Source: Caballeronia sp. NK8
Lineage (GTDB): Bacteria > Pseudomonadota > Gammaproteobacteria > Burkholderiales > Burkholderiaceae
Direction of reading: 5' to 3'
Length of the DNA stretch: 64,000 nucleotides
Assembly: GCF_018408855.1 (NCBI RefSeq)
Contig: NZ_AP024322.1
Span: 62,001 to 126,000, forward strand
Part shown: one piece after another, positions 1-64,000 of the stretch
How the letters are laid out: each line of letters opens with the position of its first letter
Numbering within the stretch: the first letter of the stretch is position 1
Translations under genes and position numbers: made by a program
Notes under the pieces: generated by a model
Told to the model about the DNA's origin: nothing
Database searches by the model: none
The model's input: the letters and a program-made list of their open reading frames with translations, nothing else

Positions 1-47
1 ACGTGGTCTGATGCCTGACATCACGCGCGCCTGATGGCGCGCGTGCA

Positions 48-1697
48 TTATCCGCCCGTCCCGCGCTTCCGGTTCACGATCGCCGTCTCCGACAAATCGA
101 TCTCCCGCATCAGCTTGTTCAACGTCTCGTCGTTGATGTGCTGCAGCGTGCGCAGTCTCAGCAACTCCGCGCGTTCGGCCCTGAGCGCCGCCATCTTCAG
201 CCGCGTCTCCACCATCTCGCTCTTCTTTGCCGCCACGCGCGGCGCTTCTTCGTCGCCGAGCGATTCCAGACGGCGCCGGTACATGCCCATCACGCGCGCG
301 GTCGAATCGGCGCAGCGCGCGGAGCCGGCTTCGTCCATCTGCTCGATCAGCACGTCGTGCGTTTCGTCGATCGCGCGAATCGCCGCCTGCGCCGCGCGGC
401 GGCGCGCCATGCGTTCTTCCGTCGCGTGCGGATTGCGCTCGCGTTCGATGCCGCGCAGCATCAGCGGCAAGCCGACGACCGCGATCAGCAGCGACACCAG
501 AATCACCGCCGATGCGATGAAAATCGCCAGATCGCGCCCCGGGAGCATCACGGGCAATGACAGCACGCCCGCGAGCGTCACGGCGCCGCGCACCCCGCCG
601 ATCGTCGTCAGCGCGAGCGTGCGAACGCCGGGCGCGGCGCTGTCGAGGCCCTGTTTCGCGGTCTTGCGCGCCGCGACCCAGCGCAGCGAATACACCCATA
701 CGAAACGCAGCGAATAGAGCGCGACCAGCGTCGCGAGCACATAGCCGATCAACAGGCCGACTTGCTCATTGCCGTCGTGATGCGCCTCGATCAGCGCCTG
801 CCCGATGATGTGCGGAAACTGCAGCCCGAGCAGGATGAAGACCATGCCGTTGAAGACGAATTCGATCATCGTCCAGGTGCTCGTCATGCGTACGCGCACC
901 GCGCTCGGAATGCCTTCTCGCAGGCTTTGAATGTTCATCATCATGCCCGCCGACACAGCCGCCAGAATGCCCGAGCAGCCGACATGCTCGGCCATCACGT
1001 AGGCCGCGAACGGAATCAGGATCGTGAGGATCACGCCGGCGGCGGGGTCGTCGTCCTCGGAGAATCGCAGGAGACGCGACGGGATCTCGGTGACGGCCCA
1101 ACTGATCGCCGCGCCGATCACGATCCCGCCTGCCGCGATGATGAAGAAGCTGATCGTCGCGTCGCGCAGCGAGAACACGCCCGTCAGCGCGGCGGCGATC
1201 GCGAACTTCAGCGCGACGAGGCCCGACGCGTCGTTCATGAGCGCCTCGCCTTCGAGAATGTGCATCAGGCCCGCCGGAATGCGGTTGCGCCCGGCGATGC
1301 CCGTGAGCGCGACGGCGTCGGTCGGCGAGAGCACGGCGGCGAGCGCAAACGCGACGGGCAGCGGCATCGTCGGGATCATCGCGTGCAGGAAATAGCCGAG
1401 CACGCCGACGGTGATGAACACGAGCCCGAGCGCGAGCATCAGGATCGCGCGGCGCTGCATGTAGAGCTCGCGCTTCGGAATGCGCCAGCCGTCCGCGAAC
1501 AGCAGCGGCGGAATGAACAGGAGCATGAAGAGTTCGGGATCGAAGGTGACATGCAGTGCGAAGCCTGGCCAGGCGAGGCACGCGCCGAGCGCGATCTGGA
1601 TGAGCGGCAGCGGCAGTTTGATCGGCAGCAGGCTCAGGCCGAATCCCGAGAGCGCCACGGCCAGTAGCAGAATGAGGACGGTAAAGACGATTTCCAT
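48..1697 (-). CDS. CPA1-family Na+/H+ antiporter
   Basis: An inner-membrane cation/proton exchanger of the bacterial CPA1 (NhaP/YjcE-like) group, expected to swap cytoplasmic Na+ or K+ for H+. The 549-residue protein has about a dozen hydrophobic segments over its first 415 residues. It carries the family signatures SPTDAVA near residue 124 and the Asn-Asp ion-binding pair in LMNDASG near residue 155. The last 130 residues are charged and helical, as in the TIGR00831-type members with a cytoplasmic tail. It stands alone, transcribed divergently from the EAL gene to its right. Ion specificity cannot be read from sequence. Confidence 0.9.
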   Translation of the reverse strand: MEIVFTVLILLLAVALSGFGLSLLPIKLPLPLIQIALGACLAWPGFALHVTFDPELFMLLFIPPLLFADGWRIPKRELYMQRRAILMLALGLVFITVGVLGYFLHAMIPTMPLPVAFALAAVLSPTDAVALTGIAGRNRIPAGLMHILEGEALMNDASGLVALKFAIAAALTGVFSLRDATISFFIIAAGGIVIGAAISWAVTEIPSRLLRFSEDDDPAAGVILTILIPFAAYVMAEHVGCSGILAAVSAGMMMNIQSLREGIPSAVRVRMTSTWTMIEFVFNGMVFILLGLQFPHIIGQALIEAHHDGNEQVGLLIGYVLATLVALYSLRFVWVYSLRWVAARKTAKQGLDSAAPGVRTLALTTIGGVRGAVTLAGVLSLPVMLPGRDLAIFIASAVILVSLLIAVVGLPLMLRGIERERNPHATEERMARRRAAQAAIRAIDETHDVLIEQMDEAGSARCADSTARVMGMYRRRLESLGDEEAPRVAAKKSEMVETRLKMAALRAERAELLRLRTLQHINDETLNKLMREIDLSETAIVNRKRGTGG

Positions 1698-2023
1698 GTG
1701 TGAGCGCGCTGTGACGAGCCGAAAGTTTAGCCCTTGCGTGGGATGCGGGCAGCGGCCGCGTTAGCTGGGGTCGTTACAGGATCCAGCGAAAATAAACGCA
1801 CCGCTAAGGTGCATATTGCACAGAAGATCGCCTGCCCACGGTGCACGCCACGGGCAAACCATCGACGAATCGTGCCACGTCGTGCGCATGGAGCTTGCTT
1901 TAGCGAAAGCTACGGGACATCCAGACTCCCGGCGAGATCATCGAGGGCTGTTATGAAAATGGTATGGGACCGATCCGGCGCGGGTCCGCAGGGCAAGGGG
2001 AAAGTTCAGACGGGGGCATCGTC
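1698..2023. other. Intergenic region between divergent antiporter and EAL genes
   Basis: No credible gene. It must hold the promoters of both flanking genes. The only notable element is a short inverted repeat with GTGCA arms around a TAT centre at 1809-1821, which could be an operator. Confidence 0.5.
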
Positions 2024-3343
2024 ATGGTGATCGCGAATCCCGAGAAAGCGACGATTTCCGCACGCAGTTTTGAACTCGGCGTGACGTCGGGGTTCGACCG
2101 CTATTCGGTCGAGCACGGCGACTGGACGCTGTCGAGCGTCTTTCAGCCGGTGTTCAGCCTGTCGCACATGCGCGCGGTCGGCTACGAGGGTTTGCTGCGC
2201 GCGCACGACGCGCTCGATCGCCCGGTGTCGCCGCTCGATGTGTTCGGGCAGGCATCGCGCGTCGGCGAAGCGTTGCAGATCGACCGCCTCGCGCAGGCGC
2301 TGCATCTCGAGAACTTCAAGATGCTCGGCGCGCAAACGGAATGGCTTTTTCTCAACGTTCATCCCGGCGCGCTGACCGAGCCGTATCACGCGGCCGCGCT
2401 GCTCGCGAATCTCAAGCGTCTCAACATCGAGCCGCGCCGCGTCGTGCTCGAAGTGCTCGAGCAGAGCGCGGAAGATATCGAGCGGCTCGCGCTCGCGGTG
2501 CAGCAGTTCCGCGATCACGGCTTTTTCATCGCGCTCGACGATTTCGGCGCGGGGCACACGAACATCGAACGGATCTGGCAACTCGATCCGGATATCGTCA
2601 AGCTCGATCGCGTGATGCTCTCGCACGCCGGCCACAACGTGCACGCGCCGCTGTCGGCGCGCTCGCTCAAGCAGCGGCAGAACATGGAGGCAGTGCTGTC
2701 GGGCATCGTGTCGCTGCTGCACGAAGCGGGCAAGCTCGTGCTGATCGAAGGCGTCGAGACCGAGCACGAAGCGCAACTCGCGCTCGCGAGCGGCGCGGAT
2801 TTCGTACAGGGCTTTTTCTTCGCGCGGCCGCATCCGGGGCTGGCGGACGGCGCGCACGCGCAGACGGTCATCGGTGAGCTGACCGAGCGTTACCGCCTGC
2901 AGACCGAAGCGCGCGAGCGGCGCGTCGCGACGCGGCTGCAGCCGTATATCCGCGCGTTCGAGCGCGCGGCCGAGCGGCTCGCGGCGGGCGAGCCGCTCGA
3001 AGAAGTGTGCTGGAATTTCCTCGCGCTCGATAACGCCGCGCGCTGTTTCCTGCTCGATCAGAACGGCAGGCAGGCGGGCCGCAACGTCGTGCTGCGCGCC
3101 GACCGCGCCGCGCACGAGGCGCGCTTTCTGCCGCTCATGGACGCACAGGGCGCGAACTGGCTGCGCCGCCCGTACTTCCGCGCGGCGCTGGGCGACCCCG
3201 AGCGCGTGCATGTGACGAAGCCGTATCTGTCGATCAACGAAGCGATGCCATGCGTCACGCTCTCCGTGGAGACGCGCGCGCAAGGCAAGCGCTGCGTGCT
3301 GTGCGGCGACATCGACTGGTTGCCCGACGACGACATCGAATAA
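2024..3343 (+). CDS. EAL-domain c-di-GMP phosphodiesterase with C-terminal Cache-like sensor
   Basis: Predicted to hydrolyse cyclic di-GMP to pGpG. The EAL domain spans about residues 30-275. The catalytic set looks complete: EGLLR (55-59), Asn111, the Glu in VLEVLEQ, the LDDFG pair (172-173), Lys193 in VKLD, EGVE (242-245) and Gln262 in QGFFF, so activity is likely. The remaining 165 residues resemble the EAL-associated YkuI-C/Cache-like domain, suggesting ligand control. I chose the ATG at 2024 (MVIANPEK); a longer in-frame reading from 1964 adds 20 low-complexity residues with no domain. No membrane segment is evident, so it is probably cytoplasmic. Confidence 0.9.
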   Translation: MVIANPEKATISARSFELGVTSGFDRYSVEHGDWTLSSVFQPVFSLSHMRAVGYEGLLRAHDALDRPVSPLDVFGQASRVGEALQIDRLAQALHLENFKMLGAQTEWLFLNVHPGALTEPYHAAALLANLKRLNIEPRRVVLEVLEQSAEDIERLALAVQQFRDHGFFIALDDFGAGHTNIERIWQLDPDIVKLDRVMLSHAGHNVHAPLSARSLKQRQNMEAVLSGIVSLLHEAGKLVLIEGVETEHEAQLALASGADFVQGFFFARPHPGLADGAHAQTVIGELTERYRLQTEARERRVATRLQPYIRAFERAAERLAAGEPLEEVCWNFLALDNAARCFLLDQNGRQAGRNVVLRADRAAHEARFLPLMDAQGANWLRRPYFRAALGDPERVHVTKPYLSINEAMPCVTLSVETRAQGKRCVLCGDIDWLPDDDIE

Positions 3344-6300
3344 CTATTTCGCCACGACGACTGGTATCCCCTTGAGCGACGATGCGCCCTTCATCGTGTC
3401 GATGGCGGCGCGTACCGCATCGCCCGTCGCCGCCTCGATGCCGATGCGCGCGGCGATGTCGCGTTCGCTGCGCTTGACCATCGCGACGTTCGCGAGCTTC
3501 ACGTGACCGTAGCCGCGCACCTTCTCGAACAGCGCGGCGAGCGCTTGCGTGTCCTTTGCGTTGTCGGCACTCACGCGAGACAAAGCGCGCGTCATCGTGA
3601 TTTCGAAGTCGTCGGCGAGCTGGCGTTCCATGCGTCGTTCGAGCGTCCGGCCGAAGACATCGAGCGCGGTGCCGCGCAGCGCGCGCATTTTCGCGAGGCC
3701 GCCGAACACCGGCCACATCCACTGGCCGAATACCTTCTTCTTCGGCGCGCCGCCGTTGGTCGAATGGGATAAGGCCGGCGGCGCGAGGTTGAACTTCACC
3801 TTATAGCTTTCACCCGCCGTGCCTTCGAACTGCGCGCCGAGCGCGGCGCGGAAGGCCGGGTCCGCGTGCAGGCGCGCGACTTCGTATTCGTCCTTCACCG
3901 CGAGCAGCTTGTAGAACGAAACCGCGATGGCCCGCGCGATGGCTTCGTTGCCAGCCGCCGCGTTCACCAGCTTGCGATAGCGCGCGACATACTTCGAACC
4001 GCCATAGGCAAGCAGACGTTCCTCGCGATCGCGGATCAGCTCGGGCAACGACATCCGGTCCATCACGACCCGTTTCGCCAGCACTTGCGCCGTCAGCGCT
4101 TCGAGCGCGGCCATGTCCGACGCCGCGAGACGGCCGATCGAAAACGCCAGCTTGTTCGCCGCGATCGCGACATTGTTCAGCTCGATCGCGCGCATCAACG
4201 CCGCGAGCGACAGCGGCACGAGCCCAAGCTGCCACGCGAAGCCGAGCATCAGGATGTTCGCGCCGATGGTGTCGCCGAGAAAGCGCTGCGCGAGCGCCTG
4301 CGCGTCGCAACTGCGCATGGCATCGCGCGCGTCGGGGCCGGCGGCGTGACGCATCTTGTCGAGCAGCGCATCCGCGTGAAGATTCGCTTCGGGGTTCTGC
4401 ACGAAGCTCGCGTTCGGAATCGCGTGCGTGTTGACGACGATCTTCGTGCGATCGTGCCGCACCGTCTGCAACGCCTCCGGACTCGCGCCGACGACCATGT
4501 CGCACGCGAGCAGCAGATCGGCTTGCTGCGTGTCGATGCGCACCTGATTCAACAGCGCGTCGGTCGCGGCGAAGCGCACGAACGACAGCACCGAGCCGCC
4601 TTTCTGCGCGAAGCCCATGAAATCGAGCACCGACGCGCTCTTGCCTTCCAGATGCGCCGCCATGCTGATGAGCGCGCCGACCGTCACGACGCCCGTGCCG
4701 CCGACGCCCGTCACGAGAATGTCGTACGGCGCCTGGTCGAGATGGCACGGCGGCAGCGGAAGCGCATCGACGCGGCGCGCGAGCTCGGCCGGATCGAACG
4801 CGTGGCCTTCGGCCTTCTTCAGCTTCGCGCCTTCGACCGTGACGAAGCTCGGGCAGAAGCCGTTCACGCACGAATAGTCCTTGTTGCACGAAGACTGATC
4901 GATGCGGCGCTTGCGGCCCAGCTCCGTTTCGACCGGCTCGACGGAAAGGCAGTTCGACTGCACGCCGCAATCGCCGCAGCCTTCGCAGACAGCTTCGTTG
5001 ATGAAGAGACGCTTGTCCGGATCGGGAAACTCGCCTTTCTTGCGGCGGCGGCGCTTTTCGGCGGCGCAGGTCTGATCGTAGATCAGCACGGTGACGCCCG
5101 GCGTGTCGCGCAGACGGCGCTGCACGTCGTCCAGTTCGCCGCGATGATGGAACGCCGTGCCGCGCGGAAACTGGTCTTCGTGACCTTGATACTTCTCGGG
5201 TTCGTCGCTGACGACGACGAGCAGCGCGATGCCTTCCGCTTCGACCTGCCGCGCGATCTGCGGCACCGAAATGCTGCCGTCGACGGGCTGGCCGCCCGTC
5301 ATCGCGACGGCGTCGTTATAGAGAATCTTGTACGTGATGTTCGTTTTCGCGGCCACGGCCTGGCGAATCGCGAGAATGCCCGAATGGAAGTACGTGCCGT
5401 CGCCGAGATTCTGGAAGACGTGCGGCGTTTTCGTGAACATCGAATGCGACGCCCAGTCGACACCTTCGCCGCCCATCTGGATCAGACCGGTCGTGTCGCG
5501 CTCCATCCACGACGCCATGAAGTGACAGCCGATGCCCGCCTGCGCAACCGATCCTTCCGGCACCTTCGTCGACGTGTTGTGCGGGCAGCCCGAGCAGAAG
5601 TAGGGCGTGCGCTTCACCGCGTCGGCGACATTCGAGAGGATTTGCGGCGCGACCAGATCGACGACCTTGTCGCGGCGATCCAGCGCGGGCTTGTGACGCG
5701 CGAGCCATTGCGCGAACACCGGCAGCACGCGCGACGGACGAAGTTCGCCGAGCGCGCTCAGAAGCTGCGCGCCATCGCGCGCGTTCTTGCCGATCACGAC
5801 CGGCCGCGCGCCGTCGACGCGGTTGTACAGGTGATCCTTGATCTGCTGCTCGATGACCGGTCCTTTCTCCTCGATCACGAGCACTTCGCTCAAACCTTCG
5901 ACGAAGGTTTCCAGCCGCGTCGTTTCCAGCGGATACGACAGCCCGACCTTGTAGATACGCACGCCAGCGGCGTCGAGATCGTCGACGGTGAGTTCGAGGC
6001 GGCGCAGCGCTTCCATCAGATCGAGGTGCGCCTTGCCGCACGTCACGATGCCCACGTTCGCGCGCGGGCTCGGCGCGATCCACTTGTCGATGCTGTTCGC
6101 GCGCGCGAAGTGACGCACGGCGTCGATCTTCGCGGCGAGGCGCGCTTCGATCGTCAGGCTCGGCAGATCGGGCCAGCGGTTGTGGAGGCCGCCCGGCGGC
6201 GGCGTGAAATCGGCGGGCGCCTGCCAGTCGGTGCGGATCGCGTCGAGATCGACGGTCGAGCCGGATTCGACCGTCTCCGAAATTGCCTTGAAGCCGATCC

Positions 6301-6922
6301 ACGCGCCCGAGAAACGCGACAGCGCCCAGCCGTAGAGGCCGAACTCCAGCATGTCCGCGACGTTCGACGGATTCACCACCGGCATGTGCCACGAGATCAT
6401 CGTCTGGTCGCTCTGATGCGGCATCGACGAGGACACGCAGCCGTGGTCATCGCCTGCCACGACGAGCACGCCGCCATGCGGCGACGAGCCGTACGCGTTG
6501 CCGTGTTTGAGCGCGTCGCCCGCGCGATCGACGCCCGGGCCTTTGCCGTACCACATCGCGAACACGCCATCGACGGTGCGTTCTTCATCCGACTCCACGC
6601 GCTGCGTGCCGAGCACGGCGGTGCCGCCGAGTTCCTCGTTGATCGCGGGCAGAAAGCGCACGTCGTGCGAGGCGAGCAGTTTCTTCGCCTTCCACAATTG
6701 CTGATCGACCATGCCGAGCGGCGAGCCGCGATAGCCGCTGACGAAACCGGCGGTGTTCAGGTTCGCGGCGCGGTCGCGTTCGCGCTGCATCAACACGAGG
6801 CGCACGAGCGCCTGCGTACCGGTGAGGAAAATGCGGCCCTTGGTGGCGCTCAGGTTGTCGCTGAGCTGGTAATCCGACAGCGCGGGAGGAAAAAATGCAT
6901 CGGCGGGGACGCGCGCGTTCAT
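3344..6922 (-). CDS. Indolepyruvate ferredoxin oxidoreductase, fused alpha-beta subunits
   Basis: Oxidatively decarboxylates aryl pyruvates such as indolepyruvate to aryl-CoA, passing electrons to ferredoxin. At 1192 residues it is the fused IorA-IorB form common in proteobacteria. The thiamine-diphosphate motif runs from GDGTYFHSG (about 507) to NDAVAMTGG (about 536). Ferredoxin-type cysteine groups follow at about 646-658 (CEGCGDC) and 679-691. The IorB part begins near the glycine-rich VTGVGGTGVV around 735. Start chosen at 6922, preceded by a GGAGAT ribosome site; the open frame extends 36 codons further but without family similarity. It converges with the EAL gene with no gap. Confidence 0.93.
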   Translation of the reverse strand: MNARVPADAFFPPALSDYQLSDNLSATKGRIFLTGTQALVRLVLMQRERDRAANLNTAGFVSGYRGSPLGMVDQQLWKAKKLLASHDVRFLPAINEELGGTAVLGTQRVESDEERTVDGVFAMWYGKGPGVDRAGDALKHGNAYGSSPHGGVLVVAGDDHGCVSSSMPHQSDQTMISWHMPVVNPSNVADMLEFGLYGWALSRFSGAWIGFKAISETVESGSTVDLDAIRTDWQAPADFTPPPGGLHNRWPDLPSLTIEARLAAKIDAVRHFARANSIDKWIAPSPRANVGIVTCGKAHLDLMEALRRLELTVDDLDAAGVRIYKVGLSYPLETTRLETFVEGLSEVLVIEEKGPVIEQQIKDHLYNRVDGARPVVIGKNARDGAQLLSALGELRPSRVLPVFAQWLARHKPALDRRDKVVDLVAPQILSNVADAVKRTPYFCSGCPHNTSTKVPEGSVAQAGIGCHFMASWMERDTTGLIQMGGEGVDWASHSMFTKTPHVFQNLGDGTYFHSGILAIRQAVAAKTNITYKILYNDAVAMTGGQPVDGSISVPQIARQVEAEGIALLVVVSDEPEKYQGHEDQFPRGTAFHHRGELDDVQRRLRDTPGVTVLIYDQTCAAEKRRRRKKGEFPDPDKRLFINEAVCEGCGDCGVQSNCLSVEPVETELGRKRRIDQSSCNKDYSCVNGFCPSFVTVEGAKLKKAEGHAFDPAELARRVDALPLPPCHLDQAPYDILVTGVGGTGVVTVGALISMAAHLEGKSASVLDFMGFAQKGGSVLSFVRFAATDALLNQVRIDTQQADLLLACDMVVGASPEALQTVRHDRTKIVVNTHAIPNASFVQNPEANLHADALLDKMRHAAGPDARDAMRSCDAQALAQRFLGDTIGANILMLGFAWQLGLVPLSLAALMRAIELNNVAIAANKLAFSIGRLAASDMAALEALTAQVLAKRVVMDRMSLPELIRDREERLLAYGGSKYVARYRKLVNAAAGNEAIARAIAVSFYKLLAVKDEYEVARLHADPAFRAALGAQFEGTAGESYKVKFNLAPPALSHSTNGGAPKKKVFGQWMWPVFGGLAKMRALRGTALDVFGRTLERRMERQLADDFEITMTRALSRVSADNAKDTQALAALFEKVRGYGHVKLANVAMVKRSERDIAARIGIEAATGDAVRAAIDTMKGASSLKGIPVVVAK

Positions 6923-7169
6923 GAAATCTCCAGAGTCTTTTTTGATATGCGGGGCAATGCGACATTCTTTGCCGACAAATGCGGAAAGTTTTTGCGCACT
7001 CGCTTCGATTCCGCTCGCATCGGAAAGCAAAGCCCTGGTTTTTGGGATCGACGAGAGGAATTTTTCTCGGACAGGCGCGTCTACGCGTAAACCCGACGCT
7101 AACCGGCCCGCGTTTCGTGGGGATTTGGGGCTACCCTGAATGCATCGAAAGACAACGAAAACGACGCCG

Positions 7170-7820
7170 ATGAAGCTCTTCTACTGGCCGAAGACGCGCG
7201 CCTTCCGCGCGCTGTGGATGCTCGAGGAAATGCGCGTGCCGTATCAGCTCGAATTCGTGAACATCCGCGCGGGCGCGCAGAACGATCCGAACTTTTGCCG
7301 CGTCAATCCGATGTCGAAGCTGCCCGCGCTCGAAGACGGCAGCGTGCGCGTGGCGGAATCGGGCGCGGTGCTGCTCTATCTCGCGGACCGCTATCCGGAA
7401 ACCGCGCTCGGCGTGCCGCTCTCCGATCCGTCGCGCGGCCGCTTTCTGCAATGGATGTTTTTCACCGGCTCATGTCTCGAACCCGCGATGGCCGAACGCA
7501 TGACCGGCGCGCAGGGCAACACCGTGAGTTTCGGATGGGGCGATTTGATGCGCGTCGAGCACGCGATCGAAAACGCGCTGGAAGAAGGTCCGTGGCTGCT
7601 CGGCGAGCAGTTCACCGCCGCCGATATTCTCGCGGCCAGCACGCTGCAGATCGCGTTCAAGGCGAAGCTGATCGAGCCGCAGGGCGTGCTGTTCGATTAC
7701 GTCGAGCGCTCGCTCGCGCGTGAAGGCTACGAGCGTGCGTCAGCGATCGATCGTCGCGAGGCCGAGCGGCTCGCGCTCGGTATCCACGCGGGCATCGCGC
7801 GTTCGTCGGACGAAGTTTAG
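7170..7820 (+). CDS. Glutathione S-transferase family protein
   Basis: A 216-residue cytosolic GST. The N-terminal thioredoxin fold starts immediately (MKLFYWPKTRAFR) and shows the cis-proline MSKLPALED and the ESGAVLLYL glutathione-contact motif. The C-terminal helical domain contains the conserved FTAADILAA N-capping segment. I prefer the ATG at 7170 because GST folds begin right at MKLFY; an in-frame ATG at 7140 would add ten basic residues. Substrate unknown. Its last bases overlap the convergent small gene by 4 bases. Confidence 0.88.
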   Translation: MKLFYWPKTRAFRALWMLEEMRVPYQLEFVNIRAGAQNDPNFCRVNPMSKLPALEDGSVRVAESGAVLLYLADRYPETALGVPLSDPSRGRFLQWMFFTGSCLEPAMAERMTGAQGNTVSFGWGDLMRVEHAIENALEEGPWLLGEQFTAADILAASTLQIAFKAKLIEPQGVLFDYVERSLAREGYERASAIDRREAERLALGIHAGIARSSDEV

Positions 7821-8062
7821 GGAAACGCGCGCGGCTTCGGAATGCCCGCACCGGCTTCGATGTCCGACACCGCGCGCTGATGCGCGAGTTCGACGGCTTC
7901 GGCCTTATCGGCGAGACCGTCATCGCCGCCGACGGTCGTCCACGGCTGCACGGCCTTGTCGTGATGACGGATTTCGTACTCCGCGTCCCAGCGCGAGCCC
8001 TGTAGTTCGACCGGCCTCACGTGGATGGCGTAGACGCCGTAAAGGAAGATCTGCTCCGGCAT
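7817..8062 (-). CDS. Small conserved-type protein of unknown function
   Basis: An 81-residue protein I do not recognise by name. It begins MPEQIFLYGVYAIHVRPV and alternates beta-like and helical stretches, with an acidic helix ending in AVSDIEAGAG. A strong ribosome site (GGAGG, 6 bases upstream) supports the start. It lies 12 bases downstream of another small gene on the same strand and probably shares its transcript. Both have the pattern of an N-terminal strand rich in Tyr/Gly/Ile followed by a C-terminal acidic helix, so they may be distant relatives. Confidence 0.7.
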   Translation of the reverse strand: MPEQIFLYGVYAIHVRPVELQGSRWDAEYEIRHHDKAVQPWTTVGGDDGLADKAEAVELAHQRAVSDIEAGAGIPKPRAFP

Positions 8063-8074
8063 GATGTCCTCCGG

Positions 8075-8296
8075 CTAAAGTTCGATTTCTCCGAGGATGC
8101 GGTGCGCGAGCGCGCGCGCTTCGTTCAGCGCTTCTTCTTCGTTGCTTGAGGCGGCTTCCACTTCGTAGAGCGTCGAGTCGGCATCTTCGCCGTCGTCGCG
8201 CGCGAGCGAGACAAGACCCTGAAACTGACCGCCGTCGATGGCGCGTACGCCGATCGTCGCGGTATAGATGCCTTTCGTGTAGGTGGTGTCTTCCAT
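8075..8296 (-). CDS. Small acidic protein of unknown function
   Basis: A 73-residue acidic protein starting MEDTTYTKGIYTATIGVRA. The start at 8296 is backed by GGAGG nine bases upstream; the same frame stays open 57 codons further but that part is basic and lacks any start signal. The predicted pattern is a beta sheet (residues 8-45) then an Ala/Glu-rich helix. It is the first gene of a two-gene unit with the 81-residue protein downstream. No function can be assigned. Confidence 0.7.
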   Translation of the reverse strand: MEDTTYTKGIYTATIGVRAIDGGQFQGLVSLARDDGEDADSTLYEVEAASSNEEEALNEARALAHRILGEIEL

Positions 8297-8361
8297 GATG
8301 GATTCGCCTCCAGGCAAGGACGAACCCATGCTAGCACGCGGATATGTAACGCGTACGACGC

Positions 8362-9273
8362 TTATGCGAGCAACGCCTGCACCTCGTCCAGCGAAGGCGA
8401 GTGCGCGCCTGAGTGACGGCACGCCGCCGCGCCCGCCGCGAGCGCGAACTTCAGATGATCGGGCCACTCGCCGTGACGCGCCATCAGGCTGTAGAGCAAT
8501 CCGCCGATGGACGCATCGCCCGCGCCGACCGTATCCGCCACTTCGACGCTCGGCGGGCGCGCGCTGTATTGCTGGTCGCCGGCGTAGAGCGTCGCCTGGC
8601 CCGAGCCGCGCGTGACGAGCACGGTGGCTTGTGGATTGATCGAGCGGATTTTCGCGAGCGCGTCCGCCTCGGGCATGCCCTTGAAGAGCATGTGCAGGTC
8701 CTCATCCGACACCTTGATGAGATCGGCGAGGCTCGCCATGTTGCGCAGGATCGGCTCGTAGCCGTGCTCCATCAGATTGCGATAGTTCGGATCGAAGCTG
8801 ATCTTCACGCCGTGATCGCGCAATTGCCGGGCGAGCGCGGCAAGCGTCGCGCCGAGCGGCTGACGCACGAGGCTGATGCAGCCGAAATGCGCCCACTTCA
8901 CGCGCTCCATCCAGCCTTGCGGCAGCCGCGACGGATCGAACGCCAGATCCGCGCCGTTTTCGCCCATGAAGTAGTAGGTCGGCGGCTGCGTCTTGTGGAC
9001 GATCGCGAGCAGCGGCGGGCGCTCGACGCGCTGCATGAAGCGCATGTCGAGCCCCGATGCGACGCTCGCGTCCCACAGATCGTCGGAGAAATTGTCGGTG
9101 CCGAGCGAGCCGGCGCAGGCCGTCGGCAGGCCGAGCCGCGCCACCGCGCGCGCGACGTTCCAGCCCGCGCCGCCCGGACGCGAAAGCCAGCTCGACACGT
9201 CCGTGCGGATCATGTCGGTGAGAATGTCGCCGGCGGAGACGAATTGCGGGAAGGTGGTTTGCTCGCTTGCCAT
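8362..9273 (-). CDS. PfkB-family sugar kinase, probable fructokinase
   Basis: A 303-residue ribokinase/PfkB-fold kinase. Signature 1 is the GGAGWNVARAVARLG segment near residue 36. Signature 2 is DTVGAGDASIGG near residue 250, with the catalytic Asp in GAGD. The start at 9273 (MASEQTT) lies 5 bases after the stop of the AGE-family isomerase gene, so the two are co-transcribed. If that enzyme produces fructose, this kinase would give fructose-6-phosphate. The substrate is inferred from context only. Confidence 0.88.
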   Translation of the reverse strand: MASEQTTFPQFVSAGDILTDMIRTDVSSWLSRPGGAGWNVARAVARLGLPTACAGSLGTDNFSDDLWDASVASGLDMRFMQRVERPPLLAIVHKTQPPTYYFMGENGADLAFDPSRLPQGWMERVKWAHFGCISLVRQPLGATLAALARQLRDHGVKISFDPNYRNLMEHGYEPILRNMASLADLIKVSDEDLHMLFKGMPEADALAKIRSINPQATVLVTRGSGQATLYAGDQQYSARPPSVEVADTVGAGDASIGGLLYSLMARHGEWPDHLKFALAAGAAACRHSGAHSPSLDEVQALLA

Positions 9274-9278
9274 GCTTG

Positions 9279-10532
9279 TCACCGTTGAGTCGAGGTCGGG
9301 CCGAGCGCGTTCAGCACTTCGTAGCACGCGCCCATGGTGTGATAGTCGGTCTTGCCGGCGGGACTTTTCTCGTCGCCGTACTTGCGGTTGTCGCACGTGA
9401 GAATGCGATACCACGCGCCGTATTCGTGATCGACGAAGTGCGCCCAGCTATAGCGCCAGAGTTCGTCGTAGCAATCCCAGAAGCGCTCGCGGCCGGTGCG
9501 CGCCCCGAGCAGCGCCGCCGCCGCGAAACTTTCCGCCTGCACCCAGAAGTATTTGTCGTGGTCGCAGATGGTGTCGTCCGGGCCGAAACCGTAATAAAGG
9601 CCGCCGTGCCGGCTGTCCCACGCGCGGTTGAAACCCGCGTCGAAGAGTTCGGCCGCGCGCGGCGCGAGCCACGGCAGCGCGCGATGCCGCTCAAGGATCA
9701 GCAGCAGCTTCGCCCATTCGGTCTGGTGCCCCGGCTGAAAACCCCACGGGCGAAAGATGTTCGAGCTGTCCGATTCGTTGTAATGCCAGTCCACCGACCA
9801 GTCGCGATGAAAATGCTCCCACACGAGCCCGTTCGACAGCTTCGCCTGACGCAGCGTGATGTTGCCCGCGATGATCGACGCGCGATCCAGATAGATGACG
9901 TGGCCCGTTGCCTCATACGCGGCGAGCAGCGCCTCGGTCGCGTGCATGTTCGCGTTCTGTCCGCGATAGTCCGAAAGCTGCCAGTCGGCCGTGGCTTCGT
10001 CGGCGTAAAGGCCGGCGTCGGCGTCCCAGAAGCGCTTGTCCATCAGCGCGAAGGTTTCGTCGATCATCGGTCTGGCTTCGTCGATGCCCGCCATCGCCGC
10101 GTGCGCGCATGCGAGCAGCACGAAGGCCATGCCGTAGCAGTGGCGCGTGCCGTCGAGCGTGCGTTTCTGGCCGTCGCACCACTCGATTTCCCAGTCGTAG
10201 CCTTCGTTGGCGGCGTCCCAGTGCGCGTCGCGCAGAAATTCGAACGCGTGGCGCGCATCGTCCTGATAGCGCGCGTCGCCGAAATGGCGATACGCCATCG
10301 CGTAGTTGAAGACGAAGCGCGTGCTGCTGACGAGATGGCGCGTCGTGCGGTCGTAGACGCTGCCGTCGTCCTTGAAGAAATGAAAGAAGCCGCCGGACGG
10401 ATCGCGCGCATTGGGCGCGTAGAAGGCGAGCGTGTCGCGCACGTGCGAGAGCAGGAAGTCGCGGCTGCGGAAATCGATCGCGCGTTCCACTGACACTTCT
10501 TCCGCGAGGGCAGGTGAGGCGGTCATGTTCAT
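9279..10532 (-). CDS. AGE-family sugar isomerase, probable D-mannose isomerase
   Basis: A 417-residue (alpha/alpha)6-barrel enzyme of the N-acylglucosamine 2-epimerase family. The RGQNANMHATEA segment near residue 190 and TDYHTMGACYEVL near the C-terminus supply the family's active-site histidines and resemble the mannose isomerase/YihS branch more than true GlcNAc epimerases. The likely reaction is mannose to fructose. Its start overlaps the lacI stop by 4 bases and its stop sits 5 bases before the kinase start, so the order is lacI, isomerase, kinase in one operon. No sugar transporter is adjacent. Confidence 0.85.
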   Translation of the reverse strand: MNMTASPALAEEVSVERAIDFRSRDFLLSHVRDTLAFYAPNARDPSGGFFHFFKDDGSVYDRTTRHLVSSTRFVFNYAMAYRHFGDARYQDDARHAFEFLRDAHWDAANEGYDWEIEWCDGQKRTLDGTRHCYGMAFVLLACAHAAMAGIDEARPMIDETFALMDKRFWDADAGLYADEATADWQLSDYRGQNANMHATEALLAAYEATGHVIYLDRASIIAGNITLRQAKLSNGLVWEHFHRDWSVDWHYNESDSSNIFRPWGFQPGHQTEWAKLLLILERHRALPWLAPRAAELFDAGFNRAWDSRHGGLYYGFGPDDTICDHDKYFWVQAESFAAAALLGARTGRERFWDCYDELWRYSWAHFVDHEYGAWYRILTCDNRKYGDEKSPAGKTDYHTMGACYEVLNALGPTSTQR

Positions 10533-11548
10533 GGCGTGCTGATGTCCTGTTTCGTGCCCGAGCTCGCGCGAGGAACGAAATTGACGGCGACGAGCGTGTC
10601 GGCCTGGCTCGGCGGGCTCGATTGATCTTCCAGCAGCAACTCGACGCCGCGGCGTCCGAGCGCTTCCTTGTCGACGGTTACGGTCGACAGCGGCGGCGTG
10701 CTCTGCGCGGCGGCCGGAATGTCGTCGAAACCGACGAACGCGACATCGTCCGGCACGCGCAGCCCGTGCGCGAGACAGACGCGCATCGCGGCGAGGGCCG
10801 CTGCATCGTTATAGGCGAAAACTGCGTCGGGCAGCGGACTGGATTGCGCGCGGGCGTCGGCGATCAGGCGTTCCATCGCGTCGGCGGCGGCGAGATCGGC
10901 GGGCAGGCCCGGCTGCGTCATAATTTCGAGCGTCGGATCGAAGAGCAGGCCCGCGTCGAAATACGCCTTGCGATAGCCGAGCGCGCGCTGCGCGATGCTG
11001 TAATGCGCGAGCGACCCGCCGATGAACGCGATGCGCCGCCGCCCTTGGGCGAACAGATGCTGCATCGCGAGCGAGGCGCCTTTCATGTTGTCGATGTTGA
11101 CGGAGCGAAAGCCCGGCGCGCGCAGGTCGATCAGCACGGTCGGGCGCGCGAGCGAATGCAGATGCGCGAGCAGTTCCGGCTCGACGAAGCCCGCCACCGC
11201 GATGGCGTCGGGCGCGTGCAGACGCATCTGCTGCGCGAGGTCCTGGGTCGGGCCGGCGCTCAGCACCGACGGCACGAGCCGGCGCTCGCGGCACGCTTCT
11301 TCGAAGCCATTCAGCACATGCGAAAAAAACGGGCTGAGGGCGAAGTTGTTGTGCTGCCGATGCAGCAGAAAGGTCACGCGGCGAATGCGCGTGCGCAATT
11401 GCGCCGGGTCGTAACCGAGCTGCTGCGCCACTTCGACGACGCGCACGCGCGTCGCTTCGGACAAGCCGGGTTGATTCTTGAGCGCGCGCGACACCGTCCC
11501 TATCGAGACGCTTGCCGCCCGCGCGACATCGCGAATGGTGGTGGCCAT
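10529..11548 (-). CDS. LacI-family transcriptional regulator
   Basis: A 339-residue repressor. The N-terminal helix-turn-helix and hinge helix (TIRDVARAASVSIGTVSRAL through LGYDP) are canonical. The rest is a periplasmic-binding-protein-like sugar sensor with the usual FVGFDDIPAAAQSTPPLSTV ending. As first gene of the isomerase-kinase operon it probably represses itself and them until a mannose- or fructose-type inducer binds. A reverse-strand TATACAAT-like element near 11641-11652 could be its minus-10 box; no convincing operator palindrome was found. Confidence 0.93.
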   Translation of the reverse strand: MATTIRDVARAASVSIGTVSRALKNQPGLSEATRVRVVEVAQQLGYDPAQLRTRIRRVTFLLHRQHNNFALSPFFSHVLNGFEEACRERRLVPSVLSAGPTQDLAQQMRLHAPDAIAVAGFVEPELLAHLHSLARPTVLIDLRAPGFRSVNIDNMKGASLAMQHLFAQGRRRIAFIGGSLAHYSIAQRALGYRKAYFDAGLLFDPTLEIMTQPGLPADLAAADAMERLIADARAQSSPLPDAVFAYNDAAALAAMRVCLAHGLRVPDDVAFVGFDDIPAAAQSTPPLSTVTVDKEALGRRGVELLLEDQSSPPSQADTLVAVNFVPRASSGTKQDISTP

Positions 11549-11752
11549 CGTGGTGTTCTCTGTCTCCGCCTGGTTCCGGCTGTTTTTCGGGCGTACGCGC
11601 TGTTTATCGCGCTGACCCGATTCGCTTGTTCAGAGCGATTGTATAGTAAAACATCTCGAAAACAGTCCCGGAAGGGATTGGAGAAAACCAGTAGAGCCTT
11701 GTTGTATATGAGATTCCTTGCGATTTGTTTGTTTAGTAAATAACGCAAAACA

Positions 11753-12367
11753 TCAGCCTGAGCTTTCGCGGTCGTGGATCGAGCGCTTGTCGGGCGTCCA
11801 GACGTCGAGGACGAGATCGTCGTCCCAATAGTGGCCGAGCACTGGCATGCCCATCCGGCCGCGCAGCCTGGCGTGCACTTCGTCGCCGGTCTGACTCCAG
11901 CCTTCGATCGGTCGGCGCCAATGACACGCGACGACCGCGCCGCCGCGCGACAGAGTCTGATGTATGTGCTCGACGATATGCCATAGCTGCGGCTCGTCAA
12001 GGTAATAACCGATCTCGCTGATCACGACGAGATCGAACTTGCCGCTTGGCCAGACATCGGGCAACAGCATCTGCTCGACCTTCACGTTCGGGCAGTGCGC
12101 GACGCGCTGCCGCGAGAGCGCTACAGCTTCCGCGGCGATGTCTGTCGCGATCAGTTCGTCGCAGCGCGACGCCAGCAGCGCGGTCAGCTCGCCGTTGCCG
12201 CAGCCGGGCTCGAACGCACGCGCGTAGCGCTCGTGCGGAAGCGCGGCGAGCATGAGCGCGCGCTTGCGCCGCTCATACCAGCGGTTTCTGATCTTCCAGG
12301 GATCTTCATTTTCTCGATACAGATCATCGAAGTACTGCTTAGTATCGTTATTGATGTTGTTGTTCAT
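11753..12367 (-). CDS. NodS-like SAM-dependent methyltransferase
   Basis: A 204-residue class I methyltransferase. SAM motif I is FEPGCGNGELTALLA around residue 45; the N-terminal YFDDLYRENEDPWKIRNRWYE stretch is typical of the NodS family, whose founder N-methylates the chito-oligosaccharide of Nod factors. Start 12367 overlaps the PIG-L stop by 4 bases (ATGA), and the open frame upstream of it is only the shadow of that gene. With the deacetylase upstream it suggests deacetylation of an N-acyl sugar followed by N-methylation. The acceptor is unknown. Confidence 0.88.
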   Translation of the reverse strand: MNNNINNDTKQYFDDLYRENEDPWKIRNRWYERRKRALMLAALPHERYARAFEPGCGNGELTALLASRCDELIATDIAAEAVALSRQRVAHCPNVKVEQMLLPDVWPSGKFDLVVISEIGYYLDEPQLWHIVEHIHQTLSRGGAVVACHWRRPIEGWSQTGDEVHARLRGRMGMPVLGHYWDDDLVLDVWTPDKRSIHDRESSG

Positions 12368-13155
12368 ATGAGTACGACTTCGAAAGGCCGAGTCAGCCGG
12401 GCCAGCACATGCTCGGGCAGCACTGGTGCCTGACCAGTTGCGGTGTCGGGTTCGAGCTGGCTTCGAAACGCCTGCACGGCCCGAAGCTTCCGGGCATGCG
12501 TGGCGCCGTCCAGAACGATGCGTCGGGCACGGCTCCATGGCACGCGCGTATCGTCGGGAGACGCCCAATGCCAGGTCCAGAGGGGCACTTCGACGCAGGG
12601 CAGATCGAGTGCCTGTGCCGCAGAGTGAACAGCGCGCCCGGCGGCCTCATGGTCGGGGTGCCCATCATAGCGCCAAGTCGTGAAAACGATATCGCCTGGT
12701 TGGAGATAAGCCGATAGCAATCCTGACAAACTTGCCTCGATGTGGCCCGGGTCGCCATCCTGAAGGCCGAGCCTGACCACCTGTACCTGACGCAAATGCA
12801 GCCTTTGCAGTGCCGCCCGCGTTTCCTGCGGACGCACGCGTGCAAGGCGTTCCGGCGGCCATTCGGTCGAATTCGGATGGCTCGCGGTGCCGTCCGTGAC
12901 CGCGATGACGAGCAGATTCCGGCTTATTTCCGAGAGAAGCGCGAGCAGTCCTCCGGTGCCGAGCACTTCGTCGTCGGGGTGTGGCGCAACTACGACAGCC
13001 CGCCCGCCGAGCGGCACGAGTTCGGACGGCGCGACTTCGGGCAGCGCATTGAGACGCGCCCATCCCTGCCATTCCGACTCGGGCGTGCCTTCGCCGAAAA
13101 TGGCGCGGTCCACGGCCGTTTCACCGGGCGGCCCACGCGTGATCAGATTTGCCAT
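12364..13155 (-). CDS. PIG-L family N-deacetylase
   Basis: A 263-residue zinc deacetylase of the PIG-L/MshB/BshB family, acting on N-acetylated sugars or similar amides. The metal motif is VVAPHPDDEVLGTGG near residue 55, with the second histidine in the RYDGHPDHEAAGRAV segment. The start at 13155 has a strong GGAGGAAGG ribosome site and lies inside the last 13 bases of the acyl-CoA-dehydrogenase-like gene. It is translationally coupled on both sides. The substrate is not known; the neighbours argue for an acylated amino-sugar or lipid-linked compound. Confidence 0.9.
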   Translation of the reverse strand: MANLITRGPPGETAVDRAIFGEGTPESEWQGWARLNALPEVAPSELVPLGGRAVVVAPHPDDEVLGTGGLLALLSEISRNLLVIAVTDGTASHPNSTEWPPERLARVRPQETRAALQRLHLRQVQVVRLGLQDGDPGHIEASLSGLLSAYLQPGDIVFTTWRYDGHPDHEAAGRAVHSAAQALDLPCVEVPLWTWHWASPDDTRVPWSRARRIVLDGATHARKLRAVQAFRSQLEPDTATGQAPVLPEHVLARLTRPFEVVLI

Positions 13156-14180
13156 GAAGTCCCTTCCTCCTCTATGACGCGCTCGGCGAGCGAACTTTCG
13201 TCCCGCTCGGCGTGGCTTTGTCGAATGAATACCGGCAGATCTGCCATGAGTTGCGCGAAATGCGCGTCGCGGCACAGCGGGCCCGCGCCCAGTGCACGGC
13301 CAGCGCGCTCGACGACGAGCGCCGCCGCCTGTTCCGCGGCGAGGCGGGCGCGCATCGTGGCCACCATGGCATCGGCGCGCGGCTCGCGGTCGATGAACGC
13401 CGCCGTCTCGCGCAACAGCGCGGCCGTGGCGGACAGTGTCGTGTCGATGGCGCCGAGATGCGCGAGCTTATGCGGTCCTGCCCGATGCCTCGCGTCACGC
13501 GCGACGAATGCCGCGACGCCCGCCGCCGCGCCGAACCAGCACGCGGCGATGCCCGCGCCGCCCTGCCAGAAGCCGGGCCGTTCGAGATACGCGCGCGGTG
13601 CGCCGATCCGGCGCGCGGCCACGCGCTCGAAATGCACGTCGACGCTCGCGCTCGCCTTCATGCCGACGGCCTGCCAGCCGGCGTCCGTGATCCGCACGCC
13701 GTCCTGATTCAGGTCGATGGCGGCGAGCACCGGTTCATCGCGGTCGTTCCAGGCGGTCACGAGCGCATGCGTGACCGACGCCGCGCCGGAACACCACGCC
13801 TTGGTGCCCTGAAGCAGCAGAGTCTGTGATTCGGGATCGCCCAACGCTGTCAGCCTCGCGCTCGGCGGCTCGGCCGCCCACACCGCCCACGCACTGCTTT
13901 CGTCCGCGTGCGCCGCGTCGAGTTCGGCAAGGATCGCGAGCGCGTCCGTGTGACCTTCGTAGAGCTTGACCAGCGAAAGATCGAATGCGGCTACCGCTCC
14001 GAGCGCGCGCCAGCGCTCAGGCGTGTTGCCGTGGCCGGGCAAGGGCAGGCGGTCGAGACCGGCGTCGATCAGCGCACGCAGCGCGCGTCCGGCGTCCTCC
14101 GGGCTGCCGCGTTGAAACGGCATTTCGCTGAGAAAGGCGCGCAACGCTGATGATGTAGCGTGATGGTCGACTCGGTTCAT
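13143..14180 (-). CDS. Acyl-CoA dehydrogenase-like protein
   Basis: A 345-residue protein with the three-part acyl-CoA dehydrogenase fold: N-terminal helices, a central beta domain with the GTKAWCSGAASVTHALV and QAVGMKASASVDVHFERV segments, and a C-terminal helical bundle. It is shorter than usual (about 380) and lacks an obvious catalytic Glu in the standard place, so it may be non-standard. Start chosen at ATG 14180, with GAGG 9 bases upstream; an in-frame start at 14261 is possible. It leads an overlapping trio with PIG-L and NodS-like genes. Confidence 0.82.
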   Translation of the reverse strand: MNRVDHHATSSALRAFLSEMPFQRGSPEDAGRALRALIDAGLDRLPLPGHGNTPERWRALGAVAAFDLSLVKLYEGHTDALAILAELDAAHADESSAWAVWAAEPPSARLTALGDPESQTLLLQGTKAWCSGAASVTHALVTAWNDRDEPVLAAIDLNQDGVRITDAGWQAVGMKASASVDVHFERVAARRIGAPRAYLERPGFWQGGAGIAACWFGAAAGVAAFVARDARHRAGPHKLAHLGAIDTTLSATAALLRETAAFIDREPRADAMVATMRARLAAEQAAALVVERAGRALGAGPLCRDAHFAQLMADLPVFIRQSHAERDESSLAERVIEEEGTSWQI

Positions 14181-14408
14181 CGTTGTCGCCTCGATAGTGT
14201 CCGCATGCTCGTCGTGAGTCCGTTTCTGGCCGCTGTCGGACAAGAGTGTGGCAAGGGACATGCCCGGACGTCACTTGGCGCAACGGCTTAGTCCAAAGCG
14301 TCGGACGCGCGGCAGTTCACGTCCGTCGATCGATGCGAAATGTCAGGTGTTACGGCCTATGCCGTTCGGCCGAATCGACGCCTGCGCGCGGCCCGGTTCA
14401 AATGACAC

Positions 14409-14431
14409 AAAGGCCGCGCGAGGCGGCCTTT
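14409..14431 (-). terminator. Intrinsic terminator after the SBF transporter
   Basis: Perfect 9-base stem (AAAGGCCGC/GCGGCCTTT) with a GCGAG loop, lying 47 bases past the transporter stop; on the minus strand the stem ends in TTT followed by a weak T-rich stretch. Confidence 0.65.
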
Positions 14432-14477
14432 GCTGGAACACAATGGAGAACGATGCTGAAGCAGCAGACGCCGCCAG

Positions 14478-15497
14478 TCAGCGACGCGCGGGCGCGCCGA
14501 CGCTCTTGCCCTCGCGCGCAGGTTCGGGCGCGGTCTTGCGCGCGCCCCAGCGCTGCGCGAGCACGGCGCACACCATGAGCTGGATCTGATGGAACAGCAT
14601 GAGCGGTAGCACCACTGCGCCGACCGCGTGCGACGCGAAGATCACCTTCGCCATCGGAATGCCGGAGGCGAGGCTTTTCTTCGAGCCGCAGAAGATGATC
14701 GTGATCTGATCCGCGCGGGAAAAGCCGAGACGTTTGGCCGTGAACGCGGTGATGAAGAGCGCCGCCGCCAGCAGCAGGATGTTGACGGCGAGCAGCCCCG
14801 CGAGCGTCGACAGCGAGATGGAGTGCCAGATGCCTTCGTTCACGGCCTCGCTGAACGCCACGTACACGACGAGCAGGATCGAGCCCTGATCGACGAATTT
14901 GAGCATCGCGCGATGCTTGTCGATCCATTTGCCGATGGCCGGCCGCAGCAGTTGCCCGGCGATGAACGGCACGAGCAGTTGCAGCGTGATATTGCCGACG
15001 GTGTGCCACGGCGAGCCGGTCGTCGCGCCATGGTTGCTCACGACGATCCCGACCAGCGCCGGCGTGATGAAGATGCCGAGCAGGCTCGACGCGGACGCGC
15101 TGCACACGGCCGCCGGCACGTTGCCCTTGGCCATCGACGTGAACGCAATCGACGACTGCACCGTGGACGGCAGCGTGCAGAGGAACAGAATGCCGGTGTA
15201 GAGCGCGGGCGTGACGAGCGGCGTCAGTACCGGCTTGAGGGCAAGCCCCAGCAACGGAAAGAGGGCGAACGTGCTGAGCAGCACGACGAGGTGCAGCCGC
15301 CAGTGCGTCGCGCCCGCGACAATCGCCTCGCGGGAAAGCTTTGCGCCGTGCAGGAAGAACAGCAGCCCGATGGCGAAATTGGTGATCCAGTTGAACGCCA
15401 CCGCCGCGCTGCCGCGGCACGGCAGGAAGCTCGCGATGATGACCGTGCCGACGAGCGCCAGCGTGAAATTGTCGGGAAGAAGTTTGGGCCGTGCCAT
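14478..15497 (-). CDS. SBF-family (bile acid:Na+ symporter-like) transporter
   Basis: A 339-residue inner-membrane protein with about ten hydrophobic helices, closest in pattern to the YfeH-type SBF-like branch. Recognisable pieces are FAIGLLFFLHGAKLS near residue 40 and LPSTVQSSIAFTSMAKGN near 105, the latter in the discontinuous ion-site region of this fold. The ATG at 15497 follows GAGATCC; a TTG one codon upstream is also open. Real bile-acid transport is unlikely in this setting; the substrate is unknown. Confidence 0.88.
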   Translation of the reverse strand: MARPKLLPDNFTLALVGTVIIASFLPCRGSAAVAFNWITNFAIGLLFFLHGAKLSREAIVAGATHWRLHLVVLLSTFALFPLLGLALKPVLTPLVTPALYTGILFLCTLPSTVQSSIAFTSMAKGNVPAAVCSASASSLLGIFITPALVGIVVSNHGATTGSPWHTVGNITLQLLVPFIAGQLLRPAIGKWIDKHRAMLKFVDQGSILLVVYVAFSEAVNEGIWHSISLSTLAGLLAVNILLLAAALFITAFTAKRLGFSRADQITIIFCGSKKSLASGIPMAKVIFASHAVGAVVLPLMLFHQIQLMVCAVLAQRWGARKTAPEPAREGKSVGAPARR

Positions 15498-16004
15498 CAA
15501 AGGATCTCGTACCTGGACATGCCGGGAAGGGTGCCCGGCCTTTTCAGCGTCAAGTCAGGAAAAACCATGATTTTCCCCCGTACCCGATTAAATCGTCAAA
15601 TTCATTTGCCAGATCGATTGATTCCCAACGCGCATGAAATCGTTGCAGGCAGAAGGGACGAAGCAGCAACTTCTGGGCCGCGTAGACGTCGATTTGACGG
15701 CGCCGATAATTGTCTGGCCAGCACGATTTTCGTCACATGATTGGTCATCCGAAACGGTTGGCCGAAGGGAAAAAACTCTGACGTAACACGGTGTTACAAC
15801 CATCGAGCAGGCCTAACACTTTTTGGCTCGACTGCCGCCGCAAGCCCCAATAAATTGTTGGATACACCGGTCGGCGGGTTTTTGCATCACATCGATGCCC
15901 TCACCCGAATGCTCCGACTTTCGGCCGGTCGTCCGCCTGAATCGTCAGCCCCTCGCTTTCGATGTCACGGACGCGGATATCGGTCGGACGCAGGCAGTTT
16001 GGAC
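15498..16004. other. Intergenic region with one perfect palindrome
   Basis: About 500 bases without a credible gene between the transporter and the small secreted protein. It contains the inverted repeat GTAACACGGTGTTAC at 15783-15797 (7-base arms around a single G), a plausible regulator site. Confidence 0.45.
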
Positions 16005-16376
16005 ATGGCGCTCATTGGCTTTCGCAAGACTACCCGGCTTTTCGTAACCGCAGCGCTCGGCGCGTTGACGGTGGCGGGTTCGCTCGCGCTTGCGGGGCCG
16101 CGTGTCGAGTGGTTGTCGCCGTCGGCGGTGTTCAGCGACTCGGCCGACAGCAGGCAATCCCTGCACTACACACCGGTCGCCGCCAAAGACGGCCTCACGC
16201 CCGTGAGCGCCGAAGTGCGTCCCGGCACGCGCGCAGAACAGGCCACGCCCATGCGCGGTTCCGGTTCCATCCGTGCCGACATCACGCGCTACAACGAAGA
16301 ACGCAGCCTGCCGCGCCAGCCCGGACGTCCGGCGGACGATGGCCGCACACCCGCCACCGCGAGTTACCGCAACTGA
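16005..16376 (+). CDS. Small predicted secreted protein of unknown function
   Basis: A 123-residue protein starting MALIGFRKTTRLFVTAALG. A basic N-terminus and a hydrophobic core up to about residue 30 look like a signal peptide or anchor. The mature part is Arg/Pro/Ser-rich and probably disordered, ending in a low-complexity stretch. No domain is recognised. The frame is open further upstream, but the signal-like start fixes the likely ATG. Codon use resembles its neighbours. Confidence 0.55.
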   Translation: MALIGFRKTTRLFVTAALGALTVAGSLALAGPRVEWLSPSAVFSDSADSRQSLHYTPVAAKDGLTPVSAEVRPGTRAEQATPMRGSGSIRADITRYNEERSLPRQPGRPADDGRTPATASYRN

Positions 16377-16880
16377 ATCGCCGCCCTGGCGACTCCCGCC
16401 GCTTCGCGTCGCTATTGCGCACGAATCAAAAAAATATCGGCGCGTCTAGTTTCGCTTTCCCGATGACGTAATCACGCCACAGTCACACACCGAATTTCTT
16501 CAAGACATTCCGCTCTTTTTTCCGCGCAAGGACAATGCGCCCTGCGCGGATAAATCTCGTTTTCCCAATGTTTCGAATGGCTTTCGACGCTCGAAGAAGC
16601 GCGTCGGTACTCGCTGTGCGTCGCGCCGGTCATCGAGCTGAATCTCATGAGCGCGTGGCGACACGCGCTTTTCCTTATGCGCGATCTGCCCGAAGTATCC
16701 GAACCGCTATACCCGTAATAACCAAAAACATTTTTGACCGGAAAAATGGTCCGTAAAGATGGTGCCGCTCCACACGTGTTGCCACTCTCGCCCACAAAAC
16801 CGTTATGCCGGTCAGACGAGGCGAGTGCCACGCCCCTCGCCCGCCAAGCTTTCAATTTTCGACAAAAGACAGGAGAGTTC
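16377..16880. other. Porin upstream region
   Basis: No supported gene in 500 bases. An AT-rich stretch around 16710-16745 is the best place for the porin promoter; I could not define the boxes with confidence. Confidence 0.4.
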
Positions 16881-17993
16881 ATGAAGTCAACCGTCAACCG
16901 TGCGCCGAAGACTACGGTGAAAGCAACGGTCAAGGCCACCGCAGTCGCCGCAGCGATGCTCGGCCTCTTCAGCGCGGGCGCGGCACACGCGCAATCGAGC
17001 GTTTCGCTGTACGGGCAGGTCGACGAATGGGTCGGCGCCACCAAATTCCCGGGCAGCGATCGCGCGTGGAACGTGAGCGGCGGCGGCATGTCGACGTCTT
17101 ACTGGGGCTTGAAGGGCGCCGAGGATCTCGGCGGCGGCTACAAGGCCATCTTCACGTTGGAAAGCTTCTTCCGCGCGCAGAACGGCCAGTACGGGCGCTT
17201 CCAGGGCGACACCTTCTTTGCGCGCAACTCGTACGTCGGCATTCAAGGTCCGATCGGCACGTTCACGACGGGCCGCCTGACGACGCAACTCTTCGTCTCG
17301 ACGATTCTCTTCAACCCGTTCGTCGACTCGTACGTCTTCTCGCCGATGGTCTATCACGTGTTCCTCGGCGCGGGCACGTTCCCGACGTACCGGACGGATC
17401 AGGGCGTGATCGGCGATTCGGGCTGGAACAACTCGGTGCAGTACACGTCGCCTGACTTCAACGGTCTGTCGGGCAGCGTCATGTACAGCTTCGGCAACAA
17501 CGCCGGCGACGGCCGCTCGAAGAAGTACAGCGCGCAGTTCCTGTACTTCCACGGCCCGTTCGCGGCGACCGGCGTCTATCAGTACGTGAACTTCAACAAC
17601 ACGCCGGGCGACCTGACCTCGGTGGATGGTTTCGCCACGCCCGGCTACAAGAGCCAGAGCGTCGGGCAACTGGGCGCGTCGTACGATCTGAAGTACGTCA
17701 AGTTCTTCGCGCAGTACATGTACACGAAGAACGACTACGAAGGTCCGGGCACCTTCCACGTCAATACCGGTCAAGGCGGCGTGACCGTGCCGCTCGGCCC
17801 GGGCACGGTGATGGCGTCGTACGCATACTCGCGCAGCAACGGCGGCCTCGACCAGACGCACAAGAGCTGGGCGCTCGGCTACGACTATCCGCTGTCCAAG
17901 CGCACGGACGTCTACGCGGCGTACCTCAACGACAAGTACACGAACCTGTCCTCGGGCGATACCTTCGGCGTCGGCATCCGCGCGAAGTTCTAA
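16881..17993 (+). CDS. Gram-negative general porin
   Basis: A 370-residue outer-membrane beta-barrel of the Burkholderia-type porin family (16 strands, trimeric). The first 37 residues are a signal peptide ending AHA-QSSVSLYGQVD, the usual start of the mature porin. Other hallmarks are YWGLKGAEDLGGGYKAIFTLES and the terminal aromatic residue (GIRAKF) read by the BAM complex. AGGAGAG lies just before the ATG, so the 49 codons open upstream are not used. Transcription ends at a strong hairpin 23 bases after the stop. Selectivity unknown. Confidence 0.95.
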   Translation: MKSTVNRAPKTTVKATVKATAVAAAMLGLFSAGAAHAQSSVSLYGQVDEWVGATKFPGSDRAWNVSGGGMSTSYWGLKGAEDLGGGYKAIFTLESFFRAQNGQYGRFQGDTFFARNSYVGIQGPIGTFTTGRLTTQLFVSTILFNPFVDSYVFSPMVYHVFLGAGTFPTYRTDQGVIGDSGWNNSVQYTSPDFNGLSGSVMYSFGNNAGDGRSKKYSAQFLYFHGPFAATGVYQYVNFNNTPGDLTSVDGFATPGYKSQSVGQLGASYDLKYVKFFAQYMYTKNDYEGPGTFHVNTGQGGVTVPLGPGTVMASYAYSRSNGGLDQTHKSWALGYDYPLSKRTDVYAAYLNDKYTNLSSGDTFGVGIRAKF

Positions 17994-18015
17994 GAAACGC
18001 GTTCGCCCAAACAAG

Positions 18016-18045
18016 AACACCGCGCTTCGTGCGCGGTGTTTTTTT
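18016..18045 (+). terminator. Intrinsic terminator after the porin gene
   Basis: Perfect 10-base stem (AACACCGCGC/GCGCGGTGTT), TTCGT loop and a run of seven T. It may also stop the convergent nitronate monooxygenase transcript. Confidence 0.9.
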
Positions 18046-18062
18046 GCGGGCGTCGAAAATAA

Positions 18063-19019
18063 TCAGCCGATCGCGAGGCGCGTCTTCGCGTCGTCGTACT
18101 CGCGCTTCAGGCGCTCAACCAGCTCCGCGACGCTCGGCGCGTCCTGCATCAGCCCGACGCCTTGCCCCGCGCCCCAGATGTCCTTCCACGCCTTCGCCTT
18201 GCTTTCGGCGAAGTTCATCGCGGTTTTGTCGGACTCGGGCAACGCGTCCGGATCGAGTCCCGCGTTGACGATGCTCTCGCGGATGTAATTGCCGTGCACG
18301 CCGGTGAAGAGGTTCGTGTAGACGATGTCGGCGGCCGTGGCATCGACGATCGCGCGCTTGTAGTTCTCCGGCGCGTGCGCTTCTTTCGTCGCGATGAAGC
18401 GCGTGCCCATATAGGCGAGGTCTGCGCCCATCGCCTGCGCGGCGAGAATCGAGCCGCCGTTGGCGATCGCGCCCGACAGCACGATCGGACCGTCGAACAT
18501 GCGCCGCACTTCGCCGACGAGCGCGAACGGCGAGGTCGTGCCCGCGTGTCCGCCCGCGCCCGCCGCGACGAGAATCAGGCCGTCCACGCCCGCTTCGAGC
18601 GCCTTCTGCGCGTGCCGCAGATTGATGACGTCGTGCAGCACGATGCCGCCGTACGAATGCACCGCGTCGATCATCTCCCTGACCGGCGCGCGCAGGCTCG
18701 TGATGAAGATCGGCACCTTGTGCTCGACGCACACGCGCACGTCCTCTTCGAGCCGCGCATTCGACTGATGAACGATCTGATTGACCGCGATCGGTCCGAT
18801 GACCGCATCGGGATTCGCCGCCTTGTGTTCGGCAAGCTCGCTTTGTATCTGGGTAAGCCATTCGTCGAGCATCCCGGCGGGGCGCGCGTTGAGCGCCGGA
18901 AACGAGCCGACGATGCCCGCCTTGCATTGCGCAAGCACGAGCTCCGGATAACTGACGATGAACATCGGCGAGCCGACGACGGGCAACGTGAGGTGCTGCA
19001 GGATGGCGGGCAGGGCCAT
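18063..19019 (-). CDS. Nitronate monooxygenase (2-nitropropane dioxygenase family)
   Basis: A 318-residue FMN-dependent TIM-barrel enzyme that oxidises alkyl nitronates, generally seen as detoxification. Family segments include PVVGSPMFIVSYPELVLAQ at the N-terminus, the phosphate-binding AAGAGGHAGTTSPFALV near residue 150 with its conserved His, and GADLAYMGTRFIATKE near 210. AGGAGATT supports the start at 19019. It faces the porin gene and is divergent from the haloacetate-dehalogenase-like gene, with about 200 bases between. Confidence 0.92.
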   Translation of the reverse strand: MALPAILQHLTLPVVGSPMFIVSYPELVLAQCKAGIVGSFPALNARPAGMLDEWLTQIQSELAEHKAANPDAVIGPIAVNQIVHQSNARLEEDVRVCVEHKVPIFITSLRAPVREMIDAVHSYGGIVLHDVINLRHAQKALEAGVDGLILVAAGAGGHAGTTSPFALVGEVRRMFDGPIVLSGAIANGGSILAAQAMGADLAYMGTRFIATKEAHAPENYKRAIVDATAADIVYTNLFTGVHGNYIRESIVNAGLDPDALPESDKTAMNFAESKAKAWKDIWGAGQGVGLMQDAPSVAELVERLKREYDDAKTRLAIG

Positions 19020-19223
19020 GGCACGAATCTCCTGAGTGTGTCCGGGCAGCATTGAAAGCATTCTACGAACTGCCGACAGCGAACGATCGTTCGATTATAA
19101 GCAGCCCGTTGTTTTTGAGATATCCGCCATTTCCCGAGGGATTCTTCGGTTTTCGCGTTTGCAGGCGAGCGATCGCGCGCCCGCGCCTACAATGATCCGC
19201 AACGCCACGAACAAGAAAACACC

Positions 19224-20114
19224 ATGTCCTTCGGAGACTACGAGCCGTTTCGCGTCGATGCGGGGGGCGTCGAGATCGTCGGGATGAAAGGCGGTGACGG
19301 GCCGCCGCTGCTCCTCATGCACGGTCATCCTCAAACGCACGAGATCTGGCACAAGTGCGCCGGCGATCTCGCGAAACACTTCACCGTCATCGCGACGGAT
19401 CTGCGCGGCTACGGCGCATCGGCCAAGCCGAAGAGCGACGCGCGTCACACGCCGTATTCGAAGCGCGCGATGGCCGCCGATCAGGTCGCGGTGATGCGCC
19501 ACTTCGGCTTCGAGCGCTTTCTCGTCTGCGCGCACGATCGCGGCGCGCGCGTCGCGCATCGCATGGCAATGGATTTCCCCGACGCCGTCGATCGCCTGAT
19601 GCTGCTCGATATCGCGCCGACGCTCGCGATGTACGAAGCGACCGACCGCGCATTCGCGACCGCGTACTTCCACTGGTTCTTGCTGATTCAGCCGTCGCCG
19701 CTGCCGGAACTGCTGATCAGCGGCAATCCGAACGCCTATATCGACCGCGTGATGGGCAATCGGCACGCGGGTCTCGCGCCGTTCGCGCCGCACGCGTTGC
19801 AGGCGTACCGCGACGCGCTCGCGTCGCCCGGCGCGATCTTCGCGATGTGCGAGGACTATCGCGCGTCGGCGAGCATCGATCTGGAGCACGATCGCGCCGA
19901 TCTGGAACGCGGTCTGAAAGTCGCATGTCCGCTGCGCGTGTTGTGGGGACAAGAAGGTGTGATCGAACGATGCTTCGATGCGCTCGACGAATGGCGGCGC
20001 GTCGCACGCGACGTGAGCGGCCGCGCGCTGCCGTGCGGACACTACATTCCCGAGGAACAGCCCGACCTGCTGCTTGCGGAAATGCTCGCCTTCTTCGAGG
20101 CCGATGCGCCCTGA
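19224..20114 (+). CDS. Alpha/beta hydrolase, probable haloacetate (fluoroacetate) dehalogenase
   Basis: A 296-residue alpha/beta hydrolase. The nucleophile is the Asp in AHDRGARVAHRMA (about residue 107), followed by the Arg pair that binds the carboxylate in fluoroacetate dehalogenases. The acid lies in LLDIAPT (about 131) and the His in CGHYIPEEQPD. The halide-pocket residues known from that family, His-Trp in YFHWFLL and Tyr in CEDYRA, are both present, which favours dehalogenase over plain esterase or epoxide hydrolase. Activity on fluoroacetate rather than chloroacetate cannot be judged. Confidence 0.85.
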   Translation: MSFGDYEPFRVDAGGVEIVGMKGGDGPPLLLMHGHPQTHEIWHKCAGDLAKHFTVIATDLRGYGASAKPKSDARHTPYSKRAMAADQVAVMRHFGFERFLVCAHDRGARVAHRMAMDFPDAVDRLMLLDIAPTLAMYEATDRAFATAYFHWFLLIQPSPLPELLISGNPNAYIDRVMGNRHAGLAPFAPHALQAYRDALASPGAIFAMCEDYRASASIDLEHDRADLERGLKVACPLRVLWGQEGVIERCFDALDEWRRVARDVSGRALPCGHYIPEEQPDLLLAEMLAFFEADAP

Positions 20115-20135
20115 AACCCGTGCCGGCATTGGGTC

Positions 20136-20276
20136 TTACGCGGGTTCAGGTGATCGTTAAAATTTTGTAGGGAAAGCACCGATGCACGTGAAATGGTGTC
20201 GCGTTACGATACGTTGGACGTTGATCACGTCCAATTGATTCTGCCGCTTGCCGTAGCTGACAAGCGGCTTTCTTTT
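20136..20276 (+). ncRNA. Candidate small RNA with promoter and terminator
   Basis: After the dehalogenase-like gene comes a promoter-like pair, TTACGC (20136-20141) and TAAAAT (20158-20163) with a 16-base spacer. A perfect 8-base hairpin TTGGACGT/ACGTCCAA follows at 20214-20234, then the terminator at 20243-20276. The predicted transcript of roughly 105 bases contains no convincing small gene. It could instead be the 3' end of the dehalogenase mRNA. Confidence 0.35.
20243..20276 (+). terminator. Intrinsic terminator
   Basis: GCCGCTTG/CAAGCGGC stem with a 10-base loop, followed by TTTCTTTTT on the plus strand. Confidence 0.8.
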
Positions 20277-20293
20277 TGTGCGCCCGGTTTGCT

Positions 20294-21205
20294 TCAGGCA
20301 GCCGACACGGTTTCGCCGCTCACCCTCACCGAGCCGCCGCGCGCCAGTTCCCCGACGATCTTTTCGATGAGCCTCCGAAGCTCGCCCGATGGCGCGAGCG
20401 CGTCGGCGGCGGCGCGCATCGCGCGGGCTTGCGCGGTCATCGTGACGAGCGCGTCGAGCGTCATCGCGCGGACTTCCATCAGCTTGAAGACGATCAGCAC
20501 CTTGAGTGCGTTCTTCGCGTTGCGCGCGGGATCGGCCTGCAGGTAATCGAGCCGCGATGAAGCGACGTCGAGCGCGCGCCCGACGTCCGTGAATGGCGCG
20601 CCGTGGCCGGGAATCACGATATCGACATCGAGATGCGCGATCAGTTCGAGCACCGCGCGCTCTTCCGCGAAACCGCTCTCGCCTTCCAGTTCGGGAAAGA
20701 TCACGCCGAAGCCGTTTTCCCACAGCGCGTCGGCGCTGATCAGCACGCGCATCTCCGGGCAATGCAGCATCAGCGAATGCGGATCGTGGCCGGGCGCGCC
20801 GAGCACGTTCCAGCGAAGACCGCCGAGCGCGAGCGTCGCGCCGTGTTCGATCGTGCCCGTGAAGGCGAAGCGGTCGCAGCGCTGGCCCGTTGCGCGGAAC
20901 GTGAGCGCTTCTTCGTCCCAGTCGCGCACGGCGTGCGCTTCGCTCGCGGGAATCAGCGTGTCGCACTGATAGGCTCGCTGAAGCAGCGCGTTACCGCCGC
21001 AATGATCCGAATGCAGATGCGTGTTGACGATCAGATCGAGCTTGCGCGCGCCGAGCGTCCGCTGCACGAGTGCGAGCGTCTGCGGCGCGTGCGACGCGTA
21101 GCCCGTATCGATGATCGCGGTGCCTTCAGCGCTTGCGAACAGCACGTTGTTCGACGAGAGCCAGCCGCGCTCCAGCACCGTCATGGATTCCGGAAGCGCC
21201 TTCAC
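20294..21205 (-). CDS. MBL-fold metallohydrolase
   Basis: A 303-residue metallo-beta-lactamase-fold hydrolase with the zinc motif NTHLHSDHCGGN (about residue 60) and further ligands in GAPGHDPHSL and VIPGHGAPF. I place the start at a GTG at 21205: it forms a GTGA overlap with the stop of the preceding gene and has AAGGAG 8 bases upstream, while the ATG seven codons later has no such signal. The C-terminal helical domain resembles glyoxalase II-like thioester hydrolases. It is the last gene of the minus-strand train; substrate unknown. Confidence 0.88.
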   Translation of the reverse strand: MKALPESMTVLERGWLSSNNVLFASAEGTAIIDTGYASHAPQTLALVQRTLGARKLDLIVNTHLHSDHCGGNALLQRAYQCDTLIPASEAHAVRDWDEEALTFRATGQRCDRFAFTGTIEHGATLALGGLRWNVLGAPGHDPHSLMLHCPEMRVLISADALWENGFGVIFPELEGESGFAEERAVLELIAHLDVDIVIPGHGAPFTDVGRALDVASSRLDYLQADPARNAKNALKVLIVFKLMEVRAMTLDALVTMTAQARAMRAAADALAPSGELRRLIEKIVGELARGGSVRVSGETVSAA

Positions 21206-21798
21206 GCGCGCGGCTCCTTCGGCATCACGACGATGGTCGCCGTCGCCTTCATCACTGTTTCGCCGAGCTGGTTGCGCGCGCCGCCTTCGAGCTTCACGAG
21301 ATCGCCGTTCAGACTCGCTTTCCACTTCACTTCGGTTACGCGCCAGAACATCGTGAGCACGTCGTGCGCCTTCACCGCGCGCGTCAGCCGGATGCCGAAT
21401 TCGAGGCCGAGCGGCTGCGCGTCGCGCGAGAAGTGCGCGGCGAGCATCGCCATCAGGTGCGCGGTCGGCTGCGTGCCCGACGCGATCAGCGACCCGAAGC
21501 GGCTCGCGCGCGCGTAGGCGTCGTCGTGATGCAAGGGGTTGAGATCGTTGACGAGCGTCGCGAAGTGCTTGATCGATTCGGGCGGCAGCGCGAGCGCCGC
21601 TTCGAACGATTCGCCGATGGTCACCACGCGCGCGCCCTGGCGACGGCTCTCGACGCGCGCGAGCACCGCGCGCTTTTCGTCAGCGTCGCAGGCAGCCCAC
21701 GCGGCGATTTCGTCGATGGTGCGCAAACATCCGTCGCAAAAGCCCGTTTCCGGATTCATGCGGCAGACGTCCACGCACGGCGACGTCACGTCGGTCAT
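21202..21798 (-). CDS. DUF1289 - MaoC-like hotdog fusion protein
   Basis: A 198-residue two-domain protein. Residues 1-52 form a DUF1289 module with its cysteines (SPCVDVCRMN, GFCDGCLRTIDEIAAW), a probable metal-binding domain. Residues 60-195 form a MaoC-like hotdog domain of the (R)-enoyl-CoA hydratase type, with the active-site pattern FATLVNDLNPLHHDD and the GTQPTAHLMAML helix. The start at 21798 overlaps the YbaK stop by 4 bases. A role in acyl-CoA handling is suggested by HMG-CoA lyase two genes upstream. DUF1289 is usually a free-standing protein, so the fusion is noteworthy. Confidence 0.82.
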   Translation of the reverse strand: MTDVTSPCVDVCRMNPETGFCDGCLRTIDEIAAWAACDADEKRAVLARVESRRQGARVVTIGESFEAALALPPESIKHFATLVNDLNPLHHDDAYARASRFGSLIASGTQPTAHLMAMLAAHFSRDAQPLGLEFGIRLTRAVKAHDVLTMFWRVTEVKWKASLNGDLVKLEGGARNQLGETVMKATATIVVMPKEPRA

Positions 21799-22292
21799 GA
21801 CTCGGCCGTTTCGCGCAGCGCGACATCGACGACCGGCGCGCCGGTCAACTCGATCAGCTCTTGCGGCGACAGATTGAACACCGCGTGCGGATGCCCGGCC
21901 GCGGCCCACAGACTTTCGAGCGCGAGCAGGTCTGCGTCGATCAGCGTGACGGGTTCGACCGCATGGCCGATCGGGCACACGCCGCCGATCGCGTAGCCGG
22001 TCTTCTCACGCACGAACTTCGCATCGGCGCGCGCCAGCGCGCCGACGCGCGCCGCGACCTTCGCTTCATCGACGCGATTCGCGCCGCTCGCGATCACGAG
22101 CACGGGCGTGTCGTCTTCCTTGCGGCGAAAGAGGATCGACTTGGCGATCTGCGCGACCGCGCAGCCGAGACCGGCTGCGGCCTCCGCCGAGGTCTTGCCG
22201 GTTTCGGGCAGCATCACGACGTCGTGCGGATGGCCGCGTTCCTTCAACAGAAGGGCGACGCGGCGCGCGGAATCGGGTAAATGGTCGGTCAT
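21795..22292 (-). CDS. YbaK/ProX-type aminoacyl-tRNA deacylase-like protein
   Basis: A 165-residue single-domain protein of the YbaK/ProX family, which hydrolyses mischarged aminoacyl-tRNAs such as Cys-tRNA(Pro). The conserved pieces are TSAEAAAGLGCAVAQIAKSILF (residues 34-55, with the catalytic-type Lys) and the GYAIGGVCPIGH loop near residue 100. It sits 12 bases after HMG-CoA lyase and overlaps the next gene by 4 bases. The exact tRNA substrate is unknown. Confidence 0.9.
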   Translation of the reverse strand: MTDHLPDSARRVALLLKERGHPHDVVMLPETGKTSAEAAAGLGCAVAQIAKSILFRRKEDDTPVLVIASGANRVDEAKVAARVGALARADAKFVREKTGYAIGGVCPIGHAVEPVTLIDADLLALESLWAAAGHPHAVFNLSPQELIELTGAPVVDVALRETAES

Positions 22293-22304
22293 CGTGTTCC
22301 CTTT

Positions 22305-23228
22305 TTATGCGCAGGCGGCCGCGCCGTCGCGCTTCTTCGTGAAGATTGCACGGCCCGCGCGCGACGAACTCGGCTTGCTGATCGCACGCGAAATGAAATC
22401 GCCGATATCGACGAGCTGATCCAGATCGATGCCCGTCTCGATGCCGAGCCCGTTCATCAGATAGACCACGTCTTCGGTCGCGACATTGCCCGTCGCGCCC
22501 TTCGCATACGGACAGCCGCCGAGCCCCGCCACCGATGCGTGGAAGATCTCGATGCCTTCGAGCAGCGCCGCATAGATATTGCCGATGGCCTGTCCGTAGG
22601 TATCGTGGAAGTGCCCGGAGAGCCGCTCGCGCGGAAACACTTTCTGCGCCGCTGCGAGCACTTCGCGCGTGCGTTTGGGCGTGCCGACGCCGATCGTATC
22701 GGCGATGTCGATCTCATCGCAGCCGAGCGCGTTCATGCGTTCGACCACATCCACCACCGATTCGATGCTCACTTCGCCCTGATACGGGCAGCCGAGCGCA
22801 CAGGAGATGCTGCCGCGCAGCCGCATGCCCGCATCTTTCGCGGCCTTCGCGACCGGCTCGAAGCGCGCGATGCTCTCCGCGATGCTGCAGTTGATGTTCT
22901 TCTGCGAGAACGCCTCGCTGGCCGCGCCGAAGATCACGATTTCATCGGCTTTCGCTTCGAGCGCGCCTTCGAAACCGCGCAGGTTCGGCGTCAGCACCGA
23001 GTAGATCGTGCCCGGACGGCGCTCGATGCCGGCCATCACGGCGGCGGCGTCGGACATCTGCGGCACCCATTTGGGCGACACGAACGACGTCGACTCCACA
23101 TTGACGATGCCCGCGCGCGCAAGCCGGTTCACCAGCTCGATCTTGGTTTCGGTGGGCACGAACTCCTTCTCGTTCTGCAGGCCGTCGCGCGGCCCGACTT
23201 CGACGATTTTCACTTTTGCCGGAATCAT
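22305..23228 (-). CDS. mvaB: Hydroxymethylglutaryl-CoA lyase
   Basis: A 307-residue TIM-barrel enzyme that cleaves HMG-CoA to acetyl-CoA and acetoacetate, the last step of leucine breakdown. The catalytic Arg is in EVGPRDGLQNE near the N-terminus, the metal-binding His pair in SGHFHDTYG near 205, and the active-site cysteine loop in GLGGCPYAKGATGN near 235. GGGAGACAGCC lies right before the ATG. A five-copy ATGCG repeat begins 17 bases upstream of the start. The rest of the leucine pathway is not in the window. Confidence 0.95.
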   Translation of the reverse strand: MIPAKVKIVEVGPRDGLQNEKEFVPTETKIELVNRLARAGIVNVESTSFVSPKWVPQMSDAAAVMAGIERRPGTIYSVLTPNLRGFEGALEAKADEIVIFGAASEAFSQKNINCSIAESIARFEPVAKAAKDAGMRLRGSISCALGCPYQGEVSIESVVDVVERMNALGCDEIDIADTIGVGTPKRTREVLAAAQKVFPRERLSGHFHDTYGQAIGNIYAALLEGIEIFHASVAGLGGCPYAKGATGNVATEDVVYLMNGLGIETGIDLDQLVDIGDFISRAISKPSSSRAGRAIFTKKRDGAAACA

Positions 23229-23244
23229 GGCTGTCTCCCTTTAT

Positions 23245-23269
23245 ATGCGATGCGATGCGATGCGATGCG
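23245..23269. repeat. Pentanucleotide tandem repeat (ATGCG)x5
   Basis: Five perfect ATGCG copies fill most of the 42-base gap between the ghrA stop and the HMG-CoA lyase ribosome site. Confidence 0.95.
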
Positions 23270-23270
23270 T

Positions 23271-24212
23271 TCAGTACCCGCGCCTGAAATCGACGATGCC
23301 GCTGATCGGCTCGCCGCGCGCGAGCGCCCGGATCTTGCCGGCGATCTGCACGATGCTTTCCTCGCGCAGCGTTTCCGCCGAAATATGCGGCGTCACCGAT
23401 ACGCGCGGATGCGTCCAGAACGGATGATCCTGCGGCAGCGGTTCCGTGTGAAAGACGTCGAGTGTCGCGGCGGCGATCTGGCCGTTGTCGAGCGCGGCGA
23501 TGAGATCCGTATCGACGAGATGCGGACCGCGCGCCACGTTCACCAGATACGCGCCGCGCGCGAGCTTCGCGAACGTGCGCGCGTTCAGAATGCCTTCGGT
23601 GTCGGGCGTGTGCGGCAACAGATTGATGAGCACCTTCACGCCGTCGAGAAATGAATCGAGCCGTTCCGGGCCCGCATGAACCTGCACGCCTTCGATCGTC
23701 TTCGGCGAGCGGCTGTAGCCACGCACGGGCACGCCGAGTTTCAGCAAGCCCTTTGCGACTTCGCCGCCCAGCACGCCGAGCCCGAGCACGCCGACGGTGA
23801 ACGATTCACGCGCGTGCTGCGGCAGTTTTTCCCAGCGGCCTTCGCGTTGCAGCGCGTCGTATTCGTCGAAACGGCGCAGGTAGCGCAGCACGCAGTACGT
23901 CGCGTATTCGACCATCTGTTGCGCCATGCCGGTATCTTCCAGACGCACGAGCTTCGCGTTCGGCGGCAGCGTGCCGGGCTCCTTGCGCTCGACATCGAGG
24001 ATCGCATCGACGCCCGCGCCGAGGTTGAACACCGCCTGCAAGTCCGGACGATTCGCGAACAGTTGGTGCGGCGCGCGCCAGATGATCGCGTAATCGGCGG
24101 GCGCGGTGTCGCCCGGCTCCCACACGCGCAGGTCCGCGTCCGGCAGCTCGCGCCGCAGGCCGCCGAGCCACGCGTCGAGATCGGCGCCTTTTTCGTAGAA
24201 GATGATTTTCAT
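23271..24212 (-). CDS. ghrA: Glyoxylate/hydroxypyruvate reductase
   Basis: A 313-residue NAD(P)H-dependent 2-hydroxyacid dehydrogenase of the GhrA type, reducing glyoxylate to glycolate and hydroxypyruvate to glycerate. The nucleotide-binding loop is [16 protein letters not shown] near residue 140; the catalytic Arg is in [10 protein letters not shown] (about 225) and the catalytic His in [10 protein letters not shown] (about 280). The start at 24212 overlaps the bioB stop by 4 bases, so it is translationally coupled to the biotin genes, an association with no obvious metabolic logic. Confidence 0.9.
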
Positions 24213-25249
24213 GCGTGGCCGTGCCCGCACGAGCGCTCAGTGCTTTCGACGCCGGTGTTCTGCGCCGACTCCGCGCGCATGCCCAGACGCTCGATCAGCT
24301 TGCGATCGGCTTCGGCCTGCGGGTTGCTCGTCGTCAAAAGCTGGTCGCCGTAGAAGATCGAATTCGCGCCGGCGGCGAAACACAGCGCCTGCAACGCTTC
24401 GTCCATCTGCTCGCGGCCGGCCGAGAGACGCACCATCGCCTTGGGCATCGTGATGCGCGCGACCGCGATCGTGCGCACGAACTCGAACGGATCGAGCGCC
24501 TCGACGCCGGTGAGCGGCGTGCCCGCGACCTGCACGAGATTGTTGATCGGCACCGATTCCGGATACGGCTCCATGTTCGCGAGTTGCGAGATCAGGCCCG
24601 CGCGCTCGCGCCGCGATTCGCCCATGCCGACGATCCCGCCGCAGCACACGTTGATACCGGCGTCGCGCACATGTTCGAGCGTGTCGAGGCGATCCTGATA
24701 CGTGCGCGTCGAGATGATCTGGCCGTAGAACTCCGGCGACGTATCGAGGTTGTGGTTGTAGTAATCGAGGCCCGCATCGCGCAGTCCTTGCGCCTGATGC
24801 GCCTCCAGCATGCCGAGCGTCACGCAGGTTTCGAGGCCCATCGCCTTGACGCCGCGGATCATGTCCTTGATCGGCTCCAGATGGCGATCCTTCGGATTGC
24901 GCCACGCCGCGCCCATGCAGAAGCGCGTCGCGCCATTGCTCTTCGCGACCTCGGCAGCTTTCAGGACTTCGTCGACTTCCATCAGCTTTTCGGCCTTCAG
25001 GCCCGTGTCGTGATGCACCGACTGCGGACAGTACGCGCAGTCTTCCTCGCAGCCGCCGGTCTTGATCGACAGCAACGTGGAAAGCTGCACCGCGTTCGGA
25101 TCGAAATGTTCGCGATGCACGGTCTGCGCGCGATACAGCAGATCGTTGAACGGCAAGTCGTACAGCGCGACGACATCGGCGACGCGCCAGCGCTGCATCG
25201 GTTGCGACGTGGTGTGAGCGGTCGGCTCAGCGGTGATTTGCTGTGTCAT
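24209..25249 (-). CDS. bioB: Biotin synthase
   Basis: A 346-residue radical-SAM enzyme that inserts sulfur into dethiobiotin to give biotin. The CxxxCxxC motif is CEEDCAYC near residue 68, and the 2Fe-2S cysteine and arginine positions lie in the [19 protein letters not shown] and LSAGREQM regions. It starts 4 bases after the bioD stop and completes the bioA-F-D-B order. Confidence 0.97.
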
Positions 25250-25253
25250 GAGG

Positions 25254-25955
25254 TCAATCCTTTTGATGAAGCGAGTCTGTCAGAACGTCGATGTCGAGCG
25301 AATCGGCGGCGCGCGACGCATCGGGCGAAGGGAGATGCGGAATCACGCCGATGAGCGGCGCCTTGATGCGTTGTTTCAGCGTTGCGATATTTTCGTCGGG
25401 ATACAGCATAGCCGGATCGACGCGATTGGCGACCCAGCCCGCGAGCTTCAGTCCGCGCGCCTCGATGGCCTCCACGGTCAGAAGCGCGTGGCTGATGCAA
25501 CCGAGCCGCATGCCGACCACCAGCACCACCGGCAGATTCAGCGCGAGCGCGAGATCGGCGGTGTCGTGCGTGTCGTCGAGCGGCACGCGAAAGCCGCCGA
25601 CGCCTTCCACCACGACGATATCCGCCTGCGTCACGGCGAAGCGATGCGCCTCGACGATGCGCGCGATATCCAGCGCGATGCCCTCGCGCGCGGCGGCGAT
25701 ATGCGGCGCGATCGGCTCGCGCATCATGAACGGCGTGCGGATGTCGTTGGGCAGCGCGACGTTCGCGGCGGCGTCGAGCTGATCGGCGTCTTCGTTGTGC
25801 AGCACGCCGTCGCGCTCGATGGCGCCCGAGGCGATCGGCTTCATCGCGGCGGCGCGCAGGCCTGCGCGCGCGAAGCCATGCAGCAGCGCGGCGGAGACGA
25901 GCGTCTTGCCGATTTCCGTATCGGTGCCGGCGACGAATAGCGATAAAGCGTTCAT
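25254..25955 (-). CDS. bioD: Dethiobiotin synthetase
   Basis: A 233-residue ATP-dependent carboxylase closing the ureido ring of 7,8-diaminopelargonate. The P-loop is [15 protein letters not shown] at residues 10-24, and [12 protein letters not shown] near 110 is the family's second signature. The start overlaps the bioF stop by 4 bases. Confidence 0.96.
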
Positions 25956-27142
25956 AAAGTCTTCAGTGCGTGATCGAGGCGCGCGAGATCGTCCTCGCTG
26001 TGCGCGGCGGACAGCGAAATGCGCAGGCGCGAGGTGCCTTGCGGAACGGTCGGCGGACGGATGGCGGGCACCCAGAGGCCGTGCTTGTCGAGCGCGGCGG
26101 CGATCTCCAGCGTTTCATCGTTGCCGCCGATCACGAGCGGCTGCACGGCGGTATGCGAATCGACGGGCATCCAGCGCGTGCGCTTGAGCATCGCACGCGT
26201 GGTTTCAATGAGCGACGCGAGATGCGCGCGCCGTCGATCGCCTTCATCGCTCGCAATGACTTCGATGCTCTTCGACACGGCATGCGCTACCGCCGGCGGC
26301 GACGCTGTCGTGAAGATATACGGACGCGCGCGCTGCACCAGCCATTCGACGACGGTTTCATGCGCCGCGACGAACGCGCCCGCGACACCCGCCGCCTTGC
26401 CGAGCGTGCCGACATAGACGAGATGCGGCGAGCGCAGCGCGTAATGCGCCAACGCGCCGCGTCCTTGCGGGCCGAGCACGCCGAAGCCATGCGCGTCGTC
26501 GACGATGAGCCACGCGCCGTACTTCTCCGCAAGTTCGACGAGACGCGCGAGCGGCGCGATATCGCCGTCCATGCTGAACACGGTATCGGTGACGATGAGT
26601 TTGGTCGCTGCGCTGTCGCCCGAGGCGTCGAGCATCGCGTCGAGGGCGTCCATGTCGGCGTGCGGGTAGATCTGCGTTTCCGCGCGGGAAAGACGTACGC
26701 CGTCGATCAGGGACGCGTGGTTCAGCGCATCGGAGAACACGAGCGTGCCGCGTCCGGCGAGCGCGGTCACGATCGCGAGGTTCGCCATGTAGCCGGTGCT
26801 GAAGTAGAGCGCGCGCGGGTTGTCGACGAAACCGCCCGAGAACCCGGCGAGATCGTCTTCGAGTTGCGCGTGCGCGCGCGAATGGCCGCCGAGCAGATGC
26901 GAGCCGCCGCTGCCCGCGCCATACCGCGATGCGCCTTCCGCCAGCGCCGCGCGGATGCCTTCGTGCGCGGCGAGGCCGAGATAATCGTTGCTCGCAAAGC
27001 CGACGATCTCGCGGCCATCGACCGTCATGTGCGCGGAGCACGCGCTGTCGATGGTCTTGCGGCGGCGTCGCAGGCCGCGCGCGTCGATATCGGCGAGGCC
27101 TTGTTTCAGCGTTGCGTAGAGCGCTTGCGAGGAGTGCTTCAT
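25952..27142 (-). CDS. bioF: 8-amino-7-oxononanoate synthase
   Basis: A 396-residue PLP enzyme condensing pimeloyl-thioester with alanine. Evidence includes [16 protein letters not shown] near residue 48, the [15 protein letters not shown]sp-His region near 205, and the PLP lysine in [14 protein letters not shown] near 240. The ATG at 27142 overlaps the bioA stop by 4 bases; the long open frame upstream of it belongs to no recognisable domain. Confidence 0.96.
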
Positions 27143-28449
27143 GCGGCGCCTCCGGCAAGCGTGACGTCGAGCGTCTCGCGCGTGCGCTGTGCGAGGAGCA
27201 GGAGTTCGTCGTCGGTGAGGATGTACGGCGGCATCATGTAGACCGTCGTGCCGATCGGGCGCATAAGCAGTTCGCGCTTCAGTGCGTTGGCGAAGAAGCG
27301 GCGCGAGAACGTCTTGTCGTCGATATCGACATCGAACGCGAAGATCGTGCCGCGTTCGCGCAGGTTCTTGACGCGCTCGTGCTTGCCGAAGTGCGCGTTC
27401 AACGCTTCGCGCAGCAACGCCGACTTGCGTCGATTCTCCGCCAGCACGTTCGCGCTTTCGAACAGATCGAGCGTCGCCAGCGCGGCGCGGCACGCGAGCG
27501 GATTGCCCGTGTACGAATGCGAGTGCAGGAAGCCGCGCGTGACGTCGTCGTCGTAGAACGCGGCGTAGATGGCGTTGCGGGTCAAGACGATCGACAGCGG
27601 CAGATAGCCGCCGCTGATGCCTTTCGACAGGCAGATGAAATCCGGCCAGATGCCGGCCTGCTCGCATGCGAAAAACGTACCGGTGCGCCCGCAGCCGACC
27701 GCGATTTCATCGGCGATCAGATGCACGCCGAATTCGTCGCACAACGCGCGCAATTGCGTCAGATACGACGCGTCGTACATCGCCATGCCGGCCGCGCACT
27801 GCACGAGCGGCTCGACGATGACGGCCGCGAGGCTCGGCGCGCGTTGCTCGAACAGCGCGCGCATCGCGGCGATGGCCGCATCGACGCCCGCCACGGCCGG
27901 CGATGCGACCACATGCGCGTGGCGGATCAGCGGGTCGTAGGCGTCCTTGAAGAGGGCGACATCGGTCACGCCGAGCGCGCCGATCGTTTCGCCGTGGTAG
28001 CTGTTCGCGAGGCAGGCGAATTCGCGTTTCTCGTCCTGTCCGCGATTGCGCCAGAAGTGAAAGCTCATCTTCAGCGCGATTTCGACCGCCGACGCGCCAT
28101 CCGACGCGAAAAACGCGTGACCGAGCGTGCGCTGCGTAAGCGCCGAAAGACGCTCGGCCAGTTCGACGGCTGGGGCGTGCGTGCAGCCCGCGAGCATCGC
28201 GTGTTCGAGCGTGTCGAGCTGATCCTTCAGCGCGCGGTTGATGTCGTCGTTCGCGTGGCCGAAGAGATTGACCCACCACGAGCTGATCGCATCGAGATAG
28301 CGGTTGCCCTGCGGATCGTAGAGCCACGCGCCCTTGCCGCGCGCGATCGGCACGAGCGGCACGCGCTCGTGATGTTTCATCTGGGTGCACGGATGCCACA
28401 CGGCCGCGAGCGAGCGGGCAACCCAGTCCTGATTGGCTTCTGTGTTCAA
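27139..28449 (-). CDS. bioA: Adenosylmethionine-8-amino-7-oxononanoate aminotransferase
   Basis: A PLP aminotransferase making 7,8-diaminopelargonate with SAM as amino donor. [10 protein letters not shown] near residue 20, [15 protein letters not shown] near 52, and the PLP lysine in [15 protein letters not shown] near 275 identify it. No ATG fits the family's N-terminus; the best start is TTG 28449 (encoding LNTEANQDW), six bases after GGGAG, giving 436 residues, the normal length. The open frame runs 54 codons further upstream without similarity. It is the first gene of the biotin operon. Confidence 0.94.
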
Positions 28450-28527
28450 AAACGGCTCCCAAGCGCCTGGACGCTTGCGTTGCTGGGGAAAACTGCGCGA
28501 GTCAATTATCCCTAAAAGAGGCGCAAG

Positions 28528-28550
28528 CTTCCGTATTCGGAAGGTTTTTT
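28528..28550. promoter_or_regulatory. Inverted repeat in the bioA upstream region
   Basis: CTTCCG/CGGAAG arms around TATT, followed on the plus strand by GTTTTTT. As a terminator it would need a plus-strand gene to its left, and none exists. It lies just upstream of a reverse-strand GATAAT-like minus-10 (near 28504-28511), so it may be an operator near the bio promoter. Confidence 0.35.
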
Positions 28551-28720
28551 GGCCATGCGTGCGCGCGCAATGGAAATGCGAAAACGCGCTATCGCACGTA
28601 ACTTCGCGCATTTCGAAGCGTTGTCGTCGGATTGGCGCGGAAGATGCGGGCTCGGCAAAAGCGAACGCCGGCGCATGGCCGGCGTCTGAAGAAAGCAGGA
28701 AAAGCGGGAAAGGGCGCCGT

Positions 28721-29977
28721 TCAGCGCGACGCCGTCTGCGTCTCGGCAGCCTGATCGTTCCAGACGATGCGGTTGTTCACCGCGTAGAGTCGGCACGGAT
28801 CCGCGCTTTGCTTCTGGCAGCTCGCGACCGCGACGGCCATCGGATCGTCGCCGCCTTCGGCCCAGGACCACGCGCCCGAATCCGACACCGCGAACGCGCG
28901 GCTCGAATACTGCGAGAGGAAGTTGCGATATCCGGCACGGCCGTTTTCATCGACGTAGGGGACGGCCTGAACCGAATCGAGATCCGCGAAGTTGGTCGCC
29001 TTCGGCATGCGCGGCTCGCTGACCTGATACTGCACGGACGTGGGCATGCCGATCTGCGCGAGGAAGGCTTTCACGCGCGGCCACCAGACCTGTACGCCGT
29101 CGCGGTCGCCGACCAGACGATGCGCGTCGTTCTTGTAGGTGCCGAAATCGACCATGTTCGCGCGCGCGCCGTGCGACGTGTACGCGGTGAACATCTGCGC
29201 GGACAGATCGCCTTGCCAGACCGAATCGTTGTCGCCGTAGAGCCACAGCGAGGGCAGGCGCACGTGTTCGCCGTAGGAGCCGAACGCGTTGACGAGATTC
29301 TTTTGCCAGCCCGCGCATTCGTCCTGACGCAGGCCGCCGGAGAAATTGATGAGGCCGCGCACGCCGGGCGCCGCGACGACATCGCGCGCGCCGTAGGCGA
29401 TGGTCGTCAGGCCGCCATGCGAAGTGCCCGCCACGACGATATGCGTTTTGTCCACATACGACTGCCCGCTCATGTACGCGACGGTCGCGGCGACGTCCTG
29501 CGCCTGCGCGAAGCCATTCGCCTCGACGTTGCAGCCGTGGCCGGTGTAATCGCCGCCCGAGCCCGCGAAGCCGCGGCGATTCGGCACGACGACCACATAA
29601 CCGTGACGCACGAATTCACGCGCGAGCGCGACCGGACGATTGCGCTGTTGCGCGTGCGAGTCGCCGGGGAGCTTGCCGTGATTGAAGACGATCATCGGGA
29701 ACGGGCCGGCGCCGTCCGGCTTGAACACCGTGGTCTCGAGCGAGATGTCGGATTCGGGAATCTGGATGACGGCTTCGTTCAGACCATTCGCGACGGCGGG
29801 CAGGCCGGCGTCGAGCGAATCGGGAATCTGGGAAAGCGTCTGACCGAATGCGGGTGCCTGGAGACCTTCGGACTGACGCACGCCGCCGATCGGCTCGGCG
29901 CGCACGGCGGACGTGACGAGCGACGTCGCGAGCGCGCACACCATGCTGCATCCGACCAACCAGGTTCTGATCGCCAT
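28721..29977 (-). CDS. Secreted alpha/beta hydrolase (dienelactone-hydrolase-like)
   Basis: A 418-residue exported hydrolase. Residues 1-27 form a signal peptide (VCALATSLVTSAVRA) so the mature enzyme is periplasmic or secreted. The nucleophile is the Ser in VAGTSHGGLTT near residue 190, the acid is probably in LYGDNDSVW and the His in YKNDAHRLVGD. The last 120 residues form a separate region with a Cys pair (ASCQKQSADPCRLYAVN), possibly disulfide-bonded. GGAG eight bases upstream supports the start. Substrate unknown; it stands alone. Confidence 0.82.
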   Translation of the reverse strand: MAIRTWLVGCSMVCALATSLVTSAVRAEPIGGVRQSEGLQAPAFGQTLSQIPDSLDAGLPAVANGLNEAVIQIPESDISLETTVFKPDGAGPFPMIVFNHGKLPGDSHAQQRNRPVALAREFVRHGYVVVVPNRRGFAGSGGDYTGHGCNVEANGFAQAQDVAATVAYMSGQSYVDKTHIVVAGTSHGGLTTIAYGARDVVAAPGVRGLINFSGGLRQDECAGWQKNLVNAFGSYGEHVRLPSLWLYGDNDSVWQGDLSAQMFTAYTSHGARANMVDFGTYKNDAHRLVGDRDGVQVWWPRVKAFLAQIGMPTSVQYQVSEPRMPKATNFADLDSVQAVPYVDENGRAGYRNFLSQYSSRAFAVSDSGAWSWAEGGDDPMAVAVASCQKQSADPCRLYAVNNRIVWNDQAAETQTASR

Positions 29978-30301
29978 CCGTGAACTCCGACTGCGCATCC
30001 AATAGGGCGTTGAAACGGCGTGGCCCCATTTTTAAAGTCACAAACCTATCGCGCTGCTCGTGAAGAGCAGTATCGGCTGCGGGTTCCGGGAGTCATGCCC
30101 TGAAAAGGCATGACAATTGGCTTCAAAACGGGGCTTCGCTGCGAGTGTCCGGGCACGGGAATGACTGCGCCCTGACGTGAACAGAGATTACCCGTTCAAA
30201 ATTGCACTGCACAATAAGTGGTACCCCGTAACTGTTTAATCTGAAAGGAAATTCTTAGGAAATTAATACCGCGTGTTACCGCATATTTTTTAAAGACATA
30301 T
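29978..30301. other. Intergenic region with AT-rich stretch and hairpin
   Basis: No gene. There is an 8-base hairpin (GTCATGCC/GGCATGAC) at 30092-30114 without a T run, and a markedly AT-rich 110-base stretch at 30190-30300 just past the YchJ stop. It should contain the hydrolase promoter. Confidence 0.45.
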
Positions 30302-30721
30302 TTACTTTTCTTTAATGTCGCCGTTGACGTAGATCCAGTTTCCGGCGGCATTGCGCGTGAAACGGCTGGCTTCATGCAGCCGATACGCCCGCCCACCGGA
30401 CTTGTAGCGCGCGACGAACTCGACCTCCTCGTGATCGTCGTCGATGGGAGTATGGCGTTTGATCTGCAGGCCGAGCCAGCGCGTGTTCGCGTCGGAGGCG
30501 TCGAGATCGGGCGGGCAGGTCGATTCGGCCCACGTCGCGCGCAGGTACGCCGTGTCGCCGAGCACGTAGGCGGTGTAGCGCGAACGCATCAGTTGCATCG
30601 CGTTGGCGGGCTTTTCGCCGGCTTCGATGAAACGGCCGCAGCAGGCGTCGTAGCGCGGCGCGCGCGCATTCGGGCGCTGCTCAGGCGCGGCGCCGCCGCA
30701 GGGGCAATCCACCGGCTTCAT
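30302..30721 (-). CDS. YchJ-family protein
   Basis: A 139-residue protein of the YchJ (UPF0225) family. It has an N-terminal cysteine-rich SEC-C-like motif (DCPCGG ... YDACCGRFI) thought to bind zinc, then a domain with MRSRYTAYVLGDTAYLRATW and a C-terminal strand pair (FVARYKSGGRAYRLHEAS). The ATG at 30721 overlaps the GST stop by 4 bases, making it third in an SDR-GST-YchJ unit. Family function is unknown. Confidence 0.9.
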   Translation of the reverse strand: MKPVDCPCGGAAPEQRPNARAPRYDACCGRFIEAGEKPANAMQLMRSRYTAYVLGDTAYLRATWAESTCPPDLDASDANTRWLGLQIKRHTPIDDDHEEVEFVARYKSGGRAYRLHEASRFTRNAAGNWIYVNGDIKEK

Positions 30722-31332
30722 TGATCGACGCCCGGCATCTCGACGTGGCGCGGCTGGCTGCGCACGCGTTCGAGCCACGCGCGGATCGCCGGATAGCGTG
30801 CCAGATCGACGTTCGCTTCATCCGCGACGTGCGTGTACGCGTAGAGCGCGATATCGGCGACGGTGTAGCGCTCGCCGACGAAAAACGTGCGGGTCGCGAG
30901 ATGCTGCTCCATCACGTCGAGCGCGCGATAGGAACCGGCGATCCTGTCGGGCAGACGCGCGTCGTCGGGGCGCTTCTGGAATTGCAGGATGAAGCGCGCG
31001 ACCGCGACGAACGGTTCGTGGCTGTACTGCTCGAAGAACATCCATTGCAGCACTTGCGCGCGTTCGAGCCGGTCGGTGGGCATGAGCGGCGAACCGTCGG
31101 CGAGATAGCAGAGGATCGCGTCGGATTCGGAGAGCGTGGTCTGGTCGTCGATCACGAGCACCGGAACCTTGCCGTTCGGATTGAGCCGCTTGAAGTCGTC
31201 GGTGCGGGTCGCGCCGTTCATCATGTCGACTTCATGCCACGCGTAAGGCAGGCCGAGTTGTTCGAGGACGAGGCGAACCTTGTAGCAGTTGCCCGATGCG
31301 GAAACGCCGTGTACCTGATAAGTCACATTCAC
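30718..31332 (-). CDS. Glutathione S-transferase family protein
   Basis: A 204-residue GST. The N-terminal half begins YQVHGVSASGNCYKVRLVLE, with a Ser/Cys site where GSH-thiol contact occurs, then NPNGKVPVLVIDD (cis-Pro) and LSESDAILCYLA. The C-terminal helices contain YTVADIALYAYTHVA. It lies 7 bases downstream of the SDR gene and overlaps ychJ. Substrate unknown. Confidence 0.9.
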   Translation of the reverse strand: MNVTYQVHGVSASGNCYKVRLVLEQLGLPYAWHEVDMMNGATRTDDFKRLNPNGKVPVLVIDDQTTLSESDAILCYLADGSPLMPTDRLERAQVLQWMFFEQYSHEPFVAVARFILQFQKRPDDARLPDRIAGSYRALDVMEQHLATRTFFVGERYTVADIALYAYTHVADEANVDLARYPAIRAWLERVRSQPRHVEMPGVDQ

Positions 31333-31339
31333 TCCAGTT

Positions 31340-32017
31340 TCACCATTCGAGCTTCGTGCCGTCGTACTGGACGAAGCTGCCGTTGAATTCGTCGCGCATC
31401 GCGCCCGCTTCCGCGATCACCGCGCGCATGCCCGAGACGCTGTGCGCGACATCGATCGCTGCCGATGGCCCGCCCATTTCCGTACGCACCCAGCCCGGAT
31501 GCAGTGCGACGCAGGCCGTATGCCGCGATTCCAGCGACGCCACCTTCAGCGCCGAATTGAGCGCTGCCTTGCTCGCTCGATACAGCCAGCCAGTCGTGCC
31601 GCTCGCCCCGCCGATGCTGCCCATCTTGCTCGACACCACCGCGAGCACGCCGTTGGCGGCATCGGTGAGTGGCAGGAGCACGGGAATCAGCTGCATCGGG
31701 CCGCGCACGTTGGTGTGCATGACCTGATCGAAGTCGTCGGCGCCGATCGTTTCGACGCCTTCGGTGCGCGGGCCGTACACGCCCGAAACGACGATCGCCA
31801 CGTCCAGGCGCTCTTCGTCGAGCTGCCAGGCGAGTGCGCCGATCTGCTCGGGTTGCGTGACGTCGAGCGGGAAAGTTTGCGCGCCCATCGCGTCGAGCGC
31901 GGAGAGCGAGGCCTTGTCGCGCGCGGTGGCGAGCACGCGCCAGCCGTCGCGGCAATATTCGCGCGCGAACTCGTGGCCGAGGCCGCGCGACGCGCCGACG
32001 ATCAATACGGTTTTCAT
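31340..32017 (-). CDS. Short-chain dehydrogenase/reductase
   Basis: A 225-residue NAD(P)-dependent oxidoreductase. The cofactor loop is IVGASRGLGHEFA at residues 7-19, the NAG-equivalent is VVSGVYG near 77, and the catalytic SSK/YxxxK set is seen as VVSSKMGS and YRASK near 150. It resembles the C-factor/sniffer-type SDRs. First gene of the SDR-GST-YchJ unit; substrate unknown. Confidence 0.9.
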   Translation of the reverse strand: MKTVLIVGASRGLGHEFAREYCRDGWRVLATARDKASLSALDAMGAQTFPLDVTQPEQIGALAWQLDEERLDVAIVVSGVYGPRTEGVETIGADDFDQVMHTNVRGPMQLIPVLLPLTDAANGVLAVVSSKMGSIGGASGTTGWLYRASKAALNSALKVASLESRHTACVALHPGWVRTEMGGPSAAIDVAHSVSGMRAVIAEAGAMRDEFNGSFVQYDGTKLEW

Positions 32018-32189
32018 GAGCGACCTGATCCTTGTAGGGGCGATTTTGCGACTATAGCGCGCGACCCGCGGTCGCGCGTGGTGCGCTTTCGATTACGTAA
32101 GACCAGAACGTGGGCATGTTTATCCGCTGGTGCCGGTATCACGCGCGCCGTGGCGATGTCGCTGGCGGGGCAATGATGGGGTGGCTGTC

Positions 32190-32204
32190 GAAAATTCCTA
32201 TATC
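32190..32204. promoter_or_regulatory. Conserved upstream box of the toxin-antitoxin operon, copy 1
   Basis: GAAAATTCCTATATC, 88 bases before the antitoxin ATG, matches GAAAGTTCCTAAATC (32951-32965) 91 bases before the paralogous gene at 33042. Conservation between the two copies suggests a promoter or operator element. Confidence 0.4.
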
Positions 32205-32277
32205 GTTCGGATGACTACGTATGCTCGATAAACCGGAGTAAAGTCACGCTGCTCGCAACTTTCAGGAGGAGCAGACC

Positions 32278-32520
32278 ATGTTCAAGATTATTCAGGGAAC
32301 GTTACCGTCGAATATCGACCCCGACGAACTTCGGGAAATTCAGGAGGAGGCCGCCCGAAATTGGGAGATCGAAAAGGAGGTGCGAAGGCGGATGGGCATC
32401 CTGGGCGATGAAGATAACGCGGGCTTCATCAGGGCACTCATGAGTTTTCCGAAAATCGACTGTGACGACTCCATATTCGATCGTCACGCTGGCTACGGAG
32501 AGTCGGATGTTTCTGGCTGA
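32278..32520 (+). CDS. Probable antitoxin of a PIN-domain toxin-antitoxin pair
   Basis: An 80-residue acidic protein with a strong AGGAGGAG ribosome site. The middle (ELREIQEEAARNWEIEKEV) should be helical or coiled coil. The tail, with LMSFPKIDCDDSIFDRH, resembles the toxin-binding tail of Phd/FitA-type antitoxins (hydrophobic-P-x-x-D-D-x-x-F-x-R). A standard ribbon-helix-helix DNA-binding N-terminus is not evident. The toxin gene starts inside its last 14 bases. A paralogue lies at 33042. Confidence 0.7.
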   Translation: MFKIIQGTLPSNIDPDELREIQEEAARNWEIEKEVRRRMGILGDEDNAGFIRALMSFPKIDCDDSIFDRHAGYGESDVSG

Positions 32521-32923
32521 TACCAACGTCATTAGCGAGACCAGAAGGGAAGAGCGCGCGAATGAAGGTGTTCGCGCGTTTTTCGACGGTGCTCAGCAAC
32601 GGGGCGAAGTAGTATTTCTGTCGGTCGTTACCGTAGGTGAGTTGCGACGTGGTGTCGAGTCACTTCGTAACAAGGGTGACGTCCGGCAGGCGGCGATCGT
32701 GGAGGCGTGGCTGAAACGTGTTTTGCGCAGCTATCAAGGGAAAATCGTGCCGGTGGACAGGGCTATCGGGGAACTGTGGGGGCGTATTCGTGCGCGGCAC
32801 CCGGAGCCTGCCGTAGACAGGCTCATCGCGGCGACAGCATTGGCTCGCAATCTGACGGTCGTCACGCGCAATGTCAGAGACTTCGAGAGAGTGGGCGTCA
32901 AAATGCTGAACCCTTTCGAATAG
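32507..32923 (+). CDS. PIN-domain toxin ribonuclease (VapC/FitB-like)
   Basis: A 138-residue PIN nuclease, expected to cleave RNA and arrest growth unless bound by its antitoxin. The acidic site is present: Asp5 in FLADTNVISE, Glu in VTVGELRRGVE near residue 46, and Asp residues in VDRLIAATAL near 103 and NVRDFE near 122. The start at 32507, with GGAG upstream, overlaps the antitoxin stop and is therefore translationally coupled. The layout MFLADTNVISE is typical of the FitB branch. Confidence 0.9.
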   Translation: MFLADTNVISETRREERANEGVRAFFDGAQQRGEVVFLSVVTVGELRRGVESLRNKGDVRQAAIVEAWLKRVLRSYQGKIVPVDRAIGELWGRIRARHPEPAVDRLIAATALARNLTVVTRNVRDFERVGVKMLNPFE

Positions 32924-33041
32924 CATCGCGGCCGCGGAGAGATAACTTTAGAAAGTTCCTAAATCACGATAATGATTAGGTTTCCTGTATTAAGCAGAAG
33001 TAAGATCAGGCTACTCAAACCTTTCAGCCAAGGAGGACCGT

Positions 33042-33284
33042 ATGTTCAAAGTCGTTCAGCAAGTTTCTCCCTGGAGCCTCGACGAAACAGAGCTCCAGGA
33101 AATTCAGCAACGCGCCGCGATCGAGCGAAAGATCGAACGCGAGGTGCGGCGGCAGATGGGACAAACCGTCGATACGGACCCGGTAAAGTTCATCGAGGCT
33201 CTCCTGAACTTTCCTAAATCCGATGTCGACGATTCGATCTCCGAGGGTCACGAAACTACAGAAGAACCGGATACATCTCGATGA
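33042..33284 (+). CDS. Orphan antitoxin paralogue
   Basis: An 80-residue paralogue of the antitoxin at 32278, equal in length and alignable without gaps (MFK.(I/V).Q start, E.EVRR.MG centre, F(I/L)xALxxFPKxDxDDSI). Its tail has diverged to SEGHETTEEPD, losing the F-x-R part of the toxin-binding motif. AGGAGGA lies before the ATG. No intact toxin follows, only a short remnant of a toxin start. It could still bind DNA or the toxin of the first copy. Confidence 0.65.
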   Translation: MFKVVQQVSPWSLDETELQEIQQRAAIERKIEREVRRQMGQTVDTDPVKFIEALLNFPKSDVDDSISEGHETTEEPDTSR

Positions 33285-33300
33285 CGCGAATGTGAGCCGG
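33271..33300 (+). pseudogene. Remnant of a PIN toxin 5' end
   Basis: Read in the frame and at the exact offset where the intact operon has its toxin start (13 bases before the end of the antitoxin gene), this stretch encodes I-HLDDANVS against M-FLADTNVIS of the real toxin. The start ATG has become ATA and similarity stops after about ten codons, near the end of the thiolase gene. Confidence 0.5.
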
Positions 33301-33334
33301 CCCGGCGCGCCAACCCCAGACCGGCCCACGACGC

Positions 33335-34528
33335 TCAAACCAGCTCAACCCCCATCGCAGTCGCTTCTCCACCGCCGATACACAGGCTCGCCACCCCGCG
33401 CTTCAACCCGCGCGCTTTCAACGCGCCCAGCAACGTGACGAGAATCCGCGCGCCCGAAGCACCGATGGGATGACCGAGCGCACACGCGCCGCCGTTCACA
33501 TTGACCCTGTCATGCGGCAGATCATGCTCGCGCATCGCGGCCATCGTCACGACGGCGAACGCCTCGTTGATTTCATACAGGTCGACATCGCCCGCGCGCC
33601 AGCCGTTCTTCTCGAAGAGCTTGCTGATCGCGCCGACGGGCGCCGTCGTGAACAGCGCCGGCTGCTGCGCGAACGTGCTGTGCCCGACCACGCGCGCGAT
33701 CGGCGTGACGCCGAGCCGCGATGCCGTCGATTCGCGCATCATCACGAGCGCCGCAGCGCCATCCGAAATCGATGACGAATTCGCCGCCGTCACCGTGCCG
33801 TCCTTGGCGAACGCAGGCTTGAGCGACGAAATCTTCTCGATGTTGGCCTTGAACGGCTGCTCGTCGCGCGCGACGACGGTATCGCCCTTCTTGCCCTGCA
33901 CCGTCACCGGCGCGATCTCCCACTCGAACGAACCATCCTCGTTCGCCCGTTTCGCGCGTCGCAGCGATTCGACCGCGAACGCGTCCTGCGACTCGCGCGA
34001 GAACGCATACGACGAAGCGCATTGCTCCGCGAACGTGCCCATCAGACGGCCCTTTTCATAGGCGTCTTCGAGGCCGTCGAGGAACATGTGATCCAGCACC
34101 TGCGCGTGACCCATGCGCAGGCCGCCGCGCGCTTTCGGCAGCAGGTACGGCGCGTTCGTCATGCTCTCCATGCCGCCCGCGACGATCACGTCGACCGAGC
34201 CCGCGAGCAGCATGTCGTGCGCGAACATCGCGGCGCGCATGCCGGAGCCGCACATCTTGTTGATCGTCGTGCAGCCGATGGAAAGCGGCAGCCCCGCGCC
34301 GAGCGCGGCCTGACGCGCGGGCGCCTGACCTTGTCCGGCGGGCAGCACGCAGCCCATGATCGCCTCGTCGATCAGCTCGGGCGCGAGGCCCGCGCGTTCA
34401 CGCGCCGCGGCGATCGCCGCCGCGCCGAGTTGCGCCGCGGTCAGCGACGCGAAATCGCCCTGGAACGCGGCCATCGGCGTGCGCGCCGCCGACACGATGA
34501 CGATGGGATCGGTTTGTGTCTCACTCAT
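33335..34528 (-). CDS. Acetyl-CoA C-acetyltransferase (thiolase)
   Basis: A 397-residue biosynthetic-type thiolase, condensing two acetyl-CoA to acetoacetyl-CoA or the reverse. The nucleophilic Cys is in NKMCGSGMRA near residue 92, the His in NVNGGACALGHPIGASG near 350, and the acid/base Cys in LCIGGGEA near 382. AGGAGCTG supports the ATG at 34528, which overlaps the carbonic anhydrase stop by 8 bases. It could serve polyhydroxybutyrate synthesis or ketone-body use; no other pha gene is nearby. Confidence 0.95.
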   Translation of the reverse strand: MSETQTDPIVIVSAARTPMAAFQGDFASLTAAQLGAAAIAAARERAGLAPELIDEAIMGCVLPAGQGQAPARQAALGAGLPLSIGCTTINKMCGSGMRAAMFAHDMLLAGSVDVIVAGGMESMTNAPYLLPKARGGLRMGHAQVLDHMFLDGLEDAYEKGRLMGTFAEQCASSYAFSRESQDAFAVESLRRAKRANEDGSFEWEIAPVTVQGKKGDTVVARDEQPFKANIEKISSLKPAFAKDGTVTAANSSSISDGAAALVMMRESTASRLGVTPIARVVGHSTFAQQPALFTTAPVGAISKLFEKNGWRAGDVDLYEINEAFAVVTMAAMREHDLPHDRVNVNGGACALGHPIGASGARILVTLLGALKARGLKRGVASLCIGGGEATAMGVELV

Positions 34529-35291
34529 GTTTCAGCTCCTTGATGACGCCCTGAATGACGGCGGGAACGTCGCCCAGACGCGCCGCATCGGACGCGAGGA
34601 CATCGTTCTCCGCGGAATGCGCGCCGCTGCGACTCATTGCGGCGATGCACGACTGATACACCGGGTCGATCTCTTCCGACGCGCCGATCATCATGCCCAT
34701 GTTGCGCAAGCGGCCATCGTGCACGCCGTAGGTCCAGCCGTGCACGGTGAGTTCCTGACCGCGCGCCCATGCATCGTTGACGATGGTCGTGCGGCATACG
34801 TTGATGGTCTGCTCGATCGTGTTCAGCTCGACGAGCCGACGATGCCGCGCGTCGCCCATCGGCCATGTGTCGAGCAGCGCGCCGTGTTTCTCGCGCACGT
34901 CCTCGACATGGCGCAGCCAGTTGTCCGCAAGACCGACGCGCCGCCCGACGAGCGCCGCGCCCACGCCCGAGCAGCCGTAATGGCCGACGACCATGATGTG
35001 CTTCACCTTCAGCAGATCCACGGCGAACTGGATCACCGACAGACAGTTGAGGTCCGAGTGCACGACGACGTTCGCGATGTTTCTGTGCACGAACACTTCG
35101 CCCGGCGGCAGACCGATGATCTCGTTGGCGGGCACGCGCGAATCCGCGCAACCGATCCACAGATATTCCGGCGTTTGCTGATGCGCGAGACGCTGGAAGA
35201 ACTCGCCGTCCTCGGCGAGCTTGCGCTGAACCCATTCCTGATTGTTCGCGAACAGGTGGGCAAGCGGAGTCTTGTCGTCAATGTGGTTCAT
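34521..35291 (-). CDS. can: Beta-class carbonic anhydrase
   Basis: A 256-residue zinc enzyme interconverting CO2 and bicarbonate. The ligands are the Cys and Asp of GCADSRVPAN near residue 42 and the His/Cys of VGHYGCSGVGAAL near 100. I take the ATG at 35291; a TTG two codons earlier is possible, and neither has a strong ribosome site. Its end overlaps the thiolase start, so bicarbonate supply and acyl-CoA metabolism may be co-expressed. Confidence 0.94.
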   Translation of the reverse strand: MNHIDDKTPLAHLFANNQEWVQRKLAEDGEFFQRLAHQQTPEYLWIGCADSRVPANEIIGLPPGEVFVHRNIANVVVHSDLNCLSVIQFAVDLLKVKHIMVVGHYGCSGVGAALVGRRVGLADNWLRHVEDVREKHGALLDTWPMGDARHRRLVELNTIEQTINVCRTTIVNDAWARGQELTVHGWTYGVHDGRLRNMGMMIGASEEIDPVYQSCIAAMSRSGAHSAENDVLASDAARLGDVPAVIQGVIKELKHE

Positions 35292-35320
35292 GTTCAAAAG
35301 TCAAAGCGGGACGGCATGCG

Positions 35321-37123
35321 TCAGGCCGCACGCGCGTCCGGTCGGCCGGACTCGCCGAAACGCTCCGGATAACGGATGCAGAATCGGACGTCCCGGTCAT
35401 AGGGAAAGAAATCGGCGAGTTCGCCGCGCAGCAGTTGTTCCTTGTGTTGCTGCCACAGCGCGGGATCGAAGAAATCCGCGTGATGGCGCATGAACGCTTC
35501 GCGCACGCGCGGATCGCCGAGCAGAAATGTGCCGTACGTTTCGGGAAAGATATCGTGCGGACCGACGGTATACCACGGTTCGCCCGACAGCTCGTCTTCC
35601 TCGTTGCGCGGCGGCGGCACGCGGCGCACGTTGCAATCGGTCAGATACTCGATTTCGTCGTAGTCGTAGAACACCACGCGACCATGCCGCGTCACGCCGA
35701 AGTTCTTGTACAGCATGTCGCCGGGAAAGATGTTGGCCTGGATCAACTGCTTGATCGCGTCGCCATATTCCTTGATGCCGTGCTCGATGTCGTCAGTGCT
35801 TCCATTCTGCAGGAACAGATTGAGCGGCACCATGCGGCGCTCGATATACACATGCCTGATGACGAGCCGGTCGCCTTCGTACTCGATCATCGAAGGCGCT
35901 TCCTTTTCGAGTTCGCGGATGAGCGCATCGTCGAGGCGCGCGACCGGCAGCGCGACGCTCGAATACTCGAGCGTATCGGCCATGCGGCCCAGGCGATCGT
36001 GGCGCTTCACGAGCTGGTACTTGTCCTGGATCTTCTGCCGCGTGGTTTCCTTCGGCGGCGGAAACGCGTCCTTGATGAGCTTGAACACGTACGGAAACGA
36101 AGGCAGCGTGAAGACGATCATCACCAGCCCCTTGATGCCGGGCGCGACGATGAACTTGTCGCTCGAATGCGACAGATGATGCAGCAGATCACGGTAGAAC
36201 AGATTCTTGCCCTGCTTCTGCAAGCCGACCGACGTGTAGATTTCCGCCTTCGGCTTGCGCGTCATGATGGTGCGCAGGAACTGCACGTACGCGGACGGCA
36301 CTTCCATGTCGACGAGGAAATACGAGTGCGCGAAGCTGAAGATGATGAGCACCTGCTCACGCGACAGCAGCACGGTATCGAGCGCGAGCAGGCGCGGCGC
36401 CGTGTGCCGGATCGCGATGGCGAAGGGCAGCAGCGCATCGCCGTTGATGATGCGCCCGACGATATACGCCGCCTTGTTGCGGAAGAACAGCGACGAAAGC
36501 ACGTGAATCTGAAAATTCGGCGCGGGCGTGAGATCGCCGAAGGTATCGCGCATCGCCTGCATCACGCATTGCACGTCGCGCTCCAGGTCCTCGAACGGCG
36601 GCTCCAGCTGAAAGTTCGTGACGATGCGCTCGAGCGTCGCGGCGAGGCCGTCCTTCTCCGGGTAATACGCGCGATAGGTCGGCTTTGCGGCGGGCTCGTC
36701 GTTTTCGATGTACTCCGTCGAAATGGCCGGCCGCACGAAGATGAAATCGTTGTTGAAGTACGAGCGATGCAAAATCTTGCAGCACACCGAGTTGAAGAAC
36801 GTCTCAGCGCATTCCGGCTGCCGATGCGTCGTCAGCAAGCCGATGTAATGCAGCTTGATCTGCTGCCAGATATCGTCGTCGATATTTTCGGCATCGTATT
36901 CGTCTTCGAGCAGCGTGACGCATTCCTCGACGCGATCGTCATACGACGTGATGCGGTCGCGCGCGAGCTGCTGCAGCGCAAGCCATTCGCTGTGCTCGAA
37001 CAGCGCCTTCGCCTCGATCGCGGCTTCGCGGAACACGCGGTAATGATGCTCGAAGCCTTCGAGTATCGTCTTGGCGACGTCGAAGCCGATTTGCGACGAG
37101 AGCAGCTTGGGAAAGTGATTCAT
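35321..37123 (-). CDS. aceK: Isocitrate dehydrogenase kinase/phosphatase
   Basis: A 600-residue bifunctional enzyme that switches isocitrate dehydrogenase off and on by phosphorylation, steering carbon to the glyoxylate shunt during growth on acetate. Hallmarks are [26 protein letters not shown] near residue 325 (ATP site and Lys) and the kinase-loop segment [26 protein letters not shown] near 455. Length matches the family. No aceA or aceB lies in the window. It ends about 30 bases before the carbonic anhydrase start. Confidence 0.97.
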
Positions 37124-37155
37124 GTCGACCCTGCGCTTCGTGTGGGGAAGTCACG

Positions 37156-37578
37156 TCATGCCGCTTTGGGTTTGCGGACGCGCTTGTCCGTGCCCGCGGC
37201 GATCAGCGCGCGGCCCTGTTCCTCATACGCGGCGAGTTCGGCGAGCGTGGTGTTCAGGTCTTCCAGCTGACGTTCGAGCACTTCGCGATGCGCGGCGATC
37301 GTATCGACGAAAGCCTGCAGTTGCGTGGCCGAGCCGGTCGGCGAATCATAGAGATCGAGCAGCGTGCGGATTTCCGACAGCGTGAAGCCGAGCCGCTTGC
37401 CGCGCAGCGTGAGCTTCAGCCGCGTGCGGTCGCGCGGCGAATACACGCGCCGCAGGCCGTTCGCGCCCGCGCGTTTGGGCGCGAGCAGGCCCTGATCCTC
37501 GTAGAAGCGGATCGCCCGCGGCGTGATGTCGAACTCGCGCGCCAGTTCGGTGATCGTGTAATGCGTCGGTTGAGTCAT
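37156..37578 (-). CDS. MerR-family regulator, LiuR-like
   Basis: A 140-residue MerR regulator. The winged helix-turn-helix YTITELAREFDITPRAIRFYEDQGLL starts at residue 7 and is followed by a coiled-coil dimer helix with no metal-binding cysteines, which fits the LiuR/HmrR-like branch that controls branched-chain amino acid or fatty acid breakdown. It is divergent from the MBL gene (about 105 bases between) and lies just upstream of aceK, either of which may be its target. Confidence 0.88.
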   Translation of the reverse strand: MTQPTHYTITELAREFDITPRAIRFYEDQGLLAPKRAGANGLRRVYSPRDRTRLKLTLRGKRLGFTLSEIRTLLDLYDSPTGSATQLQAFVDTIAAHREVLERQLEDLNTTLAELAAYEEQGRALIAAGTDKRVRKPKAA

Positions 37579-37683
37579 TGCCGGCCGGCAGCGCAAATGC
37601 GCGCGCAACGTTAGAATGGACGTTTACGTTATCGTCAACTTCGCCAAATTGCAACGCGGCGCAAACCCGGAGACAGGCACCGA

Positions 37684-38757
37684 ATGAACGCACTCGAACA
37701 CCAGCTCGACTATGTTTTCGCGGACGCGCTGCCCGAATCGGGCGGCGTCAGGGAAGTGGCGCCGGGCGTGTTCTGGCTGCGCATGCCGCTGCCGTTCGCG
37801 CTCGACCACATCAACCTCTGGCTGCTTGCCGACGAGATCGACGGCGTGAAGGGCTGGACCGTCGTCGATTGCGGCATTTCGAGCGACACGATCCGCGCCA
37901 GCTGGGAGCGCGTGTTCGACAGCGTGCTCGACGGCCTGCCGGTGCTGCGCGTAATCGTCACGCATTGCCATCCGGACCATCTGGGCCTGGCCGACTGGAT
38001 CTGCAAGGGCGGAGACCAGGCGCGCTGGAACGTGCGCCTGTGGATTTCACTCGGCGAATACGCGATGGGCCGCGTGATGGCCGCGGGCGACGGCTCGAAC
38101 GCGGGCGGCGAGCGCGCGGCGGCGCATTTCGCGTCGCACGGCCTGACCGACGAAGCGTCGCTCGATGCATTGCGCAAGCGCGACAGCTATTACCCGACGC
38201 TCGTGCCGTCGATGCCCGCCGAATACCGGCGCATCCGCGATGGCGATGTGATCCGCATCGGCGCGCGGGATTGGGAGGTGGTGTCGGGCTACGGTCATTC
38301 GCCGGAACACAGCGCGCTTTTCTGCGCCGCCGACAAACTGCTCATCTCCGGCGACATGGTGTTGCCGCGCATCTCGACGAACGTCTCGGTGTTCGCTGTC
38401 GAGCCGGAAGGCAATCCGCTCGCGCTCTATCTCGAATCGCTCGGCCGCTACGAATCGATGCCTGCCGATACGCTCGCGCTGCCTTCGCACGGCAAGCCGT
38501 TTCGCGGCGTGCAGACGCGCATCGGGCAATTGCGCGAGCATCATCGCGCGCGGCTGGCGGAAGTGCGCGAGGCGTGCGCGCAGAAGCCCTGCAGCGCCGC
38601 CGATATCGTGCCGATCATGTTCAAACGCAAACTCGACATTCATCAGATGACATTCGCGCTCGGCGAAGCGCTCGCGCATCTGAATCTGCTCTGGCTCGAT
38701 GGCACGTTGAAGCGTCAGGCCGGCGACGATGGCGTGATGCGCTTTGCGCCAGCCTGA
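37684..38757 (+). CDS. MBL-fold metallohydrolase
   Basis: A 357-residue metallo-beta-lactamase-fold protein, complete with THCHPDHLGLADW (zinc ligands, near residue 97), the distal His in SGYGHSPEHSALF, and ISGDMVLPR with the bridging Asp. A helical C-terminal domain (residues 280-350) is of the kind seen in acyl-CoA-related MBL proteins. It is transcribed divergently from the LiuR-like regulator, which suggests control by it. Substrate unknown. The next gene converges with only 6 bases between. Confidence 0.9.
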   Translation: MNALEHQLDYVFADALPESGGVREVAPGVFWLRMPLPFALDHINLWLLADEIDGVKGWTVVDCGISSDTIRASWERVFDSVLDGLPVLRVIVTHCHPDHLGLADWICKGGDQARWNVRLWISLGEYAMGRVMAAGDGSNAGGERAAAHFASHGLTDEASLDALRKRDSYYPTLVPSMPAEYRRIRDGDVIRIGARDWEVVSGYGHSPEHSALFCAADKLLISGDMVLPRISTNVSVFAVEPEGNPLALYLESLGRYESMPADTLALPSHGKPFRGVQTRIGQLREHHRARLAEVREACAQKPCSAADIVPIMFKRKLDIHQMTFALGEALAHLNLLWLDGTLKRQAGDDGVMRFAPA

Positions 38758-38763
38758 CTTCGT

Positions 38764-40350
38764 TCACTGCACCGATGCGCCGCCGAAGTTCACGCGCCCG
38801 AACGGACTCACGCTGTAACCGCTGACGTTCGCGCGCGTGAGCGCCGCCGCCGTCGGATAGACGAGCGGAATCCACAGCGCCTGATCGTGGATGATCTTCT
38901 GCGCGTCGACATACGACTTCGTGCGTTTCGCGACATCGGCCGTCGACTTGCCATCGGCGATGAGCTTGTCGAGTTGAGGGTCGCAGTAGCGCGCGAAGTT
39001 GATGCCCGACTTCACCGCGTTGCAACTGAAAAGCGGCGACATGTAGTTGTCCGGGTCGCCGTTATCGCCCGCCCAGCCCATGAACAGCATGTCGTGCTGA
39101 CCCTGCTTCGCCTGCTTGATCAGCTCGCCCCACTCGATCACCTTCACCTGCGCCTTCACGCCGATCTTCGCGAGATCGGCCTGCAGCAATTCGGCGCCCG
39201 CTTTCGGGTTCGGATTCAGCACGCTGCCGTTCGGACGCACCCAGATCGTCGTCTCGAAACCGTCGGGAAAGCCTGCGTCGGCGAGCAGCTTCTTCGCGTC
39301 AGCCGATGAATACTTGTACGCCGCGACGTTCTTGTCATAGCTCCATGTATTCGGCGGATACGGATTCACGGCGGCCGTCGCGGTGTTCTCGAACACGGTC
39401 TTCATATAGGTCGTGCGATCGAACGCCATGTTGATCGCCTGACGCACCTTCGGATTGTCGAGCGGCTTTTTCTGCGTGTTGAGCGCGACGAACGCCGTCA
39501 TGAACGCGGGCGCCTCGCTGACCTTGAGCGACTTGTCCTTCTTCGCATCGAGCACGTCCTGCGGCTTCGGCGACAGCGCGATCTGGCATTCGCCCGCCTT
39601 GATCTTCTGCGCGCGCACGGACGCATCGGGCGTGATCGCGTAGATCAGGCGGTCGACCTTCGGTTTCGGGCCCCAGTAGGACGGGTTGACGTCGTAGCGG
39701 ATCACCGAGTCCTTCGTGTAGCTCTTCAGCACGAACGGACCGGTGCCGATCGGCTTGCTGTTCAGATCGACCTGCTGATTCGCCTTGAGCAGCTTGTCCG
39801 CATACTCCGACGAATAGATCGATGCGAAACCCATCGTGAGGATCGGCACGAAGGTCGCGTTCGGCTCGTTGAGCTCGAACTTCACGGTCTGGTCATCGAC
39901 TTTCGTGACGGCCTTGATGAGCTTCACGAGGCCCATCGACTGGGCGTGCGGAAAGCCGCTCGCGCCGGCGATCTTGTGCCACGGATTGCTGTCGGACAGC
40001 ATGCGCTCGAACGTGAAGACGACGTCGTCAGCGTTGAGCGCGTGTGTCGGCTTGAAGTAATCGGTCGTCTGGAACTGGACGTTCGGGCGCAGATGGAAGG
40101 TGTAGCTCAGCCCGTCGCTGCTCACGTCCCACTTTTCCGCGAGCGAGGGCACGACTTTTTTGGCGGCTTCGTCGTAGGAGACGAGCGTGTTGAAGATGAC
40201 GTCCGCCGACGCGTTGGTCGTCACGAGCGAATTGAACTGCACGACGTCGAAGCCGTCCGGGCTCGATTCGGTGCAGACGGTGAGCGGCTTGGACATCGCG
40301 AGCATCGGCGCGGCGAGCATGGCGGCTGCGGCGAAGAGTTTCAGGCGCAT
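38764..40350 (-). CDS. ABC transporter substrate-binding protein, peptide family 5 (DppA-like)
   Basis: A 528-residue periplasmic binding protein of the family that takes up di- and oligopeptides. Residues 1-20 are a signal peptide (LFAAAAMLAAPMLAMS). The mature part begins KPLTVCTESSPDGFD, as in DppA, and includes the signature FHLRPNVQFQTTDYFKPT near residue 90. GGGAGATC precedes the ATG. No permease or ATPase gene is adjacent, so it is either an orphan or works with a transporter encoded elsewhere. Confidence 0.92.
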   Translation of the reverse strand: MRLKLFAAAAMLAAPMLAMSKPLTVCTESSPDGFDVVQFNSLVTTNASADVIFNTLVSYDEAAKKVVPSLAEKWDVSSDGLSYTFHLRPNVQFQTTDYFKPTHALNADDVVFTFERMLSDSNPWHKIAGASGFPHAQSMGLVKLIKAVTKVDDQTVKFELNEPNATFVPILTMGFASIYSSEYADKLLKANQQVDLNSKPIGTGPFVLKSYTKDSVIRYDVNPSYWGPKPKVDRLIYAITPDASVRAQKIKAGECQIALSPKPQDVLDAKKDKSLKVSEAPAFMTAFVALNTQKKPLDNPKVRQAINMAFDRTTYMKTVFENTATAAVNPYPPNTWSYDKNVAAYKYSSADAKKLLADAGFPDGFETTIWVRPNGSVLNPNPKAGAELLQADLAKIGVKAQVKVIEWGELIKQAKQGQHDMLFMGWAGDNGDPDNYMSPLFSCNAVKSGINFARYCDPQLDKLIADGKSTADVAKRTKSYVDAQKIIHDQALWIPLVYPTAAALTRANVSGYSVSPFGRVNFGGASVQ

Positions 40351-40552
40351 GAGATCTCCCGTGACCTCGTGGTCACACTGCGTTTCATTGTTGTTTGCGA
40401 ATGGCTGGGGCGCGGAGCAAGCGGCGCGCCCGGCGCGGCTAGATTAGCGAATGCCCGCGCCGCCGACAACGATTCGATCGGCATACGCTTATTCATGACA
40501 CTTTGCCTCGCGTGCGCGCGGCTTGCCGAAACCGGCCGCATCAGGCTAAACT

Positions 40553-40668
40553 TGCGCCGTCTTTGGGGAGTAGCCTTCCTTCGCGTGCGAAGGAGAACGC
40601 GTCAACATCCTCGGCCCTGCTGCCGTGGCGCGTTCGACCGGAACGGTTTGGCGAGACCATCGATGCGC
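40553..40668 (+). promoter_or_regulatory. yybP-ykoY (manganese) riboswitch
   Basis: The leader of the exchanger gene shows the hallmarks of this Mn2+-sensing RNA: GGGGAGTAGCC (40565-40575), a CCTTCGC/GCGAAGG hairpin, GTCAACATCCTCGG (40601-40614) and the 3' closing segment GGCGAGACC (40650-40658), whose AGAC pairs with GTCT at 40559-40562 to form P1. The expression platform would lie in the 150 bases before the ATG at 40817. The family activates Mn2+ export genes when Mn2+ is high. Confidence 0.85.
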
Positions 40669-40816
40669 TATGTCGTTCTTGGTCGGACGGCGCGTGGCGC
40701 ATCGTGGTTCGCTTGACGTCCGGCCGTGGAATCATCGTGTCCCCACAACTAAAACATCCTCCCCGTCTTTCGCGCACGCTTGCGCGCCCGTCGCATTCAT
40801 CGATGCGAGGTGCCGC

Positions 40817-41827
40817 ATGACGATGCTCTTTGTCGAACTCGCGCTGATGCTCGTGATCATTCTGATCGCGTCGGAGCTATTCACGAATGCGCTGGAACAT
40901 CTTGGCGAGCGGCTCGGCATTTCCGAAGGGGTGACCGGGTCGCTGTTCGCGGCAGTCGGCACGGCATTGCCGGAAACTACGGTGCCGATCATTGCGCTGC
41001 TTGGCGGCACGCCGAGCCGTGCGGTCAACGAGGAAATCGGCGTTGGCGCGATTCTCGGCGCGCCGCTGATGCTCGCGACGCTTTCCACTTGCCTGATGAC
41101 GTTCGCGATTCTCAAGTCGCGTGGTTTGAGCGGCAGGATCATGCCGGAACGTAGCGGATTCGTGCGCGATCTCAACTTCTTCCTGTTCGCGTTCCTGATT
41201 GCCTGTGCGGCGATGTTCGTGCCGCATCATGCGTGGCAGGTGCGCGCGTTGTTCGCGGCGGGGCTCGTCGCGCTTTATGTCGTCTACGTGATTTCGACGT
41301 TCAAGGCTTCGGCAAAGCTCGTCGAGGGCGGGCACGGGACGGAGGCGCCCGAGGCGTTGTTCGCGTCGCGCCTCGGTTTGAAGACCACGTTCGGCACGAT
41401 CATGCTGCAGTTTCTCGTCGGCATCGTGTTGCTGGTCGGCGGCGCGAAGGGGTTCATTCACGGCGTCGAGGGCGTGTCACATGCGCTCGGAATTTCGGCG
41501 CTGTTGCTGTCGCTCATCATCATTCCGATTGCGACGGAATTGCCCGAGAAGGTGAACAGCATTCTGTGGGCGCGCAGAGGGAAGGACACGCTGGCGTTCG
41601 GGAATATCACCGGGGCGATGGTGTTTCAGGGCACGCTGTTGCCGGGTATCGGCATCATGTTGACGCCTTGGGAGCCGCGGGTCGAAGTGCTGACGGGCGT
41701 GTTGATCACGCTAGCGGCGGCGGCGTGGCTGAGATTCAATGCGAAGCCGAATGGCGTCGTGCTCTGGGCGTTGCTCGGGAATGGCGTGTTGTATGCGGCT
41801 TATCTCGTGTTGACGCTTGGGCGGTGA
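40817..41827 (+). CDS. CaCA-family cation exchanger, probable Mn2+/Ca2+ exporter
   Basis: A 336-residue inner-membrane protein with two homologous halves of about five helices. The alpha repeats contain GTALPETTVP near residue 51 and PIATELPEKVNS near 235, the acidic ion-binding motifs of Na+/Ca2+ exchangers. A basic loop separates the halves. GAGG lies just before the ATG. The Mn2+ riboswitch in its leader argues that it expels Mn2+ (or Mn2+ and Ca2+) rather than being a housekeeping Ca2+ exchanger; this is inference. Confidence 0.88.
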   Translation: MTMLFVELALMLVIILIASELFTNALEHLGERLGISEGVTGSLFAAVGTALPETTVPIIALLGGTPSRAVNEEIGVGAILGAPLMLATLSTCLMTFAILKSRGLSGRIMPERSGFVRDLNFFLFAFLIACAAMFVPHHAWQVRALFAAGLVALYVVYVISTFKASAKLVEGGHGTEAPEALFASRLGLKTTFGTIMLQFLVGIVLLVGGAKGFIHGVEGVSHALGISALLLSLIIIPIATELPEKVNSILWARRGKDTLAFGNITGAMVFQGTLLPGIGIMLTPWEPRVEVLTGVLITLAAAAWLRFNAKPNGVVLWALLGNGVLYAAYLVLTLGR

Positions 41828-41902
41828 GGGCGAGCGTTGAAGGCGCATCGTGGAGGATGCGTTTTCGGGTTTTTCGCTTCGGGTCGTGCGGCTATGATCG
41901 GA

Positions 41903-42053
41903 GGTGCTCCGCGTGCACTGAGATAGATCCGGAAAGCGGTTTACCGACTCCACCCGATCGGCGGTTCCTCCACGTGTGCGGAGATAGATCCGGCAGCATT
42001 GTCCCCACCGGCACCAGCGCTCCGTTACCTCCGCGTGCGCGGAGTTCGGGCAG
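41903..42053. CRISPR. Degenerate CRISPR-like mini-array, type I-E spacing
   Basis: Three 29-base repeats start at 41903, 41964 and 42025, exactly 61 bases apart, separated by two 32-base non-repeated spacers (41932-41963 and 41993-42024). This 29+32 geometry is that of type I-E arrays. Repeats 1 and 2 share 23 of 29 bases and both end GATAGATCCG; 2 and 3 share 20 of 29. Repeat 3 holds a perfect CTCCGC-GTGC-GCGGAG hairpin like the central stem of I-E repeats. There is no cas gene or fourth repeat in phase, so it would be a decayed remnant. Confidence 0.55.
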
Positions 42054-42121
42054 GGCGACGTGTATGGATTTGTATATATCGGTGTCGCCGCGACTGCAAA
42101 CTAGTTCCCATGTGAATTTTC

Positions 42122-42138
42122 TTCCCGCTTACCGGGAA
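42122..42138. promoter_or_regulatory. Inverted repeat, candidate operator of the HigBA pair
   Basis: TTCCCG and CGGGAA arms with a 5-base centre, directly upstream of a TATTCT minus-10-like box (42143-42148) and 20 bases before the toxin ATG. HigA-type antitoxins repress their own operon through such palindromes. Confidence 0.45.
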
Positions 42139-42157
42139 ACGGTGTATTCTGAATTTT

Positions 42158-42436
42158 ATGATCCAGTCATTCCTGAGCGCCGAGACCCAAGCCTTGTTCG
42201 AGGGACGCGTCGTTCGCCGGTTCGTGAACATCCGCGCCGTCGCCGAGCGCAAGCTTTTGCTACTCGACAGCGCTGCGACGCTCGACTTTCTGCGCTCGCC
42301 CCCGGGTAATCGACTCGAGGCGCTGCGCGGTAATCGCGCCGGGCAGCACAGCATCCGCATCAACGATCAATGGCGCGTTTGCTTTGTCTGGACTGACCAG
42401 GGACCGACGAGCGTCGAAATCGTCGACTACCACTGA
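42158..42436 (+). CDS. higB: HigB-family toxin (RelE/ParE fold)
   Basis: A 92-residue toxin of the host-inhibition-of-growth family, a ribosome-dependent mRNA endonuclease in studied members. Diagnostic segments are AERKLLLLDSAATLDFLRSPPGNRLEALRG and the C-terminal QWRVCFVWTDQGPTSVEIVDYH. The toxin-first order and the XRE antitoxin 31 bases downstream fit HigBA. Activity cannot be judged from sequence. Confidence 0.93.
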   Translation: MIQSFLSAETQALFEGRVVRRFVNIRAVAERKLLLLDSAATLDFLRSPPGNRLEALRGNRAGQHSIRINDQWRVCFVWTDQGPTSVEIVDYH

Positions 42437-42467
42437 AAGCTGAATCCCGAAGTAAGGAGAAACTGAG

Positions 42468-42782
42468 ATGGCCCGCTTCCCCAACGGCATGCGCCCGATC
42501 CATCCGGGCGAAGTCCTGCGCGAGGACTTTCTCGCGCCGCTTGACATGAGCGTGAACGCACTTGCGGGCGCGTTGCATGTGAGTCCGAACCGGATGAATG
42601 AGATCGTGCGCGAAGAGCGCGGCGTGACGCCTGATACTGCCCTACGGCTCGCGCGTTACTTCGGCGGCGACGCTCAGTCGTGGCTGAACATACAGCAGGC
42701 GTACGACTTGAAGCTCGCCGAGCAGGAGAACGGCGCGCGTATTGCTCAGGAGATCGCACCGCGCGAGGCAGAGCATACGTAA
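42468..42782 (+). CDS. higA: HigA-family antitoxin (XRE helix-turn-helix)
   Basis: A 104-residue antitoxin and autorepressor. It opens with the HPGEVLREDFLAPLDMSVNAL signature of the HigA group, then a Cro/XRE helix-turn-helix (LAGALHVSPNRMNEIVREERGVTPDTALRLARYFG, positions about 28-62) and SWLNIQQAYDLKLAE. A ribosome site (AAGGAG) lies upstream. It follows higB as in typical HigBA operons. Confidence 0.94.
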   Translation: MARFPNGMRPIHPGEVLREDFLAPLDMSVNALAGALHVSPNRMNEIVREERGVTPDTALRLARYFGGDAQSWLNIQQAYDLKLAEQENGARIAQEIAPREAEHT

Positions 42783-42807
42783 GGGTCCTAAGCCCCCCGT
42801 AGTCCCC

Positions 42808-42836
42808 CAAAACAAAATGCCCGCCAAGGCGGGCAT
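42808..42836 (-). terminator. Intrinsic terminator of the fliC/fliD/fliT region
   Basis: ATGCCCGC/GCGGGCAT stem on the minus strand followed by a TTTTGTTTT tail, 85 bases past the fliT-like stop. Confidence 0.75.
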
Positions 42837-42920
42837 CGAAGAGCGAAGCAGCGCACCGCGAAAACCGGCGCGTTGTTCTTGTTGTTCTTATAAAGGTTAT
42901 CGGCGCGAAAAAAGAAAACT

Positions 42921-43220
42921 TTAGAACCGCGCCGCCTGTTGATACCGGCTCGCAGCCTTCGCCCCATCCATCGAGCGTCGATACGTCGTCGAAAGCGCCA
43001 CCTGTGCCGTCCCCGCGCGCGCGGCGACCGCATCGATGCTCGCCTGAATCTTGCGGATGACCGCAAGCGCCTCAGCCGGTTGCTCGGCCTCGAGCGCCAT
43101 CACCAACGGCGCGCGCGCATCCGCGAGCTCAGCCGCCCGCGTCCAGTCTTCCTTGCCGACCGCTTCTTCGATAGCTTCGGTCAACGCCCAGGCGTTCTGA
43201 ATCAATTCATTCTGGTTCAT
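42921..43220 (-). CDS. fliT: FliT-like flagellar export chaperone
   Basis: A 99-residue, all-helical protein directly after fliD, the place and size of FliT, which chaperones the filament cap FliD and restrains FlhDC in enteric bacteria. Sequence alone gives only a helical, Ala/Glu-rich profile (MNQNELIQNAWALTEAIEEAV). The start at 43220 lies 22 bases after the fliD stop. The identification rests chiefly on position and size. Confidence 0.7.
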   Translation of the reverse strand: MNQNELIQNAWALTEAIEEAVGKEDWTRAAELADARAPLVMALEAEQPAEALAVIRKIQASIDAVAARAGTAQVALSTTYRRSMDGAKAASRYQQAARF

Positions 43221-43242
43221 GGTGGGTTCCAATGCCTGCGCG

Positions 43243-44778
43243 TTACTTGGCGTTCGTGGCCAGCGCACCCGCGCTGTTGGTGCCGCCGAACAGCGCCGTC
43301 AGATAGCTGCCCTGAGTCGCCATCGACGACATGAGCGTATTCAGCGCCGTGAACTGCTGGTTATACGACGTCGTCAGTTGCTGCGTATAACTGGTGAGTT
43401 GCGTCTGCTGATCCGCGATGCTCTTCAGATCGGCATTGAGCGCGGTCGTGCGCGTGTCGATGATGCCGCCCGTCGCGAGAAACGACGTCAGGCTGTTGTT
43501 GAGTTGCGCGGCCACGCCGTCGGTCGAATTGAACAGCGACGCGACCTTGTTCGAACCGTTCGTGAGCGCATCGGTGAGCGCGTCTTCGTCGGTCTTGAGC
43601 GAGCCGTCGGGTTGCAGCGCGATGCCGATCGACGCGAGGTTGACCTTGCCCGTGCCGGATCCGATCGCCTTGCTGATCGTGCTCGCGATCGTGTTCTTGA
43701 TCGTGTTCATCATCGAGTCGCCGAGCAGCACGCCGCCCTGCGAGCCTGCCGCCTGCGTCGAATCGAACGAGGTCAGCGACGAGGCCGTGCTGATGAAGTT
43801 GTTGTATGCGGTGACGAACGCCTCGATGGTCGTCTTCTGGCCGTCGATGTCCTGGCCGATCGTGAGCGTCTGTGTGGTGCCGACCGAATCCGCCGTGAGC
43901 GTCATGGAGACGCCCGTGACGGCTTCCTTGACGGTGTTGCTGGCGCTCGTGACCGGCGTCCCCGCGATGGTCAGATGCGAGTCCACGCCCGCGCTCGACT
44001 GGGTCCAGCCATTCGTGGCGTCGATCGTCGTGTGCTCGGGAACGGTGATGGTCTTGGTCGAATCGCTCGGATCGGGATCGGTCGTCGTGGTCGACGACGT
44101 CACCGCGAGCTTGTTGATCGCCGAGCTGCTGTCATCCGCGTTGACGGATATGTTGATTGCATTGGAGAGTCCCGTCGACGAGGAGCGCAGCACGAGGTGC
44201 GCGCCATCCGTGCCGTTGACGATGGTCGCCGTGACGCCCGGGTTGTCGGACGCCGAATTGATGGCGGACACGATGCCCGGCAGTGTGTTGTTGCTGCTGT
44301 CGAGCTTGATCGTGCTCGTCTTGCCGCCGACCGTCAGCGTGATCGAACCGGTGCCGAGATTGTCGGTCTTCGAAAACACGCCGGACGTGAGCGATTGAGC
44401 CGACGCGATATTGGTCACCTTCACCGCGTAGCTGCCCGCGACCGCGGTGGTGTCGGCGCTGCCCGTCAGGCCCTTGCCGTCGGCGGTGGCGGTGAACGAA
44501 CCGAGCATCTTGCCGTTGGCGAGGTTCGCGATCGAACTCTGCAGCAGCGAAAGCACGGACTTCAGTGTGCCGATCGCGGTGAGCTGGGTGTTGTCAGCGG
44601 TTTTCTTGCTGTTGAGCGCGTCGGTCTGGCCTGCGACCTTCGCGTTGACGATCGCGCTGACGAGCGAATTCACGTCCATCGTCGAATTCGTGGATCCGCT
44701 GATGATCGACTGTGCGGCCTGCTGTACGGCGCTCGTCGGATCGACAGTGGAACCCGTTGTCGTTGCTACGGTGGTCAT
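43243..44778 (-). CDS. fliD: Flagellar filament cap protein FliD (HAP2)
   Basis: A 511-residue protein capping the flagellar filament and helping flagellin fold and add at the tip. The N-terminal region has the conserved DVNSLVSAIVNAKVAGQTDALNSK (residues 35-58); the end (LYTQQLTTSYNQQFTALNTLMSSM-like segment) forms the second half of the coiled coil. The centre is a Ser/Thr-rich variable domain with a DPDPSDSTK insertion. It lies downstream of fliC on the same strand; I found no clear sigma-28 promoter in the gap. Confidence 0.95.
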   Translation of the reverse strand: MTTVATTTGSTVDPTSAVQQAAQSIISGSTNSTMDVNSLVSAIVNAKVAGQTDALNSKKTADNTQLTAIGTLKSVLSLLQSSIANLANGKMLGSFTATADGKGLTGSADTTAVAGSYAVKVTNIASAQSLTSGVFSKTDNLGTGSITLTVGGKTSTIKLDSSNNTLPGIVSAINSASDNPGVTATIVNGTDGAHLVLRSSSTGLSNAINISVNADDSSSAINKLAVTSSTTTTDPDPSDSTKTITVPEHTTIDATNGWTQSSAGVDSHLTIAGTPVTSASNTVKEAVTGVSMTLTADSVGTTQTLTIGQDIDGQKTTIEAFVTAYNNFISTASSLTSFDSTQAAGSQGGVLLGDSMMNTIKNTIASTISKAIGSGTGKVNLASIGIALQPDGSLKTDEDALTDALTNGSNKVASLFNSTDGVAAQLNNSLTSFLATGGIIDTRTTALNADLKSIADQQTQLTSYTQQLTTSYNQQFTALNTLMSSMATQGSYLTALFGGTNSAGALATNAK

Positions 44779-44909
44779 GTGTACTCCGGTCGTTGCGTGT
44801 TCGCGATCGTTCGAATGGGGCGGGAGTCGTCATCTCCCGGAAACGCGCACAGGGAGACGAGCTCCCCGGGCGCTGACTGCGATGTTTCTGTTGCGACTAC
44901 TGTTACATC

Positions 44910-44939
44910 CGGCGCGCATCTTACTGAGAACGCGCGCCG
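44910..44939 (-). terminator. Hairpin after fliC, possible terminator
   Basis: CGGCGCGC/GCGCGCCG stem with a 14-base loop, 23 bases past the fliC stop. There is no clear T run, so it may only attenuate or protect the 3' end. Confidence 0.4.
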
Positions 44940-44961
44940 CTTGCTGCGCTGCCGGCGATGC

Positions 44962-46089
44962 TTAGCCGAGGAGCTTCAGAACCTGCTGGGGCATCGAGTT
45001 CGCTTGAGCCAGCACCGAGATACCAGCTTGTTGCAGCACTTGAGCCTTCGACAGATTCGCGGTTTCCTGCGCGAAGTTCGCGTCGGTGACTTGCGATTGT
45101 GCCGAGGACAGGTTCGTCGCCTGTTGCGTCTGCGTTGCTGCAATCGACGTGAAGCGGTTTTGCGCGGCGCCCAGGTTAGCCTGGATGCTGTTCACCGAGT
45201 TCAGTGCGTTGTCGATTGCTTCGATCGCGCCGTTCGCGCCATCGGTCGTACTGATGTCGATTGCCGAAACGAGCGGCGGCTTGTTGTTCGAGTTGAGCGA
45301 CGCGAGCTGCGTGGTTTGCGCGGCCGTTGCGCCCGTGCCCTTGAACGCGATCGAACCAGCGGTCGTGCCCGAAGCAGCCGTCACGGAAAGTTCCGAGGCG
45401 GTTGCCACGCCGGACGAGATCGCCTGGTTGTTCTGGTCCGTGTACGTGAAGCCGCCCTTGCCGTCGGCAAGCACGTTGATCGTCGTGATCGCTGCCGTGC
45501 CGGTCGTTGCCGCACCCGTTGCGTCGAGGCTCAGGCCCGTGATCGAACCGATGGCCGTGCCCGATTGAGCGAAACCGCCGCCGATCTTGGCCGACGAAAC
45601 GTTCTGGCTCAAATCGACCGAGATGGTCTGGCCGACGTTCGCGCCGACCTGGAAGTTCACCACGCCTGCCGAACCGTCCAGCACGTTCGTGCCGTTGTAG
45701 GTCGTTTGCGATGCAATGCGGTTCACTTCAGCGATACGCTGTGCAACTTCCTTTTGCAGCGCGGTCTGGTCGCTCGGCGACAGCGAGCCGGTAGCCGATT
45801 GAACGGCCAGCTGGCGGATACGCTGGAGGTTGTCGGTGATCTGGCTCAGACCGCTCGATGCCGTTTGCGTCATCGACACGCCGTCGTTTGCATTCGACAC
45901 GCCCTGGTTCAGGCCGTTGATCTGCGAGGTCATGCGCGAAGCGATTGCCTGGCCGGCTGCGTCGTCTGCTGCGCTGTTGATGCGCTTGCCCGACGAAAGG
46001 CGCGTAATGGCCGACGACAGTGCGCTTTGCGTGCCGTTCAGGTTTTGCTGGGCGACCAGCGAGTTGATATTGCTATTGATACCGATCAT
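44962..46089 (-). CDS. fliC: Flagellin
   Basis: A 375-residue flagellin. The N-terminal helical D0/D1 part reads MIGINSNINSLVAQQNLNGTQ and ERLSSGKR-like TRLSSGKRINSAADDAAGQAIA; the C-terminal part ends ANSMPQQVLKLLG. The central 170 residues are Ser/Thr/Gly-rich and would offer many O-glycosylation sites. GGAGAAAG supports the ATG at 46089. A sigma-28 promoter lies 86-113 bases upstream. The glycosylation genes just upstream likely act on it. Confidence 0.97.
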   Translation of the reverse strand: MIGINSNINSLVAQQNLNGTQSALSSAITRLSSGKRINSAADDAAGQAIASRMTSQINGLNQGVSNANDGVSMTQTASSGLSQITDNLQRIRQLAVQSATGSLSPSDQTALQKEVAQRIAEVNRIASQTTYNGTNVLDGSAGVVNFQVGANVGQTISVDLSQNVSSAKIGGGFAQSGTAIGSITGLSLDATGAATTGTAAITTINVLADGKGGFTYTDQNNQAISSGVATASELSVTAASGTTAGSIAFKGTGATAAQTTQLASLNSNNKPPLVSAIDISTTDGANGAIEAIDNALNSVNSIQANLGAAQNRFTSIAATQTQQATNLSSAQSQVTDANFAQETANLSKAQVLQQAGISVLAQANSMPQQVLKLLG

Positions 46090-46174
46090 TTTCTTTCTCC
46101 AAGGGCCTGGCGCTTGTATCTGAAACAACGCCGATTCTGGTCGAGGCGGCTAGTTGTTTGGCCGCTTGTTTAGG

Positions 46175-46202
46175 TTTTCGGCGGCGGTCGGACAAAACTT
46201 TA
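46175..46202 (-). promoter_or_regulatory. Sigma-28 (FliA) promoter of fliC
   Basis: On the minus strand TAAAGTTT is followed after 12 bases by GCCGAAAA, matching the FliA consensus TAAAGTTT-N11/12-GCCGATAA at 15 of 16 positions. Confidence 0.85.
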
Positions 46203-46278
46203 GGCGGGATTTCGGGCAATCCGGAAATTTTTCAGACAAATGTTCCGCGCGGCCTCCGGAGCGGCCTGCCGGACGCGT

Positions 46279-46308
46279 AAAAAACGCCCGGACGGCCGGC
46301 CGCGCGGG
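46279..46308 (-). terminator. Intrinsic terminator after the WbqC gene
   Basis: A GC-rich hairpin (outer CCCG/CGGG, inner CGGC/GCCG with a 2-base mismatch between) followed on the minus strand by CGTTTTTT. It separates the glycosylation block from fliC. Confidence 0.6.
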
Positions 46309-46313
46309 ACGGC

Positions 46314-47009
46314 TTACACGAGATCGAATTCCCCAAGCATGGCTTTCACTTCGTCGGCCGGATTGAACATCAGCAGGTCGAGAATCGAAAGCCAGGGGAC
46401 GAACGGGGCGTCGAACTGGCGGTATTCGAGCGGGCGGGGTTTCAAGAAGCGCAAATCGATCCCGCGTTCGGCAAAATCCGGCGCCGAATAAAGTGCGGTT
46501 CCGCCGATCGCGTTGATATACGTCGTCGCGCCGAGTGCGCCACAGATCGCCAGCACCTTGTCCTGCGCGCGAAGCGAATGGTCTATCGGCAACGTCGATG
46601 AAACGACGATCCGCGTATCGAGCGACAGCCGGCTGGCCGTCGCGCGAATCGAGTGATGCAGGAAATGAAAGAGATTGCGCTCTTCATGCTCGACGCATTC
46701 GCGCAGCAATTCGAAGCCCTGCGCGAAATGCGGTGCGCGCCGATATGCGCCCTGCATCTGATTGAGCAGTTTGAGCCGGTCGAACGAAGGCGCGATGGCG
46801 CGCTCGACGACATCGAGCGAATCGGAATCGTTGACGAGCGGAATGCTGAAATACGCGTCGCCGCCGTTTTGCAGAAAGCGATTGCGATTGAACCAGCCTT
46901 TTTTCGTGTACTTGATGTTGTCATAAACAACGAACACGTCCACTGCCCCGATCAGCTGAAAGTAGCCGATATAGGGCAGAAAGTAAGGCTGCATGATCGC
47001 GACTTTCAT
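46314..47009 (-). CDS. WbqC-family protein
   Basis: A 231-residue WbqC-like protein, a family found in O-antigen and other sugar-modification clusters, with roles in acyl/amino-sugar biosynthesis proposed but not settled. The conserved start MKVAIMQPYFLPYIGYFQLI and YDNIKYTKKGWFNRNRF near residue 28 identify it. The ATG at 47009 overlaps the methyltransferase stop by 4 bases. It is the last gene of the block before fliC. Confidence 0.9.
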   Translation of the reverse strand: MKVAIMQPYFLPYIGYFQLIGAVDVFVVYDNIKYTKKGWFNRNRFLQNGGDAYFSIPLVNDSDSLDVVERAIAPSFDRLKLLNQMQGAYRRAPHFAQGFELLRECVEHEERNLFHFLHHSIRATASRLSLDTRIVVSSTLPIDHSLRAQDKVLAICGALGATTYINAIGGTALYSAPDFAERGIDLRFLKPRPLEYRQFDAPFVPWLSILDLLMFNPADEVKAMLGEFDLV

Positions 47010-47728
47010 TTGCCGCAGATAAGGTAAATGCTCGCGCACATCTGCGGATAGATCATGCCGAGGCTGTAAATGCCGTCGAGATATTTTTCGTCGATGATGC
47101 CCGCTTCGAGCGCGCGATCGAACTGGAAGTTGGCGAGCGCCTTGAACATCAGGCCGCCGCGCTGTTCGACCTTGAAGCCCGCGGCGCGCACATCGGCTTC
47201 GAGCGTGTCGAACGAATACGTCCGGCGATGCCCGTGCGCCCATTCGCCCGGCGTCACCGCGTTGTTCGACGCGATCAGCCCCATCTGCACGGCGATCTGT
47301 CGCGAGGGCGCATCGGCGTTCGGCACGAGCACGTAGAAGTGTCCGCCGGGCGCGAGCCAGTCGTGGATATTGCGCAGCACCGGACCGGTTTCTTCCAGAT
47401 GCTCCAGCGTGTTGATCAGAAAGATCGATTGATACTTGCGATCCAGATTCGCTTCTTCGAACGTCGCGTTGATGAAGCGCACGCGGTCCGGCGAATTGCG
47501 CTGCGCGATGGCGATGGCATTGGACGAAGCCTCGATCACCGTGAGATCGTCGAAGTGTTGCGCGAGCAGCGTCGTCGAGCGGCCCTCGTGGCAGCCGAGT
47601 TCGAGCGCGGCGCCCGGCGCGAAATGCGGCGCGAAGCGCTTCATCATGTAGTCGCGCACGATCTCGTCGAAGTTGTAGTCGTATCGCTTGTCGGGCCGGG
47701 ACTGGGCCTCGGCATTGTAGTCACGCAT
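47006..47728 (-). CDS. SAM-dependent methyltransferase of the glycosylation block
   Basis: A 240-residue class I methyltransferase. Motif I is LELGCHEGRSTTLLA near residue 42, and INTLEHLEETGPVLRNI near 105 is the post-motif region typical of the UbiG/BioC-like (Methyltransf_23) group. The C-terminal 60 residues, with the GIYSLGMIYPQMCASIYLICGK end, are family-specific. It overlaps wbqC. It probably methylates a sugar or its acyl side chain. Confidence 0.9.
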   Translation of the reverse strand: MRDYNAEAQSRPDKRYDYNFDEIVRDYMMKRFAPHFAPGAALELGCHEGRSTTLLAQHFDDLTVIEASSNAIAIAQRNSPDRVRFINATFEEANLDRKYQSIFLINTLEHLEETGPVLRNIHDWLAPGGHFYVLVPNADAPSRQIAVQMGLIASNNAVTPGEWAHGHRRTYSFDTLEADVRAAGFKVEQRGGLMFKALANFQFDRALEAGIIDEKYLDGIYSLGMIYPQMCASIYLICGK

Positions 47729-47768
47729 CGCTTGCCTTCTGTGTCTGGTCGGGTCTTGCCCGGTTAAG

Positions 47769-48548
47769 TTAGCCTTGATCGGGCAGATAGAGTCTTTCAG
47801 TGCGCGGCCGATACCATTCCGACAGGCTCACCGGCACGCGCGAATTGAAGCCGAGCACCTGACGCGTCAGCGGCGCGAGTTGCGCACCGCGCTCCTCGCC
47901 GATGAGCCGCGCGTAGTCCATCTGCGGCTTCACGAACGCGGGCCCGTAACTGAGCGTCAGTGCGACGCGGTTGCGCGCCGTCGTATTGAGCGTGCCGCGA
48001 TGCCACAAGTACGAATTGAAAAGCACGACTGAGCCGGCGCGGCCCGTCAGATATTCGGCGCCCGCGGCGAAGGTCGCGTCGTCGGGCTGTTCGTTCTGAA
48101 CGTGCGAGCCGCTCAGCACTTGCGTCGCGCCGTTTTCGACCGTGAAGTCGTCGAGCATCACGAGCATGTTCATGCGTAGATTGAAGTTCGGAATGAACGT
48201 CGCGACATCGCGATGCACGCGATGCACATAGTTCTGCGCGCGCGGAACGCCGCCCACGGGATTGCACGCGTGCAGGATGTACGGCTTGCCCGCGAAGAAA
48301 TGTTCGAGCCACGGATGAAACAGATGCATGCCGACATACTCGTCGATGCTGTCGTTCGCGCCGATGCTGTGATGCGCGGTGCCGTCGCCATTCGTGTTGA
48401 TGCCGCTCGCGACCTGGTAGCCCGTGCAGATATCGACCCATTTCAGGCAATCGCGACGCAGACGCTCGACGAGACCGGCGTCGAGCGCATCGGGGAAAAC
48501 GATCCAGCCTTGCTTCGCGAGACCGTGATCGAACGTGGTCATGTCCAT
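47769..48548 (-). CDS. Phytanoyl-CoA dioxygenase (PhyH)-family protein
   Basis: A 259-residue Fe(II)/2-oxoglutarate-dependent oxygenase fold. The iron site is seen as VHRVHRDVATF near residue 108 (His-x-Asp) with the distal His in YLWHRGTLNTTARNRVALT near 185, whose Arg would bind 2-oxoglutarate. In this setting it should hydroxylate a sugar or acyl group during glycan synthesis. It lies between methyltransferase and acetyltransferase genes with short gaps. Confidence 0.88.
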   Translation of the reverse strand: MDMTTFDHGLAKQGWIVFPDALDAGLVERLRRDCLKWVDICTGYQVASGINTNGDGTAHHSIGANDSIDEYVGMHLFHPWLEHFFAGKPYILHACNPVGGVPRAQNYVHRVHRDVATFIPNFNLRMNMLVMLDDFTVENGATQVLSGSHVQNEQPDDATFAAGAEYLTGRAGSVVLFNSYLWHRGTLNTTARNRVALTLSYGPAFVKPQMDYARLIGEERGAQLAPLTRQVLGFNSRVPVSLSEWYRPRTERLYLPDQG

Positions 48549-48551
48549 GGC

Positions 48552-49073
48552 TTAGTCCTTCGTGCTGGCGAGCGTCGCCATCATCAGCAGATCGACGTAG
48601 CGTCCGCATTTGAAAATCGCTTCGCGCTGCACGCCTTCGTGCCGGAAGCCGATGCGCTCGTAAAGACGGATGGCGCGCGCGTTGTCCGCCAGCACCGTCA
48701 GCTGGACGCGGCGCAAGTTGAGATCCGCGAACGCGTGTTGCAGCATGAGTCGCGTCGCCGCTTCGCCGATACCGCGGCCGCGCGCCGCCGCATCGCCGAT
48801 CTGGATGCCGAACTCGCCTGAACGGTTCACCCAGTGGATATTCAGCAGATAGACGACGCCGACGCATTGACCGGTTTCGCGCAGACAGATCGCGAGGCGC
48901 ACGTTGTTCGCGCGGCTCGCGAGATACGCGTCGTACCAGCGCCGGTCGATGTCGCCGTTCACGTGCCGGAAGTTGCCGACGAGCGCGTCGACCACTTCGC
49001 GATCCGCGCGCCATGCGGTGATCGCGTGCAGATCGGCGGCTTCGATCTCGCGCAGGAAAATATCCATCTTCAT
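48552..49073 (-). CDS. GNAT-family N-acetyltransferase
   Basis: A 173-residue acetyl- or acyl-CoA-dependent transferase of the RimJ/RimL-like GNAT group. The fold markers are FGIQIGDAAARGRGIGEAATRLML (acetyl-CoA loop, near residue 95) and LTVLADNARAIRLYERIGFRHEG near 128. It starts 2 bases after the aminotransferase stop; the two would act in turn, amination then N-acylation of a keto-sugar nucleotide. Confidence 0.9.
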   Translation of the reverse strand: MKMDIFLREIEAADLHAITAWRADREVVDALVGNFRHVNGDIDRRWYDAYLASRANNVRLAICLRETGQCVGVVYLLNIHWVNRSGEFGIQIGDAAARGRGIGEAATRLMLQHAFADLNLRRVQLTVLADNARAIRLYERIGFRHEGVQREAIFKCGRYVDLLMMATLASTKD

Positions 49074-49075
49074 GT

Positions 49076-50233
49076 TCAGGATTGCGGCTGCGCGATCAGG
49101 CCGACGATGCGTTCCATGTCGTGATCTTCGAGCGCGGGATAAATCGGCAGGCACAGCACGCGACGCGCTGCATCGGCGGCAACCGGCAGGTTCGCAGCGT
49201 GCGCCGACGGCAGGCCGCGATACATCGGAAACTCGGAAATCAGCGGATAGAAATAGCGGCGCGCGTAGATGTTGTGATCGCGCAGATGCTGGAACAGCGC
49301 ATCGCGCCCGACGGGATATTCGTCGGTGACGAGAATCGGAAAGTACGAGTGATTCGCGATGTATTCGTCGGCGCTCCCGGGTTGCGCGAGGCAGCGCACG
49401 CCTTTTACGCCGGCGAGCATCGCGCGGTACTTCGCGTCGATCTGCCGGCGGCGTTCGAGCGCTTCATCGATATGCTTCAGTTGCAGCAAACCGAACGCCG
49501 CGTTGATCTCGCTCATCTTGCCGTTGATGCCGGGCGCGACGACCGTCGTTTCATCGACGAAGCCGAAGTTCTTCAGATGATCGATGCGCTGCTTCGTCTT
49601 CGCGTCCGGGCAGACGATCGCGCCGCCTTCGAAGGTGTTGAACACCTTGGTCGCGTGAAAGCTCAGCACGGAAAGATCGCCGTGACTGAGCACGCTGGCG
49701 CCGCGCGTCTTCACGCCGAACGCATGCGCCGCGTCGTAAATCACCTTCAGGTTGTAGTTGTCGGCGATTTTCTGGATCGCTTCGACATCGCACGGACGGC
49801 CGTAGCAATGTACCGGCATGATCGCCGTGGTTTGCGGCGTGATGGCCGCTTCGATCTTCGCGGGATCGAGATTGAGCGTGTCCGGATCGACATCGACGAA
49901 CACCGGCTTGATGCCGTTCCACAACAGCGAATGCGCCGTCGCAACGAACGAATACGGCGTCGTGATGACTTCGCCCGTCACGCGATGCGCCTGCAACGCG
50001 GTCACGAGCGCCAGCGTGCCGTTGGCGAACAGGGCGAGATGCTCGACGCCGAGATAGTCGCACAACGCCTTTTCGAGTTGCTGATGGAACGGGCCGCCGT
50101 TGGTCAGCACCTTGCTGTTCCAGATTTTTTCCAGATAGGGCAGGAACTCCGCGAGCGGCGCGAGATGCGGCTGCGTGACGAAAATGCGTTCGTCGACGAC
50201 CGGCTCGATGAGGCGAACGGGAAGGCTGCTCAT
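49076..50233 (-). CDS. DegT/DnrJ/EryC1/StrS sugar aminotransferase
   Basis: A 385-residue PLP enzyme aminating keto-sugar nucleotides. Family markers are NGTLALVTALQAH near residue 75, TPYSFVATAHSLLWNG near 92, the Asp-Ala-Ala-His of VIYDAAHAFG near 165 and the PLP Lys in SFHATKVFNTFEGG near 190. The ATG at 50233 overlaps the OGT stop by 4 bases. It supplies the amino group for the acetyltransferase downstream. No dehydratase partner is in the block. Confidence 0.93.
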   Translation of the reverse strand: MSSLPVRLIEPVVDERIFVTQPHLAPLAEFLPYLEKIWNSKVLTNGGPFHQQLEKALCDYLGVEHLALFANGTLALVTALQAHRVTGEVITTPYSFVATAHSLLWNGIKPVFVDVDPDTLNLDPAKIEAAITPQTTAIMPVHCYGRPCDVEAIQKIADNYNLKVIYDAAHAFGVKTRGASVLSHGDLSVLSFHATKVFNTFEGGAIVCPDAKTKQRIDHLKNFGFVDETTVVAPGINGKMSEINAAFGLLQLKHIDEALERRRQIDAKYRAMLAGVKGVRCLAQPGSADEYIANHSYFPILVTDEYPVGRDALFQHLRDHNIYARRYFYPLISEFPMYRGLPSAHAANLPVAADAARRVLCLPIYPALEDHDMERIVGLIAQPQS

Positions 50234-52569
50234 GATTTTTCCTGGTTGTTGCGTGCGGTTGCGACGGGCATTTGCACGTCCAGTGCGGTGGGCGCGACGC
50301 CCGCGCACCAGCGGCGCCACATTTCACGCAAGGAAGCGGACAGGCCTGCCGCGATCACGGCCGGCTGGAACATCGGCGATTCGGCGCAGCGGCTGCGCAT
50401 GCTCGCGCGCAGTTCGGCGAGCCCGGTGAGATCGTTCGCCCACGCCACGCCCTTCGCGACGAAGTCGGCACTGTCTTTCGCGACGAAGTCGCTCAAGCCG
50501 GCAAAGGACACCGCGGCGGTACTGCCACGGCTTGCCATCAGGCGGCCGGCCAGCGTGATCGTCGGGACGCCCATCCACATGGCGTGAACTGTGGTCGTGC
50601 CGCCCGAATACGGGAATGTGTCGAGGCAGATATCGACCTGATGATGCTGCTGCAAGTACACGGGCATGCCCGCGCGCGTACGGAAATCGAGGCGTTCACG
50701 CGCAATGCCTTCCTTGCCGAACCATTCGATGAGCGTCTCGCAACCCGCATCCGGCGGCATCGCGCCGAGCAGCATGCGCGAGTCGGGCAGCGCGCGAAGC
50801 AGTTCGGACCACAGCGCGATCGCGCGCGGCTGCAGTTTGTTGATGCGGTTGAAACTGCCGAACGTGAGATAGCCGTTATGCAGCGCGGGCAATCCGTTGA
50901 CGGGCGGTGCGAGCCGTGCCGGCTGAAACGGCGCATTGGCCGGCAGGTGCGCGATCTTCTCGACGAACTGTCCTTGCGCGTGATGCGCGGGAACGTGGAA
51001 GCGATCGGCGAAGTAGTAGTCCATCGCCGTCAGACCCGTCGTGCCGGGGTAACCCATCCAGCTCGCCTGAATCGGCGCGGGTTTGCGCGCGAACATGAGC
51101 AGCCGGTTGCGTGACGTGTGCCCCGAAAGATCGATCAGCACGTCGATGCCATCGGCGCGAATCCTGTCGGCCAGTTGCGCGTCGTTCAGTCCGTTGACCG
51201 CATTCCAGCGCGCCGCGCTCTGACGCAGACGGGCAGTGACGTCGTCGTTGATCGAGTGGTTGTAGTAGACGTGAATCTCGATGCCGGTGTCGCGCATGAG
51301 ATGCTCGAAAATCGGCTCGATGAACGTGGAAATCGCGTGATGAAACAGATCGCCGGACACGAAGCCGACTTTCAGTTGCCGCTGCGGATTGCGCGGGTTG
51401 CCATGCGGCTTCCACTGCGCGCGCAACGGTCCCTCGCATTGCTCGCCGAATGAGACGTGTTGCGCGAAGAGCGCGTCGGCATCGACGTTCTCGTCGTGAC
51501 TCATGCAAAAGAGCAGGTTTTCGTGCGCGATGCCGTAGCCCGGCTCGATCTCGAGCGCGCGGCGCAGTTCGATCTGCGCTTCCCCGAGGCGGCCCTGGTC
51601 GAGCAGCATCACACCGAGCGTGCTGTACGCCACCGCCGAGCCGGTGAGTTCCACGGTCTTGCGCAAGCACGTTTCGGCTTCCTGGTGCCGGCCCATCGAC
51701 TGCAACGTCATGCCGAGAATACGGAACGCTTCGGCGTGCTCGGGCGCCTGCGCGATGACTTCGCGGCACGCGGCTTCGGCCTCGGCGAAGCGATTGTGCA
51801 GGCGCAGGCAGTCGGCGAGCACCTTGCGCGATTCCGTATCCGTCGGTTCAAGTTCCACGGTGCGCGAGAACGGTTCGATCGCCTCGAAGGTGCGTCCGAG
51901 GCAATGCAGCGAACTGCCCATCGCCCGCCATCCGAACGCGAACTTCGGAAAGCGCTCGGTCATCGGACGCGCGATTTCGAGGGCTTCGGCGGCGCGTCCC
52001 TGGTGATAGAGCGTCGTCACGCGATTGACCTGCTGTTGCGGCGGCGCGGCCATCCGCGTGACCGGTGCGTCGTTTTTGCCGGGCGCGCCGACGGTCTTCG
52101 AGGCTGGCTCGGACACAGGCGCTGGCGCAGGCGCGGCGAGCGGAACGGGCGCCTTCCCTGCCAGTACGAGTTGCTGGATCAGCAGATCGACCGTCGGTCC
52201 TTTCATCCCGCGCTGTTGTGCCATTTCGAGCACGACCCACGCCGCCGATGTCTGGCCGCTCACCGTCAGCGCATTGATATAGCTGGCCCAAAAGTGGCCC
52301 TGATCCGGATTCGCGCCGACAGCCGCTTCGAAATGCGTGATCGCACGCTCGAAATCACGCTGTTGCAACGCGAGCGCGCCGAGATTGTGGTTGGCATCGG
52401 GATGAGCGGGGTTGGCATCGAGCACGATGCGATAGAGCGCCTGCGCCTCGTCCAGTTCGTTTTTCTGGTGGTGCTCGATTGCCGCGCCGAGCACTTGCGC
52501 CAGCGCCTGCTCGAATTCTGGGTCGATGGTGGAAGCGGGTGCGTCGCGAAGCTCGGTCGAAACGGTCAT
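50230..52569 (-). CDS. TPR-containing SPINDLY-type O-GlcNAc transferase
   Basis: A 779-residue protein: about ten tetratricopeptide repeats in the first 350 residues, then a GT41 domain. Glycosyltransferase markers are VGFVSGDLFHHAISTFIEP near residue 398, LIDLSGHTSRNRL near 485, YLTFGSFNRINKLQP near 575 and LDTFPYSGGTTTVHAMWMGVPTITL near 660 (nucleotide-sugar site). Bacterial relatives glycosylate flagellin. It leads the six-gene block, divergent from the aldo/keto reductase gene. The target (FliC) and the sugar are inferred from position. Confidence 0.92.
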   Translation of the reverse strand: MTVSTELRDAPASTIDPEFEQALAQVLGAAIEHHQKNELDEAQALYRIVLDANPAHPDANHNLGALALQQRDFERAITHFEAAVGANPDQGHFWASYINALTVSGQTSAAWVVLEMAQQRGMKGPTVDLLIQQLVLAGKAPVPLAAPAPAPVSEPASKTVGAPGKNDAPVTRMAAPPQQQVNRVTTLYHQGRAAEALEIARPMTERFPKFAFGWRAMGSSLHCLGRTFEAIEPFSRTVELEPTDTESRKVLADCLRLHNRFAEAEAACREVIAQAPEHAEAFRILGMTLQSMGRHQEAETCLRKTVELTGSAVAYSTLGVMLLDQGRLGEAQIELRRALEIEPGYGIAHENLLFCMSHDENVDADALFAQHVSFGEQCEGPLRAQWKPHGNPRNPQRQLKVGFVSGDLFHHAISTFIEPIFEHLMRDTGIEIHVYYNHSINDDVTARLRQSAARWNAVNGLNDAQLADRIRADGIDVLIDLSGHTSRNRLLMFARKPAPIQASWMGYPGTTGLTAMDYYFADRFHVPAHHAQGQFVEKIAHLPANAPFQPARLAPPVNGLPALHNGYLTFGSFNRINKLQPRAIALWSELLRALPDSRMLLGAMPPDAGCETLIEWFGKEGIARERLDFRTRAGMPVYLQQHHQVDICLDTFPYSGGTTTVHAMWMGVPTITLAGRLMASRGSTAAVSFAGLSDFVAKDSADFVAKGVAWANDLTGLAELRASMRSRCAESPMFQPAVIAAGLSASLREMWRRWCAGVAPTALDVQMPVATARNNQEKS

Positions 52570-52752
52570 GATGTGCGGATTACGCCTGATGATTGTTCGA
52601 GAGGAATTATCAGGCGGGGCCTCGCGATCGAAATCGAGGAACTACGCGGGAAAACCGGCTCTGTTCGGATGATCCGCCGGGACGCCGCCGGCGACCGCCG
52701 CCATTCCCGCGTATCCTTTTTGGTTCGTTCTTTTCATGCATCCGGAGCACAC

Positions 52753-53703
52753 ATGCAGACACGCAGCATCGGCACCTCGGAACTGAAAGTCGCGCCGCTC
52801 GTCTTCGGCGGCAACGTGTTCGGCTGGACCGCCGACGAGCGCACGTCGTTCTCGATCCTCGACGCGTTCGTCGATCACGGCCTGAATTTCATCGATACCG
52901 CGGACGTCTATTCCGCCTGGGTCGACGGGCATCAGGGCGGTGAATCGGAGACGATCATCGGCAAGTGGATCAAGGAAAGCGGCAAGCGCCATCGGGTCGT
53001 GCTCGCGACCAAAGTGGGCAAGCTGAGCGCGCGCGCGGGATTGAGCGCGGCGAACATCGCGGCCGCCGTCGACGATTCGCTGCGACGCCTGAAGACTGAT
53101 TTCATCGACGTCTACTTTTCCCATTACGATGACGAGAACACGCCGCTCGACGAAACGCTCGACGCATATCAGAAGCTGATCAAGGCAGGGAAGGTGAGGG
53201 TGATCGGCGCGTCGAACTACACGGGCGAACGGCTCGGCGCTGCGCTTCAGATCGCCAGGGATTCGGGCTTGCCGGCGTATCAGATCCTTCAGCCGGAATA
53301 CAACCTTTACGACCGCGAAGGCTACGAGACGGATCTGGAACCGGTGGCCGAGCAGCACAAGGTCGCGGTCGTGCCGTACTACGCGCTGGCGAGCGGCTTT
53401 CTGTCCGGCAAATACCGCTCGAAGGAAGACACGCGGCACAAGGCGCGCGGCTCGCGCGTCGAAAAGTATCTGGACCCGCGCGGCCTGAAGATTCTCGACG
53501 CGCTCGATGAAGTCGCGAAACGAAACGACACGACGCCCGCGACCGTCGCCCTCGCGTGGATGATCGCGCGCCCGAGCGTGACCGCGCCGATCGCGAGCGC
53601 CACCTCCGTCGCGCAACTCGAAAGCCTCGCGGCCGCGACGCGTCTCACGCTTGCCACCGAAGATATCCAGCTTCTCGACGAAGCCAGCGCGTGGCAGAAA
53701 TAA
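52753..53703 (+). CDS. Aldo/keto reductase
   Basis: A 316-residue NADPH-dependent TIM-barrel oxidoreductase. The catalytic set Asp/Tyr in FIDTADVYSAW, Lys in LATKVGKL and His in YFSHYDDE is intact. Cofactor residues appear in the GFLSGKYRS region and TAPIASATSVAQLES. I start at ATG 52753 (MQTRSIGTSELKV); the frame is open over 430 codons upstream but only as antisense to the OGT gene. Substrate unknown. Confidence 0.92.
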   Translation: MQTRSIGTSELKVAPLVFGGNVFGWTADERTSFSILDAFVDHGLNFIDTADVYSAWVDGHQGGESETIIGKWIKESGKRHRVVLATKVGKLSARAGLSAANIAAAVDDSLRRLKTDFIDVYFSHYDDENTPLDETLDAYQKLIKAGKVRVIGASNYTGERLGAALQIARDSGLPAYQILQPEYNLYDREGYETDLEPVAEQHKVAVVPYYALASGFLSGKYRSKEDTRHKARGSRVEKYLDPRGLKILDALDEVAKRNDTTPATVALAWMIARPSVTAPIASATSVAQLESLAAATRLTLATEDIQLLDEASAWQK

Positions 53704-54051
53704 ATCTGTTGCATCAATGAGTTGGACGGCGCGCGGGAGTTGGCAGTGGCGCGGTGTTCTGGTAACATCGCGCCCGAATCGAGAAATGTGCCCGATTTCC
53801 TGCCTTCGCTGCTGAGAATGACAACGTCAACAAGCAGCGGCGAACGGCTCTGAAATGCGCCTTCGTGTGGTTCTTTCGAAAGCGCACGCCGCTTTTCGCG
53901 GCTGAATCTCAACGCTCTCTTTTCCGGCCTCCGTGGCCGCTTTGCTCGTGTCCGCCGCGCCATCCGGCATTCGGCGGACGATCGGAGTGCCGGGGCGCGG
54001 CAGTTCATATCGTCGCGCGCTTTAAAATACGTTTAGCAAACCAGGATTTAC
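53704..54051. other. Upstream region of rpsU
   Basis: No supported gene in about 350 bases. The rpsU promoter should be here, perhaps using the TAAAAT at about 54024-54029. Confidence 0.4.
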
Positions 54052-54264
54052 ATGACCACTATCGTCCTCAAAGAAAACGAGCCGTTCGATGTCGCGATTC
54101 GGCGTTTCCGCCGCACCATCGAGCGCAATGGCCTGATCGCCGAACTGCGCGAGCGCCAGTCGTACGAAAAGCCGACCACCGAGCGCAAGCGCAAGAAGGC
54201 AGCCGCCGTCGCGCGTCTGCGCAAGCGCCTGCGCAGCCAGATGCTGCCGAAGAAGATGCACTAA
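54052..54264 (+). CDS. rpsU: 30S ribosomal protein S21
   Basis: A 70-residue, very basic ribosomal protein. [21 protein letters not shown] and the C-terminal Arg/Lys-rich helix ending [10 protein letters not shown] are diagnostic. It is encoded alone, not in the rpsU-dnaG-rpoD order of enteric bacteria, and ends at a strong terminator. Confidence 0.97.
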
Positions 54265-54286
54265 GCGTCTTTTTCCTGCATGGCAG

Positions 54287-54324
54287 AACGGCGGTGCGAC
54301 CTATCAGGGCGCACCGCCGTTTTG
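54287..54324 (+). terminator. Intrinsic terminator of rpsU
   Basis: Perfect 12-base stem (AACGGCGGTGCG/CGCACCGCCGTT), 11-base loop, then TTT. Confidence 0.88.
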
Positions 54325-54354
54325 TTTGTGCTGCGAGTTATTTGATCTCGTGAA

Positions 54355-54732
54355 TCACACGAACGCGTGACGCTTGCCGAGCGCCGCGAGCAACTCGGGC
54401 CACTCGTCGATATCGGCGTAATCGTGAATCTCTTCCAGTTCGATCAGCAGATCGATGATGTTCGGATCGTACGCATTCACGTTCGATGCGAAGAGCGCCC
54501 GCAACAGCTTGCCGTCCTGCGCATGCCGATAGTAGGAAATCCCGACGCCTTCGAGTTCCGGCTCGTACAGATCGTCGTTCACGAGCGAACCGATCGCGCA
54601 CTTGCGGCCTTCCGGGCTGCGCAGCCGGCATGAACCGTTATCGTCTTCCGACACCGCGCGCTGCGTCAGCAGATGCTCGCTGACGCGCTCGTAGATCTTC
54701 TTCGGGCTCAACATCGTAATAGGGCTCAACAT
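54355..54732 (-). CDS. Protein of unknown function, tandem paralogue B
   Basis: A 125-residue protein with CRLRSPEGRKCAIGSLVNDDLYEPELEG in its centre, a pattern seen in a widespread family of bacterial and phage proteins of unknown function (Cys-x8-Cys-A-x-G-x-L-I-x-D-x-x-Y). A helical tail follows (LLIELEEIHDYADIDEWPELLAALG). It lies 16 bases after the gene at 54749 and is its paralogue. The start is ambiguous: an 18-base tandem duplication gives two in-frame starts (54732 and 54714). Confidence 0.7.
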   Translation of the reverse strand: MLSPITMLSPKKIYERVSEHLLTQRAVSEDDNGSCRLRSPEGRKCAIGSLVNDDLYEPELEGVGISYYRHAQDGKLLRALFASNVNAYDPNIIDLLIELEEIHDYADIDEWPELLAALGKRHAFV

Positions 54733-54748
54733 CGCCGCACCCGCGCGC

Positions 54749-55174
54749 TCAGGCAGCCGTTTTCAGAAGCTCGGCAGACAGCCCGAACTGACGCGCGATC
54801 GAGGCGAGGCGCTCGCGCCATTCCCATTTGCCGAAGACGTCGTGCACGTTCTGCAGGCAAGAAAGCAATTCGACGGTATTGGGATCGAACACGTTGATGC
54901 GCGAGCGCAGCAGCGCGCGCCGCAGCGCCGTGACGCCGACATCCATGTACGCCGGGATCTGCTCGGGCGCCCTGAGAATGTAGCGGATGGGCACGCCTTC
55001 CATCGCGCTCATGTAGTCGCGCGGCTTGATGAAGCTGCCGACAGGACAGCCGCCGCAGTAGCCGCGATAGGCGCCGCCGCCGTGCGGAAGCAAGGCCGCT
55101 TGCCCTTGCACGAAAAGATGCTGTACCGCGCTGTTGAAAATCTCCTGATGGGTCAGGAAGTTCAAGCTTTTCAT
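54749..55174 (-). CDS. Protein of unknown function, tandem paralogue A
   Basis: A 141-residue protein alignable with its downstream neighbour: QEIFNSAVQHLFVQG matches KKIYERVSEHLLTQ, CGGCPVGSFIKPRDY matches RKCAIGSLVNDDLY, and RSRINVFDPNTVELLSCLQNVHD matches ASNVNAYDPNIIDLLIELEEIHD. It has an extra Cys pair (GYCGGC). GGAG lies just upstream of the ATG. First gene of the pair. Function unknown. Confidence 0.75.
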   Translation of the reverse strand: MKSLNFLTHQEIFNSAVQHLFVQGQAALLPHGGGAYRGYCGGCPVGSFIKPRDYMSAMEGVPIRYILRAPEQIPAYMDVGVTALRRALLRSRINVFDPNTVELLSCLQNVHDVFGKWEWRERLASIARQFGLSAELLKTAA

Positions 55175-55641
55175 GATCCTCTCCCCTGCGCCCCTGCGCA
55201 GCGGCCCTGCGTTTGAGTTTTCGAGAACCTGCGCCTTGCCTCACCGGAGCGGCGGCGTCGTTGCGAATGTGCCGCAACCTGAAGCAACGCTTCGCCGCCC
55301 GGACACTGCTTCGAGCATGGTGGGTCTTCCCGGCCTGGGCGTAAGGTCTCACAGCGCCCGATGTGCTCGCGTCGGATTTCTACACTCAGTGAACGATCCG
55401 TACACCGCCAGTTATAACGGTTCGGTCCGGTAAAAAGGTGCGCTAGCGCACGCGAGGACGCCATTTTTACACGGACCGCACGTTCGTGCAGTGCGGAAAA
55501 GAAGCCCGGAATCCTTGCTGATCGGGGAATTGCGCGTGCTTCACTGCAAAAAAATCAGCTTCTATCGGGATATACCCTGCGGTGTACGATTTACCCTCAC
55601 AACGTTTTCAAAAAGCAAAAATGTTCCGCATACGAATCGCT
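55175..55641. other. Intergenic region upstream of the paralogue pair
   Basis: No credible gene in about 470 bases. It holds a perfect 14-base palindrome GTGCGCTAGCGCAC at 55438-55451 and a reverse-strand TATAAC-like minus-10 near 55413, which may be the promoter and operator of the paralogue genes. The stretch 55550-55640 is AT-rich. Confidence 0.45.
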
Positions 55642-56247
55642 TTAGTGTGAGGATTTCGCTGCGGATCGACGTTTTGTTTTGCTTCTTGCGCGCGAGAGAC
55701 AATCGGCCGCGTGATCGTTGACCATGCCCGTGGCCTGCATGAAGGCGTAGCAAATCGTCGTGCCGACAAACTTGCAGCCGTATTTCTTGAGCGCCTTGCT
55801 CAGCGCGTCCGACTCCGGCGTGGACGCGGGCGTGGGATTTTCCGCATCGCGCGGCGTGTCGATGGTCTTGCCGTCGACGAAGGACCAGACGAACGCCGCG
55901 AACGACCCATGTTCCTGCTGGATCTGCTGCACGGCGCGCGCATTCAGCACGGCCGACGCGATCTTCGCCCGGTTGCGCACGATGCGCGCGTCCAGCACGA
56001 TCCGCTCGATGTCCTTGTCGGTGAAGCGCGCCACCTTGTCGATATCGAAGCCCGCGAAGAGCGCGCGATAGCCCTCGCGCTTGTTGAGGATCGTCGACCA
56101 GGAAAGACCGGCCTGCGCGCCTTCCAGCACCAGCATCTCGAACAGATGACGGTCGTCGCGCGACGGCACGCCCCATTCGTCGTCGTGGTACTGAATCATT
56201 GCGTCGGTCGTGGCCCAGGCGCAGCGGGTTTGATCGGTGTCTGCCAT
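55642..56247 (-). CDS. tag: DNA-3-methyladenine glycosylase I
   Basis: A 201-residue base-excision repair enzyme removing 3-methyladenine. It opens CAWATTDAMIQYHDDEWGVPS, with the conserved Cys zinc ligand, then LVLEGAQAGLSWSTILNKRE near residue 42 and FVGTTICYAFMQATGMVNDH near 160 bearing the other zinc ligands. GAGG precedes the ATG. It is divergent from the sugar kinase gene. Confidence 0.95.
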   Translation of the reverse strand: MADTDQTRCAWATTDAMIQYHDDEWGVPSRDDRHLFEMLVLEGAQAGLSWSTILNKREGYRALFAGFDIDKVARFTDKDIERIVLDARIVRNRAKIASAVLNARAVQQIQQEHGSFAAFVWSFVDGKTIDTPRDAENPTPASTPESDALSKALKKYGCKFVGTTICYAFMQATGMVNDHAADCLSRARSKTKRRSAAKSSH

Positions 56248-56358
56248 TGCGGGTCCTCATCATTCTGAATCGCGTCAGCATAGCGGAACGCCCGCGCCGC
56301 GCCATCTATGCCGTTCGGCCGATTGGCGCGCGCCACGGCCGACGGTAAGCTTGCGCCC

Positions 56359-57276
56359 ATGAATACCTCCACGAATTTGGCATCCCAGGGCTTTCTCGTC
56401 GGCGTCGACGGCGGCGGAAGCGGCACGCGCGCGATCCTCGCCGACGCGCAAGGCGTCGAACTCGCGCGCGCGAGCGGCGGACCCTCCGGCCTCGGGCTCG
56501 GCGTCGAGCGCGCGTGGCAGTCGATCGGCGACGCATGCCGCCGCGCGTTCGACGCCGCCGCGCTGCCCTTCGACTGGCGCAACTGCGCGCTCGGCTGCGG
56601 GCTCGCGGGCGTGAACAACGCGGACTGGCTCGCGGCCTTTCTCGCGGCGGCGCCTGACCTGCGCGCGCTGAGCGTCGAAAGTGACGCCTATACGACCGTG
56701 CTCGGCGCGCACGGCGGCGAGGCCGGCGTGATCGTCGCGCTCGGCACGGGCAGTATCGCGGCGTCGCTCGATCAGGCCGGCGTGTGCCGCATCGCGGGCG
56801 GCTACGGTTTCCCGAGCGGCGACGAAGCCAGCGGCGCGTGGCTCGGCTTGCGCGCGGTGGTTCATCTCCAGCGCGTGCTCGATGGCCGCGCGCCGGAAGA
56901 CGGCTGGTCGCGCGCGCTGCTCGCGTCGACGGGCGCGACGGATCGCGACAGTCTCGTGGTCTGGCTCTGCAACGCGAATCAGACCGCTTACGCAACGCTC
57001 GCGCCCTCGGTGTTCGAATTCCGCGATCATCCGGTCGCCGCGCGGCTGCTCAAGCGCGCGGCCTTCGAGATAGAACGGCTGGTCGCGGCCCTCGACCCCG
57101 CAGGCGTGCTGCCCGTCGCACTGTGCGGCGGGCTCGCCGCGCCTTACGAGCCGTTCGTTGCGGCCGGATTGCGCGAGCGCTTGCGGACGCCTCGCGCCGA
57201 TTCCGCGGCGGGCGCGCTCGCACTGGCGCGGCGCGCGGCGGCCGCATTGCCGGATGCGGGCAGCGCGACGCGATAA
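56359..57276 (+). CDS. BadF/BadG-type ATPase, probable N-acetylglucosamine or glucosamine kinase
   Basis: A 305-residue ASKHA-fold kinase. The phosphate-1 loop is GVDGGGSGTRAILAD near residue 15, the phosphate-2 segment VALGTGSIAASLD near 130, and the adenosine site VALCGGLAAPY near 265. These match the BadF/BadG/BcrA/BcrD group that contains amino-sugar kinases such as GspK. The ATG at 56359 gives the normal length. The HAD phosphatase gene follows at 33 bases. Substrate is inferred. Confidence 0.85.
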   Translation: MNTSTNLASQGFLVGVDGGGSGTRAILADAQGVELARASGGPSGLGLGVERAWQSIGDACRRAFDAAALPFDWRNCALGCGLAGVNNADWLAAFLAAAPDLRALSVESDAYTTVLGAHGGEAGVIVALGTGSIAASLDQAGVCRIAGGYGFPSGDEASGAWLGLRAVVHLQRVLDGRAPEDGWSRALLASTGATDRDSLVVWLCNANQTAYATLAPSVFEFRDHPVAARLLKRAAFEIERLVAALDPAGVLPVALCGGLAAPYEPFVAAGLRERLRTPRADSAAGALALARRAAAALPDAGSATR

Positions 57277-57309
57277 AATAGCGGTCTTCGCGGCACCACA
57301 AAGGCAGTC

Positions 57310-58149
57310 ATGTACTCGGTCATCGCTACTGATCTCGACGGTACGCTTCTGAACAGCGGCCACCAGCTCGATCCCTTCACCGCAGAAACCGTGCGCACGC
57401 TGGCGGCGCGCGGCCTGCCCATCATCATTGCGACGGGGCGGCATTATCGCGATGTCGCCGGCATCCGCGATCTGCTCGGCGTCGACGCCTATCTGATCAC
57501 GTCCAACGGCGCGCGCGTGCACGCGCCCGGCGACGAACGCATCTATTCGCGCGACCTCGATCCCGCCGCCGTGCGCCGTCTGGTGCAGCCGGATCTCACG
57601 GGCGACCACGGCCGCGTCATCGTCAATCTTTTTGCCGACGACGCCTGGCTCATCGACCGCCACGCGCCCGAACTGCTGGTCTTCCACCAGGATTCGGGCT
57701 TCAAGTACGAAGTGATGGATCTGCGCGAGCATGATGGCGAGAACATCGCGAAAGTGCTGTATATCGGCGAGCCGGACGATCTCGCGCAAACCGCCGCGAA
57801 CCTAGAGCGCGAGTTCGGCGACTCGCTTTACGTCACATATTCGCTGCCCGACTGTCTGGAAGTCATGACGTCGGACGTGTCGAAGGGGCGGGCGCTGCGC
57901 TTCGTGCTGGAGCGGCTGGATGTCGATACCGCGCAGTGCGTCGCGTTCGGCGACAACATGAACGATATCGACCTGCTCGAAACCGCCGGGCATCCGTTCA
58001 TGATGAACAACGCCAACCCCGACCTCATCAAGCGCCTGCCGAACGTGCCGCGCGTCGGGAACAACTTCGAAGCGGGCGTCGCGCATCATCTGCGCAAGCT
58101 GTTCGGCATCCGCGACGAACTGGCGTCGCCGGGACAGACGCCCGACTGA
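57310..58149 (+). CDS. Cof-type HAD-IIB sugar phosphatase
   Basis: A 279-residue haloacid-dehalogenase-fold phosphatase. Motif I is IATDLDGTLLNSGH (residues 6-19) with the nucleophilic Asp, motif II is IIATGRHY near 39, and motif III/IV is VAFGDNMNDIDLLETAG near 220. Cap type IIB, as in YbiV/YidA. AAAGG precedes the ATG. It probably dephosphorylates a sugar phosphate; pairing with the kinase upstream may be incidental. Confidence 0.92.
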   Translation: MYSVIATDLDGTLLNSGHQLDPFTAETVRTLAARGLPIIIATGRHYRDVAGIRDLLGVDAYLITSNGARVHAPGDERIYSRDLDPAAVRRLVQPDLTGDHGRVIVNLFADDAWLIDRHAPELLVFHQDSGFKYEVMDLREHDGENIAKVLYIGEPDDLAQTAANLEREFGDSLYVTYSLPDCLEVMTSDVSKGRALRFVLERLDVDTAQCVAFGDNMNDIDLLETAGHPFMMNNANPDLIKRLPNVPRVGNNFEAGVAHHLRKLFGIRDELASPGQTPD

Positions 58150-58196
58150 GCATCCGTTACGACGGGCCGCCGGCATGCACAGGCGGCCCGTATCGC

Positions 58197-58484
58197 TTAT
58201 CCGCGATGCCCCCAGTTGTTGCCGTAGCCGCCGTGGTTGTAGTAGCCCGCGCGGTTCCAGCGGCCGTTGTCGTGGCCGTAGCCGCCGTGCCAGCGCGGTT
58301 CTTCATGGCGATAGTACGGCGCGCGATACACCGGGGCAGGACGCACATAGACCGGAGCCGGGGCCACATAAGCCGGCGCGCCGAGCGAGACGCCGATGTG
58401 CAGATCGCTGTGGGCCTGTGCCGCTCCGACCGCACCGATCACGAGGCCGGTTGCGACAAGCATTTGGGTGACGATGCGCTTCAT
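58197..58484 (-). CDS. Small secreted protein, Pro/Val/Tyr and Gly/His/Tyr-rich
   Basis: A 95-residue protein with a clean signal peptide (MKRIVTQMLVATGLVIGAVGAAQA). The mature part has PAPVYVRPAPVYRAPYY-type repeats, then a Gly/His/Tyr/Asn/Trp-rich tail, suggesting a disordered cell-envelope protein. AAAGGAGA supports the start at 58484. Function unknown; similar small proteins are frequent in Burkholderia relatives. Confidence 0.75.
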   Translation of the reverse strand: MKRIVTQMLVATGLVIGAVGAAQAHSDLHIGVSLGAPAYVAPAPVYVRPAPVYRAPYYRHEEPRWHGGYGHDNGRWNRAGYYNHGGYGNNWGHRG

Positions 58485-58770
58485 TGTGTTTCTCCTTTGT
58501 GGCGACGTGTGTCGCATGAGTCCAATGTAAGCGCCCGCTGTCTTACACGCGTCGACGACTTGTTACCGTGTGCAAGGGCGTCGTAAGGGATCGAGACAGC
58601 CGAATCCGCTTGGCGAAATCGTCGAAAGCCTTATTCCACAAGGCTCGCACCCAGCAATGAGAATTCGTGAAAATCAGTGTCGCAGCAATTCATAAGCATG
58701 CTGCGTAATTCGGCATTACATCTGTCGCGGCTGTTTAATCTTTCGAACGCGCTTTCGAGTGCGCGGCGTG
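58485..58770. other. Intergenic region
   Basis: Nothing coding was found; moderately AT-rich and upstream of the small secreted gene, so it should contain its promoter. Confidence 0.4.
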
Positions 58771-58805
58771 GCGAAAAAACAAAAACGGGCGCAATTCGCG
58801 CCCGT
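58771..58805 (-). terminator. Intrinsic terminator of aqpZ
   Basis: ACGGGCGC/GCGCCCGT stem with a 5-base loop, followed on the minus strand by TTTTTGTTTTTT, 31 bases after the aqpZ stop. Confidence 0.88.
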
Positions 58806-58836
58806 CTGCTTACCGCCGATTTTTAACCGCCGACGC

Positions 58837-59535
58837 TTATTTCTGACGCGTCAGAGCCGGATAAAGCACGCCCGCCAGAATCGCACCGACGATCGGCGCA
58901 ATCCAGAACAGCCAGAGCTGATCGAGCGCCCAGCCGCCGACGAAGAACGCCTGGCTCGACGAGCGCGCCGGATTCACCGACGTATTCGTGACCGGAATCG
59001 AGATCAGATGGATCAGCGTCAGGCACAGGCCGATGGCGAGCGGCGCGAAGCCCTTCGGCGCGCGGTCGTCGGTGGCGCCGAGGATCACGAACAGGAAGAA
59101 GAACGTCATCGCGATTTCGCAAACCAGTGCCGCCGTCATCGAAAAATGGCCGGGCGAGTGCTCGCCGAAGCCATTTGCGGCAAACGCGCTCGAAGCGAAG
59201 TCGAAGCTCGGGTTACCCGTCGCGATGAGATAGATGACCCACGCGCCGAGCGTCGCGCCGATCACTTGCGCGGCGATGTACGGCACGAGATCGCGCACCG
59301 GGAAGCGGCCAGCGGTCGCAAGACCGATGCTCACGGCCGGGTTCAGGTGGCAGCCGGACACGTGACCGATGGCGTAGGCCATCGTCAGCACGGTGAGGCC
59401 GAACGCCAGCGAAACGCCAGCGAAGCCGATGCCGAGTTGAGGAAAGGCCGCCGCCAGCACGGCGCTTCCGCAGCCGCCCAGCACGAGCCAGAAAGTACCG
59501 AAAATTTCCGCGCCGAGACGCTTCGACAAATGCAT
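58837..59535 (-). CDS. aqpZ: Aquaporin Z
   Basis: A 232-residue inner-membrane water channel with six helices and the two half-helices of this fold. The NPA motifs are HLNPAVS (near residue 63) and SVNPARS (near 186), the latter preceding the selectivity-filter Arg. [18 protein letters not shown] near the N-terminus and the His in the HLNP region fit the AqpZ rather than the glycerol-facilitator branch. It ends at a strong terminator. Confidence 0.96.
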
Positions 59536-59735
59536 GATTCTGCCTACGTGAAGAGAATGAAAAGCCGTTGATTTAAAACAAGAACGCGTGATGCGCTTGC
59601 GCAGCGGAGTTTAAGCGCGGTGTCTTTTGCGAACTGTCAAAAATGGTCGATCGGCTCTCAATTCACGGGCATTGCATCGAAACTTCGGATTGTTCCGTAT
59701 TCGGATGAATACGCGCTTCAATATGCAGCGCGCAT

Positions 59736-59762
59736 AAAAAAGCCGCCCGATAAACGGGCGGC
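59736..59762 (-). terminator. Intrinsic terminator of the GT4 gene
   Basis: GCCGCCCG/CGGGCGGC stem with a 5-base loop and a six-T run on the minus strand, 38 bases after the stop. Confidence 0.9.
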
Positions 59763-59799
59763 ATTCGATCTAGCGTGAATCAGTCGTTCGCGCGCGCTA

Positions 59800-60864
59800 T
59801 CAGCCGACCGCGACCTGACGCAACACCGGGCGCTTCGCGGCCTGAAGCATCGCCGTATAACTTTCGACGTAGTTCTGCGCCATCGTCTGCGCGCTGAAGC
59901 GGCGCTCGAACTGCGCGCGGATTTCCGTGCGCGACAGTTCGTCGAGGCGTTGCAGCGCGCCCACGGCGCCTTGCACGTCCTCGCAGATGAAACCCGTCAC
60001 GCCGTGGTCGATCACTTCCGGCACCGAGCCGCGATTGAACGCGATCACCGGCGTGCCGCAGGCCATTGCCTCGATCATCACCAGACCGAACGGCTCGTTC
60101 CAGTCGATCGGGAAGAGCAGCGCCTTGGCACCCGACAGAAACTCCGGCTTCTGCGCCTCGGTGATCTCGCCGATGAATTCCACGTGCGCCTGCGACAGCA
60201 GCGGCTCGATAGTCGACTTGAAGTATTCCTGGTCGGCCTTGTCCACCTTGGCGGCGATCTTCAGGGGCAGACCGCTCTGCGCCGCGATCTTGATGGCGAG
60301 ATCGGCGCGCTTTTCCGGGCAGATACGGCCCAGGAACGCCAGATATTCCGGCTTTTTGTGCGGTTGCGGCGTCAGCAGCTCATGCGGCAGACCGTGATAA
60401 ACCGTGTTGAGCCAGTTCGCCTGCGGCAGCGGCCCGCGCTGATTGTCCGAGATCGAAACGACGTTCGCCTTCGTGAAGGTGTCGAAGATCGGCTGTAGCT
60501 CGGGCAGATCGAGACGGCCGTGCAGCGTCGTCACGAACGGCGTGTCCATCTGCGTGAACAGCGGAAACGGCATGTAGTCGAGGTGGAAGTGCAGCACGTC
60601 GAATTCGTGCGCGCGGCGGCGGACGTTTTCGAGCAGCAGCATGTGCGGCGCGAGCGCATCGCGAATGGTCGGATCGAGGCGCAGCGCGCGCGGCCAGGCC
60701 GGTTCCAGCGTCGCCTTGGTTTGCGAATCGCCGCTTGCGAACAAGGTTACATCGTGGCCGAGGTCGACGAGCGCATCCGTCAGGTATGACACGACGCGCT
60801 CAGTGCCGCCGTAAAACTTCGGAGGTACTGCTTCGTGCAACGGTGCAATTTGTGCGATTCGCAT
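59800..60864 (-). CDS. Glycosyltransferase family 4 protein
   Basis: A 354-residue GT-B glycosyltransferase. MRIAQIAPLHEAVPPKFYGGTERVVSYL forms the N-terminal Rossmann start; YLAFLGRICPEKRADLAIKIA near residue 190 and NEPFGLVMIEAMACGTPVIAF near 270 (the E-x7-E motif) form the sugar-nucleotide site. GGAG supports the start at 60864. It stands alone between aqpZ and flhDC; acceptor and sugar are unknown. Confidence 0.92.
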   Translation of the reverse strand: MRIAQIAPLHEAVPPKFYGGTERVVSYLTDALVDLGHDVTLFASGDSQTKATLEPAWPRALRLDPTIRDALAPHMLLLENVRRRAHEFDVLHFHLDYMPFPLFTQMDTPFVTTLHGRLDLPELQPIFDTFTKANVVSISDNQRGPLPQANWLNTVYHGLPHELLTPQPHKKPEYLAFLGRICPEKRADLAIKIAAQSGLPLKIAAKVDKADQEYFKSTIEPLLSQAHVEFIGEITEAQKPEFLSGAKALLFPIDWNEPFGLVMIEAMACGTPVIAFNRGSVPEVIDHGVTGFICEDVQGAVGALQRLDELSRTEIRAQFERRFSAQTMAQNYVESYTAMLQAAKRPVLRQVAVG

Positions 60865-61508
60865 AACGTGACTCTCCATGTAGGTGAGGCATTGCAGTCA
60901 CGCTCCGGTCGAGCGCTCAACATGCCATTCGGGCGGGCCGCGTGTCGATGTGACGCCGCCCGAGATCGGCCCGGAGATGAGAAAACATCGCGACCGGGTT
61001 ATCCCTTACTGCCCATTATCGGTATCGAGAGCGGCATTTCACGTCATTTTTCAATCGCTTATCGTTGTTACAGCGCGAAACATGTGCTGTTACGAAGTCA
61101 GAAATTGCATCGGAACGGACGATGTGGACGAATTTGAAGCGTTGAACAGCCGCGGATGAACTTAAGCAATTCCCGGTCCCGCACTGCGCTGCAGCATATG
61201 CGGGCGGCGCGCGGGCCGCCCAGCATCGAGCGTTGTCATTAAGCCATTAAGTCAGACGAATATGTGCCGATAACTTATCTGCTATTCGCAAGGTAAGAAC
61301 GACGTCATGTAAGAATTTTTCCTACACGAATCTTCGCGAAACTCCGTCGTTGTGTCGGAAGGTTTGTCCGACAGGCGCTTGCGCGGGCATCGGCGACAAT
61401 CGAATCGACACCAGACAACACGCGCGGGGCCGGATTCGATGTCCTTTGCGAATCCGAGCAAACGTTCCCGCCGGGCCTTGACCAGCCACGTATCGATTCG
61501 GGGAACAG
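60865..61508. other. Long regulatory region upstream of flhDC
   Basis: About 640 bases with no credible gene. It contains a GGGCGGC/GCCGCCC hairpin at 61202-61221, a sigma-28-like promoter at 61247-61273 and two GTAAGAA copies 16 bases apart (61293, 61309). Such a long leader fits the many inputs known for flhDC in other bacteria. Confidence 0.5.
61247..61273 (+). promoter_or_regulatory. Candidate sigma-28 promoter upstream of flhDC
   Basis: TTAAGTCA-N11-GCCGATAA: the minus-10 part is a perfect FliA match, the minus-35 part matches about 5 of 8, and the spacing is exact, 236 bases before the flhD ATG. Confidence 0.5.
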
Positions 61509-61832
61509 ATGACGACCAGCACTACGAGTACGCTCGCGGAAATCCGCGAGGTGAATCTGTCGTACTTGCTCCTCGCGCAGCGGCTTCTTCAGGAAGACCG
61601 CGTTTCGGCGATGTACCGCCTCGGGCTGTCCGATCAGGTCGCGCAGGTGCTGACCTCGCTCACGCTCGCGCAAGCGGTGAAAGTGGCGTCGTCGAGCCAT
61701 CTGCTGTGCCGCTTCCGTTTCGACGACCACACCATCCTCTCCTCGCTCGCCGACAAGGACCGAAGCGCGGCGCTCGCCCACGCACACGCGGCGATTCTGC
61801 TCGCGGACGCGTCCGTCGAACAGATCGGCTAG
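61509..61832 (+). CDS. flhD: Flagellar transcriptional activator FlhD
   Basis: A 107-residue partner of FlhC in the FlhD4C2 master activator of flagellar class II genes. The helical profile and the segments EVNLSYLLLAQRLLQEDR and LSDQVAQVLTSLTLAQAVKVA are typical. Starts with MTTSTTSTLAEI, 16 bases before flhC. A long leader precedes it. Confidence 0.95.
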   Translation: MTTSTTSTLAEIREVNLSYLLLAQRLLQEDRVSAMYRLGLSDQVAQVLTSLTLAQAVKVASSSHLLCRFRFDDHTILSSLADKDRSAALAHAHAAILLADASVEQIG

Positions 61833-61848
61833 CGCACCTGATACGCCG

Positions 61849-62415
61849 ATGGCGACGAAAAGCGTGGTCGCGGAAGTCCGCGAAATCACTCTGGCGATCG
61901 AGCTGATCGAGCTCGGCGCGCGCCTGCAGTTGCTCGAAGCGGAAACGAGCCTGTCGCGCGACCGTCTCATCAAGCTCTATAAGGAGCTGAAGGGCGCGTC
62001 GCCGCCGAAGGGCATGCTGCCGTTCTCGACCGACTGGTTCATGACCTGGCAGCCGAACATCCATTCGTCGCTGTTTCACGCGATTTTTCGTTTCGTCGAT
62101 ACGCACGGCGGCGTGAATTCGACGATTCAGAAGATCGTCAAAAGCTACCGTCTTTACCTCGAACATCTCGAGATGCACGGCGACGAACCCGTGCTCTCGC
62201 TCACGCGCGCCTGGACACTCGTGCGCTACTTCGAATCCGGCATGCTGCAGACCAACGCCTGCACGCGCTGCGGGGGGCGCTTCGTCGCGCACGCGTACGA
62301 GCTGCGCGCGGGCTACGTCTGCGGCCTGTGCCAGCCGCCGTCGCGCGCGGGCAAGACCCGCAAGGCGTCGATGCCGCCGGGCGTCACGGCGCACGCGCCG
62401 CGCATCGCGGCCTGA
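61849..62415 (+). CDS. flhC: Flagellar transcriptional activator FlhC
   Basis: A 188-residue DNA-binding partner of FlhD. The zinc-binding cysteines are in CTRCGGRFV and VCGLCQPP near residue 137-163. The N-terminal EVREITLAIELIELGARLQLLEAET helix contacts FlhD. The C-terminal tail is basic. It overlaps nothing and precedes motA by 130 bases including a sigma-28 promoter. Confidence 0.96.
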   Translation: MATKSVVAEVREITLAIELIELGARLQLLEAETSLSRDRLIKLYKELKGASPPKGMLPFSTDWFMTWQPNIHSSLFHAIFRFVDTHGGVNSTIQKIVKSYRLYLEHLEMHGDEPVLSLTRAWTLVRYFESGMLQTNACTRCGGRFVAHAYELRAGYVCGLCQPPSRAGKTRKASMPPGVTAHAPRIAA

Positions 62416-62473
62416 TGCCGCAGCCCTTGCTGCGGCGCGGGGTTTAGCGTTTGCCGCGCCTCTGGATTTGCCC

Positions 62474-62500
62474 CAAAGTTTTTCAGTCGAGTGCCGTAAA
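62474..62500 (+). promoter_or_regulatory. Sigma-28 (FliA) promoter of motAB
   Basis: CAAAGTTT-N11-GCCGTAAA matches the FliA consensus TAAAGTTT-N11-GCCGATAA at all but three positions and lies 46 bases before the motA GTG. Confidence 0.85.
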
Positions 62501-62545
62501 CCACTTAACGGCGGTCTAACCGCACCCACAAGTGAGGACTCGACT

Positions 62546-63406
62546 GTGCTGATTTTCGTAGGATCGCTCGTGACATTGCTGTCCGTGTTCGGCGGTTACG
62601 CGCTCGAAGGCGGCCACCTTGGCGCGCTCATGCAACCTGTCGAAATCTTGATGATCGCGGGCGCGGGCGTCGGAGCGTTCATCCTCGGCAACAACGTCAA
62701 GACCATCAAGGCGACCATCCAGGTGCTTCCGACGCTCTTCAAGGGCGCGAAGTACGACAAGAGCATGTACATGGAGCTGATGGGCCTGCTCTACGTGCTG
62801 CTCGCGAAGGCGCGCAAGGAAGGCACGCTTGCGCTCGAAGCGGATATCGAAGACCCGTCGAAGAGCCCGGTCTTCAGCCAGTACCCCAAGATTCTCGCGG
62901 ATCACCACATCGTCGAATTCCTGACGGATTATCTGCGCCTCATGGTCAGCGGCAACATGAACGCGTTCGAGATCGAAAGCCTCATGGACGAGGAGATCGA
63001 GACGCATCACGTCGAAGGCGAAGCGCCCGCGCACGCGCTCACCAAGGTCGGCGACGCGATGCCCGCGTTCGGTATCGTCGCGGCGGTGATGGGCGTCGTC
63101 CACACGATGGCCTCCGCCGATCAGCCGCCCGCGATTCTCGGCGAGATGATCGCGCAGGCGCTCGTCGGCACTTTCCTCGGCATTCTGCTTTCCTACGGCT
63201 TCATCGGCCCGCTCGCGAACGTCGCGGAACAGCGCGTCGCGGAGCAGACCAAGATGTTCCAGTGCATCAAGGTGACGATCCTCGCGAGCCTGAACGGCTA
63301 CGCGCCCGCTATCGCGGTGGAGTTCGGCCGCAAGGTGCTGTTCTCGACGGAGCGCCCGTCGTTCTCCGAACTGGAAGAACACGTGCGCCGGGTCAAGTCG
63401 AAGTGA
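62546..63406 (+). CDS. motA: Flagellar stator protein MotA
   Basis: A 286-residue inner-membrane stator subunit that, with MotB, forms the proton channel driving the flagellar motor. Four transmembrane helices, the LIFVGSLVTLLSVFGGYALEGG start, MLAKARKEG-like LLAKARKEGTLALE near residue 92, and PAFGIVAAVMGVVHTMA near 173 are conserved. The start is GTG 62546, with GAGG 8 bases upstream. motB follows after 25 bases. Confidence 0.95.
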   Translation: MLIFVGSLVTLLSVFGGYALEGGHLGALMQPVEILMIAGAGVGAFILGNNVKTIKATIQVLPTLFKGAKYDKSMYMELMGLLYVLLAKARKEGTLALEADIEDPSKSPVFSQYPKILADHHIVEFLTDYLRLMVSGNMNAFEIESLMDEEIETHHVEGEAPAHALTKVGDAMPAFGIVAAVMGVVHTMASADQPPAILGEMIAQALVGTFLGILLSYGFIGPLANVAEQRVAEQTKMFQCIKVTILASLNGYAPAIAVEFGRKVLFSTERPSFSELEEHVRRVKSK

Positions 63407-63431
63407 CTTCCTCATCATTCGAGACACAGCG

Positions 63432-64000
63432 ATGAGCACCGAACGCGAACGTCCGATCTTCATCAAGCGCATCGTCGCCGGCAAGAAGGGCCATCACGGC
63501 GGCGCGTGGAAGCTCGCCTATGCGGACTTCATGACCGCGATGATGGCGTTCTTCCTGCTGATGTGGCTGCTTTCGTCGACCTCGCCGGTGCAGCGGCGCG
63601 GCATCGCCGAGTACTTCAACATGCCGCTCAAGGCGGCGATGGTCGGCGGCAAGACCGTCGGCATGGACAACAGCATCCTGACCGGCGGCGGACGCGACAT
63701 CTCCAGCAGCGAAGCGGGCGCGGCGCGCAAGACCAATGGCAGCACGCAGCTCGCGCAACGCGCCTCGTCCGACGCCGACGAAGAATTGCTCAAGGCCGCG
63801 CAAGGCGAGCTGGAACGGCGCGAACAGGTGCGCCTGCACGATCTTCAGGTGAAGCTCATGGCCGCGATCGAGGCCAATCCCACGTTGCGCCAGTTCAGGC
63901 AGCAGATCCGCATCGAATCGACGCAGCAGGGCTTGCGCATCGAGATCGTCGATACCCAGAAGCGCCCGATGTTCGCGCTCTCCAGCGACGCCGTGCAGCC
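63432..64000 (+). CDS. motB: Flagellar motor protein MotB (runs off the window)
   Basis: The frame opens with ATG 63432 and stays open to the edge (about 189 codons), so the gene is incomplete here. The single transmembrane helix with its essential proton-binding Asp is seen as WKLAYADFMTAMMAFFLLMW near residue 26-45. After it come the stator plug-linker and the start of the OmpA-like peptidoglycan-binding domain (which lies mostly beyond the edge). It is the partner of motA, 25 bases upstream. Confidence 0.95.
   Translation, partial: MSTERERPIFIKRIVAGKKGHHGGAWKLAYADFMTAMMAFFLLMWLLSSTSPVQRRGIAEYFNMPLKAAMVGGKTVGMDNSILTGGGRDISSSEAGAARKTNGSTQLAQRASSDADEELLKAAQGELERREQVRLHDLQVKLMAAIEANPTLRQFRQQIRIESTQQGLRIEIVDTQKRPMFALSSDAVQ

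What the first reader, a model, noticed from the sequence alone, without database searches (positions are those of the whole stretch)
41903..42053. Relic type I-E-like CRISPR mini-array between an exchanger gene and higBA
Three repeats of 29 bases recur at exactly 61 bases, with two 32-base unique spacers, the geometry of type I-E arrays. Repeats 1 and 2 agree at 23 of 29 positions, 2 and 3 at 20 of 29, and the third has a perfect 6-base hairpin around GTGC. All three keep the CTCC(A/G)CGTG core or close variants. No cas genes are visible, so this would be a solitary, decaying array, and its spacers would be a fossil record of an old invader. The spacing is seen directly; the CRISPR identity is inference.
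Basis: partly seen in the sequence, partly recalled or inferred. Interest (0 to 1): 0.75.

Follow-up and report, generated by a model that had tools for sequence, protein, structure and literature searches.

The report
Fossil CRISPR array without cas genes
A short stretch of this Caballeronia chromosome is the worn-out remnant of a bacterial immune memory (a CRISPR array) whose protein machinery was not found in this genome; it is real but of an ordinary kind.

Summary
Window 41902-42052 holds three 29-nt repeats at exact 61-nt spacing with two 32-nt spacers. A repeat model trained only on other genomes ranks these three as the top three sites of the 64-kb window; no simulated triple came near. 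The repeat is the type I-E repeat of Caballeronia, found in arrays flanking I-E cas genes in C. pedi. A leader is still recognisable before repeat 1. At the same intergenic site C. turbans has 14 repeats, two unnamed relatives 7 and 1, and C. pedi the same decayed 3-repeat array with the same two spacers; no array was seen there in 51 of 56 genomes. In the window's genome no Cas1, Cse1, Cse2 or Cas7e match was found, and the place of C. pedi's cas locus holds 1.7 kb with a transporter gene instead. The processing hairpin is predicted lost in repeat 1, weakened in repeat 2, kept in repeat 3. On average the array differs more from C. pedi than its surroundings do. No credible protospacer was found. 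Best reading: an inert satellite array of a lost I-E system.

The parts
41871..41903 (+). remnant CRISPR leader; its TATGAT (41893-41898) is shared with 11 of 12 other satellite-array leaders compared
41902..41930 (+). repeat 1, degenerate (22 of 28 to consensus); repeat hairpin not predicted
41931..41962 (+). spacer 1 (32 nt), no credible protospacer; 6 of 32 positions differ in C. pedi
41963..41991 (+). repeat 2, best preserved (26 of 28 to consensus); hairpin weakened by an A.C mismatch
41992..42023 (+). spacer 2 (32 nt), identical in C. pedi apart from one added base at its end; no credible protospacer
42024..42052 (+). repeat 3, leader-distal: hairpin intact, 3' part degenerate (22 of 28 to consensus)
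40820..41827 (+). upstream gene: Na+/Ca2+ exchanger family protein, found in 56 of 58 genus genomes
   Evidence: PF01699
42158..42436 (+). higB toxin gene of a type II toxin-antitoxin pair, downstream of the array
   Evidence: PF05015; in the stretches examined found only in this genome and C. pedi, 2 of 56
42468..42782 (+). higA antitoxin gene
   Evidence: TIGR02607
42816..42837 (-). terminator-like hairpin; in the 15 array-free relatives printed it follows closely on the exchanger stop
   Evidence: sequences printed

Best explanation
A relic type I-E CRISPR satellite array. An ancestor in Caballeronia carried a leader-plus-array cassette between the exchanger gene and the downstream terminator hairpin, served in trans by the genus' I-E Cas proteins. 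In this lineage the array shrank to three repeats, a higBA pair came to lie at its leader-distal end, and the cas operon with its two arrays is missing from the main locus. Without Cas6e and Cascade, and with the hairpin of repeat 1 lost and that of repeat 2 weakened, it should yield no guide RNAs, take up no spacers and give no immunity; it persists as decaying non-coding DNA. Shown: repeat kinship, geometry, leader resemblance, sharing with C. pedi, no cas operon at the expected locus, hairpin decay (predicted), higher average divergence. Inferred: that it is functionally inert, that it was once longer, and the order of events.
For: The repeat model from other genomes finds these three sites first. 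Arrays with this repeat flank I-E cas genes in C. pedi. Leader resemblance. The same site holds 14, 7, 3, 3 and 1 repeats in five genomes. Both spacers are shared only with C. pedi among 58 genomes. In this 9.2-Mb, 7-contig genome no Cas1, Cse2 or Cse1 family match and no match to C. pedi Cas7e, which was found in the three control relatives of the same search. Both flanks of C. pedi's cas locus are present at 97% identity with 1.69 kb and a transporter gene between them, and no listed match falls on the cas genes. R1 and R2 fold at -5.9 and -6.1 kcal/mol against -14.1 for the consensus. 14 of 151 array positions differ from C. pedi against 208 of 6,749 in the rest of the compared stretch (my addition).
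Against: Decay is uneven: spacer 2 with repeat 2 differs from C. pedi at 1 of 61 positions and the leader at 0 of 31, and some 100-base windows inside genes differ as much as the array (10 to 12 per 100 at 41100, 41300 and 45300). No protospacer proves that the spacers came from invaders. The Cse1 and Cse2 models rang in only 2 of 14 control genomes (not E. coli), and the Pfam Cas1 model matches the I-E Cas1 of this genus only weakly (about 22-25 bits a piece), so those three negatives are weak alone. Cas3, Cas5e, Cas6e and Cas2 were not searched by family here, and one search scored 40 of 492 candidates. A replicon missing from the assembly cannot be excluded.
Confidence: 0.95

Rival explanations
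1. A CreA-like guide: a minimal CRISPR with degenerate repeats kept to repress the neighbouring toxin-antitoxin genes through Cascade, as in CreTA modules.
For: Degenerate repeats beside a toxin-antitoxin pair. Repeat 1 keeps most of the 5' handle and repeat 3 keeps the hairpin but not the handle (by eye), which resembles the pattern described for the first and second CreTA repeats (PMC9458426: outline with abstract and section 13 read). C. pedi shares the array and has open frames for Cas3 to Cas6e. A 2-repeat array of C. temeraria also ends beside a higA gene.
Against: No Cascade gene found here. The spacers match the 428 bases after R3 (higB promoter, higB, start of higA) no better than shuffled spacers do (longest exact 6-7 nt, shuffled means 6.4-6.7). 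The repeat 1 hairpin is not predicted. Spacer 1 is the most changed part against C. pedi (6 of 32). HigA relatives were found in 2 of 21 fetched stretches around arrays, HigB in 1 (the window itself not counted, L001 and L019 overlap, some stretches only 3 kb).
Confidence: 0.03
2. A chance or non-CRISPR tandem repeat, or a regulatory repeat of the higBA promoter.
For: Only three imperfect copies and no cas genes in the neighbourhood.
Against: The same repeat forms long arrays with differing spacers next to I-E cas genes; chance is excluded for the triple; repeats lie at this site without higBA in three other genomes.
Confidence: 0.01
3. A young or failed seed: leader-plus-repeat cassettes insert anew at the same few intergenic sites in different lineages, and this one never was a long array.
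For: Occupancy of this site needs at least 3 changes on the exchanger tree. One relative has leader plus a single repeat. Six genomes have a satellite array behind one other gene, a threonylcarbamoyladenylate synthase, so sites recur.
Against: The leaders at this site in this genome, C. pedi, C. turbans and G015 share an upstream stretch (TTTTCGGGTTTTTC) not seen in the 62 bases shown for arrays at other sites, which suggests one ancestral insertion. Repeat decay points to age.
Confidence: 0.1

Closest known systems
Type I-E CRISPR arrays of Caballeronia (C. pedi, C. turbans, C. temeraria, C. glebae and others)
   Same: repeat sequence, 29/32 geometry, orientation, leader resemblance
   Different: here only three degenerate repeats, hairpins lost or weakened in two, no cas genes found in the genome
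Satellite array of C. turbans LMG 29316 at the same intergenic site (L033)
   Same: site, leader, repeat
   Different: 14 repeats, most near-identical, in a genome that has cas genes; no higBA found in the 8 kb fetched
Orphan (isolated) CRISPR arrays in general
   Same: array without cas genes; isolated arrays are reported as a sizeable class (PMC5294841, outline with abstract read)
   Different: here the cas-bearing relative and the cas-free expected locus can be pointed to
CreTA (CRISPR-regulated toxin-antitoxin)
   Same: minimal degenerate array beside a toxin-antitoxin pair
   Different: no Cascade found, no guide match to the neighbouring genes, protein toxin (HigB) instead of an RNA toxin

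Membership tests
Type I-E CRISPR array (as a relic) | 28-29 nt repeats at regular spacing with 32-33 nt unique spacers | tested here: met
   3 x 29 nt, period 61, two unlike 32-nt spacers
Type I-E CRISPR array (as a relic) | repeat homologous to repeats of arrays linked to I-E cas genes | tested here: met
   genes between the C. pedi arrays named Cse1, Cse2, Cas7, Cas5e, Cas6e, Cas1e
Type I-E CRISPR array (as a relic) | leader upstream of the first repeat | tested here: met
   sequence resemblance only; promoter activity not shown
Type I-E CRISPR array (as a relic) | spacers derived from mobile elements | tested here: inconclusive
   no credible match in phages, plasmids, IMG/VR patterns or genus genomes
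Functional type I-E CRISPR-Cas system | cas genes in the genome | tested here: not met
   no Cas1, Cse2, Cse1 family match, no Cas7e with relatives as positive control; cas operon absent at the expected locus
Functional type I-E CRISPR-Cas system | repeats fold into the Cas6e hairpin | tested here: not met
   as predicted: kept in R3, weakened in R2, lost in R1
CreTA | degenerate minimal CRISPR repeats | tested here: met
CreTA | spacer with partial match to the toxin promoter | tested here: not met
   no better than shuffled spacers
CreTA | resident Cascade | tested here: not met
CreTA | small toxic RNA creT | not testable with these tools
   needs expression data

The most novel reading that the evidence does not exclude
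In the common ancestor with C. pedi the degenerate mini-array gave a CreA-like guide tied to the higBA pair beside it, so that losing Cascade would have cost the cell; the present copy would be the fossil of a type I-E CRISPR-guarded protein toxin-antitoxin.
Probability: 0.03. Interest if true: 0.6.

Novelty: new member of a known kind. Interest (0 to 1): 0.25.

Why it matters
It gives a clear comparative example of how a I-E system disappears: the cas locus is absent from one species while a near relative still has it, and one orthologous site carries 14, 7, 3, 3 and 1 repeats in different genomes. Useful for studying array erosion and the recurrent sites of satellite arrays; it does not change the picture of CRISPR biology.

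Tried and rejected
Whole 271-base query against phages (no match) and plasmids (6 records; one is a repeat in Caballeronia sp. M1242, the rest short matches at E 0.8 judged chance). Spacer searches: S1 no phage match, best plasmid E 0.7; S2 best phage E 0.9 and best plasmid E 0.02, 25 of 27 bases in an ABC transporter gene of three Thioclava plasmids, rejected as chance (20 of 101 plasmid records were listed). IMG/VR exact patterns: a 28-mer and an 18-mer of S2 gave 0; a 17-mer degenerate core of S1 gave 26 contigs, which in a local BLAST extended to at most 20 nt and were judged chance. Spacer patterns with up to 3 mismatches in 58 genus genomes hit only this genome and C. pedi. A CreA-like guide onto higBA was tested and found no support. 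A second repeat-like site of this genome (G000:C1:1768274) is a hairpin between sucB and the dihydrolipoyl dehydrogenase gene that recurs, with varying tails, in the 20 relatives' stretches fetched, so it is probably not a CRISPR remnant. No strict sigma-70 promoter in 41800-42900, so promoter activity of the leader is unproven.

Full report
The observation. Other arrays place the repeat one base earlier: R1 41902-41930, R2 41963-41991, R3 42024-42052, with spacers 41931-41962 and 41992-42023. In 200 first-order Markov sequences, both strands, the best single site was 9.8 and the best period-61 triple -89, against 64.6 observed. A model-free comparison over periods 40-90 also ranks this triple first in the window (63 against 50), and 100 simulations at period 61 reached at most 50.

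What the repeat is. A DNA search of 58 genus genomes gave matches in 23. Not all are arrays: for example the listed rows of G020, G041 and G022 match only the end of the exchanger gene, and that of G050 lies outside the repeats. Many others are runs of a 28-29 nt unit, GGTTCCTCCGCGTGYGCGGAGATAGACC(C), at 61 nt. Contig lengths identify G023 as Caballeronia pedi LMG 29323, G054 as C. turbans LMG 29316 and G052 as C. temeraria LMG 29319; an exact-pattern scan of the GTDB species genomes returned 23 stretches, titled Caballeronia, Burkholderia turbans or Burkholderia peredens (both now placed in Caballeronia, recalled), and one Bordetella genomosp. 13 (records very near the window may be left out). 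In C. pedi two such arrays flank open frames recognised as Cas3, Cse1, Cse2, Cas7, Cas5e, Cas6e and Cas1e, so the repeat belongs to subtype I-E. The C. pedi Cas1 match contains one in-frame TAG.

The leader. Upstream of R1 the bases TTTTCGCTTCGGGTCGTGCGGCTATGATCGGAG match a leader consensus read from other satellite arrays at 24 of 33 positions; in the 51 array-free stretches the best match was 21 or less. TATGAT occurs at the same place in 11 of 12 other satellite-array leaders compared, the exception being the C61 array of C. turbans. This fixes the direction: leader at the exchanger side, R3 leader-distal. No strict sigma-70 promoter was found in 41800-42900.

The site in relatives. The exchanger gene (PF01699) is found in 56 of 58 genus genomes. 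I examined about 2-3 kb downstream in all 56. Repeats follow the gene in 5: this genome and C. pedi (3 each), C. turbans (14), G015 (7; 6 at the stricter cut) and G045 (leader plus one repeat). Two further genomes (G001, G028) had a single weak match (19 of 29) inside the downstream genes, which I did not count. In the 15 array-free genomes whose sequence I printed, a GCCCGCC...GGCGGGC-type hairpin follows closely on the exchanger stop. On a tree of 55 exchanger genes (the partial gene of G044 was left out) occupancy needs at least 3 changes. Shared leader-upstream bases in four of the five favour one old insertion with many losses, but repeated seeding is not excluded. A second recurrent site exists: six genomes (G052, G017, G057, G010, G006, G054) have a satellite array behind a threonylcarbamoyladenylate synthase gene.

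The same relic in C. pedi. Both spacers occur, within 3 mismatches, only in this genome and C. pedi among 58 (the S1 pattern was written to allow both versions). Across 41902-42052, 14 of 151 positions differ, against 208 of 6,749 in the rest of the compared stretch (sums are mine). The change is uneven: R1 3 of 29, S1 6 of 32, R2 1 of 29, S2 0 of 32, R3 4 of 29, leader 0 of 31, higA 1 of 315, exchanger 59 of 1008, and a few gene windows reach 10-12 per 100. So the array as a whole is not being held constant, though its second half is little changed.

No cas genes found. Searches of the window's genome (9.2 Mb, 7 contigs) with the Cas1, Cse2 and Cse1 families found nothing; the controls rang in 9, 2 and 2 of 14 genomes, so the last two models are narrow, and the Cas1 model is weak on this genus' I-E Cas1. 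The stronger test is C. pedi Cas7e: no match here, while C. pedi itself, C. turbans and C. temeraria matched at 92-100%. Across the genus Cas1 is found in 22 of 58 (types not separated). Both flanks of the 19-kb C. pedi cas region lie in this genome at 97% identity, at C2:34450-38310 and C2:40000-44459; none of the 61 listed matches falls on the cas genes, and those on the arrays are all at the window site (40 of 492 candidates were scored). Between the flanks lie 1.69 kb with a major-facilitator transporter gene. A transporter stretch 83% identical lies next to CRISPR arrays in Caballeronia sp. M1242, so transporter and CRISPR locus look like old neighbours and loss of the CRISPR block here is the likelier history (inference).

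Why it should be inert. The consensus repeat folds at -14.1 kcal/mol into the expected hairpin. R3 keeps it (-11.1), R2 keeps a weakened one (-6.1), R1 folds otherwise (-5.9). Without Cas6e and Cascade no guide could be made or used in this strain. This is inference from known I-E biology (recalled), not a measurement.

The toxin-antitoxin neighbour. higB (PF05015) and higA (TIGR02607) lie downstream, co-directional, in this genome and C. pedi only, among the 56 stretches. A reading as a CRISPR-regulated toxin-antitoxin was considered seriously, because such modules have degenerate minimal CRISPRs (PMC9458426: outline with abstract and section 13 read; PMC8501985: passages read). The spacers show no unusual match to the 428 bases after R3, and HigA relatives were found in 2 of 21 fetched stretches around arrays. 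A palindrome TTCCCGCTTACCGGGAA at 42122-42138 before higB looks like an ordinary HigA operator (seen by eye, not tested).

Literature. Seven searches listed no paper whose title or abstract start describes this array; the lists were capped (for example 15 of the 44 papers holding both Caballeronia and CRISPR were shown) and the papers were not read further, so it may be in print. Isolated CRISPR arrays are a known class (PMC5294841, outline with abstract).

Verdict. A real, ordinary relic: new member of a known kind, in a good comparative setting.

Noticed in passing
window 40550-40725: A yybP-ykoY manganese riboswitch (69.5 bits, over its cut-off) lies just upstream of the exchanger gene, which suggests that this Na+/Ca2+-family exchanger handles manganese.
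   Followed up: no
G000:C2:38311-39999 (L242): Where C. pedi has a 10.7-kb cas operon with two arrays, this genome has 1.69 kb with a transporter gene that in Caballeronia sp. M1242 lies beside CRISPR arrays.
   Followed up: partly
G000:C1:1768274-1768296 (L127 around 5275, - strand): A solitary sequence very like the CRISPR repeat (27.5 bits) sits between sucB and the dihydrolipoyl dehydrogenase gene; a hairpin there recurs in relatives with differing tails, so it may be chance resemblance.
   Followed up: partly
L035:12449-12745: The cas1 match of C. pedi contains an in-frame TAG near its start; its Cas3 to Cas6e frames are open.
   Followed up: no
L038:3139-3686: A 2-repeat satellite array of C. 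temeraria behind a threonylcarbamoyladenylate synthase gene also ends next to a (convergent) higA gene.
   Followed up: partly
L038, L039, L040, L203, L204, L206: Six genomes have a satellite I-E array behind the same threonylcarbamoyladenylate synthase gene: a second recurrent site for orphan arrays in the genus.
   Followed up: partly
L168:6022-6110: Two exact copies of the Caballeronia I-E repeat in Bordetella genomosp. 13, hinting at transfer between genera.
   Followed up: no
L073:186-247 (G045): Leader plus a single repeat at the same site: either the last stage of array loss or a seed of a new array.
   Followed up: partly
window 42468-42782: higA differs from C. pedi at only 1 of 315 positions although the exchanger gene differs at 59 of 1008; recent exchange or strong constraint.
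   Followed up: no
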